Shown: in pieces, positions 1 to 64,000 of the stretch
How the letters are laid out: every line of letters begins with the position of its first letter
How positions within the stretch are numbered: the stretch's first letter is position 1
Assembly (NCBI RefSeq): GCF_000317895.1
Contig: NC_019567.1
Location: 3,038,001-3,102,000, forward strand
Direction: 5' to 3'
DNA length: 64,000 bases
From: Bdellovibrio bacteriovorus str. Tiberius
GTDB lineage: Bacteria > Bdellovibrionota > Bdellovibrionia > Bdellovibrionales > Bdellovibrionaceae
The notes under the pieces: model-generated
Seen by the model: only the letters and a program-made list of their open reading frames with translations
Databases searched by the model: none
What the model was told of the DNA's origin: nothing
Translations under genes and position numbers: made by a program

Positions 1-829
1 AACCCACATCACTCCAACCAAAGTCCGCCGGCACACAAGCCAGTTCCGCTTCGCTCAGTTTTTCCATGATCGCATAGTCAATAGAAATGCTTTGAACCTG
101 AGCATAGATATCACCCAGGTTGGAAGCATCGGCCTTCAAGGCTGAAATCTGATTCCACAAAGTCGGCTGATGTTTTTCAAACAGACCCGCCATATGAGAA
201 ACTTTGAAAACAAAGATCCCCGCATTCCAGCTGAAACCACCTTGAGAGATAAATTCTTCCGCTTTTTTCAGATCCGGCTTTTCATGGAATTTCACCACGG
301 AATAAGCCTTCAACCCCATTTGATCTTTTAAGCTGGTCGTCTTGGTCTGAATATAGCCATAGCCAGTTTCTGGATATGAAGGCGTGATGCCCAAAGTAAC
401 CACGCGGTTTTCTTTCGCCACGGTGGAAGCAAATTCCACAACTTTCAGGAAAGCATCTTCTTTGGTGATCAGGTGATCTGACGGGAAGACCCCGACGATC
501 TCGTCCCCTTTACCCTGATCCAGTAAAAGCTTGCACAGGGCCGCCACGGCAGGAGCGGTGTTTTTGCCCGTTGGCTCGTAAACAACCTGAACGGCTTCGC
601 CTTGGTTGGCCTTAACACCTTCGCCTTGGTTGGCTTTCAGATTCAGTTCAGTCAACGTCTGCAGGGCCTTGGAGGTTACGATCCAGGGGCTTCCCATACG
701 CATACATCTTTTCAGGGTCAGAGTTTGTAAAGGCTCCCCGAAAATGTCGCAAAATTGTTTGGGCATCTGCTGACGGGATACGGGCCACAATCGTGTTCCG
801 CTTCCTCCCGATAATATAACCGGTATCAA
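1..829 (-). CDS. manC: mannose-1-phosphate guanylyltransferase (partial, C-terminal part beyond window)
   Basis: Makes GDP-mannose from mannose-1-phosphate and GTP, a precursor of surface polysaccharide. The 276 visible residues carry the nucleotidyltransferase signature GGSGTRLWP (residues 8-16), a KQF lysine motif, FPSDH, PETGYGYI, FHEKPD and WNAGIFVF, all typical of the ManC/AlgA family. I chose a TTG start at 829 because a GGAGG site (835-839) sits 5 bases upstream and the family signature begins directly after it; no ATG fits. Residues 65-72 and 73-80 are an in-frame tandem duplication (KANQGEGV/KANQGEAV). The gene runs off the left edge, so any C-terminal isomerase domain cannot be judged. 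Confidence 0.9.
   Translation of the reverse strand, partial: MIPVILSGGSGTRLWPVSRQQMPKQFCDIFGEPLQTLTLKRCMRMGSPWIVTSKALQTLTELNLKANQGEGVKANQGEAVQVVYEPTGKNTAPAVAALCKLLLDQGKGDEIVGVFPSDHLITKEDAFLKVVEFASTVAKENRVVTLGITPSYPETGYGYIQTKTTSLKDQMGLKAYSVVKFHEKPDLKKAEEFISQGGFSWNAGIFVFKVSHMAGLFEKHQPTLWNQISALKADASNLGDIYAQVQSISIDYAIMEKLSEAELACVPADFGWSDVG
590..637 (-). repeat. 24-bp in-frame tandem duplication inside manC
   Basis: Units 614-637 and 590-613 encode KANQGEGV then KANQGEAV. The two copies share 18 contiguous bases (620-637 against 596-613) with one difference, so the duplication looks recent. It adds eight residues in a surface region between the signature loop and the FPSDH motif without breaking the frame. 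Confidence 0.85.
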
Positions 830-1029
830 AACTACCTCCGAGATCAGTCCTCAATCTATATCACCAAAGGCAGTTTCTGAGTAATTAAGACCTTACAATG
901 GCTCAATTCGTCAAAAAACTGAGGCTTTTTAGCTGCTTAAAAGGCCGCCTCAAATCGAATTTAAGCCCCCCTAAATCTTTGCACACCTTTACTTCGAGGT
1001 AGAGTTCCGCCCCAAATTCAAGTAAGACA

Positions 1030-2031
1030 ATGCCCATGGTTAAACACACCAAAAAGCTTTTGGTTCAGTCCTCTAAGATTCTTTTTTCAGCCGGCATCAT
1101 CTACTGGCTGATCCAATCCGGAAAGCTGAACTTCTCTGCCCTTAAAAATCTGCTGACTCCGACCACGGCGTCCGTTGCATTGCTTTTGGTTTTGCTGAAC
1201 CTGTTCCTGGCCAGCGAAAGATGGCGCACCCTGATCCGTTCCCAAGGCATGAATGCGGGTCCTTTGAAGGTCTTTAAGCTCAGCCTGATTGGTTCATTCT
1301 TTAACTTTGCCATGCCCGGCGGGGTCGGCGGCGATGTTATCAAAGCTTACTATTTCACCCGGGCCAATCCCGGTTCCAAAGTCATTGCCGTGACCAGCGT
1401 CCTGATGGACCGGGTGCTGGGACTGTTTGCCATGGTTCTATTGGCGCTGCTGGTGATGCTTTATGACCTGAACCACATCATGACCATCCCGACCCTGACG
1501 ACATTGTTCTGGTTCATTCTGGCGCTGTTCTTTGCGTTTGTGATTGCTCTGGCCCTGATCTTTTCGCCAAAGATCTACAAGACCTCGCTGCTAAAGCGCG
1601 TGATCAACAAACTGCCTTTGTCTGAAAAGTTCATGAAGCTTTATGAAAGCATGCACCTTTACGGCAAAGACGGAAAACGCTTCATGCTGGTGCTGTTCCT
1701 AAGCCTTCTGTCCCAGGGCTGCTCGATTGTGTTTTTGATCATTGCCGGCAATGCGGCAGGCTTCACGGAGGTCGCAGCGAAAACCTATTTCCTGGTGGCG
1801 CCACTGGGGTATATGGCGACGGCGATCCCGATTTCTCCAGCCGGTGTCGGTGTCGGTCAGGCGGCATTCTATTTCCTGTTTAATATCTATAACGGATCAA
1901 CATCTGAAGTCGGTCCAACTGTGATCACGGCCTTCCAAGTCACCACCTTCGTGGTGAGCTTGCTGGGTGCCTTCTTCTATCTGCGTATTAAAGAACGCGT
2001 GGATGCTTCCACACTAGAAGACCTGGGCTAA
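1030..2031 (+). CDS. LPG-synthase-TM/UPF0104-type integral membrane protein
   Basis: A 333-residue protein with about eight hydrophobic segments. It has two family landmarks of the lysylphosphatidylglycerol synthase transmembrane region/AglD-like family: FNFAMPGGVGGDVIKAYY after the third segment with a following DRVLGL, and PISPAGVGVGQA near the C terminus. Members are flippase-like proteins thought to handle lipid-linked sugars or aminoacyl lipids. No soluble aminoacyl-transferase domain is present, so it is not a full MprF. The start at 1030 has only a weak AAGTAAGA site; ATG at 1036 is an alternative. It ends 1 base from a convergent HAD gene. The substrate is unknown; nearness to manC suggests surface glycan or lipid work, which is inference. 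Confidence 0.75.
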   Translation: MPMVKHTKKLLVQSSKILFSAGIIYWLIQSGKLNFSALKNLLTPTTASVALLLVLLNLFLASERWRTLIRSQGMNAGPLKVFKLSLIGSFFNFAMPGGVGGDVIKAYYFTRANPGSKVIAVTSVLMDRVLGLFAMVLLALLVMLYDLNHIMTIPTLTTLFWFILALFFAFVIALALIFSPKIYKTSLLKRVINKLPLSEKFMKLYESMHLYGKDGKRFMLVLFLSLLSQGCSIVFLIIAGNAAGFTEVAAKTYFLVAPLGYMATAIPISPAGVGVGQAAFYFLFNIYNGSTSEVGPTVITAFQVTTFVVSLLGAFFYLRIKERVDASTLEDLG

Positions 2032-2032
2032 A

Positions 2033-3016
2033 TCAAAGCGTCAGGTCCGAGAGTTTTTCCAAAACCGTGAATTTGAAATTGGAATACGCAGCCTGATGCG
2101 CCTGCAAAGACTTCACTTCTTTGTCGGTTTTTTCTGAAGCCAGCAGGTACAAACGCCCCACCCCGGCAGCAAAAGCCGCCTTCAGGTCCGAAGCACTGTC
2201 ACCAACCATCACGGATTTCGCCATATTCACACGCAGCTTGCTGTTCACTTTCAGCAGCATGCCGTTGCGAGGCTTGCGAAGTCCCGCCAGCAAACGCCCG
2301 CGAGGACTGCCCGCTTCATCAATAAACGCCGACCACTCGCAGTCGTCAATCCACGCCCCTTGCTGGGCTAAAAGCTGCATCATACGCTGATGCACGGACT
2401 GATACTGAGACCAGCTGATCCAGCCTCGCCCCAATCCGGACTGGTTCGTCACCAGCGCCACCCAATAAGACTGCGCATGGGCTTTGTTAATCAGCTCGCA
2501 AATGCCCGGCAGCAGCTGAACTGCTTCGGGGTCTTTGTTATAGGGAACGTTCTTAACCACCACATCATCGCGATCCAGGAACAGACATCCTGCCCCGTGC
2601 TCGCCATCCAGTCCCTGCAGCGCCGACCATTGCCCCCAATGGGCTTTCAAAGCTTGCAAAATCAGCTGCCACTTGTGCAGGCTTAAATCAGCAAAGGTAT
2701 AGTCCCACTGATGGGATTCAGCAGACGATGCTTCCGCCCCTAACAAGACCCGTTGACCATTCAGAATTGCATCCACAGAAGTCAGGACAGATTTTTGGTT
2801 GGACTGGAACAAGACCAGATCTTCTGGACGTGTGACATACTTTTGTGCCAGCAGATCTTCAGCTGTGCGTGTGACAAAAGGAATTTCCCCGGCAAAGTCC
2901 TGCACCAATGGCTGCTGCCATTGCGACAATGTGGCCGGATTCTGATCTGCAATAAAGACCAGACTGCCACCCAGTTGAACTGTTTCAACAATCAAAAGTT
3001 CCAGGGGATGTGACAT
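2033..3016 (-). CDS. HAD phosphatase, GmhB/HisB-like, with unknown N-terminal domain
   Basis: 327 residues. The C-terminal half is a HAD hydrolase of the heptose-bisphosphate/histidinol-phosphate phosphatase branch: nucleophile motif LDRDD (147-151), TNQSG (190-194), a lysine motif RKPRNGM (247-253) and the metal motif VGDSASDLKA (271-280). This matches the order of GmhB, which removes the 7-phosphate of heptose bisphosphate in LPS core synthesis. The first about 140 residues are not part of GmhB and I do not recognise them; they could bind a sugar phosphate or partner. The ribosome site before ATG 3016 is poor. Substrate assignment is tentative because HAD specificity is hard to read from motifs. 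Confidence 0.75.
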   Translation of the reverse strand: MSHPLELLIVETVQLGGSLVFIADQNPATLSQWQQPLVQDFAGEIPFVTRTAEDLLAQKYVTRPEDLVLFQSNQKSVLTSVDAILNGQRVLLGAEASSAESHQWDYTFADLSLHKWQLILQALKAHWGQWSALQGLDGEHGAGCLFLDRDDVVVKNVPYNKDPEAVQLLPGICELINKAHAQSYWVALVTNQSGLGRGWISWSQYQSVHQRMMQLLAQQGAWIDDCEWSAFIDEAGSPRGRLLAGLRKPRNGMLLKVNSKLRVNMAKSVMVGDSASDLKAAFAAGVGRLYLLASEKTDKEVKSLQAHQAAYSNFKFTVLEKLSDLTL

Positions 3017-3112
3017 AGAGGCCCAGTTTACGACAAACCGCCCCTTGTGTCCTCGGGTTTCTACTTGCCGCCTTGCATTTATGCTTATTAAAATTCCTGC
3101 AGGAGGAAATTC

Positions 3113-3637
3113 ATGACGGCCCTACTGAAGCAGATTTTTAATTTTCTAAAACTCCTCAACTCGGACACCGGAACCAACCAACTGGCCTCGGGCCTGTCGC
3201 TGGGACTGATCCTGGGGTTTTCCCCGTTCATCTCCATTCAGACTTTCGCGGTCTTTGCGATTATCTTTATTTTCCGCGTGCAGATTGGTGCAGCCTTCCT
3301 GTCGGCGTTCTTTTTCAAGTTCGTGGCCTTCATGTTTGACGGACCGGCTCACCACCTGGGTAAAGCCGTGCTTGAAAACGAAAGCCTGAAACCCCTGTTC
3401 ACCACCATGTACAACATGCCGCTGGTGCCAATGACCCGCTTCAACAACAGCATCGTGATGGGATCCATGATTGTGTCCATCCTGCTTTTGCCGTTTGCAT
3501 TCTTCGCCTTCAAAGCGCTGATCCTGAAATATCGCGCCACCGTGGTGGCACGATTCAAAGGCACGAAGTTCTGGAAAGCCTTCACGGCAACCAAGCTTTA
3601 CAACTGGTACTGCACTTACGACAACCTTTACGGCTAG
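3113..3637 (+). CDS. TIGR03546-type membrane protein
   Basis: 174 residues, with three or four hydrophobic segments (about 25-45, 50-75, 115-135). The start at 3113 is well supported by AGGAGG six bases upstream. Sequence and context fit the uncharacterised TIGR03546 family, which is normally encoded beside a TIGR03545 protein, as here (12-base gap). The first 40 residues, with NQLASGLSLGLILGFSPF, resemble DUF2062-like inner-membrane proteins. It is probably the inner-membrane half of a two-protein envelope system in outer-membraned bacteria. No enzymatic motif is visible. Confidence 0.7.
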   Translation: MTALLKQIFNFLKLLNSDTGTNQLASGLSLGLILGFSPFISIQTFAVFAIIFIFRVQIGAAFLSAFFFKFVAFMFDGPAHHLGKAVLENESLKPLFTTMYNMPLVPMTRFNNSIVMGSMIVSILLLPFAFFAFKALILKYRATVVARFKGTKFWKAFTATKLYNWYCTYDNLYG

Positions 3638-3649
3638 GACACACAGCAC

Positions 3650-5605
3650 ATGACAACACCTGAAACAACACCCGTAAAAAAGAAAAAAGAAAAAGGCCCG
3701 ATCCGCTGGGAAGCCATCATTCCGTTTGTGATCATCTGTGCGGTTATTGGATTGTACTTCCACTTCTTCTTCGACTCTCACCTGCGCAAGGGCATGGAAT
3801 GGGCCGGATACAAAGCTGTCGGCGCCGAAGTGAACATCGCCAAAGTTGAAACCAGTTTCTTCAACGCCAGCCTGCGCATTCAGGGCATCGAAGTGACTGA
3901 CGCAGAAAAGCCAACCCACAACTCTTTGAACATCGGCGACATCCGCTTCTCAATGCTGTGGGACGCCTTACTGCGTGCGAAAGTGGTCGTGAATGAAGCC
4001 GCCGTTGAACAGATCGCCTTTGGCGTAAAGCGGGCCCGTCCGGGTCGCGTGGCTCCGCCAGAGCCGGTGTCCAACGAACCAGGCCTTGCTGACAAACTGA
4101 AAGAACAGGCCATCAACGAAGCCCAGCAACAAGCCGGCGACAGCGTTCTGGGTGACGTGATTGCGATGCTGACGGGCACTGACGCCAACGTGCAACTGCA
4201 AAAGCTGCAGGATTCATTGCCGTCCAAAGCGATGCTGGAAAATTTTGAAAAAGAACTAAAAGCCAAACAAGCCACTTGGGATGCGCGCATGAAGTCTTTG
4301 CCTCAAGGTAAAGATATCGAGGCTTTGAACAAGCGCCTGAACGCCATCAAGTACAAAGACTTTAAAACTCCGCAGGAACTGCAGTCTTCTTTGCAGGAAC
4401 TGGATAAAGTCTTTAAAGATGGCGATGCCATGTACAAACAGGTGCAAGGCGCTGGCAATGATCTGCAAAAAGACCTGAAAGCACTTGAAGCCCAGTACAA
4501 GGAAATCGAAAAGCAGGTCAAGGCCGACATCAAAAGTCTTGAACAGCATTTCCGCATTCCAAAGCTGGATGCCAAGTCCATGTCGATGGCGATCTTCAAT
4601 CGCTATCTGGGGCCGTACAAAGCCAAGTTCTTCCGTTACAAGGCCATGGCTGAAAAATACATTCCGCCAAACCTGCTGAATAAAAAAGAAAAGGACCCGG
4701 AAGACATCCCACTTCAGCCGCATCCACGTGAAAACGGGATCAGCTATGAATTCGGACGGCCGAACTCGTATCCTTTGGTGTGGATCAAACGCACAGCGGT
4801 CAGCTCTCAAGCGGGCTTGACTCCGGATGCGGGGAACATCAAGGGTGAGATTCTGGATATCACAACCCACCAGAAACTGATCGGCAAGCCGACCGTAGCC
4901 TCTTTGTCCGGGGACTTCCCGTCCAAGGAAATCATGGGCTTCCTGGTACGCCTGTCTTTGGACAACACCAAGCCTGACAGCATCGTTGATTATCGCTTCA
5001 AGGTGGATTCGTACTCGATCGAAGGCAAAGAGCTGGTGCAGTCCCCTGACGTGCAGATTGCCTTTAATAAAGCCAAGGGCAGCATCGGCATCGAAGGCAA
5101 GCTTGTGGGTCTAAAGAACATCACGGTGAACATGGACAACAAGTTCACGCAGATCGAATACGCGGTGGGATCCAAGAACGAGATTGCTGATCAGATTCTA
5201 AAGGCCGTCTTTGCCGGCATCCCGGTAGTGACGCTGAACGTGGATGGTCAGGGCACGTTCCCGAATGTTCCTTTGTCTATCAACTCCAACCTGGGACCTG
5301 AGCTGCAAAAAGGATTCGAAAAGCAGATCCAGGCCAAGATTGACGAAGCCCGCAAAAAGATCGAAGCCTACGTCAATGAAGAGATCGGCAAACAGCGGGC
5401 CCGCGTGGAAGCCGAGATCAACAAACTGCGCGGCGATCTGGACAAGGAAATCAAGAAAGCCGAAGGCCAGTTGAACGAACAGAAAAAACAAGCTGAAGCC
5501 CGCGTGAATCAGGCGAAAAAAGACGCCGAAAACCAGGGCAAGAAGCAGCTTGAAAAAGAAGGCCAGAAAGCTGTCGATGATCTGAAGAAAAGATTCGGAC
5601 TTTAA
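3650..5605 (+). CDS. TIGR03545-type large envelope protein
   Basis: 651 residues: a short cytoplasmic lysine-rich start, one membrane anchor (about 21-40, VIICAVIGLYFHFFF), then a long periplasmic part. Residues about 45-120 read like an AsmA/DUF748-type start (AEVNIAKVETSFFNASLRIQGIEV). Two charged coiled-coil stretches follow (about 195-300 and 550-645, rich in K, E, Q, A). The C terminus is an extended helix ending DLKKRFGL. It is translated from ATG 3650, directly after the 3113 gene, so the two probably form an operon closed by the terminator at 5629. Family members are rare, occur as pairs and have no known function; a span or tether across the periplasm is inference. Confidence 0.7.
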   Translation: MTTPETTPVKKKKEKGPIRWEAIIPFVIICAVIGLYFHFFFDSHLRKGMEWAGYKAVGAEVNIAKVETSFFNASLRIQGIEVTDAEKPTHNSLNIGDIRFSMLWDALLRAKVVVNEAAVEQIAFGVKRARPGRVAPPEPVSNEPGLADKLKEQAINEAQQQAGDSVLGDVIAMLTGTDANVQLQKLQDSLPSKAMLENFEKELKAKQATWDARMKSLPQGKDIEALNKRLNAIKYKDFKTPQELQSSLQELDKVFKDGDAMYKQVQGAGNDLQKDLKALEAQYKEIEKQVKADIKSLEQHFRIPKLDAKSMSMAIFNRYLGPYKAKFFRYKAMAEKYIPPNLLNKKEKDPEDIPLQPHPRENGISYEFGRPNSYPLVWIKRTAVSSQAGLTPDAGNIKGEILDITTHQKLIGKPTVASLSGDFPSKEIMGFLVRLSLDNTKPDSIVDYRFKVDSYSIEGKELVQSPDVQIAFNKAKGSIGIEGKLVGLKNITVNMDNKFTQIEYAVGSKNEIADQILKAVFAGIPVVTLNVDGQGTFPNVPLSINSNLGPELQKGFEKQIQAKIDEARKKIEAYVNEEIGKQRARVEAEINKLRGDLDKEIKKAEGQLNEQKKQAEARVNQAKKDAENQGKKQLEKEGQKAVDDLKKRFGL

Positions 5606-5628
5606 GATTTGAAATTTTCTGCCAACGC

Positions 5629-5661
5629 AAAAGACACCCCCAAAAAGGGTGTCTTTTTTTG
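5629..5661 (+). terminator. rho-independent terminator of the TIGR03546/03545 pair
   Basis: Stem AAGACACCC (5631-5639) pairs with GGGTGTCTT (5647-5655) over a 7-base loop and is followed by a run of seven or more T. It lies 24 bases after the stop codon at 5605. Confidence 0.9.
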
Positions 5662-5802
5662 TCTAATTTTTCAGCACGGTCCTGTAAAGATCTTCGGCAG
5701 TAACTTGTAACTTACTGTTTTCACTTATCAATTTTCCTCACTTTTTCACTTTGCCTCTGTTTTAGGCATTCACTTTCTGCTAGCCTTGACGATGAGGTAG
5801 GT

Positions 5803-6906
5803 ATGAAAGCATCGTTCAAAACACATTTAGCAGTTTTAGGTTGTGTGATTGGAACCCTTTCCGCGGGTTGCGCGAAAATGAATTTTGCGCCCGTCCCTGA
5901 GCAGGACACCACCGCGGTTACACCGCCCACCACGACTCCCAGCAAAACAATCTCCACCAGCGAGGTCGTGGCTTACGGTAATAAGCAGGTCGACTTCCTG
6001 TTTGTACTGGATGATTCCAATTCAATGCTTCCCGAGCTTAAAAAACTCGCGGCCCGCATGGGCACCTTCGTAAGCTCTCTGGATGCCAGCAATATCGACT
6101 GGCAAATGTGCCTGACGACCACCAGAGGCGTTAATTCCGGTGGCTCCCTAACCTACGGCAGCCCTTATAATTGGGCCAACTATGCGCCCGTTGGCGGGGC
6201 TCCGGCCTATATCCTTAAAAAAGGGACCGCCAACCTGAACACCATCTTTAATTCCACTATTGATACCCTGGGTATTGGGGGTGGCAGCTCCGGGGATGAA
6301 CGCGCAATCAAAGCCGCCCATGACCACTTTGAAGCCGCTGGCGTGCATGGTTGCTATCGTCCGGGAGCCGCAATTTCGGTGATCGTGATTTCAGATGAAG
6401 ACGAACGATCTGTGGGCGGCGTGGCTTCCCGCGTGAAAGCCAATGATGCTGCCGGCGTGCTTTTGCCGATGGAGGCTTCCGACATGCCAGCCAATCTGGT
6501 GGCGAAATCCAAAAGTGTCTTCGGCCCGGATGTGCGCTTCACTTTCAGCTCGATCATCGTGAAACCCGGCGACACCGCTTGCGAAGCTGAACAGGACAAA
6601 GACACTTCGCCTAGTCACCCGGGCTACTTCTATGAGGAAGCGTCCAAACTGACCGATGGTGGCGTGGGCAGTATTTGTGATTCGGATTACAGTGCGAATC
6701 TGAACACATTCAAGGACAAGATCGTGAACTCGCTTTCCAACTTGAATCTGGAATGCGAACCGGTTCCTGAAACTCTGAAGGTCAGCATTGATGGTTTGAA
6801 TATCCTGAACTACAAAATCGAAAAGAGCGTTTTGAAGTTCACTTACGCCCTGATTGAGGGCACCAAGATCGACCTGCAATACGACTGCGTAGAGGGGATT
6901 CCTTAG
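5803..6906 (+). CDS. VWA-like lipoprotein
   Basis: 367 residues with a lipoprotein signal ending in lipobox LSAGC (lipidated Cys23), so it is exported and membrane-anchored. Residues 63-75 (VDFLFVLDDSNSM) carry a DxSxS metal-adhesion (MIDAS) motif, and later stretches (ISVIVISDEDERS near 195) fit a von Willebrand factor A fold. VWA domains usually bind proteins through a metal ion. The C-terminal 65 residues contain paired cysteines and a small beta-rich domain. The start has a GAGGTAGGT site before ATG. It stands alone and is followed by a shared terminator. The partner is unknown; adhesion or complex assembly at the cell surface is inference. Confidence 0.75.
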   Translation: MKASFKTHLAVLGCVIGTLSAGCAKMNFAPVPEQDTTAVTPPTTTPSKTISTSEVVAYGNKQVDFLFVLDDSNSMLPELKKLAARMGTFVSSLDASNIDWQMCLTTTRGVNSGGSLTYGSPYNWANYAPVGGAPAYILKKGTANLNTIFNSTIDTLGIGGGSSGDERAIKAAHDHFEAAGVHGCYRPGAAISVIVISDEDERSVGGVASRVKANDAAGVLLPMEASDMPANLVAKSKSVFGPDVRFTFSSIIVKPGDTACEAEQDKDTSPSHPGYFYEEASKLTDGGVGSICDSDYSANLNTFKDKIVNSLSNLNLECEPVPETLKVSIDGLNILNYKIEKSVLKFTYALIEGTKIDLQYDCVEGIP

Positions 6907-6950
6907 CAAGGCGACGGCATTCGCCGCGCGCTTCACTGCCTTTAAACGAC

Positions 6951-6976
6951 AAAAGCCGCTCTCTCGAGCGGCTTTT
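6951..6976. terminator. bidirectional terminator between convergent genes
   Basis: AAAAGCCGCT (6951-6960) pairs with AGCGGCTTTT (6967-6976) over a 6-base loop, with A-run and T-run on the two sides. It serves the lipoprotein gene on the plus strand and the thioredoxin gene, ending at 6987, on the minus strand. Confidence 0.85.
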
Positions 6977-6986
6977 TACTTTGGCC

Positions 6987-7559
6987 TTATTGCGCCGGCT
7001 TTGCGCCCAGCAGAGACTGAACGTAAGACACAGAGTCTTTGTTGAACCATTCGATGGATCCCACAACCTTTTTAACCAGTTTGTGATCCGTGCCCAGCAC
7101 CAGGGATTCTGGCAGGCGCGCCACCTGGAACTGCTTCATTAAAGAGCGGTCTTCGTCATAAACGATATGAATATTCGCGCCCTTCATTTCCGGGAAGGAC
7201 TTCATAAAGACATCGATGTCGTTGCGGCTGCTATCGCCGGAAACTGCGATCAACTGAACATCACCTTTGAATTCCTTGATCAGCTTGATCAGGGAAGGGA
7301 CTTCCTCAATACAAGGCCCGCACCAGGATGCCCAGAAGTTCAGGATAACCACTTTGCCTTTGAAGGCATCAAGCTCTACGGGTTTACCGTCCAGATCCTT
7401 GGTCACAAAGTTAGGAACGCCTTCCTTTTCCATAGCCTCAATCGTGGTGTAATCTGAGGTGGTTTGGTTCAGCTTGCTGGCAAAGAATTGGGTGTAGGCC
7501 CACAAACCAGCTGCTGCCAGAATAAAGACGATACCGAAGGCTTTAAGGTGTTGTTTCAT
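6987..7559 (-). CDS. TlpA/ResA-type membrane-anchored thioredoxin
   Basis: 190 residues. One N-terminal membrane helix (about 7-24) is followed by a periplasmic thioredoxin domain with the redox motif WASWCGPC (Cys80, Cys83) and the TlpA-like phrase LDAFKGKVVILNFWASWC. Such proteins reduce periplasmic disulfides, for example during cytochrome c maturation. I start it at ATG 7559 because AGGGGAG lies just upstream and the hydrophobic anchor follows at once; a longer frame to 7658 lacks such a site. No other cytochrome maturation gene is nearby, so the client is open. Confidence 0.85.
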   Translation of the reverse strand: MKQHLKAFGIVFILAAAGLWAYTQFFASKLNQTTSDYTTIEAMEKEGVPNFVTKDLDGKPVELDAFKGKVVILNFWASWCGPCIEEVPSLIKLIKEFKGDVQLIAVSGDSSRNDIDVFMKSFPEMKGANIHIVYDEDRSLMKQFQVARLPESLVLGTDHKLVKKVVGSIEWFNKDSVSYVQSLLGAKPAQ

Positions 7560-7711
7560 GGGACTCCCCTTTTCAGCAAGGAACTGAGTACCCAAGGTAA
7601 AGATTGTCGCCCGGGATGGCAAGACGCAATGGTGATAAATGGCGAGAGCGGTTCGCAAAGCCAGCGAGAGGTCCGATAGTTTTGAAGGATAAAACGAGGG
7701 ATGCTAAAAAT

Positions 7712-7744
7712 AAAAAAGGCCCAAGTTTCCTTGAGCCTTTTTTT
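7712..7744 (-). terminator. terminator of the alpha operon (after rplQ)
   Basis: On the minus strand AAAGGCTCAAG, loop GAAA and CTTGGGCCTTT (7730-7740 with 7715-7725, one G-U pair) are followed by a T-run. It lies about 25 bases after the rplQ stop codon. Confidence 0.85.
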
Positions 7745-7768
7745 GAAGATCTTAATCAGATCCCAGAA

Positions 7769-8314
7769 TTAAGCGCGAGCTGCAGATGCTGCTCTGTCTT
7801 TTTTCTGAGTCTTTTTAACAGCTTTTTTCTTCGCTGCTACTGCTTTAGTGGAAGCTTTTTTAGCTACAGCTTTTTTCGCTGGAGCTTTAGTAGCTTTCGC
7901 AGTTTTAGCGGACTTTTCAGATTTCTCTGCAGTGTCAGCTGTTTTAGCTTCGAAATCGTAGTCTACGAACTCAAGGAATGCCATTTCAGCAGTGTCACCT
8001 GGGCGACGACCGATCTTGATGATACGAGTGTAACCACCAGGACGTGTTTTGAAACGTGGAGCAAGATCCTTAACGATTGTAGCAACCGCTTCTTTGTTCG
8101 GGTAACGAGAAAGCAACAAACGAGTTGTAGCCAAGTCACCTTTTTTACCCAAAGTGATCGCTTTTTCAACGTGGCGACGTACTTCTTTAGCACGGTCAAC
8201 AGTTGTAGTGATACGGCCGTGCTCGATCAAAGAAGTCACAAGACCTCTCAACAAAGCTTTTCTTGGGCCAGATTTACGATCGAAATGTTTTACTCTTCTT
8301 CTGTGTGAACTCAT
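7769..8314 (-). CDS. rplQ: 50S ribosomal protein L17 with long basic C-terminal tail
   Basis: Residues 1-121 are standard L17 (SSHRRRVKHFDRK start, then the family core through EFVDYDF). Residues 122-181 form an extra low-complexity tail of Ala, Lys, Thr and Ser (KKAVAKK, KKKAVKKTQKK), so the protein is 181 residues against a usual 115-130. The tail resembles histone-like/AlgP-type repeats and should bind RNA or DNA non-specifically; that is inference. GGAG precedes ATG 8314. It is the last gene of the alpha operon, 155 bases after rpoA. Confidence 0.95.
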   Translation of the reverse strand: MSSHRRRVKHFDRKSGPRKALLRGLVTSLIEHGRITTTVDRAKEVRRHVEKAITLGKKGDLATTRLLLSRYPNKEAVATIVKDLAPRFKTRPGGYTRIIKIGRRPGDTAEMAFLEFVDYDFEAKTADTAEKSEKSAKTAKATKAPAKKAVAKKASTKAVAAKKKAVKKTQKKDRAASAARA

Positions 8315-8469
8315 TTTATTCTCCGGTTAAACGGGCTGACCGTATAAGGTATCAGCACGATAGAACACTCTTTGGTTAATTTGGTCGAGTGTTGCTTTTT
8401 CAGGGCTCCGTGCCCTCGCAGCCCCGCAGGGCCGCGTGTTCAAACACCATTCTTGGTGTCTATTTTTGG
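8315..8469 (-). other. structured rpoA-rplQ spacer
   Basis: This 155-base gap stands out in a cluster where most gaps are about 10 bases. On the minus strand it can form several hairpins: ACACCAAGAATGGTGT (8441-8456 region), a GC-rich stem at about 8402-8430, and AACACTC with GAGTGTT (8387-8393 with 8364-8370). It could be an RNA processing or autogenous regulation site for L17. No open reading frame of note is present. Confidence 0.45.
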
Positions 8470-9501
8470 TTACTGTTGAGTCTCTCTCTTTTGAGGAGGT
8501 TGACTTGGATCCCAACCAGCCGGTGGCCAGCCTTCGATCTTCATGCCAAGGCCCAATCCCATTTCGCCCAGAATCTCTTTGATTTCATTCAAAGATTTAC
8601 GGCCGAAGTTTTTGGTCTTAAGCATTTCTGCTTCAGAACGTACTACCAACTCGCCGATGTAGCGGATGTTAGCGTTCTTCAAGCAGTTCGCAGAACGAAC
8701 AGAAAGCTCAAGGTCGTCAACAGAACGGAACAAGTTCTCGTTCAGAGTTGGAGAACCAAGCTCGCGTGCTTCTTCTGCAGGCTCCATAGTCTCGTCGAAA
8801 GTCAGGAAGATTTGCAGTTGTTCTTTCATGATTTTGGAAGAAAGAGCTACTGCTTCTTCTGGCTTCAAAGAACCGTCTGTCCAAACTTCAAGAGTCAATG
8901 CATCGTAGTCAGTTCTTTGACCAACGCGCGCATTAGAAACATTGTAGTTCACTTTTCTGATTGGGCTGTAAAGAGCGTCAACGCCAATAAAGCCAACTGG
9001 AAGATCAGTTTCTCTGTTTTCAACTGGTACATAACCACGACCGAAGCTTACAACGATTTCCGCGTTGAAGTTTGCGTTCGCGCCCAAAGTAGCGATTGGA
9101 AGATCTGGGTTCAAAACCTCGATCTTATCGGTAGTTTGGATGTCCGCTGCAGTCACTTTGCCTGGACCTTTTTTGGAGATCTTCAAAGTCAAAGAATCTG
9201 CAGTGTACTGTTTAAAGCGCACTTCTTTGAGGTTCAGGATGATGTCAGTGACGTCCTCAAGAACATCTGGGATCGTAGTGAACTCGTGCAATACGCCTTC
9301 GAACTTAACAGCTGTAATTGCAGAACCCATCATGGAGCTAAGAAGAATTCTTCTTAGGGAGTTACCCAAGGTAACGCCAAACCCTCTTTCAAGGGGACGG
9401 ATAATGAATTTAGCGTAGTCATCACGAAGAGAATCACGATCAACCTCAAATCCCTTTGGTTTGATCATTTCTCTCCAAAACTTATAATAGTGCTCTTGCA
9501 T
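8470..9501 (-). CDS. rpoA: DNA-directed RNA polymerase alpha subunit
   Basis: 343 residues. The N-terminal assembly domain includes [22 protein letters not shown]; the C-terminal DNA/activator-binding domain has [24 protein letters not shown] and FGRKSLNEI. The start [18 protein letters not shown] matches the myxobacterial and Geobacter type (short W-containing lead, then IKP), so I keep ATG 9501, with GGGGGAG upstream. An internal ATG with its own GGAG lies 11 codons later. It follows rpsD in the usual alpha-operon order rpsM-rpsK-rpsD-rpoA-rplQ. Confidence 0.97.
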
Positions 9502-9521
9502 AGCTCCCCCGAGAGGTAAAA

Positions 9522-10148
9522 TTATCTTGAGTAGTATTCAACGATCATGTTCTCTTCAACAGCAACTGCTACGTCTTCACGATTTGGAAGATCTTTAACA
9601 GTTCCAGTGAACTTAGCATGATCGGCTTCAAGCCATGCTGGCACAGAGCGTCTAGCTACCGCTTGGATAGCAGACTGGATCTTAGCCATTTCGCGGCTTG
9701 ATTCAGCAACTTGAATAACATCGCCTTTATTCACAAGAATGCTTGGGATGTTAGCTCTTTTACCATTCAACAGGAAATGGTTGTGCTTAACAAGCTGTCT
9801 TGCTTCGCGACGAGAATTTGCGTACCCCAAAGTGTACACAACGTTATCAAGGCGAGTCTCGAGGAATTTAAGAAGCGCATGACCGGTCAATTCTTTTGCA
9901 CGGTTGGCTTCTCCAACATATTTCACAAATTGTTTCTCAGAAACGCCATAGTATCTTTTGGCTTTCTGTTTTTCACGCAATTGAAGCGCAAATTCAGAGA
10001 ACTTCAAACGAGACTGACCATGTTGTCCTGGAGGATAAGGTCTTCTTTCGAAAGAACACTTATCTGTGTAACAACGGTCACCCTTCAAGAAAAGTTTCAC
10101 GTTTTCGCGACGGCAAAGCTTACAAACGCTTTCGTTAATGCAGCTCAC
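9522..10148 (-). CDS. rpsD: 30S ribosomal protein S4 (zinc-binding form)
   Basis: 208 residues. It keeps the four N-terminal cysteines (9, 12, 26, 31) of zinc-binding S4, the phrase YPPGQHGQ, and an S4 RNA-binding domain ([31 protein letters not shown]). The first eight residues (MSCINESV) differ from the usual MARYTGP lead. The start is GTG at 10148 with AAGGAG six bases before it. S4 nucleates 30S assembly and, in many bacteria, represses its own operon. Confidence 0.96.
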
Positions 10149-10158
10149 GATATACTCC

Positions 10159-10551
10159 TTAGATTCTTCTACGCTTAGGTGGACGGCAACCGTTGTGAGG
10201 AACTGGAGTCACGTCTTTAAGAGACAAGATTCTCATTCCAGTAGCAGCCAATGCACGAATTGCAGGCTCACGACCAGCGCCTGGTCCTTTCAAGTAAACG
10301 TCCACAGATTTCATGCCTGCTTCCATAGCCTTCTTTGCAGCGTCTTCTGCCGCGACTTGAGCTGCAAATGGAGTACCTTTACGGCTTCCTTTGAAACCGA
10401 GGTGACCTGCAGAGGACCAGGACACGGTAGCACCGGTTGGATCAGTCATCGTTACGATAACGTTACCGAACCCAGCTTGGATATAGCAGTTCCCTTGTGG
10501 AACGTTTCTTTTTACTTTTTTCTTTGTAACAGCTTTTTTATCAGTGTTCAT
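10159..10551 (-). CDS. rpsK: 30S ribosomal protein S11
   Basis: 130 residues, complete. Family landmarks are [48 protein letters not shown] and the end [17 protein letters not shown]11 lies on the 30S platform near the mRNA exit. A 14-base gap separates it from rpsM. Confidence 0.97.
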
Positions 10552-10565
10552 TTACGCAACCTCAA

Positions 10566-10940
10566 TTATACGGCTTTTTTCTTGTTAGCTACCGTCTTTT
10601 TAGGACCTTTGCGAGTACGTGCATTAGAACGAGTGTTCTGACCACGAACAGGCAAGCCTTTACGGTGGCGGATACCACGGAAGCAGTTCAAATCCATCAA
10701 ACGTTTGATGGATTGACCGATTTCACGGCGCAAGTCACCTTCTACTTTGAAGTTAGCTTCAACGATGCTACGGATTTTAGCAATGTGCTCATCAGTCAGA
10801 CCTTCAGTTCTTAGTTCAGAAGGAATACCAACTTGCTTGCAGATCATAGCAGCACGAGGACGGCCGATGCCGTAAATATAAGTCAATGCGATTTCAACGC
10901 GCTTATTTCTAGGTAAGTCGACACCAAGGATACGTGCCAT
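10566..10940 (-). CDS. rpsM: 30S ribosomal protein S13
   Basis: 124 residues, complete, from [19 protein letters not shown] to a basic tail ending [11 protein letters not shown]. The [16 protein letters not shown] phrase near residue 90 is typical. S13 contacts the large subunit (bridge B1) and the P-site tRNA. It starts 2 bases after the rpmJ stop. Confidence 0.97.
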
Positions 10941-10942
10941 GA

Positions 10943-11056
10943 TTAACCCTGCCTTTGCTTATGTTTAGGGTTCTCGCAGATAACGCGAATAACGCCTTTT
11001 CTTTTGATAACTTTACACTTATTACAGATTGCTTTAACTGATGGTCTTACTTTCAT
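10943..11056 (-). CDS. rpmJ: 50S ribosomal protein L36 (zinc-binding form)
   Basis: A 37-residue protein, too short for most gene finders. It reads [16 protein letters not shown], then a basic middle, and ends [12 protein letters not shown]. The C-x2-C ... C ... H zinc set (Cys11, Cys14, Cys27, His32) is intact. GGAAGA precedes ATG 11056. Its place before rpsM is conserved in bacteria. infA and map, often found just upstream, are not in this gap. Confidence 0.95.
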
Positions 11057-11083
11057 ACTGTCTTCCCATACGCTTAGTTTTCA

Positions 11084-11110
11084 CTTCATTAAAAAAGTGA
11101 AAATTCCAGC
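11084..11110 (-). other. inverted repeat in the adk-rpmJ gap
   Basis: TTTTCACTT and AAGTGAAAA are separated by an 8-base A/T-rich loop, between the adk stop and rpmJ. No T-run follows on the minus strand, so it may be an RNA hairpin or processing site rather than a terminator. Confidence 0.4.
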
Positions 11111-11183
11111 AAAAAAACGAATGCGGTCCGGCACGCTAACACCGAAAAAAATTAAAGTCTAGAGATAAAAATAATACAGCCGT

Positions 11184-11819
11184 CTATTTTATTATTTTTT
11201 CGATCTCTTGATAGACTTCTTCGGTGTCTCTATTTCCGTCCACTTCGATATATTTGCCTGATTTTTTATAAAACTCTTTTAGGGGGCTCGTGAACTCTTC
11301 ATAAGTCTTCAGGCGGGTCTCAATAACCTCAGCCTTGTCATCATTCCGTTGAATGACCTCACCACCGCACAAATCACATTTGCCCTCTACTTTGGAGGGC
11401 TTACTGACTATATGATAGACAGCGCCGCAATTTTTACAAACGCGTCTGCCAGTCAGCCTATCCATCAGGATTCTCATTGGAACTTCAAGGAAGATTGCCT
11501 TCCCGATGGATAGATTCATTTTTACAAGTAATTCATCTAGAGCCTGGGCCTGAGCCACAGTTCTAGGGAAACCATCTAAAATAAAGTTTTGGAGGCCTTT
11601 TTGGAGAACTTCTTCAACCATGCCGATAACGATGCTATCTGGCACAAGTTGACCTTTATCCATAAATTCCTGGGCTTTTTTGCCGAGGTCCGTCTGGCCT
11701 TTAATGGCTGCTCTGAATAGATCGCCAGTGCTGATCTGTGTCATTCCCTGGCGTTTAATCAAAAGCTCAGACTGCGTACCTTTACCGGCCCCCGGGGCTC
11801 CAAACAGGATCAAGTTCAT
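11184..11819 (-). CDS. adk: adenylate kinase (zinc LID type)
   Basis: 211 residues. Interconverts ATP + AMP and 2 ADP. The P-loop is [10 protein letters not shown] (residues 7-16), followed by STGDLFR, DGFPRT and DRLTGRR. The LID holds two C-x2-C pairs (CKNC ... CDLC), the structural zinc form. Its ATG overlaps the secY stop by one base (TAATG), so it is translated coupled to secY. This secY-adk order is widespread in bacterial spc operons. Confidence 0.97.
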
Positions 11820-13147
11820 TAGAACTGAACCCTTCTGCTACGGATCTTAGCACCCTTAAGGAAGCCCTCATATTTCTGAGTGATCATATGAGACTGGATC
11901 TGTTGAGCAGTATCCAAAGCAACACCCACCAAGATCAACAAGCTGGTACCACCGAAGTGGAATGGCACGTTGAATTGGTTAACCATGATGCCTGGAAGAA
12001 TACAAATAGTACAAAGATAGATACAACCAACTACGTTTACGCGCTCCAAAACTCTTTGGATGTAGTCTGCAGTGGATTTACCAGCGCGAACGCCAGGAAC
12101 GAAACCACCGTATTTTTTCAGGTTGTCTGCCACGTCGTTAGGATTGAAAACGATCTCCGTATAGAAGAAGGAGAAGAAGACAATCAAAGCCACGAACATG
12201 ATGTTGAAGATAGTACCGGAAGGATTCAAAGAATCCTGAAGCGCCTTCAACCAAGGTGTGTTCACGAATTGAGCCATTGTCGCCGGGAACATCAACAAGG
12301 AGCTCGCGAAGATTGGCGGGATAACACCAGAGATATTAAGTTTGATAGGAAGATGGCTTGTCGGAGTCTGCATGGATTGCATACCGCCGCCACCTTGTCT
12401 TTGAGAATACTGAACTGTGATTCTACGCTGAGCCACTTCCATATAGATAACGGCTGCGATGATCGCCACCATGAAGGCAACCAACAAAAGAACCAATGCA
12501 AAACGCATTTCACCAGTACGAACAAGCTCCCAAAGCTGTTGAACACCACCTGGGATCGCAGCAGCGATACCAGTGAAGATGATCAGGGAAGTACCGTTAC
12601 CGATACCACGCTCTGTGATCTGCTCACCCAACCACATGATAAAGCAGGTACCTGCAGTCAATGTGATGATAGTCATGATTTGGAACGGAAGGAAGGCCAC
12701 GGTCGGAGCGATCACAAGTGGATGTCCATCTGGGCTTGTGGAATTCATCAACCAAGTGCTGATACCATAACCCTGGATAATCGCCAGAGCCACAGTCGCA
12801 TAACGAGTGTATTGGTTGATTTTACGACGACCTTGCTCCCCTTCTTTCTTAAGAGCTTCCAGATACGGAATCGCAGAAGTCAAAAGTTGGAAGATGATGG
12901 AAGAGGAGATGTAAGGCATGATTCCCAGTGCAAAGATACTGAACTGGGAAAGTGCGCCACCTGTAAAGGTATTAAATAGGCCAAAAATTCCACGGCTTTG
13001 AGCCTGGAAAAATGAGAGCACCGCTGAACCATCCACTCCCGGAGTCGGAACGTGTACACCAATTCTGTAAATGGCCAAAAGAGCCAATGTGAACAAGATG
13101 CGCTTACGAAGATCAGAATTTTTTGCGATGCTCTCAATTGCAGACAC
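11819..13147 (-). CDS. secY: preprotein translocase subunit SecY
   Basis: 442 residues with ten membrane segments. Landmarks include [12 protein letters not shown] after the first helix, a [15 protein letters not shown] plug/lateral-gate region, GNGTSLIIF and the cytoplasmic loop SRRVQF at the end. It forms the SecYEG channel with the SecE encoded at 37818. The start is GTG at 13147, sharing one base with the rplO stop (TAGTG), which implies translational coupling. Confidence 0.97.
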
Positions 13148-13584
13148 TACTTAATTACCTCGACTTTGCCGCCAGCAGCTTCGATAGCTTTCTTGGCGCT
13201 TTCTGAGAATTTATGAGCTTTTACAGTCAAAGCTGTTTTAAGCTCGCCATTTCCCAAAATCTTAACAGCGCCTTTGGACACAAGTCCAGCAGCGTATAGA
13301 GATTCAGGAGTGACTTCACCAGAAAATTTAGCAAGTTGTCCTACGTTTACAATCTCAAAGTTGTTAGCAAACGCTACGTTGCTGAAACCGAACTTAGGAA
13401 GACGACGGTGAAGTGGAGTTTGACCACCCTCGAAGCCTCTACGCACTGTTCCACCGGTACGAGCCAACTGACCCTTGTGACCTTTTGTAGATGTGCCGCC
13501 CATACCAGAACCGATACCACGACCGATTCTTTTTGGAGCATGCTTGGACCCTGCTTTAGGTGCCAATGTTTTAAGCAAGCTCAT
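13147..13584 (-). CDS. rplO: 50S ribosomal protein L15
   Basis: 145 residues. The N terminus has the glycine-rich [22 protein letters not shown] stretch with a following [18 protein letters not shown]. It binds 23S rRNA late in assembly. Stop and secY start overlap; only 2 bases separate it from rpmD. Confidence 0.97.
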
Positions 13585-13586
13585 GA

Positions 13587-13772
13587 TTACCCCTTAACTT
13601 CAACATCAAGAAGATGTTGAACTTTCATGATATTACCACGTGCCGCAGCAGAATCTTTCACCTCAACAGTTTGGCGAATTTTCTTAAGACCAAGGATACG
13701 TACAGCATCCTTTTGATCTTGCGTGCATTTGATAGTTGATCTTTTCAATGTTACTACGAATGTCTTAGCCAT
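13587..13772 (-). CDS. rpmD: 50S ribosomal protein L30
   Basis: 61 residues from [17 protein letters not shown] prefer ATG 13772 because a GGTGG site lies just upstream and the length equals the family norm; GTG at 13781 would add three residues (MAK). The [14 protein letters not shown] stretch is typical. It lies between rpsE and rplO as in other spc operons. Confidence 0.93.
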
Positions 13773-13792
13773 TTTTGCCACCAGTCCGCGAA

Positions 13793-14251
13793 TTAAAGCT
13801 GTTGTTTCAACTGCTTCAAGCCGTCGATTGTTGCTCTTACTGCATTGTGAGGGTTACGAGTACCAACACATTTAGTAAGAATGTCTTTTACACCTACAGA
13901 TTCAAGAACGGCACGTACCGCACCACCCGCGATTACACCAGTACCTGGAGCAGCTGGTTTCATGATAACCTTAGCTGCACCAAATCTACCGATAACTTCG
14001 TGAGGGATCGTACGACCTTCCTTCAAAGCTACAGATTTAGCAGATTTTTTAGCGGATCTGCTTGCTTTACCGATTGCTTCTGGAACTTCACCAGCTTTGC
14101 CGGAACCGAATCCAACATCACCAGCTTTGTTGCCTACAACTACTAGAGCTGCGAAAGAGAAGCGACGACCACCCTTAACAACTTTTGTTACGCGGTTGAT
14201 CGCTACTACACGCTCTTCTAATTCAGCTGCTTGAGCTTGAACTTTCTCCAC
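13793..14251 (-). CDS. rpsE: 30S ribosomal protein S5
   Basis: 152 residues, slightly short at the N terminus against E. coli. It contains the S5 double-stranded-RNA-binding stretch ([35 protein letters not shown]) and the conserved [15 protein letters not shown]. The start is GTG at 14251 with AAGGAG upstream. S5 sits at the mRNA entry site and influences decoding accuracy. Confidence 0.96.
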
Positions 14252-14261
14252 ACATCACTCC

Positions 14262-14627
14262 TTAGAAATTCAGGCCGCCCTCACGAGCGCCGTCAGCAAG
14301 AGATTTAACACGTCCATGATAGAGGTAACCGTTTCTATCGAAAACAACGTCTTTGATGTTTTTCGCAGTAGCTGCTTTAGCTGCTTCGATACCAACAAGT
14401 TTCGCCATATCGATGCCGGATTTATCCTCTTTACCCAAAGAAGAAACAGCCACCAGAGTGTTGCCATCTACGTCATTGATAATTTGAACGTAAACGTGCT
14501 TACCGCTTCTGAATACGCAAAGACGAGGTCTTTCCGCAGTTCCTTTAACGGTCTTGCGGATTCTGATCTTCTTCTTGAGGCGATTTACTTTTCTTTCGCT
14601 TGTATGCTTACTAAATTTCAATTTCAT
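14262..14627 (-). CDS. rplR: 50S ribosomal protein L18
   Basis: 121 residues, basic N terminus then [23 protein letters not shown] and a C-terminal end [21 protein letters not shown]. It brings 5S rRNA into the central protuberance together with L5, encoded at 15906. Confidence 0.97.
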
Positions 14628-14639
14628 ACTTTACCTCAA

Positions 14640-15182
14640 TTATTTACCAGCAGACTTACCGGCTTTACGTCTGATCTGCTCACCAGCGTAACGAACACCT
14701 TTACCCAGGTAAGGCTCTGGTGGACGGAAGGAGCGAATTTTCGCTGCTACCTGACCAACAAGCTCTTTACTTGGACCATTCACGGTCAAGCTGGTTTGCT
14801 TCTCAACTTTAATTTCAATACCTTCTGGGATATCGAATACAACAGGGTGAGAGAAGCCCAAAGAAAGCTCCAACTTTTTACCTGCTACGTTCGCACGATA
14901 TCCAACCCCTTGAAGCTCCAAGCCTCTAGAGAAACCCTTAGTCACGCCGATTACTGCGTTTTGAATAAGAGCTCTGTAAAGACCGTGCATCGCGCGGCTT
15001 TCTTTTGTGTCATCATTCGGAGTCAAAACTACTTTGTTGCCGTCGATTTTCGCGGAAACATTTGGTTTCATACCGATTTTCAATGAGCTTTTTGCGCCTT
15101 TAACGACAACTTCGTTAGCAGGAGAAACGCTCACTTGTACTGTGTTATCAAAAATAACGGGTGCTTTACCAATACGAGACAT
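14640..15182 (-). CDS. rplF: 50S ribosomal protein L6
   Basis: 180 residues made of the two L6 repeats: MSRIGKAPV start, LQGVGYRANVAGKKLELSLGFSHPV in the middle, and the C-terminal PEPYLGKGVRYAGEQIRRKAGKSAGK. It lies near the factor-binding site. Confidence 0.97.
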   Translation of the reverse strand: MSRIGKAPVIFDNTVQVSVSPANEVVVKGAKSSLKIGMKPNVSAKIDGNKVVLTPNDDTKESRAMHGLYRALIQNAVIGVTKGFSRGLELQGVGYRANVAGKKLELSLGFSHPVVFDIPEGIEIKVEKQTSLTVNGPSKELVGQVAAKIRSFRPPEPYLGKGVRYAGEQIRRKAGKSAGK

Positions 15183-15189
15183 GATTCAC

Positions 15190-15579
15190 CTACCAAAGTG
15201 TCGCAAGCAATTCGCCACCGAGTTTTTGCTCTGTAGCTTGCTTACCGCTCATGATTCCTTTGCTTGTGCTGATGATGGACATGCCCATACCAGAACGAAC
15301 AGTTGGAATCTTGTCAGATTTAACATACACGCGACGACCAGGACGGCTAACACGGTCAATATTATTGATCGCGTGGCCACCAGCTTCGTCATACTTCAAA
15401 TAAACACGCATGATGCCTTGTTTGCTGTCTTTAGCAACTTTAAAGCTTCTGATGAAGCCTTCGTTTACCAAGATCTGAGCAATACCGGCTCTTACTTTAG
15501 AAGCAGGCATGTCCACTTTTTCGTGTCTTGCTGCTCCAGCGTTTCTGATCATTGTAAGGAACTGAGAAATTGTATCCAT
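15190..15579 (-). CDS. rpsH: 30S ribosomal protein S8
   Basis: 129 residues, complete. MDTISQFLTMIRNA at the start; SRPGRRVYV and GMSIISTSKGIMSGKQA near the end are family landmarks. In E. coli S8 represses the spc operon by binding near rplE; the missing rplX just upstream makes the equivalent site worth checking here. Confidence 0.97.
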   Translation of the reverse strand: MDTISQFLTMIRNAGAARHEKVDMPASKVRAGIAQILVNEGFIRSFKVAKDSKQGIMRVYLKYDEAGGHAINNIDRVSRPGRRVYVKSDKIPTVRSGMGMSIISTSKGIMSGKQATEQKLGGELLATLW

Positions 15580-15589
15580 TCTGAACCTC

Positions 15590-15895
15590 TTACCAGCTGG
15601 CTTTCGTTACGCCAGGCAATTTACCGTCAAGGGCCAATTGTCTGAACGCAATACGAGACAAACCGAACTTTCTGTAGTTACCACGAGGGCGACCAGAGAT
15701 CACACAACGAGTGATAGTGCGGTTTGGGTTAGTGTCACGAGGAAGACCCTGCAGCTTAGTGCGTGCAGCAGCTCTTTCTTCGTCAGAAAGCTTCATATTA
15801 ACAGCTTTAGCTCTCAATTCTGCTCTGTATTGAACATACTTAGCAGCAAGAGCTTTTCTTTTATTATTTTTTTCAATGCTTGCTTTACGAGCCAA
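15590..15895 (-). CDS. rpsN: 30S ribosomal protein S14 (zinc-free long form)
   Basis: 101 residues from a TTG start at 15895, chosen because AAGAGGTG lies upstream at proper distance and the product then begins (M)ARKASIEKN and has the exact family length. A frame to 15937 adds a 14-residue lead that overlaps rplE and is unlike S14. The zinc cysteines of short S14 are absent; LPRDTNPNR and [13 protein letters not shown] are present. TTG is a weak start, so this subunit may depend on coupling to rplE, whose stop is 10 bases upstream. Confidence 0.93.
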
Positions 15896-15905
15896 GTGAC
15901 ACCTC

Positions 15906-16445
15906 TTATTTTCTGAAAGGCATGCCAAGCGCTTCAAGTAGCGCTCTGCCTTCAGTATCGTTCTTCGCAGTTGTACAGATAGTGATGTTCATCCCACGAG
16001 TTTTGTCTACTTTATCGTAGTTGATCTCAGGGAACACGATCTGCTCTTTCAAGCCCATGTTGTAGTTACCACGACCATCGAAGCCTTTGTTAGGCAAGCC
16101 ACGGAAGTCACGTACGCGAGGTAGTGCCAACGTGTTCAAACGATCCATGAAAGACCACATTTTCTCTCTTCTCAAAGTCACGCGAACACCCAGTGGGATG
16201 CCTGCACGCAATTTGAAGTTGGAAATTGCTTTCTTTGCTTTAGTGATAACAGCTTTTTGTCCAGTGATCGCTGTGATTTCATCAACCACAGTGTTCAAGA
16301 TTTTTGGATTCTGAACAGCTTCGCTCAAGCACACGCTAAGAGTGATTTTCTCCAAGCGAGGAACTTGCATCACGTTTTTAACTCCCAGTTGGTTCTTTAG
16401 AGCGGGAGCGATCTCTTTATTATATCTTGTATGTAAGCGATTCAT
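15906..16445 (-). CDS. rplE: 50S ribosomal protein L5
   Basis: 179 residues. [16 protein letters not shown] start, [18 protein letters not shown] and [17 protein letters not shown] are typical, ending EALGMPFRK. It binds 5S rRNA. It begins only 10 bases after rplN; in nearly all bacteria rplX (L24) occupies that spot. Translation starts at ATG 16445 behind AAGGGG. Confidence 0.97.
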
Positions 16446-16455
16446 CTCATACCCC

Positions 16456-16824
16456 TTATAGAACTTCCGGAGCCAAAGACACGATCTTAACGAACGACTT
16501 TGCTCTCAATTCTCTGGCTACTGGGCCAAAGATACGTGTTCCGATTGGCTCTTTAGAAGCGTTGATCAAAACTGCAGAGTTGTCGTCGAAGCGGATGTAA
16601 GATCCGTCTGGACGACGAAGTTTTGCTACAGTTCTAACAACAACAGCTTTAGCTACGTCACCTTTTTTTACTTTTGCATTTGGCAAAGCTTCTTTGATGG
16701 AAACTACGATAACATCACCAATGGATGCTACACGACGTTTAGAACCACCAAGAACCTTAACGCACATAACTTCTTTTGCGCCGGAGTTATCTGCTACATT
16801 CAGTCTGGTTTGCATTTGAATCAT
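16456..16824 (-). CDS. rplN: 50S ribosomal protein L14
   Basis: 122 residues, complete ([21 protein letters not shown] ... [18 protein letters not shown]). GGAG lies six bases before ATG 16824. First gene of the classical spc operon, here fused without break to the S10 operon. The expected next gene, rplX, is missing. Confidence 0.97.
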
Positions 16825-16833
16825 AACAGTCTC

Positions 16834-17103
16834 CTATGCCTTAGCCGTTTCAACGACTTCAGCCAAAGCCCAACGTTTAGTTTTGCTTAGAGGACGAGTT
16901 TCACGGATCTTAACGATGTCACCAACTTTTGCCTGGTTCTTTTCGTCATGAGCCTTGAATACAGACGTCTTCTTAACGTACTTACCGTACTTAGCGTGCT
17001 TAACCATGCGGTAGATCAGAACAGAGATGGTTTTATCCATCTTGTCACTGATAACTTCACCTACGACTTCAATTTTACGGCCTCTAGAATTAGTTTCAGT
17101 CAT
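16834..17103 (-). CDS. rpsQ: 30S ribosomal protein S17
   Basis: 89 residues. [32 protein letters not shown] and [18 protein letters not shown] are family phrases. A primary 16S rRNA binder in the 5' domain. Confidence 0.97.
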
Positions 17104-17112
17104 TTCCTACCC

Positions 17113-17304
17113 CTATCTCGCCACTTTTTTTACGATCGCTGTATTGATTTTAGCGATGTCGCGGCGAAGACCACGGATTTGCACTGGGTTAGAAAGCTGC
17201 CCAATGGAATTCTTGATACGTGCCTGGAACAGCTCTTCGGAAAGAGCCGCTCTTTTCTTTTTCAATTCTGCTACAGAAAGATCTTTGATCTCTACGAACT
17301 TCAT
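17113..17304 (-). CDS. rpmC: 50S ribosomal protein L29
   Basis: 63 residues, helical hairpin protein ([29 protein letters not shown] ... [15 protein letters not shown]). Located at the polypeptide exit, a docking area for trigger factor and SRP with L23. Confidence 0.96.
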
Positions 17305-17308
17305 ACAA

Positions 17309-17716
17309 CTACTCCCTTACCAAGAAACGAGTTTTGAAAGGAAGTTTGTGTGCTGCACGTTCGAAAGCTTCTTTAGCTTGTTCACGTGTCACACCGTTCA
17401 TTTCGAAAAGAACTTTTCCAGGAAGAACACGAGCAACCCATAGTTCCGGGTTACCTTTACCGCTACCCATACGAGTTTCAGCAGGCTTTTTAGTTACCGG
17501 AATGTTTGGGAACACACGGCACCAGATTTTACCACCACGCTTAACAGAACGGGAGATAGCGATACGACCAGCTTCCAACTGACGAGCAGTCAGACGACCT
17601 TCCTCGATTGCCTGAAGACCGTAGTCTCCGAAATCAAGGTTAGCGCCTCTTACTGCAAAACCAGTAGCGCGGCCTACAAATTGTTTACGCCATTTTACTC
17701 TTTTAGGACTTAACAC
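17309..17716 (-). CDS. rplP: 50S ribosomal protein L16
   Basis: 135 residues from GTG 17716, which puts the usual (M)[12 protein letters not shown] at the N terminus and has AGGAGG six bases upstream. A longer frame to 17731 would add five residues that lie inside rpsC. The gene overlaps the rpsC end by 14 bases in another frame. [20 protein letters not shown] and [14 protein letters not shown] are conserved. L16 helps shape the A site. Confidence 0.94.
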
Positions 17717-18368
17717 GACCTGCCTCCTCAACTTCGCGAGCAGATAAGATATCGCCTTTATAGATCCAAACTTTCAGACCGATGATACCGTATGCTGTCA
17801 GGGATTCTGCTGTACCGTAGTCGATATCAGCACGCAATGTATGAAGAGGAACGCTCTTCTCATTGTACCACTCTGAACGCGCAATCTCTGCACCATCAAG
17901 ACGCCCGGAAACACGGATCTTGATACCTCTCACGCCGCCTTTGATCGCAGCTGCAATAGATTTTTTAAGAGCTCTTCTCCAAGAGATACGTTTCTCAAGT
18001 TGTTGAGCAATGCTCTCAGCAACGAGCTGAGCATCGAGGTCTGGTTTGCGCACTTCTTGGATGCTCAAGAAAACTTCGTTGGGTGTAAGTTTTTGAACTT
18101 CCGCTTTAAGAGCGTCGATACCACTACCTTTTTTACCAATAACAACACCTGGGCGAGCTGTGGAGATGATGATTTTAATCTTCTTCGCAGCACGTTCCAT
18201 TTCAATTTTCGCTACACCCGCGTTCTTAAGTTTATCCTTAAGGAACTTTCTCAAACGGATGTCTTCGTGGAGGTTTTCATAATATTGTTGACCCTTCGCA
18301 TACCAGCGAGAATCCCAAGTTCTGATAACACCGACTCTTAGACCAATTGGATTAACCTTCTGACCCAC
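17703..18368 (-). CDS. rpsC: 30S ribosomal protein S3
   Basis: 221 residues: [15 protein letters not shown] start, KH domain with [15 protein letters not shown], and the C-terminal domain with [20 protein letters not shown]. Lies at the mRNA entry tunnel and has helicase-related basic residues. Its 3' end carries the rplP ribosome site. Confidence 0.97.
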
Positions 18369-18370
18369 GA

Positions 18371-18703
18371 CTATTTCTCCTCGAGTACTACGTTAATGTG
18401 GCTGGTCTTCTTACGAACACCGAACGCGCGACCTTGCGCACGAGGACGGAATCTTTTAAGAACCGGACCTTGATCAACCCAGATAGCTTTAACATAAAGG
18501 CTGTCTACATCCATAACCTTTTTGTATTCAGCATTGGCAACAGCTGATTCGATCAACTTTTTTACCATACCTGCGGTTTTTTTGTTCAGGAAAGTAAGGG
18601 TTTTTACAGCCTCGTTCACGTCTTTACCGCGAACAAGGTCTACAACCAATCTTGCTTTCTGAGCGCCAACTCTTGCATATTTCAAGCTTGCTTTAACTTC
18701 CAT
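18371..18703 (-). CDS. rplV: 50S ribosomal protein L22
   Basis: 110 residues, complete ([26 protein letters not shown] ... HINVVLEEK). The beta-hairpin stretch [21 protein letters not shown] reaches into the exit tunnel and is where macrolide-resistance changes arise in other bacteria; it appears intact. Confidence 0.97.
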
Positions 18704-18715
18704 AATAAACCTCTA

Positions 18716-19003
18716 TTACTTCTTCGCAGCAGGAGCAGCGGCTTTCTTCTCAGCGTGACCGTGGAAAGTTCTGGTTGGAGCAAACTCGCCGAGTTTGTGA
18801 CCAATCATGTTCTCTGTGATGTATACAGGAACGAACTTTCTTCCGTTATGAACTGCGAATGTCAGTCCAATTGTCTCTGGAAGAATTGTTGAGCGGCGAG
18901 ACCAAGTTTTAATAACTTTTTTATCATTTTTCTCAAGTGCATTGTCGATTTTCTTCTGAACATGAGTATCGACGAATGGACCTTTTTTAATTGAGCGTGC
19001 CAC
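18716..19003 (-). CDS. rpsS: 30S ribosomal protein S19
   Basis: 95 residues: [37 protein letters not shown] and [13 protein letters not shown] are conserved, with a short Ala/Lys tail ([12 protein letters not shown]). Sits on the 30S head. Confidence 0.97.
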
Positions 19004-19012
19004 CTTTTACTC

Positions 19013-19831
19013 CTACTTACGTCTCTTGATGATTGAAGAGTTGGTTCTCTTATTGTTTCTAGTTTTGAACCCCTTACAAGGTTGACCCCAAGGAGTTACC
19101 GGGTGATGCCCTTTACCAACGCCTTCACCACCACCGAGTGGGTGATCAACTGGATTCATGTGCATACCACGTACAGAAGGACGGATACCTCTCCAACGAG
19201 AGCGACCTGCTTTACCTAGATTGATGTTTTCATTGTCAGTGTTACCAACTTGACCGATAGAAGCACGGCAAACTGTCAATACTTGTTTCAACTCACCGGA
19301 TGGCATACGTACTTGGCAGTACTTGTCGCCTTTACCAGCAAGAGTTGCGCTTGCACCAGCACCACGGCAGATTTGACCACCTTTGCCTGGACGCAATTCA
19401 ACATTGTGAATCACAGTACCAACTGGGATCGCACCAAGAGTCATAGAGTTACCTGGTTTGATGTCGGCTTTATCAGAAGAAATAACAGTATCGCCAACAT
19501 TCAAACCTACTGGAGCAAGGATATAAGCCTTAGCGCCATCGATGTAGGAGATCAGAGCAATACGGCAAGTTCTGTTCGGATCGTACTCGATCGCGATAAC
19601 TTTTGCTGCAACTTCAAGCTTGTTACGCTTGAAATCAACCAAACGGTATTTTCTCTTATGACCGCCACCTTGGTGACGAATAGTGATTTGACCGTGATTG
19701 TTACGCGCAGCTTGTTTCTTAAGAGGAGCTAGCAAAGACTTCTCTGGAGTAGTCTTAGTGATTTCTTTGAAATCGAAACCAGTCATTCCTCTGCGACCAT
19801 GAGAGCGTGGGGCAAATGTTTTAATACCCAT
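19013..19831 (-). CDS. rplB: 50S ribosomal protein L2
   Basis: 272 residues, with the catalytic-centre-proximal [16 protein letters not shown] loop (conserved histidine) and the [14 protein letters not shown]-terminal fold. Required for subunit joining. Two bases separate it from rplW. Confidence 0.97.
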
Positions 19832-19833
19832 CT

Positions 19834-20112
19834 TTATACTCCCTCAAAAAGAGCGATCTTCTCACCTTCAGCAAGCTTAACGTAAGCTTTCTTCCAGTAA
19901 GCGACCTTGGTTAGACCGAATTTAGTTTGCTTAGAGTGACCGCGGCAGACGCTAGTTCTAACGCTATCAACTTTAACTTTAAAGTTTTTCTCAACAGCGG
20001 CTTTTACTTCTGTTTTAGAGGATTTCATATCCACTTCGAACACGTAAACACCAGCAGCGTTGTGATAAGTATTTTTCTCAGTAATGAGAGGGGCTTTAAT
20101 TACTTGTTTCAT
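19834..20112 (-). CDS. rplW: 50S ribosomal protein L23
   Basis: 92 residues from ATG 20112, which overlaps the rplD stop by one base (TAATG) and has GGAG upstream inside rplD. A frame to 20133 would add seven residues lying fully in rpl[45 protein letters not shown] are family features. L23 is the exit-tunnel dock for chaperones. Confidence 0.95.
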
Positions 20113-20741
20113 TACGCCTTCTCCAATGAACAACGATCTACGATTTTAGCCACAGAATCTTTAGTGATAACAGCAGCGTCGTACTTCAATAGATCAAACA
20201 CGTTCAAACCTTCAACTGGGAAGTATTTGAATGTTGGAAGATTCTTGGAAGCACGGTTGAATTTGTCATCAACTACAGAGTCAACCAATACAGCCTTCTT
20301 CAAACCGAAAGCAGCCAAACGTTTGTTAAGCTCAGCAGTTTTACCTTCAGAAGCCATGCTGTCCACGATGAACAGTTTGCCTTCTTTTTGAAGGTGAGAA
20401 AGTGCCATGCTCAGACCCAAACGACGAACTTTTTTAGGCAGAACGAAAGCGTAGCTGCGAGGCTGAGGACCGAAAGCGGTACCACCACCTGGCATCAAGA
20501 TAGAACGGCTGGAACCTTGACGAGCTCCACCAGTACCTTTTTGTTTAAACGGCTTTTTACCACCACCAGACACAAGACCTTTGGTCTTAGTCATGTGAGT
20601 GCCTTGACGACGAGCCGCCAATTGCCATTGAACTACTGTGTGAAGAACTTCCTTTTTAACAGGAGTTTCGAACACGTCAGCAGCAAGCTCAACGGAGCCA
20701 ACTTTTTCTTTTTTCCAGTTCAATACATTTACTGTTGCCAT
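20112..20741 (-). CDS. rplD: 50S ribosomal protein L4
   Basis: 209 residues. The tunnel-lining loop (ARRQGTHMTKTKGLVSGGG ... GTGGARQGS) is intact. In E. coli L4 represses the S10 operon through its leader; a leader of about 150 bases is present before rpsJ here. One base separates it from rplC. Confidence 0.97.
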   Translation of the reverse strand: MATVNVLNWKKEKVGSVELAADVFETPVKKEVLHTVVQWQLAARRQGTHMTKTKGLVSGGGKKPFKQKGTGGARQGSSRSILMPGGGTAFGPQPRSYAFVLPKKVRRLGLSMALSHLQKEGKLFIVDSMASEGKTAELNKRLAAFGLKKAVLVDSVVDDKFNRASKNLPTFKYFPVEGLNVFDLLKYDAAVITKDSVAKIVDRCSLEKA

Positions 20742-20742
20742 A

Positions 20743-21405
20743 CTATTCTCTCACCAACTTAACCAAAGTGTTTCTAGCACCTGGAACTGGCCCTTTTACC
20801 ATCAGAACGTTTTCTTCAGCGATAATCTGAACAACTTCGACGTTCTTAACAGTGACAGTTTCAGCACCCAAATGACCTGGGAATTTCTTACCCGGCATTA
20901 CGCGACCTGGCCATGTTCTGTTACCAGAAGAACCCGGACGACGGTGGAATTTAGAACCGTGGGATGCAGGACCACCTGCGAAGCCCCAACGCTTCACGGA
21001 ACCAGCGAAACCTTTACCTTTAGACTTGGAAGTGATTTTTACGAAATCACCTTTAACCAAGCTGTCGATAGAGATTTGCGCGCCAACAACAGTACCTTCC
21101 GGTGGAGCTTGACGAAGTTCTTTTACGAACTGAGCGCCATTCTCGAAGCCAGCTTTTTCAAGGTGACCTTTTTCTGCTTTGTTGGAGTTTTTAGCTTTTT
21201 TAGGGTGGCAAGCTACCTGGATAGCTTCGTAACCATCAGCTTCGTTAGTCTTGATTTGAGAAACAAACCAAGGCTCATAACGAAGAACAGTAACAGGAAC
21301 AGCTTCGCCGTTCTCGTTATAGATAGTAGCCATACCTTCTTTGAAGGCGAACAGGCCGTTCAATTTCAGACCTGCAGTATTTTGAGTTTCTGTAGTTTCG
21401 CTCAC
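20743..21405 (-). CDS. rplC: 50S ribosomal protein L3
   Basis: 220 residues with a slightly long N terminus (MSETTETQNTAGLKLNGLF). The core GFAGSVKRWGFAGGPASHGSKFHRRPGS and PGRVMPGKKFPGHLG are typical, including the glutamine-less loop near the peptidyl-transferase centre. Confidence 0.96.
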   Translation of the reverse strand: MSETTETQNTAGLKLNGLFAFKEGMATIYNENGEAVPVTVLRYEPWFVSQIKTNEADGYEAIQVACHPKKAKNSNKAEKGHLEKAGFENGAQFVKELRQAPPEGTVVGAQISIDSLVKGDFVKITSKSKGKGFAGSVKRWGFAGGPASHGSKFHRRPGSSGNRTWPGRVMPGKKFPGHLGAETVTVKNVEVVQIIAEENVLMVKGPVPGARNTLVKLVRE

Positions 21406-21414
21406 GTCTTACCT

Positions 21415-21732
21415 CTAAACCGCAGAAAGTTTGATTTCAACATCTACACCAGCAGAAAGATCCAACTTCATAAGTTGATCTACTGTCTGTTGAGTTGGTT
21501 CTAAAATATCGAGCATACGCTTGTGAGTTCTCACTTCGAATTGTTCACGAGATTTTTTATCTACGTGCGGAGAACGCAATACAGTGTAGCGGTTGATGCG
21601 AGTAGGCAAGGGAATTGGACCCGCAACTTTAGCGCCTGTACGACGAGCAGTCTCAACGATTTCTTTCGTCGACTGGTCAAGCAATTTATGATCGAATGCC
21701 TTCAATCTGATTCTAATCTTCTGACTTTGCAT
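21415..21732 (-). CDS. rpsJ: 30S ribosomal protein S10 (NusE)
   Basis: 105 residues: [25 protein letters not shown] and [23 protein letters not shown]. Besides its 30S role it binds NusB/NusG in antitermination. First gene of the S10 operon; the ribosome site before ATG 21732 is weak (AAGAG). Confidence 0.97.
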
Positions 21733-21892
21733 ATGGACACTCTTCTCTTTTATAAAGTATCGTAATTACTAGCAAATTTGTTAACGTTCAACGTCCTGAT
21801 CCCATCGAAAACTTGCCCCGAATTAGCCCTTGCGGCCTGAATCGCCTTCAACGCGGGGGGTTTTTTGTAGATATAGACGCTATGAGTGCGCG

Positions 21893-21921
21893 AGTATGCG
21901 CACTTTGAAATCTAATGTCAA
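21893..21921 (-). promoter_or_regulatory. sigma-70-type promoter of the S10 operon
   Basis: A perfect -35 TTGACA (21916-21921) is followed after 17 bases by CATACT (21893-21898). It lies between fusA and rpsJ and predicts a leader of about 150 bases before rpsJ. No convincing terminator lies after fusA, so read-through from the str genes probably adds to expression. Confidence 0.75.
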
Positions 21922-21939
21922 AGGGAAATATTATTTTTT

Positions 21940-24045
21940 TTAATATCTTCCCATTTTATGGAGAATGTCCGTTTTTACCTTCGCAGGCACAATGGCATAT
22001 TCCAAAAATTCCATACTGAAGCTTGCTCGTCCTTGGCTCAAACTGCGGACATCCGTCGCATAACCAAACAGACTCGCCAGAGGGGCTTCGGCCGAAATAA
22101 CCTGACCACCACCCTGCTTCACATTCATCGCCAGGATTTTCCCACGGCGGGCATTCAAATCGCCCACGATGTTCCCGACGAAGTCATCCGGACAAGTGAC
22201 CTCTAGTTTGAAGATAGGCTCCAAAAGCTCTACAGAGGCCGCCTTAACCGCATCCCGGAATGCCAGGGAAACAGCCGCCTTAAAGGCCATTTCGCTGGAG
22301 GAATCGGGACGAACTTCAACTGAATTTAAGGTCCCCTTAATACCCAGCATCGAACAACTTGCCAAAGGACCGACTTCGGAAGCTTCACGGAAGCCCGATT
22401 CAGCAGCCTTCAACATAGGGGCTGTAAATTCTTTAGACACAGCCACTTTACTGATGAACTGGATACCATCCGCCTGAGAAATAGGCTCGATGGAAAGGGA
22501 GACTTTGGCAAAGTGAGTTTCACCGGCAATCTCACGCTCGTAAACGTGCTCTGCCTTGGCTGCAGCCGTGATGGTTTCACGATAGGAAACCTGCGGCTTA
22601 CCCACATTGGCCTGGATCTTATGCTCACGAAGCAGGCGATCCACAAGAATTTCCAAATGCAATTCACCCATACCAGAAAGCAGGATTTGCCCTGTTTCAG
22701 GATCCGTGCGCAGACGGCAGGATGGATCTTCTTTTTCAAGTTTAGCCAGGCCGGCCAGCATTTTTTCCTGGTCCGCAGAGGACTTCGCCTCTACCGCCAC
22801 GGAAATAACCGGCTCTGGGAATGTGATCGCCTCAAGAACCACAGCATGAGAGCTTTCACACAGAGTGTCCCCAGTACCTGTGAACTTAAGACCGATAACC
22901 GCACCGATATCACCAGCCTTCAGGCTGTTGATTTCTTCACGGGAATTCGCATGCATTTTCACCAGCTTCTGGATGCGCTCTTTTTTCTGAGTGCGCGGAT
23001 TCAAAAGCTGCTCCCCGACCTTCACTTCACCGGAATAAACACGGATATAAGTCAAAGTGCCGGCAAACGGATCGTTGGCGATTTTGAAAGCCAAAGCAGC
23101 CGCGTGAGCATCGAATTCAGTTTTACAGATGATTTCTTTATCAGGACGCTCAGGATCGTGGCCCACGATTGCAGGCACTTCCAGAGGCGACGGAAGGTAG
23201 TCAATGACCCCATCCAACAAAGGCTGAACACCTTTGTTTTTGAAAGCGGCTCCACAGAATACCGGGAAGGCTTTCAATTCAAGAGTCCCTTTGCGCAAAG
23301 CACGTTTAAGCTCTGGCACAGTGACTTCTTCTCCATTGAGATATTTCTCAAGAAGTTCGTCTTCAAATTCAACGATCTTCTCAATGACCTCAGTACGGAA
23401 GCGGTTTACTTCCTCTTGCATGTCATTGGGAACATCGGTGATTTCGAAATGGTCACCCATTCCGGACTGATCCCACATGTAAGCGCGGTTTTCCAATAGA
23501 TCAACAACACCACGGAAAGTGTCTTCCATGCCGATTGGAACCTGCACAGGGATTGGGTTCGCGTTCAGCTTTTCTTTGATCGTCCCAAAGGACATCACAA
23601 AGTCAGCACCAACACGGTCCATTTTATTAACGAAGCAAATGCGGGGAACTTTATATTTGTCGGCTTGCTTCCAAACGGTTTCGGACTGAGGTTCAACCCC
23701 ATTCACACCGTCGAAAACAGCGATCGCGCCATCCAATACACGCAAAGAACGCTCAACTTCAATAGTGAAGTCAACGTGGCCCGGAGTATCGATGATGTTG
23801 ATTCTGTGATCTTTCCAGAACGCCATGGTCGCAGCAGAGGTGATAGTGATACCGCGCTCTTGCTCTTGAACCATCCAGTCCATGGTGGCATCACCATCAT
23901 GGACCTCGCCGATTTTATGACTTTTACCTGTATAGTAAAGAATGCGTTCGGTGGTGGTCGTCTTACCGGCATCGATGTGAGCCATGATGCCGATATTACG
24001 AGTGTACTTGAGATCAGCTACAACTTTAGGATCTTTAGCTGACAT
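21940..24045 (-). CDS. fusA: elongation factor G
   Basis: 701 residues. GTPase motifs [15 protein letters not shown] (22-36), the switch [18 protein letters not shown] and NKMDR are all present, followed by domains II-V to [13 protein letters not shown]. It drives translocation and, with RRF, recycling. It sits after rpsL-rpsG as usual, but tuf does not follow; tuf is at 38547 instead. Confidence 0.97.
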
Positions 24046-24054
24046 CTGAACAGA

Positions 24055-24528
24055 TTACCAATTGTAGTGAGAGAATGCCTTGTTGGATTCAGCCATTCTG
24101 TGAACGTCGTCTTTCTTCTTAATAGCATTTCCTCTATTATTGTACGCGTCCAAGAATTCGCCAGCCAAACGTTTCGCCATGTCTTTCTCACCGCGCTCGC
24201 GAGAGTACTCAACCAACCAACGCATAGCCAAAGCCAAACGACGGGATGGACGAACATCTACTGGAACTTGGTAAGTAGCACCACCTACACGGCGGGAGCG
24301 AACTTCGATAGAAGGCTTAACGTTCTCAAGAGCTTTTTTGAAAACTGCCAAAGGCTCTTCACCTTGAACTTTGCCTTCAAGCTCTTTCAAAGCACCGTAG
24401 AACAACTTTTGAGAAGTTGCTTTTCTACCTTGAATCATCATTTTATTGACGAACTTAGCAATTACTAGATCCTTGAAAACCGGATCTGGAATGATTTCTC
24501 TTTTAAAGGTCTTTTTACGACGTGACAT
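24055..24528 (-). CDS. rpsG: 30S ribosomal protein S7
   Basis: 157 residues: [46 protein letters not shown] and a C-terminal AFSHYNW. Organises the 30S head and in E. coli regulates the str operon. Confidence 0.97.
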
Positions 24529-24538
24529 CTCTCAATCC

Positions 24539-24913
24539 TTATTTCTTAGGTCTCTTAGTACCGTATTTAGAACGGGCGCGCAGACGACCGTTTACACCTT
24601 GAAGGTCCAATACCCCACGCACGATGTGGTAACGAACACCCGGCAAATCCTTCACACGACCACCGCGGATTAGTACAACGGAGTGCTCTTGAAGGTTATG
24701 GCCGATACCAGGGATGTAAGAGATAACTTCGAAGCCATTGGACAGACGAACTTTTGCTACTTTACGAAGAGCGGAGTTCGGCTTCTTTGGAGTCGTAGTA
24801 TAAACACGAGTACAAACACCGCGACGCTGAGGACAAGAGTCCAAAGCTGGTGATTTTGTTTGGTTTTTTTGAACAGTACGCTCACTTTTGATGAGCTGAT
24901 TAATTGTTGGCAC
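24539..24913 (-). CDS. rpsL: 30S ribosomal protein S12
   Basis: 124 residues. The decoding-centre loop [18 protein letters not shown] and [29 protein letters not shown] are intact; the lysine positions linked to streptomycin resistance read as wild type (Lys). First gene of the str operon. A weak promoter is proposed upstream. Confidence 0.97.
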
Positions 24914-24956
24914 TTTATATACCCCTTAAAAACAATTATGCGGTTCTGGACGCTGG

Positions 24957-24985
24957 AACTTACATTTCGGTGACGCCCAGGTCAA
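24957..24985 (-). promoter_or_regulatory. possible str-operon promoter
   Basis: TTGACC (24980-24985) and TAAGTT (24957-24962) are 17 bases apart, between the rpoC hairpin and rpsL. The -10 is a poor match; a CATAAT about 20 bases further down is another candidate -10. Confidence 0.4.
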
Positions 24986-25058
24986 GACTTTGTTGTTAAA
25001 ATTACATTTATCCATGAAAAGCGGCGTGAGGTCCCCAATCCATGAGCTTTTTACCCTA

Positions 25059-25079
25059 CGCCGGCCTGTGAAGCCGGCG
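25059..25079 (-). terminator. GC-rich hairpin after rpoC
   Basis: CGCCGGC/GCCGGCG stem (25073-25079 with 25059-25065) and a 7-base loop lie 17 bases past the rpoC stop. The following minus-strand sequence has only TAGGGTAAAAAG, not a T-run, so it may be a weak terminator or an RNA 3'-end stabiliser. Confidence 0.45.
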
Positions 25080-25095
25080 ATCAGGTGGACTTACT

Positions 25096-28000
25096 TTAGC
25101 CTTGAGGCTGTACAGAAGACGTCATACCCGGCAATGCAACAAAGCCGATATCGTCATCTTCATGCACAGACACTTTCCAGCGTTTGTAAGATGTCAAACC
25201 AGTTCCCGCAGGAATCAGACGACCCATGATGATATTCTCTTTCAGGCCACGCAAATGGTCTGTACGAGAATTGATCGCTGCTTCCGTAAGAACTTTTGTA
25301 GTTTCCTGGAAGGACGCTGCTGAAATCCAGCTGTCGGTGCTCAAAGAAACTTTCGTAATACCAAGAAGAAGCGGGCTGCAAGTAGCAGGCTGGCCACCCT
25401 CTTTGTTAATACGATCGTTTTCTTCCATGTAAGCGTATCTTTCAACTTGCTCACCAGCCAGGAAGCGGCTGTCGCCGGCATCACGGATTTCTACTTTACG
25501 TAGCATCTGACGAACAATGACTTCGATATGCTTGTCATTGATACCAACCCCTTGAAGTCTGTAAACTTCTTGGATTTCATCTACAAGGTATGCAGACAAG
25601 GCTTTAGCACCCAGAACCGCCAGAATGTCATGAGGATTTGTTGGACCATCCATCAAAGCCTCACCGGCTCTTACGTACTCACCTTCTCTTACAGCAACGT
25701 GCTTACCTTTAGGGATGAGGTATTCTTTTTGCTCACCCACTTCAGGAGTTACGATCACACGTTGTTTACCCTTAACGTCTTTACCGAATGTCACATAACC
25801 ATCGATCTCAGAGATGATAGCTGCTTCTTTCGGTTTACGAGCCTCAAACAATTCGGCAACGCGCGGAAGACCCCCGGTGATATCCTTCGTTTTCGAAGCT
25901 TCACGGTGCATCTTCGCGATTACGTCACCCGCATGCACTTCCTGTTGATCCGCAACAAGCAACTGAGCCCCAACTGGGATCAGGTAACGAGCCGGGATAT
26001 CACGACCAGGAAGATTCAATGTTTTGCCAGCACCGTCCACAAGGAACACTGTTGGTTTAACATCGGAAGACTTGGATTCCATGATAACTTTGGTCGCGAA
26101 ACCAGTTACCGCATCCACTTGCTCCTGCATTGTGGAACCTTCTTCGATATCCTGATATTGGATCTTCGCAGAAACCTCTGCGATGATTGGATTCGAATAT
26201 GGATCCCATTCCGCAACAGTCTGACCTTTGGCAACTTTGTCGCCTTCTTTGAAGTTCAAAACAGCGCCGTATACGAGCTTGAAGTTTTCACGCTCACGAC
26301 CCGCTTCGTCGATCACAAGAGCAGAACCGTTACGATTCATCACAGTCAGCTTGCCGTTACGGTTTGCCACTGCATGAACGTTTTGTAGTTTAATAACACC
26401 GTCATAACGGGATGTGTGAACAGATTGTTCAACCGCACGAGAAGCCGCACCACCCAAGTGGAACGTTCTCATCGTCAACTGGGTACCCGGCTCACCGATG
26501 GATTGAGCGGCAATGATACCCACTGTTTCACCCAGGTTCACAGTCGCACCACGGGACAAATCACGTCCGTAGCACTTCACGCAAACACCGCGTTTAGACT
26601 GACAGATAAGAGCAGAACGGATGTCGACTTTGTCGATACCACGGCCTTCGATGATCTTAACGTCATTTTCAGTGATTTCCTGATTAGCACGAACCACAAC
26701 TTCGTTTGTCGCTGCATCAACAACGTCTTTCAAAGCTGTACGGCCCAGGATACGGTCACCGATGTTTTGTACGATCTCACCCGCTTCGTAAATCGGAGTG
26801 ATTTCCAAACCATCTTCAACACCGCAATCGATCTCGGACACAACAACGTCCTGAGCAACGTCAACCAAACGACGAGTCAGGTAACCGGAGTTCGCTGTTT
26901 TCAATGCGGTATCGGCCAAACCTTTACGCGCACCGTGCGTGGAGATGAAGTACTGGATAACTGTCAAACCTTCACGGAAGTTTGCAGTGATCGGAGTCTC
27001 GATGATCTCACCGGAAGGTTTCGCCATCAGACCACGCATACCACCCAACTGACGGATCTGAGCTGCGGAACCACGGGCTCCGGAGTCAGCCATGATGTAA
27101 ATTGGATTGAAGGAAGGACCCACAACCTCTTTGCCACCAACGTTGAATGTCTGCTTTTCGATCGCGTTCATACCTTCTTTGGCAATTTTGTCGGCAGTCT
27201 GCGCCCAGATGTCGACCACTTTATTGTAGCGCTCACCATCTGTGATCAAACCTTCGTCGTACTGCTGCTGGATCTCGGTAACTTGTTTTTCTGCGTCAGC
27301 GATCATCGGAGCTTTCGCCGCCGGGATCACCATGTCATCGATACCGATGGACATACCTGCTGCAGTTGAATACTTGAAGCCGTATTCCATGATCTTGTCA
27401 GCAAGGATGCAGGTCGCTTTTGCACCGGCAAGACGGAAAGTCTTGTCGATCAGGGCTGCGATCTGTTTTTTACCCATTGTCACGTTCACTTCGTTGAACG
27501 GAACTTCTTTAGGAACGATATCAGAAAGGATTGCACGACCCACTGTGGTCTCTTGCAGAGTTCCGTTGATACGAACCTTACATACCGCCTGAAGGTCTAC
27601 CAGACCGGTTTCATAAGCGTATTGTGCTTCCTGAACGCTGGAGAAGGCTTTGCCTGATCCAAGCGCGCCTGGGCGCATACGAGTCAACCAGTACATACCC
27701 AACACGATATCCTGGGAAGGATTGATGATAGGTTTACCGTTGGCAGGAGAAAGGATGTTGTTCGTGGACATCATCAGAACGCGTGCTTCAACCTGGGATT
27801 CCACAGAAAGTGGAACGTGAACTGCCATTTGGTCACCGTCGAAGTCGGCATTGAACGCCGTACATACCAGCGGGTGCAACTGGATAGCTTTACCTTCGTG
27901 AAGAACAGGCTCGAACGCCTGGATACCAAGTCTGTGCAGGGTTGGCGCACGATTCAGAAGAACCGGGTGCTCTTTCACCACGTCAGCAAGGATATCCCAT

Positions 28001-29223
28001 ACTTCAACTGTTTCCTGATCAACCAAGCGCTTGGCTTGTTTGATAGTGGTCGCAAGACCTTTTTCTTCAAGTTTGTTGTAAACGAATGGTTTGAACAACT
28101 CGAGAGCCATTTTCTTCGGAAGACCGCACTGATGAAGTCTCAGAGTAGGTCCAACGGTGATAACGGAACGACCAGAGTAGTCTACACGTTTACCCAAAAG
28201 GTTTTGACGGAAACGACCCTGCTTACCTTTCAACATATCAGAAAGGGAGCGAAGAGGGCGTTTGTTCGGACCAGTGAAGGTCTTACCGCGACGACCGTTA
28301 TCCAACAAAGCGTCCACTGCTTCTTGAAGCATGCGCTTTTCGTTTCGGATGATGATGTCTGGAGCGTTCAGCTCCTGAAGACGTTTCAAACGGTTGTTAC
28401 GATTGATAACACGGCGGTACAGGTCATTCAGGTCAGACGTCGCGAAACGGCCACCATCAAGAGGTACCAATGGACGAAGATCAGGAGGAAGAACCGGAAG
28501 CGCTTCCAACATCATCCACTCTGGTTTGTTGATGGAACCTTTGAAGGCCTCAACAACGCGCAGGCGTTTAGTCAATTTTTTGATACCAGCTTCAGACTTG
28601 GTGTCTTTAACTTCCAGACGAAGTTTGCGGGAAAGGTATTCAGGATCGATTTTTTTCAAAAGATCACGAACTGCCTCGCCACCCATTCCGTATTTGAAGG
28701 ATGGGCCGAACTCATTCAGAGCCGCTTGCAATGCTTCTTCAGTCAGTACCTGGCCTTCTTCCAATGTAGTTTCCATTGGATCGATAACCACGTGTGCTTC
28801 ACAGTAAAGAACCTTTTCAACGTCTTTCAAAGAAAGATTCAAAAGGTTACCAATACGAGAAGGCAAAGAACGCAGGAACCAGATATGGGCTACTGGAGTT
28901 GCCAATTCGATGTGACCAAGACGCTCACGGCGAACCTTGGTCTGAGTCACTTCAACGCCGCACTTTTCACAGACGACGCCACGGTACTTCATACGTTTGT
29001 ACTTACCGCACAAGCACTCGTAGTCCTTGATAGGACCGAAGATTTTCGCACAGAACAAGCCGTCACGTTCAGGCTTGAAAGTACGATAGTTGATAGTTTC
29101 TGGCTTCTTAACTTCACCAAATGACCATTCACGAATCATTTCAGGTGACGCCAACGAAACTCGTACGGCGTCAAACGAAAGTGGATCTTTTGGTTTATCG
29201 AAAAAATTCAACAAGTCTCTCAA
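25096..29223 (-). CDS. rpoC: DNA-directed RNA polymerase beta-prime subunit
   Basis: 1375 residues. Zinc site 1 is Cys70, Cys72, Cys85, Cys88; the catalytic Mg loop [12 protein letters not shown] lies near residue 460; the second zinc set includes [16 protein letters not shown] near 890. Bridge-helix and trigger-loop phrases ([17 protein letters not shown]-like, HLGGAAS) are present. It lies 29 bases after rpoB. Confidence 0.97.
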
Positions 29224-29252
29224 AGAACACCCCTGTTGTTAAATTATTAAAC

Positions 29253-32200
29253 TTAGTGCTGCTCTGGTTCGTCTTTAGACGCAACCGGCGCAACTGGTTC
29301 TACCTCGATCACTTCTTCGTCACCAAAATCTTCATCTTGGTCACGTAGAATGTCAGACTCCATCAGCTCCACGTTCAGTGCCAGAGACTGAAGCTCTTTC
29401 ACCAATACGTTGAAGGATTCAGGCAAGCCTGGCTCAAGGATATTTTCACCCTTCACGATGCTCTCGTACATACGAGTTCTACCTGCAACGTCATCTGACT
29501 TAACAGTCAGGAACTCTTGCAGAGAGTATGCAGCACCGTATGCTTCGATCGCCCAAACCTCCATCTCCCCGAGACGCTGACCACCGAATTGAGCTTTACC
29601 GCCCAATGGCTGTTGAGAAACGAGTGAGTAAGGTCCGATAGAACGAGCGTGGATCTTCTCTTCCACCAAGTGGTGAAGTTTCAGCATGTACATGATACCC
29701 ACGGTCACCGGATTCGTGAACGGCTCCCCTGTACGACCGTCGAATAGAACGGACTTACCGGAAGAAGGCACTTGCGCTTTTGCAAGCAAACCTTTCACGT
29801 CAGATTCACGGGCACCATCAAACACTGGCGTACCCACGTGGATACCGTGCTTCATGCGATTAACCATGGACTTCAATGAAGCATCGTCTGCTTTATCAAG
29901 CTTCGCGGAGATATCAGAGTCGCTGAAGATGTCTTTCATCTCTGTGCGAGCATTCTCTGCATTCCACTTGTCCAGATGAGCACCCAGTTGCTTACCAAGG
30001 TTGTGCGCTGCCCAACCCAAGTGAACCTCAAGGATCTGACCGATATTCATACGAGAAGGAACCCCCAGTGGGTTCAGAACCATGTCTACTGGAGTACCGT
30101 CAGCAAGGTAAGGCATGTCTTCCGCAGGCAATACTTTGGAGACAACACCCTTATTTCCGTGACGACCGGCGAATTTGTCACCGACTTGCATTTTACGTTT
30201 GATAGCAACGTAAACTTTAACCATTTTGATCACGCCCGGAGGCAATTCGTCACCTTTACGAAGACGATCGATCTTTTCATTGAACACAAGCTTAACTGCA
30301 TCCAGCTGGTTACGAGCATTGTCGATGATTTTGTTCACCTGGAACTCAAGGTCTTGTTCAAGAGGGATGTAGTTCAACAATTCGAATGGAACTGTCTCTA
30401 GATCCGCTTCAGTGATGTCCTGACCTTTGTTCAACAACTTCTGAGAACCGTCTTCATTCAGAAGAACGCCTGTCGTTGTTTTACCAACCAGGATGTCGCG
30501 AAGTTTGGAGATAGCATTATTTTTGATAACGTTCTGCTCAACCGCCAAGTCTTTTTCAAGCTTGCGTTTTTTCTCTTCGATGATCAGGGACAGACGCTCA
30601 TCGCGGTCTGCGCCTTCACGAGAGTAAACTTGAGCATCGATAACAGTTCCGTATACGCCGGATGGCGCACGCAGAGATGTATCACGAACGTCGCCGGCTT
30701 TTTCACCGAAGATCGCTCTTAGAAGTTTTTCCTCTGGAGAAAGCTGAGTTTCACCTTTTGGAGTCACTTTACCAACCAGGATGAAGCCAGGGCGAACTTC
30801 CGCACCGATGCGGATGATACCAGAGCTGTCCAGGTCTTTAAGCGCTTCTTCGCCGACGTTGGCGATATCGCGAGTGATCTCTTCTTTACCCAATTTCGTG
30901 TCACGAGCCACGCACTCGAATTCTTCGATGTGGATGGAAGTGTAAACGTCGTCTTTCAACAGACGCTCGGAGATCAAGATGGAATCCTCGAAGTTGTAAC
31001 CTTGCCATGGGGTGAACGCCACAAGGATGTTCTGACCCAATGCCAATTCACCAAGTTCAGTGGAAGGACCGTCAGCGATGATGTCGCCTTTGGAAATCTT
31101 GTCACCAACAGTTACGATTGGTTTTTGGTTGAAGCAGGTATTTTGATTCGTACGCTGATACTTCGTCAGATTGTAGATGTCCACGTTCGCACCCAGCTCG
31201 CCACCTTTAGCGAAACGACGGATAACGATACGGGAAGCATCCACTTCCTCAACGATACCATCGTTTTGAGCAACGATGGAGGTACCGGAGTCACGAGCAA
31301 CCAAACGCTCTACGCCCGTACCAACAAGTGGTGCGCGAGAACGAAGCAGTGGAACCGCTTGACGTTGCATGTTCGATCCCATCAAGGCACGGTTGGCGTC
31401 ATCGTGTTCCAGGAATGGAATCAGGGAAGCTGCGATGGAAACCAACTGAGATGGAGAAACGTCCATCAAAGCAACTTTGTCTTTATCAACGATCTCGTAC
31501 TCACCGTCACGACGAGTGATGGTAGTTGCAGTCTGGATGGCTTTGTTGCCAGCTTCGTCACGAGCCGCCGGAGCGATGTGGTGACCAGCTTCTTCCAATG
31601 CAGAAAGATAGTTGATGTCCTTGGAAACCTGACCAGCATCAACTTTACGGTATGGAGTCTCGATGAAACCATAGTTGTTGATACGAGCGTAAGTTGCCAA
31701 AGAGGCGATCAAACCGATGTTTGGACCCTCTGGAGTTTCGATAGGACAGATACGTCCGTAGTGCGTAGGGTGTACGTCACGTACTTCGAAACCAGCGCGG
31801 TCACGAGTCAAACCACCAGGTCCAAGAGCAGACAAACGACGTTTGTGCGTGATCTCAGAAAGTGGATTCGTCTGATCCATGAACTGTGACAACTGAGAAG
31901 AACCGAAGAATTCTTTAACTACGGCGTTCACAGGTTTCGCGTTCACAAGATCGTGAGGCATCATTGTTTCAACGTCCTGAAGGGACATACGTTCACGGAT
32001 AGCGCGCTCCATACGAACCAAACCGATACGGTATTGGTTTTCCAGAAGCTCACCCACGGAACGAACACGACGGTTACCCAAGTGATCGATATCGTCGATA
32101 ACACCACGACCATTTTTCAGATCGATCAAAGTTTTGATGGTGCTCAGGATATCCTTGTGAGTCAGTGTTCTGTGAGACGGCGGACACTCGTCCATAGAGA

Positions 32201-33491
32201 TACCGAATCTGTGATTGATCTTGATACGACCAACTTCAGAAAGGTCATAAGTCTCTGGATCGAAGAACAAACGGCCGAAGAATGTCGTAGCCGCTTCCAA
32301 AGTTGGAGGCTCACCAGGACGAAGACGTTTGTAGATCTCAACCAAAGATTCTTCTTTGTTGGAGACTTTATCAACCAACAGGGTGTTGCGCAGGTAAGGA
32401 CCCACAGTCAAACCGTCGAAGAAGATCATGAAGAAGCTTTCGATGCCAGCTTCGATGGAACGCTTGATGATAGCAGCGTTCAGCTCAGCATTCGCATCAG
32501 CGATGATCTCACCAGTGGATTCATCGATCAGTGGCTTCGCAAGAACTTTGCCTTCCAGATCTTCCGGAAGAACATCAAGCTCTGTGATATCAAGATCTTT
32601 GATTTTTTTAACGATCGCACGAGTGATACGACGACCCGCTTTAACCAGCGCTTCGCCGGATTTTGGATCAACGATATCAGTCAATGCTCTTTGACCGGAC
32701 ATACGCTCAATGTCCAATTTACGGAAGAGCTTGCCGCCCTTAACGTAAACTTCATCAAGATCGTAGAAGTATTCCAGCAATTGCTCAGAGTTGTAACCCA
32801 AAGCCTTAAGAAGGATTGTAACTGGGAACTTACGACGACGGTCGATACGTACGTGGATAAGATCTTTTTGGTCAAACTCAGCATCCAACCATGAACCACG
32901 ATAAGGGATCACACGTGCAGAGTAGATCAGTTTACCGGAAGCATTGTTTTTACCACCGTCGTGATCGAAGAACACGCCCGGAGATCTGTGCAACTGGGAA
33001 ACAACAACGCGCTCAGTACCGTTGATGATGAAGGAACCGTTGGCAGTCATCAGAGGGATTTCGCCCAGATAAACTTCCTGTTCTTTCACGTCACGGATGC
33101 TGCGTGCTTCAGTTTCTTCATCAACATCGAAAACGATCAGACGAAGAGTCACCTTGATTGGCGCAGCGAAAGTCATACCACGCTGACGGCACTCGTCCAC
33201 GTCGTACTTAGCTGGCTCCAGAGTGTAAGATACAAACTCAAGGCTTGCTGTATTGTTGAAATCTGTGATTGGGAAAACAGATTTGAAAACGCCATTAAGA
33301 CCAGCATCGCCGCGACGATCTGGATCCATATCTTTTTGAATGAAAGCTTCGTAAGAAGATTTCTGCAACTCAATCAGATTTGGAATATCAATGACTTGCT
33401 TATTTTTCGCGAATGACTTTCTAACTCGAATGTTAGAAGCCGTAACTGGAGTTTTTTCCAATGTACTCTCCGTGATAAGAAAATCGGACAT
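29253..33491 (-). CDS. rpoB: DNA-directed RNA polymerase beta subunit
   Basis: 1412 residues from ATG 33491 ([15 protein letters not shown]). An upstream GTG at 33521 would add [10 protein letters not shown]; neither start has a strong ribosome site, so this choice follows the family. The rifampicin region [32 protein letters not shown] is wild-type-like. Unlike most bacteria, rpoB is not directly after rplL: about 1.4 kb containing terminators and an opposite-strand gene intervenes, so it must have its own promoter. Confidence 0.95.
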
Positions 33492-33521
33492 TCGCTTCGG
33501 GGGGAATGTTCCAAGGCCCAC

Positions 33522-33724
33522 ATTAAATAAAAACGCAAGTATCTCAAACTACCCTAAGTTTTCAATAAAGCAAGTGATTCTGAAGGTTTTTGGTGCCTTT
33601 CCAAAAACTTCAGACACTCCAAAAATGGATGGTTATTGCGTCGTGTAAAGTCGAGTTTTGCAGCTAATCAGTAGCCCGTAACAAGGACGCATCATAGGCT
33701 TAAAAAGCCGAAGGAAGGATCCCC
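33522..33724. promoter_or_regulatory. divergent promoter region between rpoB and an outer-membrane lipoprotein gene
   Basis: On the minus strand TTGAAA, 16 bases, GATACT is a possible rpoB promoter about 40-60 bases before the start. On the plus strand TTGCAG near 33657 could be a -35 for the 33725 gene. A small hairpin GGCTT/AAGCC lies at about 33697. These are visual calls only. Confidence 0.4.
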
Positions 33725-34480
33725 ATGTTTAGAGCGTTGCTCGCCTTAAGTTTGCTTAGTTTGTCAGCATGTTCACATTCCATCAGCATGCGCGCCTCCC
33801 ACTTCAACATGCCAGTGGTATCCAACGAACAGTGGCAAGGGCATGCCGCCGTGGTCATGGCCTCGGAAACCCGAGTGACCCTGGTCAACGACATCAACTC
33901 AAACCCACCCCTGCGCGACAAGGTTCTGATCAACAGCGACATTGACGCCAGCGACTTCGTGACCGGCGCAAACAACGTCGGATTCGACGCAAGCGTGAGT
34001 GTTTTCAAAGGGATAGAAGTCTATCTGGAAAACTTCCTGTGGGGCGCTAGATTCCAGTTCCTGAACCACGGAACTCAAAACCGAGTGTGGGTCGGCTCCC
34101 TGATGGGCGCCTACGGAACAAAAAGTGAAACCACAACCGACGCATTTTACCTGGGCAACAACACCACCGACGCCAAAGCCAAGTCGGACATCACCACCTC
34201 CCAAGCCGGCGTCAGCTTAGGGTACAAATACGAGTACCTGGTCCCCTACTTTTCCTACATCTACGAATTCCACAAAGTTAAAACAAGCATCACCAGCACC
34301 AATGGAACCTTCGGCCCCTATGACGACGAAGGAAATCACAGTTACTATTCCGTGGGCCTAAGCACCCATCAAAAAGGCCTTAGAGCCGCCATCGAATACA
34401 GCCACATAGACATCAAATGGGACAGATCCGACCGAGAAACCCAAGAAGCCTTCGGCATAAAACTAGGCTTCGCCTGGTAA
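33725..34480 (+). CDS. outer-membrane lipoprotein, beta-barrel-like, unknown function
   Basis: 251 residues. Lipoprotein signal with lipobox LSAC (Cys16), ribosome site GGAAGGATCCCC before ATG. The rest is alternating polar/hydrophobic strands with many aromatic residues (VYLENFLWGARFQFL, YEYLVPYFSYIYEFH) and ends KLGFAW, as in small outer-membrane barrels. It is placed on the opposite strand between rplL and rpoB, a very unusual spot. The 3' half is strongly C- and A-rich and uses codons such as CTA, ATA and AGA that are rare next door, suggesting a different origin. I do not recognise a family. Confidence 0.65.
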   Translation: MFRALLALSLLSLSACSHSISMRASHFNMPVVSNEQWQGHAAVVMASETRVTLVNDINSNPPLRDKVLINSDIDASDFVTGANNVGFDASVSVFKGIEVYLENFLWGARFQFLNHGTQNRVWVGSLMGAYGTKSETTTDAFYLGNNTTDAKAKSDITTSQAGVSLGYKYEYLVPYFSYIYEFHKVKTSITSTNGTFGPYDDEGNHSYYSVGLSTHQKGLRAAIEYSHIDIKWDRSDRETQEAFGIKLGFAW

Positions 34481-34495
34481 AAACAACCACCCACA

Positions 34496-34524
34496 AACAA
34501 AAAAAAGGCCCCACAAGGGGCCTT
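34496..34524. terminator. hairpin terminator, best oriented for the minus strand
   Basis: AAGGCCCC (34505-34512), ACAA loop, GGGGCCTT (34517-34524). On the plus strand it ends the lipoprotein gene but is followed by TTAATAAT; on the minus strand it is followed by a run of eight or nine T, an ideal terminator. Transcripts coming from rplL toward rpoB would meet it. Confidence 0.8.
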
Positions 34525-34607
34525 AATAATCTCAAAAACCAAAAATCTAAGTCCAAAGCACCCAACAAAGGGGCTTTTTCGCACTTTGGCCACCGCAAGC
34601 CCCGTTA

Positions 34608-34640
34608 GGATTGGGCTGGGGGCTTAGGGATGCAAAACCT
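34608..34640 (+). repeat. left arm of a 33-bp perfect inverted repeat
   Basis: Identical to the reverse complement of 34741-34773. After one mismatch the match continues for CGTT, and weaker similarity continues outward (GGGGCTTTTT and TTTGGCC blocks on both sides) to about 34570. Confidence 0.9.
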
Positions 34641-34740
34641 GAGTTCCACAGCGCCCGAAAAACCACCCAAGCACTCAGAAAACTAAAAATAAAATACTAC
34701 CGCAAAACAAAAAGACCCCACCGCGCGAGGACTGTCCGAA

Positions 34741-34773
34741 AGGTTTTGCATCCCTAAGCCCCCAGCCCAATCC
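34741..34773 (-). repeat. right arm of the 33-bp inverted repeat
   Basis: Pairs with 34608-34640 across a 100-base centre. The outward side runs into the rplL terminator, and the left arm has a related copy of that sequence, so the whole terminator neighbourhood may have been duplicated in inverse orientation. Confidence 0.9.
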
Positions 34774-34803
34774 CAACGAAGGGTAAAGCGAAGGCCAAAA
34801 TGC

Positions 34804-34831
34804 AAAAAGCCCCGTGTTTCCACGAGGCTTT
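34804..34831 (-). terminator. terminator after rplL
   Basis: Minus-strand stem AGCCTCGTG, GAAA loop, CACGGGGCT (34821-34829 with 34808-34816) followed by TTTTTG. Located about 30 bases past the rplL stop; it should separate rplJL from rpoBC transcription. Confidence 0.85.
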
Positions 34832-34860
34832 CGGCATTAGTATAAACTAAGTGGCAGAAA

Positions 34861-35226
34861 TTACTTAACAGTAACTTTCGCGCCCGCAGCTTCAAGAGCT
34901 TTCTTGATTTTTTCTGCGTCTTCTTTAGTAGCGCCTTCTTTAACAGCTTTGTTACCAGCTTCAACAAGGGCTTTAGCTTCAGCAAGACCCAAACCAGTCA
35001 AGCCACGAACTTCTTTAATAACGTTGATTTTGTTGGCGCCAGCGTCAACAAGGATAACATCAAAAGCAGTTTTCTCTTCAACTACAGCAGCAGGACCTGC
35101 AGCAGCAGCAACTGGAGCAGCAGCAGTAACGCCCCATTTTTCTTCCAAAGTTTTTACAAGTTCTGCGATTTCCAGAACAGTTTTAGCAGACAACGCTTCA
35201 ACAATTTGATCGTTAGTCAGAGACAT
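34861..35226 (-). CDS. rplL: 50S ribosomal protein L7/L12
   Basis: 121 residues: N-terminal dimer domain, Ala/Pro hinge ([13 protein letters not shown]), C-terminal factor-binding domain with [18 protein letters not shown]. Forms the stalk with L10 and recruits translational GTPases. Ribosome site GGAGG lies upstream. Confidence 0.97.
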
Positions 35227-35307
35227 TTTATCCTCCAGGGATATAAAAAATTATTTAAAAATTCAAATATTCAGCACCATTTGCCCCGAAACATCGGAGC
35301 GCAAGCA

Positions 35308-35835
35308 TTATGCTTGTGGAGCTTCTTCAGTACTAGCAGCACCACCACCAAGTTTCTCAGCGTAAGCGTTCAAGCATCTTGCAAGTGCAGAGCCAGAAGC
35401 CAATAGCGTACTGAGGAACATAGCGCGGAGTTGGTCTTTGCCCGGAAGTGTCGCCAAGAATTTAATCTTAGCATCATCCAAAGCAGCACCGTCCATAACA
35501 CCGGACTTGATTTGAAGGATTTCAACATCCTTAGCAAAATCAGCCAATGCTTTTGCAGTCGCGTTCACCTCACCGTAAGAGAATACGATGGCGTTAGTAC
35601 CTTTCATTGAATTAGCAAATGCTGTTTCAATAGCCGGGTGATCTTTGAACGCTCTTTTTGCAAGAGTATTACGAACAACTTTCATCTCGGAATCAGCAGC
35701 ATTCAATTTTTTACGCAAGTTAGTAACTTGCTCAACCTTGATGCCTTTGAAGTCGACGATGAAAGCTCCTTTAGCTTTTCCGAATTTCTCCGTGATTAGC
35801 TTAATCTCCTGCTCTTTATCTGCGCGAGTGATCAT
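35308..35835 (-). CDS. rplJ: 50S ribosomal protein L10
   Basis: 175 residues from ATG 35835, chosen for its AAAGGAGG site seven bases upstream (a frame to 35853 starts inside that site). N terminus [21 protein letters not shown]; the C-terminal helix ending near [13 protein letters not shown] binds L7/L12 dimers. Controlled through the leader described next. Confidence 0.95.
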
Positions 35836-35837
35836 AA

Positions 35838-35996
35838 GTGAGCCTCCTTTCATTAGACTTTTTGCCCTTCTTGCGAAGGGGCCTGTGCGAATCAGGTCGG
35901 TTTGGAGGTCGCATAGAACCTTTTTGCCTTATCTCGGTAGGCCCCTCACAAACGAGGGATTACATCCACTGAAAGAAACCTACTGTCTCTGATCGC
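35838..35996 (-). ncRNA. L10 (rplJL) leader, ribosomal-protein autoregulatory RNA
   Basis: The leader before rplJ shows the known L10-leader pattern: a GACAGTAGG strand (35979-35987) pairs through GTAGG with CCTAC in CCTACCGAGA (35932-35941), giving the kink-turn-like L10 binding site, and an inner hairpin CCCTC/GAGGG lies between them. Further GC stems (GGCCCCTTCGCAAGAAGGG) precede the ribosome site. L10-(L12)4 binding to this RNA would repress rplJL translation; the pattern is known, the effect here is inferred. Confidence 0.75.
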
Positions 35997-36029
35997 AATA
36001 AATTTATGAACTAATACAAAATAACCGGA

Positions 36030-36063
36030 TAAAAAACAAGGCCCTGAGCACGCTCAGAGCCTT
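36030..36063 (-). terminator. terminator/attenuator between rplA and rplJ
   Basis: Minus-strand stem AAGGCTCTGAG/CTCAGGGCCTT (36053-36063 with 36038-36048) with a 4-base loop, then TTGTTTTTT. It lies directly after the rplA stop, so rplKA and rplJL are at least partly separate transcripts. Confidence 0.85.
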
Positions 36064-36068
36064 AAAAT

Positions 36069-36776
36069 TTACGGGTTAGCGCCAGTTGCAGCAGCTGCTG
36101 CGTTTGGCTCGATCTTAACGCCTGGGCCCATAGTGGACGCTACAGCGATAGAACGAAGGTAGATACCTTTGGAAGATGCTGGTTTAGCCTTAACGATAGC
36201 TCCCAACAAAGTCATGAAGTTATCTTTAAGTTTAGCATCGCCCATGGATTTCTTACCGATACCAGCGTGTACGATACCTGCTTTATCAACGCGGAAGTCC
36301 AACTTACCTTTTTTCTCGGCAGTTACAGCTTCACCAACGTTCATAGTTACAGTACCGATTTTTGGATTCGGCATCAAACCACGAGGCCCCAGGATCTTAG
36401 CAACTTTAGAAACAGTCGCCATCATGTCCGGAGTCGCGATACATTTATCGAAATCCAACCAGCCGCCCTGGATTTTTGCTACCAGGTCGTCTGCGCCTAC
36501 GAAGTCAGCGCCAGCTGCTTTCGCTTCAGCCTCTTTCGGGCCTTTTGCGAAAACAACAACTTTAACTTCTTTGCCCAAACCGTGAGGAAGAGCGATAGCT
36601 CCACGCACTTGTTGGTCAGATTGCTTAGGGTCGATACCCAAACGCAATGCTACGTCGATAGATTCATCAAATTTAGCTGGAGCTGTTTCAACAACCAGTT
36701 TGAATGCTTCTTCAACAGTGTACTTTTTTGCAGAATCAACTTTTTTAGCGACTGCTGCGAATTTTTTGCCTGCCAT
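36069..36776 (-). CDS. rplA: 50S ribosomal protein L1
   Basis: 235 residues: MAGKKFAAVAKKVDSAKKYTVEEA start, PHGLGKEVKVVVFAKG, DMMATVSKVAKILGPRGLMPNPKIGTVT. Forms the E-site stalk and in E. coli represses rplKA translation. The C terminus ends in an alanine-rich stretch (AAAAATGANP). Confidence 0.97.
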   Translation of the reverse strand: MAGKKFAAVAKKVDSAKKYTVEEAFKLVVETAPAKFDESIDVALRLGIDPKQSDQQVRGAIALPHGLGKEVKVVVFAKGPKEAEAKAAGADFVGADDLVAKIQGGWLDFDKCIATPDMMATVSKVAKILGPRGLMPNPKIGTVTMNVGEAVTAEKKGKLDFRVDKAGIVHAGIGKKSMGDAKLKDNFMTLLGAIVKAKPASSKGIYLRSIAVASTMGPGVKIEPNAAAAATGANP

Positions 36777-36788
36777 CTTATACCACCC

Positions 36789-37211
36789 TTACGCGATGTC
36801 GATGCCCATGCTTTTAGCTGTACCAGCAACTTGGGACATTGCGGATTCAACTTTCAAGCAGTTCAAGTCAGGCAATTTCGTTGTAGCGATTTGCTTGATT
36901 TGATCGTTATTGATTTTGCCAACTTTGTCCTTCTGAGGCTGTTTGGAACCGGATTCCAGTTTCAACGCCTTTTTGATCAAAGAAGACACCGGTGGTGTTT
37001 TTGTGATGAAAGTAAACGATCTGTCTTGATAAACAGTGATGATGATAGGGATGATGCTATCACCCAACGCTTGTGTACGAGCGTTGAACTGCTTACAGAA
37101 TTCCATGATGTTTACCCCATGCTGTCCGAGCGCCGGTCCAACGGGTGGAGCTGGATTAGCTTTCCCTGCCGGTATCTGCAGCTTGATCATTCCTGTAACT
37201 TTTTTTGCCAT
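36789..37211 (-). CDS. rplK: 50S ribosomal protein L11
   Basis: 140 residues from ATG 37211 ([29 protein letters not shown]) with GGAG upstream; a frame to 37226 adds five residues ahead of that site. Binds the GTPase-associated 23S region and is needed for the stringent response via RelA in other bacteria. Confidence 0.96.
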
Positions 37212-37273
37212 GACCCACTCCTGCAAGAGGTTGTGTTAATTAATATCCATCGGCCGCCCTATGCGGCTTCTGG

Positions 37274-37807
37274 TTATGGTTTTTCTACTTGAATGTAGTC
37301 CAACTCAACTGGAGTCGGACGACCGAAGATGCTCACAAGAACTTTAAGCTTCGCTTTGTCCTCGTTGATCTCTTCAACTGTTCCCTGGAAGTTGGAGAAT
37401 GGACCGTCAATAACAGTCACGTTCTCACCTACAGCGAACTTCACTTTCGGTCTTGGTTTTTCAGCAACGCCAGCCATCTGCTGGGTCACACGAAGAACTT
37501 CAGCCTCCGGAACTTCTGGAGGACGGGTTTTAGTGCCGCCCACGAAGCCCGTGACTTTAGACGAATTACGTACCAAATGCCAAGTCTCATCATTCAAAAA
37601 CATCTGAACGAAGATATAACCCGGGAAAAATTTACGTGATTTGGTCTGTTTTTGACCTTTTACCAGCTCCACTACGCTTTCCGCAGGGATCAGGATTTCG
37701 CCAAAGAACTCTTCCATTTTGGAAGATTTGATCTTTTCTTCGATGGCTTTTTTAGCCGTGTTTTCACAGCTGGTCTGAACGTTAACGATGTACCACTTTT
37801 TTTCCAT
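37274..37807 (-). CDS. nusG: transcription elongation/antitermination factor NusG
   Basis: 177 residues: [25 protein letters not shown] (NGN domain), PGYIFVQM, and the KOW motif [24 protein letters not shown]. Couples RNA polymerase with S10 and Rho. It lies 10 bases after secE. Confidence 0.97.
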
Positions 37808-37817
37808 GGTTCCGTCC

Positions 37818-38195
37818 TTACTTCATAAGAAAGTTGATTAAGAAGCCAGAGATCAGATCGAAGGAACTGATGATAACACTGGAGATAAGAACCATAACCA
37901 CGCAAGCGATGGTCATAGCCGTTGTGTCCTTACGAGAAGGCCAAACTACTTTACGGATCTCAGAAACAACCTCTTCGCCCCAAGCTTGAACACGTGGGTT
38001 GAACTGAAGAGCGGCAAACAACGCGAAACCTGCCAAAACAGGGATCCCGTGGCGAACCATATCAGAGTCAGCAGCACGAGCCACCACACCGAATGCGCCA
38101 GCGAATGCCTTGATTAGAAGAGAGACGGTCAAACCGACCAAGATAGCTGCAAGTGCAAAGCTGATTGTCAAAATCTTAGAGTTGGCCTTTTCCAT
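37818..38195 (-). CDS. secE: preprotein translocase subunit SecE (three-helix form)
   Basis: 125 residues with three membrane segments (about 10-30, 50-65, 95-120), like the long E. coli form rather than the 60-residue single-helix form. The conserved cytoplasmic amphipathic stretch [18 protein letters not shown] precedes the last helix. Clamps SecY. Confidence 0.94.
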
Positions 38196-38228
38196 TATTC
38201 CTCATCCCTAAAGTTATGGAGTCAATAT

Positions 38229-38304
38229 TGGCAGGGGCGGAGGGATTCGAACCCACGACCTAACGATTTGGAGTCGTTCGCTCTACCGCTGGAGCTACAC
38301 CCCT
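38229..38304 (-). tRNA. trnW: tRNA-Trp (CCA anticodon)
   Basis: A 76-base cloverleaf: acceptor AGGGGTG/CGCCCCT, D arm GCTC-GAGC, anticodon stem AACGA/TCGTT with loop CTCCAAA, T loop TTCGAAT. Discriminator G and the 3' CCA are encoded. The T stem has one T-T mismatch. The tuf-trnW-secE order is common in bacteria. Confidence 0.95.
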
Positions 38305-38484
38305 GCACTTTTTTACTGAAGACAACCGACCCATCGACGGCGTTGCTTCGTCGGCGGCCTACATTCAGTAGGCCTTTCTCCTCGCGCCTTGCGCTGGATC
38401 GCTTCTCGTCAGTAAAAACTTCTTCCAAAAACCTCAAAAAATAGACTTTTCAGACCTTTTTTTGAGAATGCCAAGAAACACCGA
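38305..38484 (-). repeat. tuf-trnW spacer with palindromic element
   Basis: Contains a perfect GGCCTAC-ATTCA-GTAGGCC hairpin (38356-38374) flanked by GC-rich blocks (GACGGCGTTGC...GTCGGCG on one side, CTCCTCGCGCCTTGCGC on the other) and an A/T stem CTCAAAAAA/TTTTTTTGAG near 38433-38465. The layout resembles dispersed intergenic palindromic repeats; with a single copy in view I cannot prove it. It may instead be part of a promoter/leader for trnW-secE. Confidence 0.4.
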
Positions 38485-38512
38485 GGGGGACCCTTTTGTC
38501 AAGGAGTCCCCC
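38485..38512 (-). terminator. strong hairpin after tuf
   Basis: GGGGGACTCCTT pairs with AAGGGTCCCCC (38501-38512 with 38485-38495, one bulge/mismatch), loop of five. It is 35 bases after the tuf stop. No T-run follows, so it may be a weak terminator or a processing site. Confidence 0.5.
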
Positions 38513-38546
38513 GGGTGATTAATACTTAGCTTACGCTGCGTTATTA

Positions 38547-39737
<1,191 letters not shown>

Positions 39738-39796
39738 TTGTCCTCCTGCAGAGATTTTTTATTTATCTTAACCTTAAAAAATAAAAGCCAATTAAG

Positions 39797-39871
39797 TGGA
39801 GCCCATGATCGGAGCCGAACCGACGACCTCACCCTTACCAAGGGTGTGCTCTACCACTGAGCTACATGGGC
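39797..39871 (-). tRNA. trnT: tRNA-Thr (GGT)
   Basis: 75 bases: acceptor GCCCATG/CATGGGC, anticodon stem CACCC/GGGTG with loop TTGGTAA, T loop TTCGGCT, discriminator T and encoded CCA. Last tRNA of the cluster, 59 bases before tuf. Confidence 0.96.
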
Positions 39872-39886
39872 ATTTGTTCTGAAATT

Positions 39887-39963
39887 TGGAGCGGGAAACG
39901 GGTCTCGAACCCGCAACCCTCTGCTTGGAAGGCAGATACTCTAGCCAATTGAGCTATTCCCGC
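39887..39963 (-). tRNA. trnG: tRNA-Gly (TCC)
   Basis: 77 bases: acceptor GCGGGAA/TTCCCGC, anticodon stem TCTGC/GCAGA with loop CTTCCAA, T stem GCGGG/CCCGT, encoded CCA. Confidence 0.96.
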
Positions 39964-40034
39964 CCTTTCAGAACGCCCGAAGAGAATTTCTTCTCTTCTG
40001 TTTCAAAACTTTTCCGGGAAAACATTCAAAAAAA

Positions 40035-40120
40035 TGGTGGGCAGGGAAGGATTCGAACCTTCGTAGACATAAGCCAACGGATTTACAGTCCGTCCCCTTT
40101 AGCCACTCGGGCACCTACCC
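40035..40120 (-). tRNA. trnY: tRNA-Tyr (GTA)
   Basis: 86 bases with the long variable arm of tRNA-Tyr: acceptor GGGTAGG/CCTGCCC, anticodon stem ACGGA/TCCGT with loop CTGTAAA, T stem GAAGG/CCTTC, discriminator A and encoded CCA. Confidence 0.96.
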
Positions 40121-40147
40121 ACTTGTGAATGCTTACCCAGAAAAATT

Positions 40148-40223
40148 TGGAGCTGGTTATGGGACTCGAACCCGCAACCTGCTGATTACAAATCAGCTGC
40201 TCTACCAATTGAGCTAAACCAGC
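40148..40223 (-). tRNA. trnT: tRNA-Thr (TGT)
   Basis: 76 bases: acceptor GCTGGTT/AACCAGC, anticodon stem GCTGA/TCAGC with loop TTTGTAA, encoded CCA. First gene of the Thr-Tyr-Gly-Thr-tuf unit, the same order as E. coli thrU-tyrU-glyT-thrT-tufB. Confidence 0.96.
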
Positions 40224-40243
40224 CTTACTGAGATAACCGAAAT

Positions 40244-40272
40244 GTTTTACGGAGAAAAAGAACGTCCGTCAA
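40244..40272 (-). promoter_or_regulatory. promoter of the tRNA-tuf operon
   Basis: TTGACG (40267-40272), 17 bases, TAAAAC (40244-40249), ending about 20 bases before the first tRNA. No clear terminator closes rlmB upstream, so some read-through is possible. Confidence 0.6.
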
Positions 40273-40290
40273 AGATAATTATTCGACAGA

Positions 40291-41184
40291 TTACGATTTT
40301 TTTCGATTTCCGCGCGGCGCATGCTGTCTAAGGGTCTCAGTTAGTGCCATGGCTGTCGCCACTGAGGCATTATAACTCGCCGAAGAACTAGCTTGCGGTA
40401 TGAATACTAATTCATCACAAAGGCGTTCCGTTGTCACTCTCATTCCTTTGTCTTCTGAACCAATTGCCCAAACGACCTTGTCCGGAAGCTCTAATTCGAA
40501 AATAGATCGCTTTCCGCGAGGACTCAAACCATAGATCCAATAGCCCTGTTTTTTAAGTTCTTCCGCATAGTTAGCAAAGTTCGTGGTCTCTTCAACCGGA
40601 ACATGCTCCACACCACCGCAAGCCACTTTATGTACAGTGGGCGTCAAACCGACCGCGCGGTCTTCCGGAATCAGAACCCCATGAGCCCCCACCAACCAGG
40701 AAGTTCGCAGGATCGCACCCAGGTTGTGAGGATCTTCGATGCCGTCCAGGATCAGAACCATGGACTTATCCAGACCTTCCAGACCAGCCATATCAAATTC
40801 CGGAGCGCCATCGACAAAGATCGCGGCACCCTGCTGGGACGGACCGAACTTTTCCAGCACCGCTTCAGCCTTCAATTCAACTTTGATATGATGTTTTAGC
40901 GCCAGGTCGTTCATGTCGCGCAGATCGCCCGAATTTTCAAAGCCCTGACGGATCCAGAAGCCCTTTACCTGCTTCGGACGCACCTTCAACACCTCGTTGA
41001 TCGCATGCGTACCGATCACCACACGCCAGTCGCGCGGGATCTGATTTTCACGAGGAGCGTGAGCCTGGGGACGACCCCCTTGCGGACGACCCGCGCCTTG
41101 AGGACGCCCCTGCTGCGGGCGACCACCCTGCTGAGAACGTTGAGAGTTATTTCTGCCAGACGGACGAGAGTTATTTTTCTTCAT
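40291..41184 (-). CDS. rlmB: 23S rRNA (guanosine-2251-2'-O)-methyltransferase, SpoU family
   Basis: 297 residues. After residue 50 it is a TrmH/RlmB enzyme: substrate-binding part (IGTHAINEVLKVRPKQVKGFW), then SpoU motifs LDGIEDPHNLGAILRTS, WAIGSEDKGM and IPQASSSASYNASVATAMAL that form the knotted SAM site. Residues 1-45 are low complexity (Arg, Gly, Gln, Pro repeats such as GRPQGGRPQ), absent from usual RlmB and probably a disordered RNA-binding tail. It overlaps the pyrF end by 14 bases. TrmH paralogues are hard to separate, so the exact target is less sure than the chemistry. Confidence 0.85.
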   Translation of the reverse strand: MKKNNSRPSGRNNSQRSQQGGRPQQGRPQGAGRPQGGRPQAHAPRENQIPRDWRVVIGTHAINEVLKVRPKQVKGFWIRQGFENSGDLRDMNDLALKHHIKVELKAEAVLEKFGPSQQGAAIFVDGAPEFDMAGLEGLDKSMVLILDGIEDPHNLGAILRTSWLVGAHGVLIPEDRAVGLTPTVHKVACGGVEHVPVEETTNFANYAEELKKQGYWIYGLSPRGKRSIFELELPDKVVWAIGSEDKGMRVTTERLCDELVFIPQASSSASYNASVATAMALTETLRQHAPRGNRKKS

Positions 41185-41890
41185 ACATTGCCATCACAAA
41201 ATCAGTGGCCGCTTCCTTGATGTTGGAAGCTTCCAGAATAGGGCGACCCACGACCAGCGCTGAAGCACCTGCACGCAGTGCCTCTTTAGGTCCCATGATA
41301 CGTTTTTGATCGCCGGAATCCTGCATACTAAAGCGAATTCCCGGAGTGACAAGGTAAAGATCTCGGTTTTGTAAAAGGTCCAATTCGTGAGGGGAACACA
41401 CGACACCGGACAAGCCCGAATCCTTCACCAAAGTCGCCAGCTCCGTCACGTGCTGGGCAATCGGTTGAGATTTCATATTCACCGGCAGCGAATCCTGATC
41501 CCAGGAAGTCAGAATCGTCACCGCCAAAATGCGGAACGGACGCTGCTGATTCAGCTCTTTTTCGACCGCTGCCATGCGAGTCAGAGCCTCTTTGCCACTC
41601 AGGGCATGCACCGTCACCAAGGACGCACCCGCCTCGAAACTGGCGCGCACCGCAGCCTCCATCGTCGAGGGAATGTCGAAATGCTTGTTATCCAGAAAAA
41701 TCGGCGCTCTTTGCGCCATTTCTTTGACGAATTCCATTCCATAACGCAGGCACAAACGCGGCCCCAGCTTAATGCCTCCGACGATATCGGAAACATCGTC
41801 GGCAATTTTCAGGGCCTGGTCGCGAGTATCGACATCCAGAGCCAAAATAATCGGATTTTTCATGGGGTGAGCACGCTGATTTTTGTTCAC
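41171..41890 (-). CDS. pyrF: orotidine 5'-phosphate decarboxylase
   Basis: 239 residues; last step of UMP synthesis. N terminus LALDVDTRDQAL, catalytic lysine stretch FLDNKHFDIPST, phosphate-binding VTPGIR and GADALVVGRPI-like ASALVVGRPIL. I choose GTG 41890 because AGGAG lies five bases upstream; the internal ATG at 41863 has no site. Overlap with rlmB implies coupled translation. Confidence 0.93.
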   Translation of the reverse strand: MNKNQRAHPMKNPIILALDVDTRDQALKIADDVSDIVGGIKLGPRLCLRYGMEFVKEMAQRAPIFLDNKHFDIPSTMEAAVRASFEAGASLVTVHALSGKEALTRMAAVEKELNQQRPFRILAVTILTSWDQDSLPVNMKSQPIAQHVTELATLVKDSGLSGVVCSPHELDLLQNRDLYLVTPGIRFSMQDSGDQKRIMGPKEALRAGASALVVGRPILEASNIKEAATDFVMAMYEEK

Positions 41891-42037
41891 GGAAACTCCT
41901 GGGAAGACGAACCCATCATAAATGCAATCCCCGATTATGTAAAAATTATTCCTGCGGCATCAAAGATTGTCTTTCATGTCCTGCGTTAGTAGGTTCGCCC
42001 CGAAATCCGAATTTATTAACTTACAAGGAGATTATCC

Positions 42038-42277
42038 ATGAAAGCTCTTCTTATCGCTTTGGCCATCGTTGGCGCTGCATCCTCTTCCCAAGCCGCTCTT
42101 TCCTGCGGTCAATTGGTTTCCTACAAAGCCAAACTTGCTGAGGAAATGAACTGGATCCGCGAAAAAATGAGAAGCACAAGAAACTCTGACACTCTTGAGC
42201 TTTACATGGACCAGTACGAAGAGCTTTATGCTCGTTATCAGAACGCTGACAAAGCGATCAAAAACGACTGCCAATAG
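42038..42277 (+). CDS. small exported protein, unknown
   Basis: 79 residues with a signal peptide (cleavage after SSQA, about residue 19). The mature part of 60 residues is mostly helical and charged (KLAEEMNWIREKMRSTRN, YEELYARYQNADK) with two cysteines near its ends (SCG, DCQ) that could form a disulfide. AAGGAG lies before ATG and a terminator follows, so it is a monocistronic, well-translated gene. No known family. Confidence 0.75.
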   Translation: MKALLIALAIVGAASSSQAALSCGQLVSYKAKLAEEMNWIREKMRSTRNSDTLELYMDQYEELYARYQNADKAIKNDCQ

Positions 42278-42295
42278 TCGCCCAAGAAACAAAGC

Positions 42296-42327
42296 AGGCT
42301 GCCCCGAAAAGGCAGCCTCTTTTTTTG
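42296..42327 (+). terminator. terminator of the small exported protein gene
   Basis: AGGCTGCC (42296-42303), 7-base loop, GGCAGCCT (42311-42318), then CTTTTTTT. Confidence 0.92.
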
Positions 42328-42392
42328 CCGTTTAAAATACAAATTCGGCATTTAAGGCTTTGCACTTGGCAGCCTCGGGTTTTCAATAGGGT

Positions 42393-44324
42393 ATGGTCCA
42401 GAAACCCCGTCAGTTCCATTCATTTGAAACGGCTGTGGATGAGCTCCTGAACACTCTGGGGCGTGAGATTCGTATTGCCACCCCTCTGGGATTGGGAAAG
42501 CCCAATCAGCTGATCAACCTGCTGTACAACCGGGTCAAAGAACTGCCCGAACGCCGTCTTGAAATCTACACCGCACTTTCCCTGGATGTTCCTTCCCCGC
42601 AAAGCGATCTGGAGCGCCGTTTTCTTTCACCCTTTCTGGAACGCCACTTCGGTCCCGACTACCCGGCTTTTGAATATCTGAAAGACCGCCGTCATGGCGA
42701 ACTTCCCCGCCATATCCGCATTCATGAATTTTACTTTCAGGCGGGTCAGGCGCTGCACACCGACTCAGCCCAGCAGGATTACGTCAGTCTGAACTACACC
42801 CATGTGGCTGCGTACCTGGTCGACTGCAACATCGAAGTCATTTTGCAGCTGGTGGCCCGTCGCCAGACAGATCAGGGCCCGCGCTACAGCCTAAGCTGCA
42901 ATCCGGATCTGACTTTGGATGTGATGGATCAATACCGCAAAGCCGGCAAAAAAATTCTGCTGCTGGGAGTGGTTCACCCCGAGCTGCCTTTTCTGGGAAC
43001 AGATGCCGAGGTTGGTCCCGACTATTTTGACATGATCGTGGACGACCCGACACAACATCGCAGGCTTTTTGCCCTGCCACGAACCCCGGTGGACTGGACA
43101 GATCATCTGATCGGCTTTTTCGCCAGCCACCTGCTGGAGGATGACGGGACCCTGCAGATCGGGATTGGTTCGCTGTCTGAAGCGCTGGTGTATTCAGCCT
43201 GCCTTCGCCATCAGCAGAACGCAGACTATGAAGTGCTGTCAGAAAAAATCTGGCAGCACCGCCGCCACGCCCGCGAACTTCACCTGCAGCGCGAACCCTT
43301 TCAAAAAGGCCTGTACGGAACCAGCGAAATGGTGATGGATGGCTTTATGAATTTGCGCAAGGCCGGGATTCTGAAGCGTCAGGTGCAAGAGCCCGCTTCG
43401 AAGCAAATGCGCTATCTGCATGGTGCATTCTTCCTGGGATCCACCGAGCTTTACAAGTGGCTGCGCCACCTGCAGGGCGAGGAATTTGACGGGCTGAACA
43501 TGACCCGCGTGTCCATCGTCAACGATCTTTACGACGGCAACGAACTGGCCCTGCGACGCCAGCGGCGCAAAGCCAGATTCTTCAACACCTGCATGAACGT
43601 CACCCTGCTGGGGTCGGCGGCCTCGGACACTCTGGAAAGCGGGACCGTGGTCAGCGGCGTCGGTGGGCAGTATAATTTTGTGGCCATGGCGCACGAACTG
43701 GAAGGGGCTCATTCGGTGCTGATGTTGCGCTCGACCCGATTGCACAAGGGCCGCCGTCATTCCAACATCCTGTGGTCACACGGACAACTGACCATCCCCC
43801 GCCACCTGCGCGACATCGTGATCACCGAATATGGTATCGCTTACCTGCGCGGAAAGACCGACGAAGAGGTCATCAAAGAACTGCTGAATATCGCCGATTC
43901 TGAATTTCAGGAGTCTTTGAAAATCAAAGCCCAGAAAGAAGGCAAGCTGCGATCTGACTATCAGATTCCGGAATGGGCCCGCCACAATACTCCGGCCGAA
44001 CTTTTAAATCAGGCCCGCGATGCAGGCTTTGATCGCCTGTTCCCGCCTTTTGCATTTGGCAGTGATTTTACCCTGGATGAAGAACTGCTGGCGCTGGCAT
44101 TGGGCGAACTGCGCCAGGCTCAGGAAGAATCCCTGGGCAAGCTTCTGGGCCTGCTGAAGAAGGGAATGAAAACCGAGGCTATCGAGTATCAGGACTGTTT
44201 GAAAAGAATGGAACTGGATCGCCCCCGGGGATTGAAAGAACGACTCTTTCAAAAGCTGGTGTTGGGGGCCCTGGAACAAAGCAAGGGCCGGATCACTTCG
44301 GCTTTTTCTGCAGAACCACGTTGA
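42393..44324 (+). CDS. acetyl-CoA hydrolase/CoA-transferase family protein
   Basis: 643 residues, longer than the 430-500 usual for the family. N-terminal half: ATPLGLGKPNQLINLLYNR and HVAAYLVDCNIEVILQLV-type CoA-transferase elements, then GIGSLSEALVYS. C-terminal half: the family block SGVGGQYNFVAMAHELEGAHSVLMLRST ... NILWSHGQLTIPRHLRDIVITEYGIAYLRGKTDEEV. A Glu in YGTSEMVMDG is a candidate catalytic residue. Members move CoA between acids (for example acetate, 4-hydroxybutyrate) or hydrolyse acyl-CoA. The inserted stretch around 280-380 and the C-terminal 110 residues are extra. The ribosome site before ATG 42393 is weak. Its 3' end overlaps a convergent gene by 32 bases. Confidence 0.8.
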   Translation: MVQKPRQFHSFETAVDELLNTLGREIRIATPLGLGKPNQLINLLYNRVKELPERRLEIYTALSLDVPSPQSDLERRFLSPFLERHFGPDYPAFEYLKDRRHGELPRHIRIHEFYFQAGQALHTDSAQQDYVSLNYTHVAAYLVDCNIEVILQLVARRQTDQGPRYSLSCNPDLTLDVMDQYRKAGKKILLLGVVHPELPFLGTDAEVGPDYFDMIVDDPTQHRRLFALPRTPVDWTDHLIGFFASHLLEDDGTLQIGIGSLSEALVYSACLRHQQNADYEVLSEKIWQHRRHARELHLQREPFQKGLYGTSEMVMDGFMNLRKAGILKRQVQEPASKQMRYLHGAFFLGSTELYKWLRHLQGEEFDGLNMTRVSIVNDLYDGNELALRRQRRKARFFNTCMNVTLLGSAASDTLESGTVVSGVGGQYNFVAMAHELEGAHSVLMLRSTRLHKGRRHSNILWSHGQLTIPRHLRDIVITEYGIAYLRGKTDEEVIKELLNIADSEFQESLKIKAQKEGKLRSDYQIPEWARHNTPAELLNQARDAGFDRLFPPFAFGSDFTLDEELLALALGELRQAQEESLGKLLGLLKKGMKTEAIEYQDCLKRMELDRPRGLKERLFQKLVLGALEQSKGRITSAFSAEPR

Positions 44325-44730
44325 TATCCTGAGCCAAATCCTGAAAGTAGTCATTTTCACGCAGGTGAATTTCAACCGAATCAAGATTTTCATCCGCCAT
44401 GCGCTTGACCGTGCGTTTGATATTGAAAAGAGGACCTACAATTCTGCGGGTCATGCGGTTGAAATACCAAAAGCCCACGACCAGCCCCAACAACACCGGG
44501 ATCAGCTGATAGACCAGGAAAACGGTTTTATAGCGGGAAATAAACTCTTGAACCGACATCATTGAAAAGGCGCCGGTTCCGGCCAGCTCTTGAATCTTTC
44601 CAATGAACAACCAAGCCGCAAAAAGCTGGGCCAGAAACAGTACAGCCACAAAAAGGCTGACGTGCATGACCACATCAAACTGCACTTCGCGATTGACGAT
44701 CAACTTGCGGCGCGGACGGAATGTTTTCAT
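44293..44730 (-). CDS. two-helix membrane protein with HAMP-like domain
   Basis: 145 residues: basic start, two membrane helices (about 25-45 and 70-88) around a short periplasmic loop, then a HAMP-like segment (NRMTRRIVGPLFNIKRTVKRMADENLDSVEIHLRENDYFQDLAQDINVVL) that ends without any kinase, phosphatase or chemoreceptor output. Such stand-alone HAMP proteins are known in Bdellovibrio-like genomes but have no fixed role; modulating another sensor is inference. A TATAAT sits six bases before ATG, so the message may be leaderless. Its last 32 bases overlap the 42393 gene tail to tail. Confidence 0.7.
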   Translation of the reverse strand: MKTFRPRRKLIVNREVQFDVVMHVSLFVAVLFLAQLFAAWLFIGKIQELAGTGAFSMMSVQEFISRYKTVFLVYQLIPVLLGLVVGFWYFNRMTRRIVGPLFNIKRTVKRMADENLDSVEIHLRENDYFQDLAQDINVVLQKKPK

Positions 44731-44736
44731 ACCTAA

Positions 44737-44742
44737 ATTATA
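44737..44742 (-). promoter_or_regulatory. consensus -10 box close to the start codon
   Basis: Perfect TATAAT on the minus strand six bases before ATG 44730. The predicted transcription start falls on the start codon. No good -35 is visible 16-18 bases upstream. Confidence 0.5.
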
Positions 44743-44832
44743 TCCCAGCCCCGAAGGTTAAACTCGTTAAATATAAGTATCCACCAGGGAACGTTTCTGT
44801 TTGAGAAACGTCCAAAAGTTCTTCAGTTCACT

Positions 44833-45690
44833 TCAGCGGGTGCGACTTAGGAAAAACTGCGCCACAGCCTCACGGTTGTATTTGCAGTGCCCCCCGGCCA
44901 GGGGACTCCAGGTCGCAGACATTCCCGCAGCCTGAGCCGCCTTCACAAACTCGGCAGATCCTTCCTGGAAGCCGAACTCGTCCTGCAGACCTGTCGACAC
45001 AAAGAACACCGGCTTGATCAGACCCGAATAACGACTAAGCAGATTGAAGGGGTTGTGATTTTGCCAGTCCGCCTCGTCAGCAAAAACCTCGCGGGAAATC
45101 CCCAGCATCAAATTCACGCGCGAACGCAGCGCTTTCGTGCGGGCAATGTATTTATCAATATCCTGCTGGGAAGAGTAAGGCCCGATCACAGTCAGAGCCG
45201 GGCACAACAGCGCGACCTTGGAAAAGGTTGCCGGCAACTGCAACGAGGCCTGCGAGGCATTAAAGCCCCCCATGGATTCCCCCATCAGCAGACGCCGTCC
45301 ACTGCCCAGGCCGCCGACTTTGCCTTCAAGAAACGGCATCATCTCGTTTTGGAAAACCGGCAGCAGCGGGAACTTCTGATTATTGACCAGCAGCCAGATT
45401 TCACCGAAAGACACCGTCACGACCGACGGTTCATACCCCAGCTGGGCCCAGTGTTTCAGCACCCAGGACGTGTCACGGCGCTGCTCAAAGAACTGCCGGG
45501 CATTCCCCCACAGTCCGTGAAAGTAATAAACCACGTCCTGAGTCTTCTGCCGATTTCCGGTATGAACACAATAATCATAAGAATCGCCCAAAGAAGTCGT
45601 TTGGGTTCCACAGACCGGCTGCGAACCTGCAAATCCATTTGAAGCAAACACCACCAAAGAAAACGCCAGCATCCCTACCGCGAATTTCAT
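44833..45690 (-). CDS. secreted alpha/beta-hydrolase (esterase D/PHB-depolymerase-like)
   Basis: 285 residues with a signal peptide (cleavage near FAG/SQ, residue 22). Oxyanion region YYFHGLWGN (56-63), nucleophile motif GESMGG (Ser139), acid near GLQDEFGF and final histidine in GGHCKYN complete the triad. Four cysteines could form disulfides. I start at ATG 45690 because GGAGG is six bases upstream; a frame to 45705 begins inside it. Probably cleaves an ester in the periplasm or outside the cell; the substrate is unknown. Confidence 0.8.
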   Translation of the reverse strand: MKFAVGMLAFSLVVFASNGFAGSQPVCGTQTTSLGDSYDYCVHTGNRQKTQDVVYYFHGLWGNARQFFEQRRDTSWVLKHWAQLGYEPSVVTVSFGEIWLLVNNQKFPLLPVFQNEMMPFLEGKVGGLGSGRRLLMGESMGGFNASQASLQLPATFSKVALLCPALTVIGPYSSQQDIDKYIARTKALRSRVNLMLGISREVFADEADWQNHNPFNLLSRYSGLIKPVFFVSTGLQDEFGFQEGSAEFVKAAQAAGMSATWSPLAGGHCKYNREAVAQFFLSRTR

Positions 45691-45705
45691 CAGCCACCTC
45701 CACAC

Positions 45706-45906
45706 ACTCTAAAGGCTCGCCGAATCACCACCAAAAGGCAACCAACGACCCGCCCCCAATTCCCCATCTGCCCCCCAACACCAGACAAAGGAACAACCCC
45801 AACCCCAAAACGCAAAAAGGCCGACCTATATAAAACCAAGGTCGACCCAAACAAAAAAAGGCCCCCAAATGGGAGCCTTTTAAAATCTCTTTTGCTCTTG
45901 TCCTAG
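45706..45906. other. C/A-rich spacer
   Basis: About 130 bases here are extremely C- and A-rich on the plus strand and G-poor, like the 3' half of the 33725 gene. An inverted repeat GGCCGACCT/AGGTCGACC lies at about 45820-45847, followed by the terminator of the next gene. No coding signal. Confidence 0.6.
45853..45882 (-). terminator. terminator of the outer-membrane protein gene
   Basis: Minus strand AAAGGCTCCC, ATTT loop, GGGGGCCTTT then T-run (45871-45880 with 45857-45866). Confidence 0.85.
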
Positions 45907-46920
45907 TTAGAACAAGTTAAGATTTGCGGAAAGAGCTACGTTTGTGCGGTCTGCGCGGATGTCTTTTGGTGTGAACTGTACGTTTGGATACAGGTAGATA
46001 TCACGAGTGATAGAGATACCGGTACCAACAGACTGATATGGTTCCAACTGATAGTTATCAGCATAACCTTCGTAACGTGCGAACTGGAAGTAACCAAACA
46101 CGGTTCTGAAGGAATAACGGTCGTTGAAAGTGTACTGAAGGAACGGGAACAAACCGAAGCTCATGTCAGAGCGTTTGTATTTACCCGCTTTGGCTGCCGC
46201 AACCATGTTCGGATCATCCAGGTCCCCAGTGTAGAAGCTCTTACCCAAAGTAAAGCTTGTTCCACCATTCCACTTGGATTGACCGAAGTTCGCCAGAACT
46301 GTCTGGCTGAAGCTTGCTGCACCAAATGTTTTGGTCAGGTTGATAGAATCACTGTCTGTCGCATGGCTGTACTGCATGCTGGAGATCATCTGAGTGTCGA
46401 ACGCGCGGTAACCACGGCTCCAGCTCAGGTAAGGAGTGGAAACTTCATAACGAGCCAAAGTGCCTTTACGGCCTTTACGAGTGTCTTCTGCAGGCTTCAC
46501 GATATCACCGTGAAGAGGATCCACCACGGTCACGCCCGTACCGAAGCTGATATTGTCACGCTCACCCAAACGGTAGTTGACACCAACATCACCAGACAGA
46601 GTTGTCATGGCTTCGATAGTTGCGGAAGCACGGTAGTTTGGACGAACACCACTTAGAGGCTCTTCAACAGAACCACCAGAGTACGCCAGGCTGGATTTGA
46701 AAGACCATTTGGATTTGGAACCCAATTGAGCTCTCATGCGGGCGTCAGTGATTTCACTGTCGATGTCCTTTTCTTTTTCGTCAGCCTTTTTAAGGTCTTC
46801 CATTTTCACTGTGCTGGAATTTGTATTCACAGACGTGGTGGAAGTTTGTGCGAAACCAGAAACAGGGGCCATCAACAACCCTGTTGCCGCCAATACCAAG
46901 TAAGCATTCTTATTCATCAT
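45907..46920 (-). CDS. outer-membrane beta-barrel protein, unknown
   Basis: 337 residues. Signal peptide to about residue 25 (GFAQ). A charged helical lead (KMEDLKKADEKEKDIDSEITDARMRAQLG) precedes about 12 amphipathic beta strands with Tyr/Phe/Trp girdles (KWSFKSSLAYSGG, NRYSFRTVFGYFQFARYEGY). The C terminus ends LSANLNLF, with the final Phe recognised by BAM. GGAG lies before ATG 46920 and a possible promoter (TGGACT, 18 bases, TATACC) is upstream. Single-gene transcript between terminators. Function unknown; MetaI-like or porin roles cannot be told apart. Confidence 0.75.
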   Translation of the reverse strand: MMNKNAYLVLAATGLLMAPVSGFAQTSTTSVNTNSSTVKMEDLKKADEKEKDIDSEITDARMRAQLGSKSKWSFKSSLAYSGGSVEEPLSGVRPNYRASATIEAMTTLSGDVGVNYRLGERDNISFGTGVTVVDPLHGDIVKPAEDTRKGRKGTLARYEVSTPYLSWSRGYRAFDTQMISSMQYSHATDSDSINLTKTFGAASFSQTVLANFGQSKWNGGTSFTLGKSFYTGDLDDPNMVAAAKAGKYKRSDMSFGLFPFLQYTFNDRYSFRTVFGYFQFARYEGYADNYQLEPYQSVGTGISITRDIYLYPNVQFTPKDIRADRTNVALSANLNLF

Positions 46921-47045
46921 TTTAAACTCCGTTTGTAATGAACAGGCGACTGGTATAGCCCACTCCCAGAATGTGAGTCCATATTAAAAATAGGATATGA
47001 AAGAATGGTCCCAGTGATCAGGATTTAGACAGGGGATCTGCAGAC

Positions 47046-47086
47046 GGAAAAGCTGTCTCTGCCAATATAGGCAAGGCAGAGACAGC
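47046..47086 (-). terminator. terminator of the purine operon
   Basis: CTGTCTCTGCC and GGCAGAGACAG (47075-47085 with 47053-47063) form an 11-bp perfect stem with an 11-base loop, then CTTTTCC on the minus strand, just after purM. Confidence 0.8.
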
Positions 47087-47092
47087 AAGCCC

Positions 47093-48094
47093 CTAGTGAC
47101 GCGAGGGGGCGATTAGACCTGTGCCTTTTTGTATGGAGCCTAAGCGCCAGTGCTTCTCTCCTTGGGAGGCCAACCATGTTTGTACGACTTCGGCCTGCTC
47201 TTTCTTGATAAGCAGAACCAATCCAACCCCCATGTTGAAGGTGCGATACAGCTCTTCCCCGGAAAGACTCGCGCGCGGAATGATTTTTCCAAAGACCGGA
47301 GCCATTTCATTCAATGCCGGCCAGCCGGAAATATCATAATCAAACTTCTCACTCATCCGCGGGATATTGTGAATGCCCCCACCGGTGATATGAGACGCGC
47401 CCACCATCGCCATCGGGAACTGACGACGAAGCTCATTGACCAGCTTCACGTAGATACGCGTGGGCGTCAGCAGTTCCTGCATCAGCTCGGTTTCGTCCTG
47501 TTGCACAAGCTTTCTGAGCAGGGAATAACCATTAGAGTGAAAACCTGAAGACGCAATCCCGATCAGCACATCGCCTTCGTTCATGTCTTTTTCATCGTAC
47601 AGATCCGCCGGAGACATCTCGCCCACACTGAAGCCTGCAAGGTCGTATTCATTCCCCTGATACACGCCGGGCATTTCAGCCGTTTCACCACCGATCAAAG
47701 CCATCCCGGACTGACGGCAGCCATCGACCATTCCGGCAATCAGCTCTTCACTGACTTTGGTGTCGAGCTTTCCAAAGGCCATGTAATCCAAAAAGAACAA
47801 CGGTTTTGCACCAACACACAAAAGGTCATTCACACACATCGCCACCAGATCGATTCCGATGCCGTGGTGTTTGTTCAGAGTTTGCGCCAGTTTCAACTTC
47901 GTACCCACCCCGTCTGTGCAGGAAGCCAGGTACTTTTCTTCAGTCAGTTTGTAAACGGCAGCAAAGCCGCCAATGCCCTGAAGAACCTGGTCGTTGAAAG
48001 TGGTCGGCACCAGATTTTTGATTCTTTCCACGAAGGCATCGGCCTTGGTGATGTCAACTCCTGCATTTTTATAGTCCAAAGTCACAGTCGTCAT
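47093..48094 (-). CDS. purM: phosphoribosylformylglycinamidine cyclo-ligase (AIR synthetase)
   Basis: 333 residues; ATP-dependent ring closure to AIR, purine step 5. DGVGTKLKLA, GIDLVAMCVNDLLCVGAKPLFFLDY, GGETAEMPGVY and HITGGGIHNIPR are family motifs. GGAG before ATG. Last gene of the operon; distant from purL although the two proteins are homologous. Confidence 0.96.
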   Translation of the reverse strand: MTTVTLDYKNAGVDITKADAFVERIKNLVPTTFNDQVLQGIGGFAAVYKLTEEKYLASCTDGVGTKLKLAQTLNKHHGIGIDLVAMCVNDLLCVGAKPLFFLDYMAFGKLDTKVSEELIAGMVDGCRQSGMALIGGETAEMPGVYQGNEYDLAGFSVGEMSPADLYDEKDMNEGDVLIGIASSGFHSNGYSLLRKLVQQDETELMQELLTPTRIYVKLVNELRRQFPMAMVGASHITGGGIHNIPRMSEKFDYDISGWPALNEMAPVFGKIIPRASLSGEELYRTFNMGVGLVLLIKKEQAEVVQTWLASQGEKHWRLGSIQKGTGLIAPSRH

Positions 48095-48105
48095 GGCTTA
48101 GTCTC

Positions 48106-49629
48106 CTAGTGTAAAAAATGGCGGCGGCCGGTAAAGATCATGGCTACACCCAGGCGATCGGCTTCGGCGATCACTTCCGGATCCTTCACGGATCCGCCGG
48201 GTTGAATGATGGTTTTGACCCCCAGCTTTGCAGAAACCTGAACAGAGTCTGCAAATGGGAAAAACGCGTCTGAAGCCAGTACCACGCTGGCAAGATCGGC
48301 GATGCCCTTGTCAGCCAGGCGCGAGGTGATCAGTTTTTCGATGCAGTCGATGCGGTTGGTTTGACCTGAACCCATGGTCAGAAGCTCAAACTCGGGACCG
48401 TCCTGACGGCAAAGAGCAATGGCATTGCTTTTCAGGTTCTTCACCGCCAGCATGGCAAAGGCCGCCAGACGCTGTTGTTCCGGACTGACTTGCTTTTGGG
48501 TGACAGTTTTCATATGGCTTAAATCAAAGCCATCGGCATCCTGCAGCAGCAGTCCGCCCTCGATAGAGCGTACTTGCATCGACGGATTTGGCGTTAATGA
48601 AACTTCCATCACGCGGCAGTTCTTTTTCAGCTTTTCGCGAGCGCCCTCGGTGAAGGACGGCGCCAGAATCACTTCGACAAACTTTTCGGCAAAGAACGCG
48701 GCGATGTCTTCCGTCACTGGAATGTTCAGGGCGATGATGCCGCCGAAAGAACTTTTCTCGTCCCCTTTCCAGGCTTTTTCCAAAGCACGCAACGGAGTTT
48801 CGGCCACAGCCATTCCGCAAGGCGTGTTATGTTTCACAACCACAGCGGCTGGCAGGGCTTTTTCACCTTGCCAGGAATGCACATCCTGCAAAGTCTTAAG
48901 CGCAAAGTCGGCATCCAGATAATTATTGTAGGACATTTCTTTGCCTTGCAGGGATTTGGCGTGGGCCAGACCGTCAGCAAACGGATCTTTCAGAACGACG
49001 GCCTTTTGATGCGGGTTTTCACCGTATCTTAGAGCAGCCCCGGATTTTTGCGTCAGGAATCCGGCGATGGCCATGTCATAAAAAGCGGTCATAGTGTAAA
49101 CAGAAGCGGCACATTTTTGACGGAACTCCCAGGTGGTTGCGCCGCTATTGCCGTTGAATTCTTTTAAGAACTCACCGTACTGGGACGGTTCACACAGAAC
49201 TGTGACGGACTGAAAGTTCTTTGCCCCGGCACGAAGCAGCGTCGGGCCCCCGATGTCGATGTTTTCAATGCATTCTTCAAACCCCGCCTGTTTTTGCAGG
49301 GTCGCGTGGAAAGGATAAAGATTCACCACCACCAGATCAATGGGTTCAATCCCCAGCTCAACCGCTTGGCGCACGTCATTTTCATCCTGACGACGGAACA
49401 GCAGGCTTGAGGCAATTTCAAAGCTGATGGTTTTCATGCGGCCGTTGAAGGCTTCGCCTTTGCCGCTCAAGGTTTCCACTGCGGTGACTTTGAAGCCGGC
49501 GTCGGTCAATGCCTTGGCGGTGCCGCCGCTGGCAATCAGCTCGACGTTCTGAGCTGCAAGATTTTTAGCAAGCTCCAGCAAACCGGTTTTATCAGAGACG
49601 CTCAACAGAGCTCTGCGGATTGGATTCAT
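48106..49629 (-). CDS. purH: AICAR transformylase/IMP cyclohydrolase
   Basis: 507 residues; the last two steps to IMP. N-terminal cyclohydrolase (MNPIRRALLSVSDKTGLLELAKNL, GGTAKALTDAG) and C-terminal transformylase (KYGENPHQ-like RYGENPHQKAVV, VVKHNTPCGMAV, catalytic Lys-His). ATGA overlap with purQ. Confidence 0.96.
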   Translation of the reverse strand: MNPIRRALLSVSDKTGLLELAKNLAAQNVELIASGGTAKALTDAGFKVTAVETLSGKGEAFNGRMKTISFEIASSLLFRRQDENDVRQAVELGIEPIDLVVVNLYPFHATLQKQAGFEECIENIDIGGPTLLRAGAKNFQSVTVLCEPSQYGEFLKEFNGNSGATTWEFRQKCAASVYTMTAFYDMAIAGFLTQKSGAALRYGENPHQKAVVLKDPFADGLAHAKSLQGKEMSYNNYLDADFALKTLQDVHSWQGEKALPAAVVVKHNTPCGMAVAETPLRALEKAWKGDEKSSFGGIIALNIPVTEDIAAFFAEKFVEVILAPSFTEGAREKLKKNCRVMEVSLTPNPSMQVRSIEGGLLLQDADGFDLSHMKTVTQKQVSPEQQRLAAFAMLAVKNLKSNAIALCRQDGPEFELLTMGSGQTNRIDCIEKLITSRLADKGIADLASVVLASDAFFPFADSVQVSAKLGVKTIIQPGGSVKDPEVIAEADRLGVAMIFTGRRHFLH

Positions 49630-50372
49630 ACAGTCACCCCCATTTCCTGATTCAAATAATTCACAGCACTTTTGAAAAACTCCAAACCCCAGGCTTCGCC
49701 TTTATAAGGCAGGTGCCAGTCATGCACGGCTGCCTCGGGATGCGGCATCAGCGCAAACACCAGACCCGACGGATCACAGACGCCCGCGATCTGTGCCTGA
49801 GCACCATTGACGTCTTCAGTGTAACGAAGCACAGCCTGATGCTGGGTCAGCAGACGCTGCAGCAGGCTTTCATCGCGACAAACGAAGCGGCCTTCCCCGT
49901 GACGAATCGGCAAGGCGAATCTTGCGGGAAGATCGCGCGTCCAGATACAGGGGGACTTTTCATTTCTTTCCACTTCAATCCAGCGGTCAATAAAATGACC
50001 CTGCTCGTTTTTCACCAGGGCACAGCTGCGCTGAAAGTCAGCGTCCGGCAACAGGCCCAGTTTGATCAGCGTCTGAAAGCCATTGCAGATGCCCAGCACT
50101 GGGCGGGTTTTCACAAACTGCTGCAATTCATTTTTCAGATTCATTTCAAGTTTCAGGGCCAGCACTTGCCCGCTGCCCAGATGATCACCAAAGGAAAAAC
50201 CACCGGGAATCACCAGAGCCTGGTATTCATTCAGCAGCCCCGGGTTTGCCAGAAGGTCATTGACGTGGACTTTATCCGCTTCACCTCCGGCCAGCGAAAC
50301 GGCTCTGGCTGTTTCATTTTCACAGTTGATTCCATCACCCCACAAAACCAAAAACTTAGGCTTGATAGACAT
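49626..50372 (-). CDS. purQ: FGAM synthase glutaminase subunit PurQ
   Basis: 248 residues; class I amidotransferase supplying ammonia to PurL. Nucleophile region LGICNGFQTLIKLGLLP with Cys, and His-Glu pair in LMPHPEAAVHDWHLP. PGGFSFGDHLGSG is typical. It overlaps the purL 3' end by 17 bases in another frame. It aligns with the C-terminal domain of the large fused PurL. Confidence 0.93.
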   Translation of the reverse strand: MSIKPKFLVLWGDGINCENETARAVSLAGGEADKVHVNDLLANPGLLNEYQALVIPGGFSFGDHLGSGQVLALKLEMNLKNELQQFVKTRPVLGICNGFQTLIKLGLLPDADFQRSCALVKNEQGHFIDRWIEVERNEKSPCIWTRDLPARFALPIRHGEGRFVCRDESLLQRLLTQHQAVLRYTEDVNGAQAQIAGVCDPSGLVFALMPHPEAAVHDWHLPYKGEAWGLEFFKSAVNYLNQEMGVTV

Positions 50373-53300
50373 TCAGAACTCCTTCAGACCAGATTTTTTG
50401 CAATTCGGACAAAGCGGTGTTTTGAGTGGCCCCCTGATGCTGCCAGCTCATCACAGGATTTTCCTGAACTTCACCCAACAGTCTTTGCTGACTGGTGAAC
50501 AGTTCTTCAAACTGAGACTTGTCAGCAGGCTTCACACTGACCACAAACAAGGAGCCCGTTTCAGACCACAGTTCATTCCAACTGAATGATTCCAGATTCA
50601 GCTTCATTCCCAGATTGTTGCCAAAGCCGCTTTCCGCCAAGGCGGTCATCAAGCCCCCGTCGGAAATGTCATGGCAGGACTGCAAAAGCGTTTTCTGATG
50701 GGCCGCATAGATACGGCCATAAAGATCCTTGTTGCGGGCAAGATCCGGATATTCGGGTGCAGATTCCTGCACGATGAATTCCTGGGAAAGAACCGAAGCG
50801 TAAAGGCTGCCCGTCGGTGCACCCAAAAGATAAATCAGATCCCCGGCCGTCTGGAAGAATCCGGGTGCCGTTTTCGTCGCATCCGGCACCTGCGCCACCG
50901 CCGTCACCAGCAAGGTCGGTGGTACGGAAATCTTCACGGTGTCCCCGCCCTTGGTTTTTCCGATAAAGTCGTTTTTCATACTGTCTTTACCGCTGACAAA
51001 TGGAGCGCGGTAAGCCACAGCCGCATCGTAAAGCCCCGCACACGCACGCACCAGTTGCGCCATTTTGTGGGCCGCATCGGGATTGCTTGCTTTTGGAGTC
51101 GGATCCGGCCAGCAGAAGTTATCGACCAAGGCCATCTTCGCAGGGTCCGCTCCGGTCGCCACCAGATTGCGCACGGATTCATCCACCGCTTTTTGTGCCA
51201 TCAAATAAGTGTCGTACCAGGAAAACTGCGGGCACAGTCCGTTTGAAACTGCCACGGCGTTGTTGTCATCGCCCCCATGCACTGACAGATCCAGCACACC
51301 GGCATCGTTGGCTCCGGACTGGGTTTTGCCACCGTAAGGTTTTACGCGCGTGGCCCCTTGAACTTCGTGGTCATAATAACGAACCAATGGTTCACGTGAA
51401 GCCACGTTGGGATTGGCCAGAACTTTTTTAAGTGCCACGGCAAGATCGTTGCTCGCCAGTGGTATTTTACCTTCTGCGCGGAAGTATTCCTGATATTGTT
51501 TCGGTCCGTCGAAGTGAGCTTTCAGCTTCATGCGGCTCAGACCATCATGCAGGAATTCCAACTGCAGTTTTGCCAAGGGCTCTTTGCCATGGAAGATGTC
51601 AAAGAATCCAGAATCGGTGAATTCACCCAGTACAAACGCCTCAACACCCATGTGACGGGCCAGATTCATAAAATCCATCAGGTGATTCGGGCTGACGGCG
51701 TAAGACATACGCTCCTGGGATTCGCTGACCAGCATTTCCCAGTATTCAAGCCCCGAATATTTTACCGGATGCAAGCCAAGATCCATTCGCGCGCCGCCGG
51801 AATACTGGGCCATTTCTCCAATTGACGAACTGACACCGCCGGCTCCGTTGTCGGTGATGGCTTGAATCCAGCCGTTGTCACGGGCTTTCAGTGTGAAGTC
51901 CAACAGACGCTTTTGCGTGATACTGTCGCCGATTTGTACGACGTTGGAAGCCACATTGTCATGCAACGCCAACGAGCTGAAAGTCGCACCATGCACGCCG
52001 TCTTTTCCAAGGCGGCCACCGGCCACCACAATCAAATCGCCTGCGCGGATTTCTTTGGATTCACTGGCGCGGCCATGAACCGTCTTTGGCATCACGCCGA
52101 CAGAACCCACAAAGATCAAAGGCTTCGCCGCAAATTCGCTGGAAAAACAGAAGGCCCCGTTGACAGTCGGAATGCCGCTTTGATTGCCGCCCTCTTCAAC
52201 CCCCTGATGAACCCCACGGAAGATCACACCAGGATCTTTCAACAGCTCGGGTCTTTGCGGGGAATCTGCTTCCGGGAACAGGTTCGGGGTGGAAAGACAG
52301 AACACATCCGTGTTGGCGACGGGCTTTGCACCCAATCCGCAACCCAAGATATCGCGATGAACCCCTAAGATGCCCGTCAAAGCGCCGCCGAAAGGATCCA
52401 GCGCCGACGGGCTGTTGTGTGTTTCGACTTTAACACACACATTTAATTTTGAATCAAAGTCGACAATGCCTGCATTGTCTTTAAAAACAGAAACCAGATA
52501 ACCACAGTCATCCAGATCTTTGGTGGCTTTCTGAATATAGCTTTTATAAAGGCTGGTAATTTTCCTGTCACCCAGGGCCGGGAAATCGCCAGAAACTTCG
52601 GAATAATCCACTTCAGCAGCAAAGATCTTATGCTTGCAGTGCTCACTCCAGGTTTGCGCCAGACACTCCAGCTCGACTTCGGTGATCTTGCCATGCCAGC
52701 CGTAAGAAGCTCGCTCGGCAGCAACTACCGGCGAACTGAAATGACTCAGAATGGTTTGAATCTCTTCATCACTTAAAGCCAGGCCGCGCTCGTTGTTGAT
52801 GCGCCCAAGGGTTTCGACATCCAGGTTTAAAAGCTGCAACTGCGGTGTGTGTTCAGAAGCCTTCCAAAAGTTCGAATAGGCTGCCCATGAATTTTCTTGT
52901 TTAAGGGCCGCGCCCGTCTGGATTTCCAGTTTGTTTAAAAGTGGATTGGCCAGGTTCTGGAAAAGAACCTTTTGGATTTGGTCCTTGGAAATATCCCCGC
53001 TGATTTCCATTTCCCACCCACTGTGGACTTCCAAAGGGAACTCCTGCCAGGAAGAATTATGTTGCGCAGAAAACAGCATCAAAGCTTCGGTCGCGGTGCG
53101 GGCTATGTTGTCGGTAACTCCGGCCAGAAAGCGGATCTCAACATAGGTTTTACCGTCCTGATAATCCAAGAAGCCAGTTTGCTGAGCTTCCGATATGGGA
53201 TCAAAGAAGACTTTATCCATGACAGCTTGAAGAGGGAACTCTTTGGCCGCGCCGGGTTTCTTTTCAAGCAGCCAGTACACGCGACGCAGTTGCAGTTCGT

Positions 53301-53385
53301 TCACCGGGGCTTCCAGCGACAACGCGGATTTAAGAGCTTTTTCGGTGCTGTGATCATAGCGGCTGCGCACAGATATTCTTTGCAT
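50356..53385 (-). CDS. purL: FGAM synthase, large PurL lacking the glutaminase domain
   Basis: 1009 residues, purine step 4. The first about 190 residues are PurS-like (VRSRYDHSTEKALKSAL; VFFDPISEA), followed by two AIR-synthetase-type halves with LAQTWSEHCKHKIF, ETHNSPSALDPFGGALTGILGVHRDILGCG, GAGGVSSSIGEMAQYSGGA, DNFCWPDP and CHDISDGGLMTAL. It ends where the glutaminase of a fused 1300-residue PurL would begin; that part is the separate purQ. A distinct purS is therefore unnecessary. AAGGAG precedes ATG. Confidence 0.93.
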   Translation of the reverse strand: MQRISVRSRYDHSTEKALKSALSLEAPVNELQLRRVYWLLEKKPGAAKEFPLQAVMDKVFFDPISEAQQTGFLDYQDGKTYVEIRFLAGVTDNIARTATEALMLFSAQHNSSWQEFPLEVHSGWEMEISGDISKDQIQKVLFQNLANPLLNKLEIQTGAALKQENSWAAYSNFWKASEHTPQLQLLNLDVETLGRINNERGLALSDEEIQTILSHFSSPVVAAERASYGWHGKITEVELECLAQTWSEHCKHKIFAAEVDYSEVSGDFPALGDRKITSLYKSYIQKATKDLDDCGYLVSVFKDNAGIVDFDSKLNVCVKVETHNSPSALDPFGGALTGILGVHRDILGCGLGAKPVANTDVFCLSTPNLFPEADSPQRPELLKDPGVIFRGVHQGVEEGGNQSGIPTVNGAFCFSSEFAAKPLIFVGSVGVMPKTVHGRASESKEIRAGDLIVVAGGRLGKDGVHGATFSSLALHDNVASNVVQIGDSITQKRLLDFTLKARDNGWIQAITDNGAGGVSSSIGEMAQYSGGARMDLGLHPVKYSGLEYWEMLVSESQERMSYAVSPNHLMDFMNLARHMGVEAFVLGEFTDSGFFDIFHGKEPLAKLQLEFLHDGLSRMKLKAHFDGPKQYQEYFRAEGKIPLASNDLAVALKKVLANPNVASREPLVRYYDHEVQGATRVKPYGGKTQSGANDAGVLDLSVHGGDDNNAVAVSNGLCPQFSWYDTYLMAQKAVDESVRNLVATGADPAKMALVDNFCWPDPTPKASNPDAAHKMAQLVRACAGLYDAAVAYRAPFVSGKDSMKNDFIGKTKGGDTVKISVPPTLLVTAVAQVPDATKTAPGFFQTAGDLIYLLGAPTGSLYASVLSQEFIVQESAPEYPDLARNKDLYGRIYAAHQKTLLQSCHDISDGGLMTALAESGFGNNLGMKLNLESFSWNELWSETGSLFVVSVKPADKSQFEELFTSQQRLLGEVQENPVMSWQHQGATQNTALSELQKIWSEGVLNVYQA

Positions 53386-53387
53386 CT

Positions 53388-53999
53388 TTAAGTCTCCTTA
53401 AAAGGGCTTGTGGGGATCTGCCCCAAAGCCACAAGTTCCAGAAATTGAGTGTAAGTTTGATGTTCCAGCTTATGAAAACGCACGGACCAGTCGGCAAGAC
53501 TTTCACCGGCTTCCAAAGGCAATCGCGACTGCATCAGTTGCGGGCCGGTGTCCATGCCCTCGTCCACCAGATGCAGGGTCACGCCACTTTCCTCCACACG
53601 GTCTTCGAAAGCGCGACGGATGGAATCAACCCCCGGGTAAGCGGGCAACAGCGAAGGATGAATATTCACCACCTGTGAATTCCCGCCATGCCAGCCATTG
53701 AAGGTCTGAAGAAACTCTGGACTTAGCAGGCGCATGTAACCTGCCAGAAAGACCCAGTCGATGCGGTATTCACGCAGCAGGTTTAACACGCGCTGCTCGT
53801 GTTCGCGGCGGTCGCTTTGTTTTGCCACCACAAAATGGCGCACAGAAAAATTTTTAGCCTTTTCCAAAACACCCGCCCCGGCTTTGTCAGAAAGGACAAA
53901 GGTGACTTCGGCAGAATTCAGGGACTGCGCCTTTTTCATCAGGGCTTCGGCATTTGAACCGGTTCCAGAGGCCAGAATCGCAATCCTGATTTTATTCAT
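53388..53999 (-). CDS. purN: phosphoribosylglycinamide formyltransferase
   Basis: 203 residues; uses 10-formyl-THF at step 3. ILASGTGSNAEALM, LAGYMRLLSPEFLQTF, NIHPSLLPAYPG and catalytic HLVDEGMDTGP are present. It overlaps purD by ATGA and ends 2 bases before purL. Confidence 0.95.
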   Translation of the reverse strand: MNKIRIAILASGTGSNAEALMKKAQSLNSAEVTFVLSDKAGAGVLEKAKNFSVRHFVVAKQSDRREHEQRVLNLLREYRIDWVFLAGYMRLLSPEFLQTFNGWHGGNSQVVNIHPSLLPAYPGVDSIRRAFEDRVEESGVTLHLVDEGMDTGPQLMQSRLPLEAGESLADWSVRFHKLEHQTYTQFLELVALGQIPTSPFKET

Positions 54000-55234
54000 A
54001 GCCCGATATCCTGTCGCAGGTACATGCCGTCAAAATTCACGGCCTGCATTTCCTGATAGACCTTTTCACGAGCCTCTTCCCGGGTTGAACCCAGGGCAGT
54101 GATTCCCAGCACCCGTCCACCGACATTGACCAGTTGATCATTGATACGGCTGACTCCGGCAAAGTACAAATGACGATCCGGAGCAGATGGCATCTTGGCG
54201 GTGATGGGATTTCCCAATTTCATCGGGGACCCCGGATAACCTTCACTGGTTGCCACGACGTGAACAGAAGACTCGGCAGCCAGCTCACACACTTCATTTT
54301 TCAACTGATGAGTCACAGCCTTCATGATCAGGCCTGCAAGATCGGTTTTCAGACGAGGCAGCAGCGCCTGAGTTTCAGGATCCCCCATGCGCACGTTGTA
54401 TTCCAGAACGTAAATCCCTTCGCTTGTTTTCATCAAGCCTGCAAACAGGAAGCCCTGATACGGCAGGCGCTTGTCACGCAGGCTTTTCAGGGTTTTAGAG
54501 AAAATACGGCGGATCTCAGCTTCATCCGCTTCGGTCACAAAATCACAAGGGCTGTAAGCGCCCATGCCACCGGTGTTGGCACTGAAAGGATCGGATGACA
54601 CGCGCTTATAATCACAAGCCGTGCCCAGAATCACAAAGTCTTCGCCATCACACAAAGCAAAGGCGGAAAGTTCTTGCCCGATCAGACACTGTTCAAGCAG
54701 CAGAGGAAAACCAAAATGACGCCCCAGCGTGCGCACAGCCTCTTCAGCCATGTCCCAGCTGTTGCAAACCCAAACACCCTTGCCTTGAGCCAGGCCATCG
54801 GCCTTCACCACCAGGGGGCTTTTAAAGTCATGCTTTCCCACTGCGAGCAAAGCCTGTTCTTCCGAGTAGCTGACCTGGCAAGCTGCGGTTCTAACGCCTG
54901 CATCCTTCAGCACCCCTTTGCAGAAAAGTTTGGATGATTCCAGCTGAGCCACTTCCATGGACGGTGCAAAGCAGGCAATGCCGCGTTTTTGCAGGCGCAG
55001 CTTCAAGTCAGACAAAATCAAAGACTCCGGACCCACCACCACCAAAGAAACACTGTTTTCGACACAGAAGGTTTCTATGGCTTCCGGACTTTCACAGTTC
55101 ACGCAAGTAATACCTGCTTGCTGCATTCCGGGATTTCCCGGCGCCACCCACAGCTCGGTCACCAGGGAAGAGCTTTTCAGCTTTTGCGCCAAGGCGTGCT
55201 CGCGCCCGCCTTTTCCGACGACGACCAGTTTCAT
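53996..55234 (-). CDS. purD: phosphoribosylamine-glycine ligase
   Basis: 412 residues, ATP-grasp enzyme of step 2. VVGKGGREHALAQKL, VVVGPESLILSDL, LVVKADGLAQGKGVWV, YQGFLFAGLM and EYNVRMGDPETQALLPRL are the expected motifs. It overlaps purC and purN by 4 bases each. Confidence 0.95.
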   Translation of the reverse strand: MKLVVVGKGGREHALAQKLKSSSLVTELWVAPGNPGMQQAGITCVNCESPEAIETFCVENSVSLVVVGPESLILSDLKLRLQKRGIACFAPSMEVAQLESSKLFCKGVLKDAGVRTAACQVSYSEEQALLAVGKHDFKSPLVVKADGLAQGKGVWVCNSWDMAEEAVRTLGRHFGFPLLLEQCLIGQELSAFALCDGEDFVILGTACDYKRVSSDPFSANTGGMGAYSPCDFVTEADEAEIRRIFSKTLKSLRDKRLPYQGFLFAGLMKTSEGIYVLEYNVRMGDPETQALLPRLKTDLAGLIMKAVTHQLKNEVCELAAESSVHVVATSEGYPGSPMKLGNPITAKMPSAPDRHLYFAGVSRINDQLVNVGGRVLGITALGSTREEAREKVYQEMQAVNFDGMYLRQDIGL

Positions 55235-56265
55235 GCTTTGTTCTCCAGCAAAGACAAAGCCTTTTGATGCCAGAATTTCAAGTTGATGTTTTCGTCAAAA
55301 GGACGGGGTTTGTTAAGGACAGCGGCGATCTCGTTAGCCAAAGCCAGGTACAGCCATGAACTGACCTGGATCTGTTCTGCATTCAATGCTGCGGGCTTCT
55401 GACCCAGTTCATTCTCGCAGATGGATTTCCAGTCTTGGGTTTTTCTTTCCTTGGCCAACTCTTTGGCTTTTTTAACCGCTTCGCTCCACTCTGAACCTGT
55501 GTAGATCTGACGCAAGAATTCTTTGGAAAGAGGCAGACCTTCATAAGTCAGACGCAATTCATCCGGCCCGATGGAATCCACCAGCACCAGTCCGCGCTGA
55601 CCGTTGTTTTCATGGGTAAAGGCGAACTCAAGCTTCCCGTCCCATAATTTGACTCCGAAGCTTGCAAAAAGCTTTTCAAGCTCGGCCGCCACATCCTGGG
55701 TGTTTTTGCGCAAGGCCGCGTATTCAAAGTCGTTCACCACGTTCATGGCCGCCACATCAGCCTTGGACAGGTAGCGATCTGTGGTTTCAAGTTTTGTTGA
55801 AACCTCCACCAGGGCTGGCATAAAGCTGTCAGCAGACGTTGGCATCCGGGTCAGCTCCAGATCCGCAAGATATGCGGGGTTCTTTTTCAGACGTCCTTCC
55901 AAAGAATTCCCCTGTCCCAGATGACGACGGAAGATCACTTCCAGCGGCACCAGACACTGGGTCGGGCGACAGGCATACATGGAATAATCATAATCTTCAC
56001 CCTTCCATTCTGGGCGCAACACGTTCACCGGCTGCACTTCAATGGAAGTGCGCGAACGACCGGACAGATAGTGCGAAGAAAAACCCTTCGCCGAAAGATG
56101 CTCAAAGAACATCGAGGCCATCGCCGCCAAAGCTTCGCCTTTTTGCGGGATTTCATCGGGCATCTCGCCCCAGTCAAAAATGGAATAGCGATTGCTGTAT
56201 TCAAAAACAATTTTGTCGTTGTTCTGATAAAGGTCCTTTACGGAACCGCGATAGATCAGATTCAT
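55231..56265 (-). CDS. purC: SAICAR synthetase, long divergent form
   Basis: 344 residues (E. coli 237). YRGSVKDLY, SNRYSIFDWGEMPDEIPQKGEAL, LVPLEVIFRRHLGQGNSLEGRL and FAFTHENNGQRGLVLVDSIGPDELR correspond to the ATP, substrate and Mg motifs of PurC but with clear differences (FDWGEM for AFDV, GQGNS for AGSGW). ATG 56265 overlaps the purE stop (ATGA); a frame to 56298 would run inside purE. Operon position supports the call. Confidence 0.85.
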   Translation of the reverse strand: MNLIYRGSVKDLYQNNDKIVFEYSNRYSIFDWGEMPDEIPQKGEALAAMASMFFEHLSAKGFSSHYLSGRSRTSIEVQPVNVLRPEWKGEDYDYSMYACRPTQCLVPLEVIFRRHLGQGNSLEGRLKKNPAYLADLELTRMPTSADSFMPALVEVSTKLETTDRYLSKADVAAMNVVNDFEYAALRKNTQDVAAELEKLFASFGVKLWDGKLEFAFTHENNGQRGLVLVDSIGPDELRLTYEGLPLSKEFLRQIYTGSEWSEAVKKAKELAKERKTQDWKSICENELGQKPAALNAEQIQVSSWLYLALANEIAAVLNKPRPFDENINLKFWHQKALSLLENKA

Positions 56266-56975
56266 CGGCCTGCTCCCAATGCTTTCAGCTTGTTCCATTG
56301 ATTCACGAAATTAGTCACGTTGTTGGCCCCCACCCAGAATCCGCCATGGCGGGCTTTGGCATAGAAGTCCAACGCCAGATTAGAGCTGGCCAGTTGTTCT
56401 TTTTCACACAGGAACAGATTCAACCCTTGCGTGTGCGGAAGCTCCCAGGGACTGACGATTTCACCCAGACAGGTTTCGGCCTGAGCCGCCGTCCATTCAA
56501 TCTGCAGACCCGTTTGGGTCTGGATTTCATCCAGAGCTTTTTGAATTGGAGAATAGCTTTCAAGACTGCGGTTCCAGTGCAGACACAGGCGGTCTTTTGG
56601 AACTTTCGCCAGACGAACAATGAAGTCTCCGATGGCGCTGGCATTTTCTTCAGTCACTGCAGCCACGGGAATTCCACGGGGCATCTGAACAATCGACAAG
56701 AAGGCATCAAGGCCAGCAAAAGCCCCGTTCACCGCCACGCCAAAGACCGGCTTGTCTGTTAAAGAAGCCACCACACCCGGAAGGTGGGCTGCCAGGCCCG
56801 CACCGGCAACAAAAGCATCCGCACCGCAGTTCTTTACAATCTCGTGGACTCGGGCGGGATCACGGTGGGCCGAAGCCACTTCCATTTTCACATCGCCGCA
56901 TTTTTCAAGGGAACGACACAACGGACCGTACACACGCTCATCATTCGCACTGCCAAAAAGAACCTGAATTTTCAT
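56262..56975 (-). CDS. purE: PurE-type carboxyaminoimidazole mutase with extra C-terminal domain
   Basis: 237 residues. Residues 1-150 are PurE: LFGSANDERVYGPL, ASAHRDPARV, FVAGAGLAAHLPGVVAS, LDAFLSIVQMPRGIPVAAV. The remaining 85 residues (SLESYSPIQKALDEIQ ... NNVTNFVNQWNKLKALGAGR) are not in usual PurE (160 residues) and I do not recognise them. No purK is near, so it may act as a direct AIR carboxylase or use a distant PurK. ATGA overlaps on both sides. Confidence 0.87.
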   Translation of the reverse strand: MKIQVLFGSANDERVYGPLCRSLEKCGDVKMEVASAHRDPARVHEIVKNCGADAFVAGAGLAAHLPGVVASLTDKPVFGVAVNGAFAGLDAFLSIVQMPRGIPVAAVTEENASAIGDFIVRLAKVPKDRLCLHWNRSLESYSPIQKALDEIQTQTGLQIEWTAAQAETCLGEIVSPWELPHTQGLNLFLCEKEQLASSNLALDFYAKARHGGFWVGANNVTNFVNQWNKLKALGAGR

Positions 56976-58411
56976 AGTTCACCACCTAAATTGATGTTCC
57001 GGGTCTTCAAAAAGTTTTCAGTTGAAACCGGAACGGGATAATCACCATCAAGACAAGCACTGCAAAGATTCTTAAGGCCCAGGCCCTCTTGCAGTCGGTT
57101 CAGCGGAAGGAAGACCAGACCGTCCACCTCCAGAACCTTTTCCACTTCCGCTTCGCTGCGCTTGTGCGCCACCAGCGATTCTCCATCCGGGAAATCAATG
57201 CCATAGAAACAAGGATGACGGATCGGCGGACAGGTGCTGGCCAGATAGACCTTTTCCGCCCCGGCATCACGAAGCAGTCGGATAATGCGGGCGGAAGTGG
57301 TCCCGCGCACGATGCTGTCATCCACAAGCAGGATTTTTTTACCTTTGATCTCGCTTTGCACTGGGGAAAGTTTCAGATTCACCATCATTTTGCGAACCTC
57401 AGGTTCGTTGACGATAAAGCTTCTTTGCACATAGCGGTTTTTGATCAGAACTTCGCGGTAGGGTTTTTCCAGCACTTCCGCCAATCGGCAGGCCGCCGCC
57501 CGGGAAGTGTCCGGTACCGGAGCCACGACATCGATATCCAGCCCTTTTTTGCGGCACTCTTCCGCCAGGATTTCACCCAGCTTCAGGCGCACTTCATAAA
57601 CCGGACGGCCGTGCCACTCGGTTTCAGAACCGGCAAAATAAATCCATTCAAACATGCACGGGCGCGGTTTCTTTTCACTTAAGACAAAAGAATGCAGATT
57701 GCGATCCTTGTCGACAAAGACCAGCTCGCCGGGGCGCAGATCACGCCAGTACTCGTAACCCAGTCCGAAGAAAACCTGTTTTTCAGAGGCAAAACAGTAA
57801 TTGTACTTATCGCCCTTTTTCTGGCGCCCGATCAGCAAAGGCCGTATGCCATTCATATCACTGAAGGCAAACATGCCCTGATCGGCCAGCATACCAATAG
57901 AGCTATAAGCCCCTTGCACAGTTTGCAGAAGCTCTTTCACGGCCTCGGCCAGGCTGGCCGGAAGATCCGGGTTGTCCTTGCGTGAAGACAGCCCCACCGC
58001 CACCATGTGCATCAGGATTTCCAGATCGTTGCGCGAAAAGGTCCACCTTAGTTTTCGATTGCGCAGATAATCCACGATTTCGTCATAGTTCGTGACATTA
58101 CCGTTATGAATCATGCCGATGCCATAGGGATAGCTTAAGAAGATGGGCTGCAGGTCCTCTTTATCAACGCTGCCGATAGTGGAATAACGTGTGTGCCCCA
58201 AGGCCATGGTGCCCTTCAGGCGCTTGCGGCGTTCGGTGGTGAAGACGTCTTCCACCAGTCCCAGATCCTTTTCCAGATGAAACTGCGAGCGTTCAAAATC
58301 ATAACTCAGAATCCCCGCCGCATCCTGCCCGCGGTGCTGAAGAGCGAACAATGCCGGGTACAGCTTTTCTCCGGCCTGATCTTCACCGATGAGTCCTACA
58401 ACGCCACACAT
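56972..58411 (-). CDS. purF: amidophosphoribosyltransferase
   Basis: 479 residues; first committed step (PRPP + Gln to phosphoribosylamine). After Met the N-terminal Cys2 nucleophile (MCGVVGLIG) is exposed without a propeptide. GHTRYSTIG, PRT loop ILLVDDSIVRGTTSARII and, at the end, LCSACLDGDYPVPV. First gene of the operon; a terminator hairpin ends 14 bases before its ATG. Confidence 0.96.
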   Translation of the reverse strand: MCGVVGLIGEDQAGEKLYPALFALQHRGQDAAGILSYDFERSQFHLEKDLGLVEDVFTTERRKRLKGTMALGHTRYSTIGSVDKEDLQPIFLSYPYGIGMIHNGNVTNYDEIVDYLRNRKLRWTFSRNDLEILMHMVAVGLSSRKDNPDLPASLAEAVKELLQTVQGAYSSIGMLADQGMFAFSDMNGIRPLLIGRQKKGDKYNYCFASEKQVFFGLGYEYWRDLRPGELVFVDKDRNLHSFVLSEKKPRPCMFEWIYFAGSETEWHGRPVYEVRLKLGEILAEECRKKGLDIDVVAPVPDTSRAAACRLAEVLEKPYREVLIKNRYVQRSFIVNEPEVRKMMVNLKLSPVQSEIKGKKILLVDDSIVRGTTSARIIRLLRDAGAEKVYLASTCPPIRHPCFYGIDFPDGESLVAHKRSEAEVEKVLEVDGLVFLPLNRLQEGLGLKNLCSACLDGDYPVPVSTENFLKTRNINLGGEL

Positions 58412-58644
58412 GGAGCGACCCCTTTAAAAAACAAAAACGGCGTCACTGGGACGCCGTTTACTTTAATATTGATATTTGATTTTTTCTGCTGGCAGTTCGG
58501 GTGCAAAGACACACCGAGGGTGTTCAAACGGGATGTCTCTCCCGAAGAGGGTCCCTTCGATGGGGGCCTAGGTGGCGAAGAATGTCTCAAAAACACTTGA
58601 TGTGTCATGGTCTCTCTTTACGCTGATTGGGTGGAATGCAACCA
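58412..58644 (-). ncRNA. structured purF leader, candidate attenuator or riboswitch
   Basis: Reading the minus strand, GACACA (58601-58606) can pair with TGTGTC (58508-58513), and inside it GTGTT (58592-58596) with AACAC (58520-58524), enclosing CTTCG/CGAAG, GGGA/TCCC and a CTC-TTCG-GGAG hairpin. An intrinsic terminator follows before purF. Nested stems and terminator together look like a regulated 5' leader. Known purine, PRPP/ykkC and glycine aptamer signatures were looked for and not found. A 70-codon frame (58608-58396) also crosses it. Confidence 0.5.
58425..58459 (-). terminator. intrinsic terminator just upstream of purF
   Basis: AAACGGCGTC, loop, GACGCCGTTT (58450-58459 with 58435-58444), then TTTGTTTTTT. 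It lies inside the purF leader, so expression of the whole purine operon must pass it. Confidence 0.88.
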
Positions 58645-58674
58645 ACGCTAGCGACCGTGACAGAGTTTCGTCAA
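58645..58674 (-). promoter_or_regulatory. possible purine operon promoter
   Basis: TTGACG (58669-58674), 18 bases, TAGCGT (58645-58650). The -10 is weak. Direct TGACAGA repeats overlap it and could be an operator. Confidence 0.4.
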
Positions 58675-58717
58675 GGCCCCTGACAGAATCCTGACAATTC
58701 AACACATCTTGCCATAA

Positions 58718-60178
58718 TCAAGGCTTACACTCTTGGGCATCATTACTGCCGCCGTCGCAACCCAGAGCCTTTTGCAACTCGGGCTTGGCGTAATAGATAC
58801 GATTGATACGACGATTTGCATCCGGGTGACTGGAATGACCATCCGAATGCTTCATATCTTCCATATACGCGCGGATTTCCTCCAACTGAGGGCATGACTC
58901 CACAAATTGATCCATCTTTCTGTCGACCGCCTCTGTCACCTCTGCGCATGCAGTCCCATAGAACATGGTCTGTGATCCAAAAGCGTATTCCTTAGCCTTG
59001 GCAGAATCCTGAATACCAGAAATTTTTGACGTCAATGCCTGAGCCGAAATCCAGTCAGAGAAAGCTTCCTGAATATGACCTGTTCCGGTGATTTCACTGC
59101 AATACTTGTAGCGCTCGTAGTTCTTTTCAATATTCTGACGGGAATCCTCAAAGCGGGCATCCGTGGCATCGGTCGCTTTCGTTTCGCCGGTTTCTTCATC
59201 GATTTCGTCGCCGACTTCAGCTTTCAGGCCGTCTTCAAATTCATTGATCTCGCGAAGCAAAGCATCCTTCGTGGGAATGCTGACTTCAATGGACTGCGGA
59301 GACTGCAGACAGCTGATCACATTTTTAAACGGATTCTGGGCCATTCTGACCGCGGCATTGACTGTCGGTTGATTGGGCTTCACCACCAGACTCATAAAGT
59401 CCGGCAGTTTCGCCCCCTCTTTGCCGAAATCCATTTCCATGGCACAAGGATCAATCCCGTGACCGAACTCGTGGGCCAGGGTTGCAAACAGCGACGCTTC
59501 CGGCAAATTCATCATCTGCGGGCACACCGTGATCGTGTTTTCTTCAGAGGAATAATAGGCATTCGGTGATTCACACCCGTCAGCCACCAGATCCATGTAC
59601 CGGCCGTCAGTTTTTGCCGCCCGATATTTGATGGCCTTCACCCGGGCGATCATGTTGTCGATCTGCTTGCCGTTGGCGGAAGTCTTCTGCACTTCCAGAG
59701 CTTTGACAACGTGATTGCGGGCGTCTTCAACAATCTTCAGGGTGCGGGCCGTTTCTTTCTTCAGACGTTCTTTGTTGCGCTGAAGCTGTTCCTTGCCGCC
59801 GGCCGCGGCTTCATCCATAAATTGATTGGCATAGACAAAGGGATCCTGCACGGCGCTTTGCGGGAAGGTGCCTTTCGCGCAATGTTCGGCAAAACTCAGA
59901 TTGCCAACCATTGCCATATTTGGAACCTGACGGCCTTCGCTGTCCTGATACAGATAAAAATCCTGGGCTTTTCCCGCCAGCTTCCCGCAATAGCCTTCAA
60001 AGGTACAAGTTGGTGACTGCGGTGTCTCACAGGCCCCGCTGCGATCCGCTGAGATTTTCAAGGTCTCGCGCATTTGGGAAATCTTGTTGATGGTTTCCCG
60101 CATGTGAGGACTGACCGCTTCCTGTGCAGAAGCCGTGAGTGAAGAAAACGTCATCGCAACGAACAAAATGGACTTCAT
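58718..60178 (-). CDS. secreted HExxH zinc metallopeptidase
   Basis: 486 residues with a signal peptide (cleavage near SAQ, residue 19). Zinc motif AHEFGHGIDP (HEFGH at 236-240), with EAFSDW (371-376) as likely third ligand and a downstream SSHPDANRRINRIYY block. This arrangement recalls gluzincins of the M13/M48 kind, but no close family is recognised. Eleven or so cysteines suggest disulfides in the periplasm or outside. AGGAAA lies before ATG 60178. Probably co-transcribed with the small gene 3 bases upstream. A protein-degrading role is inferred from the motif. Confidence 0.8.
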   Translation of the reverse strand: MKSILFVAMTFSSLTASAQEAVSPHMRETINKISQMRETLKISADRSGACETPQSPTCTFEGYCGKLAGKAQDFYLYQDSEGRQVPNMAMVGNLSFAEHCAKGTFPQSAVQDPFVYANQFMDEAAAGGKEQLQRNKERLKKETARTLKIVEDARNHVVKALEVQKTSANGKQIDNMIARVKAIKYRAAKTDGRYMDLVADGCESPNAYYSSEENTITVCPQMMNLPEASLFATLAHEFGHGIDPCAMEMDFGKEGAKLPDFMSLVVKPNQPTVNAAVRMAQNPFKNVISCLQSPQSIEVSIPTKDALLREINEFEDGLKAEVGDEIDEETGETKATDATDARFEDSRQNIEKNYERYKYCSEITGTGHIQEAFSDWISAQALTSKISGIQDSAKAKEYAFGSQTMFYGTACAEVTEAVDRKMDQFVESCPQLEEIRAYMEDMKHSDGHSSHPDANRRINRIYYAKPELQKALGCDGGSNDAQECKP

Positions 60179-60181
60179 AAA

Positions 60182-60544
60182 TTATTTTCCTCGCGCATGA
60201 GTGCGGATGTCTTCAATATGCTGCACGAAGCGACCGTAAGCGGCCCCTTCGGCACATCCCTCTGTGCGGGTTTCTTTTTTAGAGACTCTGTTAGTGTAGA
60301 TATAAGTTCCGGCATGGCAGCGCTGCTTTCCCGCGGAAGCCGGGCCTCTTTCAACCTGCTTCCAGGCTTCGGCCACTTTGGGTGGAAGCGTTTTTCCCAA
60401 CGACTTGCCATCAAAGGTATAAGTGCCTTTGTCCCTTTTCAAAATATCAATCTTACGGACGCCCATTTTATTGGTGCGGTCCAGAATGACTTCGTTCGCA
60501 AAACAGGAAGCAGACATAAAGAAAACGAGCAGGAAATATCTCAT
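60182..60544 (-). CDS. small exported protein, unknown
   Basis: 120 residues, signal peptide ending SCFA (about 17), mature part with two cysteines and the phrase MGVRKIDILKRDKGTYTFDG. Only 3 bases separate it from the metallopeptidase, so it may be a partner, chaperone or inhibitor; this is inference from position. The ribosome site is weak. Confidence 0.65.
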   Translation of the reverse strand: MRYFLLVFFMSASCFANEVILDRTNKMGVRKIDILKRDKGTYTFDGKSLGKTLPPKVAEAWKQVERGPASAGKQRCHAGTYIYTNRVSKKETRTEGCAEGAAYGRFVQHIEDIRTHARGK

Positions 60545-60622
60545 TGTTTCAGTTTATTAGGTAAGCCCCCGCTTTGCACCCGACGATGGTCAAGAAAGCT
60601 TTTGAACCGGGAGCTTTTATGG

Positions 60623-61303
60623 TTAATAGCCCTCAACGACAATCAGCGTGCGATACTTCACTGCGCGGATCACATTCCCCCGCCAGTCCCGGGCCACAGC
60701 TCCGTTGGGTCGAATAACGGGAACCAGACCTTTTCCTTCCTGCACGATGCGTTCGTAGATGTACTTTGCATTATCGCGATGCAGGCGGACACATCCACCG
60801 GAAGCGCGGCGGCCCAGTTGATAATTGTGCGCGGAATTTGCGGCATGCAGGGCAACCCCGCCGTTAAAGAAGACGCTGAATTCCATATTGGTTTGCCAAG
60901 TTTGAGAATAGTGATTGCGCACAATCGAATAAGGATAGAACCATCCCGGCGGCGTTGTGGTGAAGTATTGCCGCCCGCTTTTTGCGGTTTCCCACTGCTC
61001 CCTCCCCGTTGAAATCTTCCAGGTGTGAGTGTGCCCCCCGTTCTGAATCACCCGCATCGTCTGCGCCTCGTAACCACCGGCACTTTTATTGGCGATCAGA
61101 ACTATTGGAAATTCCCGGGTCACATTCAGTGACTCGACAGAATCAAAATCCCGCAGACTTAAAACTTCCGTGTTCATTTCCGTGCGCGGAAAGCCCGCTT
61201 CCGCGGCAATTTCATCCGGTGTCATAAGGTCATCCAACGATTCGGTTTCGGCCAGCGCATTCACAGACAGAAACAATACAAATGAAAGAATGAAGGATTT
61301 CAC
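60623..61303 (-). CDS. L,D-transpeptidase (YkuD domain)
   Basis: 226 residues with a signal peptide (to about 18, NALA). The catalytic block ALHAANSAHN (His153) and ASGGCVRL (Cys171) is the YkuD signature; HTHTWKISTG lies before it. These enzymes cross-link peptidoglycan by 3-3 bonds, attach lipoproteins or edit D-amino acids. The start is GTG 61303 behind GGGAGG. In predatory bacteria such enzymes also modify prey wall; that link is speculative here. Confidence 0.88.
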   Translation of the reverse strand: MKSFILSFVLFLSVNALAETESLDDLMTPDEIAAEAGFPRTEMNTEVLSLRDFDSVESLNVTREFPIVLIANKSAGGYEAQTMRVIQNGGHTHTWKISTGREQWETAKSGRQYFTTTPPGWFYPYSIVRNHYSQTWQTNMEFSVFFNGGVALHAANSAHNYQLGRRASGGCVRLHRDNAKYIYERIVQEGKGLVPVIRPNGAVARDWRGNVIRAVKYRTLIVVEGY

Positions 61304-61487
61304 AGGGCCTCCCGGTTTTTTTATTTATGTTACCCCAGATCACAATGAAAATTCCCGACACGATATGGGGCTTTCTGACACAGGACTTTCATTCGTCAGA
61401 ATGCTGCAATGTCGATTGAAAGTTATCGCGAAAGAAAATTCCCTTTGCATGAATTTGCGTTCAACGTAGATAGCAGTGGAGGTCCCC

Positions 61488-61877
61488 ATGAAAAATACAC
61501 TTTTCATCGCGTCCTGTGCTTTGTTGACGGTTTTGCTGTTTGTTATGGGTGCCAAAGCCGAACCCTCCATGGCCTCCCCTGAAACTCCGGATCCAATGAC
61601 GATTGCTCAAGGAATGAACTACTGCCGTACGCTGATTTCGGTGTGTGATCTGAAGTCCGACGGCAGCGCCTGCGGAGGTGACCAGTATGCCGGCTGGTGG
61701 CTTCCAACGGCTGAAGAGCTCAGTCACTTTGTGGGGCTTTCAACTTCTCAGAACTACAACTGGTCCCGCACCCCTTTCACGCAGGAACTGGACACCTATA
61801 TCATCATGAGTCTGCTGGATGGATCATGGGGCTATGGTGGATATGGCAATGCCGCCGTCGTTCGCTGTGTTCGTTAG
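61488..61877 (+). CDS. small exported Lcl/DUF1566-like protein
   Basis: 129 residues from ATG 61488 (GGAGG five bases upstream). Signal peptide to about 24 (GAKA). The mature part has AGWWLPTAEELSHFVGLS and NAAVVRCVR, the core of the DUF1566/Lcl fold (WRLPT ... RCVR), and five cysteines. Such domains occur in surface or extracellular proteins; no partner gene is visible. Confidence 0.65.
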   Translation: MKNTLFIASCALLTVLLFVMGAKAEPSMASPETPDPMTIAQGMNYCRTLISVCDLKSDGSACGGDQYAGWWLPTAEELSHFVGLSTSQNYNWSRTPFTQELDTYIIMSLLDGSWGYGGYGNAAVVRCVR

Positions 61878-61947
61878 GCTATCGGGACGGAACTGTTTTG
61901 CTTCCACAATGCCCGCCCTAGGTCCAGTCGCGTCGATGCTTCCTCAT

Positions 61948-61974
61948 TAACTCCGAGGGGATATCCGCCGATAA
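61948..61974 (+). promoter_or_regulatory. sigma-28 (FliA)-type promoter
   Basis: GCCGATAA (61967-61974) is a full match to the -10 element of flagellar sigma-28; TAAC (61948-61951) lies 15 bases upstream where TAAA is expected. The following ATG at 61984 is 9 bases away, so transcription would begin only 0-4 bases before it. Confidence 0.65.
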
Positions 61975-61983
61975 ATAGAAGCC

Positions 61984-63735
61984 ATGTCCATCAAGATTAA
62001 GTTTCTAGTGATTACATCTTTGTTGCTGCTTCTGTCGTCGGCCACGATCTTTTGGATCAACCGCACCTCTTTCCTCGATGACAAGCGATCTTATCTATAT
62101 TCCTCCGCGATGGAGCGAATCCAGGATGCCACGGAAGTTATCGATGAAGGCTCTGGCAAAGTCATGGAACGCCTTCAGACCGCACTGCTCTTTTTTGACG
62201 GAGCTGTATTCAGTCCGCAAATCAAAACGGCCGCTTTGCAACAGGGCTGGGGCAATATTCAGATCTATCGCAACATCGAAGGCAATGCCACATTCCTGGA
62301 TGCTTTGAGTGAATCCCCAAGCCTGCCGCCGGCGCAATTGCAATATCTGCAAAAGATGCCTGAAGGCAAAGTGCAAACCGACGTCAATCTGGACAGACCC
62401 GAGAACATGATCGTGTACTACCGCAAAGGGGATTTGCTGATTTACGGTCAGCTGACCTTTGACGGACTGAAAGACGCCAATCAGAAAAAAAACCTGGGTT
62501 TCTGGCATCCACAAAAGAAGCAGTGGAAAGTTCCTATCGGCCTGACCAATGCCTCTGATATCCATTCCCCTATTACCTCCCAGCTGACCGGCCAGGGCAG
62601 CAGTGTGCGTGAAATCCGTCTGAACGGTAATGACTATCTGATTTCTTACACCTGGCTTCCTCAGTTGCAGGCTTATATGTTCCAGGCCTTCGATAAAGGC
62701 CAGATCTATTCGGTTCTGCAGCAGACGATGAATAAAACCCTGCTGGCTTCCGCCCTGATTATTGTGCTGGGATTGATCGCCACCTTCTTCAGCGTGGATT
62801 CCCTGACCCAGAGTATTTCTGTTCTGGCCGGAGGCATGTCGTTGTTCGCATCGACCGGCCAATCCAAGCCTATCCAGTTGAAATCCAACGATGAAGTGGG
62901 CCGCATGGCCAAGGTCTTCAATTCGATGCTTGAAAAGATCCAAGGCCTGCTACGCCAGACCGAGGAAAAGGCCCGAATGGAAGCCGAACTTGAAACCGCC
63001 AAAGAGGTCCAAACAGTTCTGCTGCCAAAACCCAAAGTCGACACGGATCACTTCACCCTGAAGGGGTTTTATCAGCCGGCTTCCGAGTGCGGTGGGGATC
63101 TTTGGTTCCATTTCAATGACGACAAACGACTGTTCGTATTTATCGCTGATGCCACCGGCCACGGAGTTCCCGCGGCCCTGATCACTGCCGCGGCCCGCTC
63201 CGTCTTGTCTTTATCCATGGCTGAAAACATGTGGGACCCTTCGAAGGTGCTTAGCATGATGAATCAGGTTCTGTGTGACCTTGCCAAGGGTGAAAAGATG
63301 ATGACAGCCTTTGCCGCTCTTTACGACCGGGACGCAGGCACACTGACTTATTCCAATGCCAGTCATGACTTTCCGATGATCAGCCCCCAGCCGCCTGAAG
63401 GCAAAAAGATCAAAAAGAACGATCTGGTGTTTTTAACTGAAGCCAACTCCAAACGTCTTGGGGAAAGCCGCGAATCGAAGTTCCACACCGCCACCGTGCC
63501 ATTAATGCCGGGCGGAGTATTCTTCGCTTATACTGACGGATTGATTGATGCGGTCAACGGAACCGGAACTGCTTATGGAGAACGAACCGTGATCAAAACC
63601 GCCGTGGATTGCACCAACCGCGGTTCTTCAAAGAGCCTTCACGATATCATGCAAAAACAGATTGTGGAGTATATTGAGAATCAAGAGCAGCCCGACGACA
63701 TCACATTCCTCGGGCTGTATATAAAACAGACTTAG
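61984..63735 (+). CDS. membrane PP2C-type (SpoIIE/RsbU) phosphatase with HAMP domain
   Basis: 583 residues. TM helix 1 (7-25), a periplasmic sensor of about 220 residues, TM helix 2 (252-270), HAMP (271-323), a short coiled coil (325-345), then SpoIIE catalytic domain (350-583). Metal aspartates are visible in ECGGDLW (368-374), IADATGHG (387-394), YTDGLIDA and QPDDITFL. It should dephosphorylate a phospho-Ser/Thr protein, typically an anti-sigma-factor antagonist, upon an external signal. No STAS or anti-sigma gene is next to it. Preceded by a sigma-28-like promoter, with nearly no leader. Its stop overlaps that of the convergent FliG-like gene. Confidence 0.88.
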   Translation: MSIKIKFLVITSLLLLLSSATIFWINRTSFLDDKRSYLYSSAMERIQDATEVIDEGSGKVMERLQTALLFFDGAVFSPQIKTAALQQGWGNIQIYRNIEGNATFLDALSESPSLPPAQLQYLQKMPEGKVQTDVNLDRPENMIVYYRKGDLLIYGQLTFDGLKDANQKKNLGFWHPQKKQWKVPIGLTNASDIHSPITSQLTGQGSSVREIRLNGNDYLISYTWLPQLQAYMFQAFDKGQIYSVLQQTMNKTLLASALIIVLGLIATFFSVDSLTQSISVLAGGMSLFASTGQSKPIQLKSNDEVGRMAKVFNSMLEKIQGLLRQTEEKARMEAELETAKEVQTVLLPKPKVDTDHFTLKGFYQPASECGGDLWFHFNDDKRLFVFIADATGHGVPAALITAAARSVLSLSMAENMWDPSKVLSMMNQVLCDLAKGEKMMTAFAALYDRDAGTLTYSNASHDFPMISPQPPEGKKIKKNDLVFLTEANSKRLGESRESKFHTATVPLMPGGVFFAYTDGLIDAVNGTGTAYGERTVIKTAVDCTNRGSSKSLHDIMQKQIVEYIENQEQPDDITFLGLYIKQT

Positions 63736-64000
63736 ACAGAACGAACGGCACGAACGGTGCCGTCCACCAGATCGCCAACTCTTAGAGAGCGGCTGTACAT
63801 CACTTTTTCAACTTGCTGACAGATATCACGGCGCACTTCCGCAGTTTTCTTTCTTTGCGGGATTGCGACCATGTCAGTCAGGTCTCTTTCAACGATCATC
63901 GCTTTTCTTTCAGGCAATGTCGCAAGGATGCGGTTGTAGAAGGCCGTATGAGTCTTGAACAAAGCTGCATACAGGGAATCCACTTCGTACCCGTTCAGAA
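63732..64000 (-). CDS. FliG C-terminal-domain-like protein (partial)
   Basis: The last about 88 residues of a gene whose start is beyond the window. LNGYEVDSLYAALFKTHTAFYNRILATLPERKAMIVERDL reads like the FliG C-terminal domain (substrate phrase ILSNMPERKA...), the part that meets the motor stators. Downstream it departs from FliG (IPQRKKTAEVRRDICQQVEKVM, then a GDLVDGTVRAVRSV tail). It may be a FliG paralogue or a motility regulator. With the sigma-28-like promoter next door this suggests a motility-related locus. Confidence 0.5.
   Translation of the reverse strand, partial: LNGYEVDSLYAALFKTHTAFYNRILATLPERKAMIVERDLTDMVAIPQRKKTAEVRRDICQQVEKVMYSRSLRVGDLVDGTVRAVRSV

Follow-up and report, generated by a model that had tools for sequence, protein, structure and literature searches.

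A putative pyrBI-type, ribosome-controlled transcription attenuator in the leader of the Bdellovibrio purine operon

We propose that the leader of the purine operon of Bdellovibrio bacteriovorus str. Tiberius is a ribosome-controlled transcription attenuator with the architecture of Escherichia coli pyrBI (pyrL), a reading to which we assign a probability of roughly three in four on the basis of sequence comparison. Central to it is a previously unannotated leader ORF, missed in an earlier note on this DNA, which runs through the hairpin of an intrinsic terminator before purF in every one of the 20 Bdellovibrio-genus genomes in which this purF was found; these 20 leaders constitute our data set throughout. 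The features concerned are collected in Table 1, in which positions refer to the window, i.e., the whole stretch of 64,000 nucleotides (nt) that was analyzed. The operon genes lie on the minus strand in the order purF-E-C-D-N-L-Q-H-M, and NCBIfam matches for all nine confirm the nine-gene purine operon described in the earlier note.

Table 1. Features of the purine operon and its leader in the window
Feature	Position	Strand	Details
purF, amidophosphoribosyltransferase	56972..58411	-	TIGR01134, 410.8 bits versus a cut-off of 350
purE, purC, purD, purN, purL, purQ, purH, purM	47093..56975	-	NCBIfam matches
Terminator U-tract	58426..58437	-	
Terminator stem-loop	58435..58459	-	AAACGGCGTC-CCAGT-GACGCCGTTT; in frame in the leader ORF, encodes NGVPVTPF
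A-rich stretch, 55% A	58456..58497	-	AAAAAA at 58485-58480; immediately 5' of the hairpin's GGCGTC core
Leader ORF, 70 aa	58396..58608	-	MTHQVFLRHSSPPRPPSKGPSSGETSRLNTLGVSLHPNCQQKKSNINIKVNGVPVTPFLFFKGVAPCVAL, then stop; spans the terminator, 16-nt overlap with purF
Shine-Dalgarno-like GAGAGA before the leader ORF	58611..58616	-	GAGAG-type purine stretch in the same place in most leaders
Putative promoter	58645..58674	-	TTGACG at 58674-58669, 18-nt spacer, TAGCGT at 58650-58645
Operator-like block	58679..58697	-	TTGTCAGGATTCTGTCAGG; two TGTCAG copies 11 bp apart, adjoins the -35 box upstream

The terminator has a 10-bp stem (-15.2 kcal/mol, z -4.9), and its U-tract ends 14 nt 5' of the purF ATG (58411), in agreement with the strong intrinsic terminator claimed previously. 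It is kept in 20/20 genomes, with the hairpin located 22-72 nt upstream of the gene. A consensus fold of the 20 leaders returned the terminator alone, with 9 pairs, two of which show double compensatory changes (e.g., C-G to A-U in six sequences). Scored as a named structure, 96% of its cells were paired versus 91% in shuffles, and 7 cells (in 2 pairs) were changed on both sides versus 1.9 in shuffles. The covariation check that the earlier note had suggested for the leader stems gave a positive outcome for the terminator and nowhere else in the leader. No promoter-like site was found between the terminator and purF in the window. Attenuation of the purine operon is therefore well supported, given a conserved terminator with compensatory changes and no such site before purF.

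The leader ORF differs in length among the 20 genomes (45-82 aa with the assigned start codons; the longest leader frame, of 96 aa, begins at an upstream GTG and lies outside this range), and it ends in all of them between 12 nt before and 22 nt after the purF ATG, including those with hairpins 54-72 nt away. We give little weight to the stop position by itself, because chance alone often yields a stop placed in this way (14-95% in shuffled spacers). The spacing between start codon and hairpin (96, 132, 141, 144, 147, 153, 162, or 207 nt) is a multiple of 3 in 19/20 leaders, whereas that between the -35 box and the start codon is not confined to multiples of 3. The exception is G024, in which the ORF is in another register, with a TTG start and a stop 12 nt before purF. 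Relative to G008, the six leaders that align with it well (G000, G023, G019, G021, G016, and G007) show 20 indels, each a multiple of 3; where the alignment is poor, individual gaps do not follow this rule, although the summed length does. The +1 and +2 frames of the leaders contain stops in every case.

An ATG-initiated ORF of this kind arose in 6-27% of shuffled leaders (mean 13.5%), and under neutral substitution to 50-90% identity the frame would stay open in roughly 11-50% of lineages. Given that neutral expectation, chance does not account for its retention in some twelve lineages, with the qualification that the lineages are related; as the leaders share ancestry, counts such as 20/20 are not independent. 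Pooled pS and pN values of 0.297 and 0.143, respectively (pN being about half of pS), point to weak to moderate purifying selection on the leader ORF. The best-conserved peptide block is NGVxxTPF. The peptide has no Pfam family, and no second copy of the leader was found elsewhere in the genome. Beyond the genus, fragmentary weak matches (E 0.0015-0.0085) among 144 genomes of the class were taken as chance. About 430 kb of control sequence from the same genome (the window plus 18 stretches of 20 kb) contained two weak candidates for further leader terminators embedded in an ORF. At L124, a terminator-like hairpin (16661-16684, plus strand) lies within a 62-aa ORF that ends 4 nt past the start of the downstream ORF; its U-tract is weak and the arrangement may be due to chance. 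No leader attenuator was seen at pyrB in this genome.

Directly before the hairpin, the leader ORF is rich in A. The 42 nt preceding the hairpin core contain 38-60% A versus 18-31% in the remainder of the ORF, and 19/20 leaders have four or more consecutive A residues (4-8 nt) at -41 to -17 from the hairpin (G013 is the exception); the corresponding figures are 8/44 for other terminators and 13% for randomly chosen positions. Near the hairpin, A was used at 50 synonymous third positions versus 28.6 expected (z 5.7), an excess that extends over the whole ORF (z 3.4 away from the hairpin). These features suggest that the A-run might sense ATP, mirroring the U-rich sensor of pyrL. We treat ATP sensing as a suggestion rather than a result, because the region upstream of terminators in this genome is generally A-rich (mean 36%).

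In E. coli, the leader gene pyrL contains the pyrBI terminator (PMC4824070). U makes up 49% of pyrL, and transcription terminates when UTP is plentiful, whereas under scarce UTP the ribosome blocks hairpin folding (PMC10135430). The purF leader resembles this system in sequence layout, which is the level at which the likeness is drawn: (i) a leader ORF spans the intrinsic terminator and has its stop close to the first structural gene; (ii) the terminator before that gene is conserved, with compensatory changes and a U-tract; (iii) an antiterminator would not be required, and none was detected in the consensus folds; and (iv) the operon serves nucleotide biosynthesis. It differs in that the operon is for purines and not pyrimidines, that an A-run takes the place of a pause region rich in the sensed U, and that the ORF is longer (45-82 codons) and touches or overlaps purF; no sequence relation to pyrL was found.

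By analogy, the leader ORF, which begins soon after the promoter-like boxes and stays open and in frame across the hairpin up to the purF start, would allow a ribosome tight behind RNA polymerase to mask the hairpin sequence and block its folding, resulting in read-through. With the polymerase ahead of the ribosome, the hairpin would fold and transcription would end before purF. A ribosome finishing the ORF at or beside the purF start could also aid purF initiation. Less certainly, low purine nucleotide levels would slow the polymerase at the A-run, giving the ribosome time to close the gap and permitting read-through into the operon, and abundant nucleotides from prey would favor termination. 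We hold this nucleotide-sensing part, i.e., the operon being on at low ATP and off upon nucleotide inflow from prey as a purine mirror of pyrBI, at somewhat less than even odds. In a study of strain HD100, PurF (Bd3009) protein was at 0.06-fold 2 h after attack on prey, and the authors propose that PurF is suppressed while purines come from prey (PMC12546842). This drop is consistent with nucleotide control, and its sign fits termination at plentiful nucleotides. Bd3009 is probably the counterpart of this purF, given the single purF in the presumed HD100 genome.

The conserved boxes listed as the putative promoter probably serve as such, as judged from their conservation: TTGAC[CG]RAACT is present in 20/20 purF leaders, and pyrB in the same genome has similar boxes (TTGACA ... 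TAGTCT). The interval 58412-58674 given in the earlier note takes in these boxes as well, although they are not expected in the RNA. Upstream, the TTGTCAGGATTCTGTCAGG block occupies the same position with few changes in 20/20 leaders, and TTGTYAGGNTTNTGTYAGG has a single exact match genome-wide. The block is probably a binding site of some purine-operon regulator; it may add to regulation or even supply it alone, and on its own it could cause the PurF drop in prey. A Pho-box reading of the TGTCAG repeats was not adopted, there being none such in an 8.5-kb stretch with the pstB region.

Other readings place the ORF and the hairpin in different roles. The earlier note offered a riboswitch, a protein, or a leader peptide as the agent of attenuation; the leader peptide option is the part that stands, in that the evidence favors a translated leader ORF. 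An identical anatomy would serve an attenuator that senses translation rather than purines (general rate, amino-acid supply, or EF-P-dependent Pro-Pro pausing), with slow ribosomes freeing the terminator. A Pro-Pro motif is found in 11/14 leaders, and polyproline before pyrL increases termination when EF-P is lacking (PMC5021804). We nevertheless regard sensing of translation as unlikely: the motif is missing from G010, G013, G004, and the G015 group, and PurF drops during predator growth in prey (PMC12546842), when translation should be high. If the peptide were itself active, through nascent-chain arrest or as a small protein with a function, a stalled ribosome would set the terminator. P37, C39, and N45 recur in 90% or more of 14 leaders, which, together with pN below pS, would agree with such activity, but the length ranges widely, the middle can largely be dispensed with, the NGVxxTPF block is largely imposed by the hairpin DNA, and a Pfam family is lacking, making an active peptide quite unlikely. 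Coupling of translation to purF might also be the sole role of the ORF, the hairpin then being a minor or constitutive, unregulated partial terminator. That the ORF stops at the start of purF throughout the 20 genomes fits that arrangement; since it would be odd to keep a hairpin and U-tract with compensatory changes within a coding frame if they were unused, we consider it very unlikely.

A structured RNA 5' of the terminator is a further alternative. Purine-related riboswitches (guanine/adenine, PRPP, ppGpp, and ZTP) control purine genes, often via terminators. Unlike these, the purF leader has no conserved aptamer, and the RNA family search called for by the earlier note returned no Rfam match at the gathering threshold; below it, the leader matches were weak and at chance level. 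The nested pairing that the note had described is present in the letters (GACACA 58607-58602 with TGTGTC 58513-58508, and GTGTT with AACAC), but it is not conserved: 69% of cells are paired, no pair is changed on both sides, and covariation falls below that of shuffles. The leader does appear structured in the window when promoter DNA and terminator are included (fold z -3.4), and certain short hairpins reappear in close relatives. In contrast, the predicted transcript minus the terminator folds near shuffles (z -1.3 in the window and -0.5 in one relative), and several relatives have lost its middle segment through deletion. A consensus fold of the 11 alignable leaders adds just two short, poorly supported stems to the terminator, and no antiterminator or alternative structure is conserved in the consensus folds. 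A start-codon stem obtained by folding 58674-58426 was rejected because it relies on promoter DNA. We therefore reject a riboswitch, which lacks covariation, structure, and an Rfam match and is highly improbable here. Likewise, the idea that the leader represents a new regulatory RNA class is not upheld, as the stems put forward for it show neither covariation nor persistence and the terminator is the only conserved covarying structure found.

The preferred reading, a pyrBI-like attenuator, can also be set against other translated leaders. Like trp/his-type attenuators, the purF leader combines a translated leader with a terminator. In the trp/his type, however, the leader ORF ends before the terminator, which is governed by an antiterminator and control codons (PMC4824070), whereas here the terminator lies within the ORF and neither an antiterminator nor a run of a single codon is conserved. 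In the Salmonella mgtCBR leader (mgtM), coupling of an ORF to transcription is reported to be ATP-responsive (PMC6908480); that leader uses alternative structures and is on at high ATP, while none are conserved in the purF leader and the expected sign is opposite. We found no purine operon controlled by a leader ORF with an internal terminator in the open literature searched, the coverage of which was limited, and within that literature the purF attenuator would be the first purine counterpart of pyrBI-type control. If correct, repressor-free control by ribosome-polymerase coupling would extend to purines and to Bdellovibrionota, and would offer a mechanism for the reported 16-fold PurF drop in prey. 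Such attenuation would require tight coupling of transcription and translation, a coupling that could then be tested in a predator with two contrasting life phases.

Several observations concern the operon's surroundings and its distribution. A 337-aa ORF without NCBIfam or Pfam family lies 3' of purM on the same strand (45907-46920, minus), with a terminator-like hairpin behind it (45856-45881, minus); this ORF may be a tenth operon gene. Upstream of the leader, a 486-aa ORF without Pfam match (58718-60178, minus) carries an HExxH-like stretch (HEFGHG), comparable to that of metalloproteases. The Bdellovibrio genomes G018, G022, and G025 have no match to purF, purM, or purH, which suggests that de novo purine synthesis has been lost, although the G018 genome is just 88% complete. 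In G009, purH and purM are present and no purF was found, as though the operon lacked its front part.
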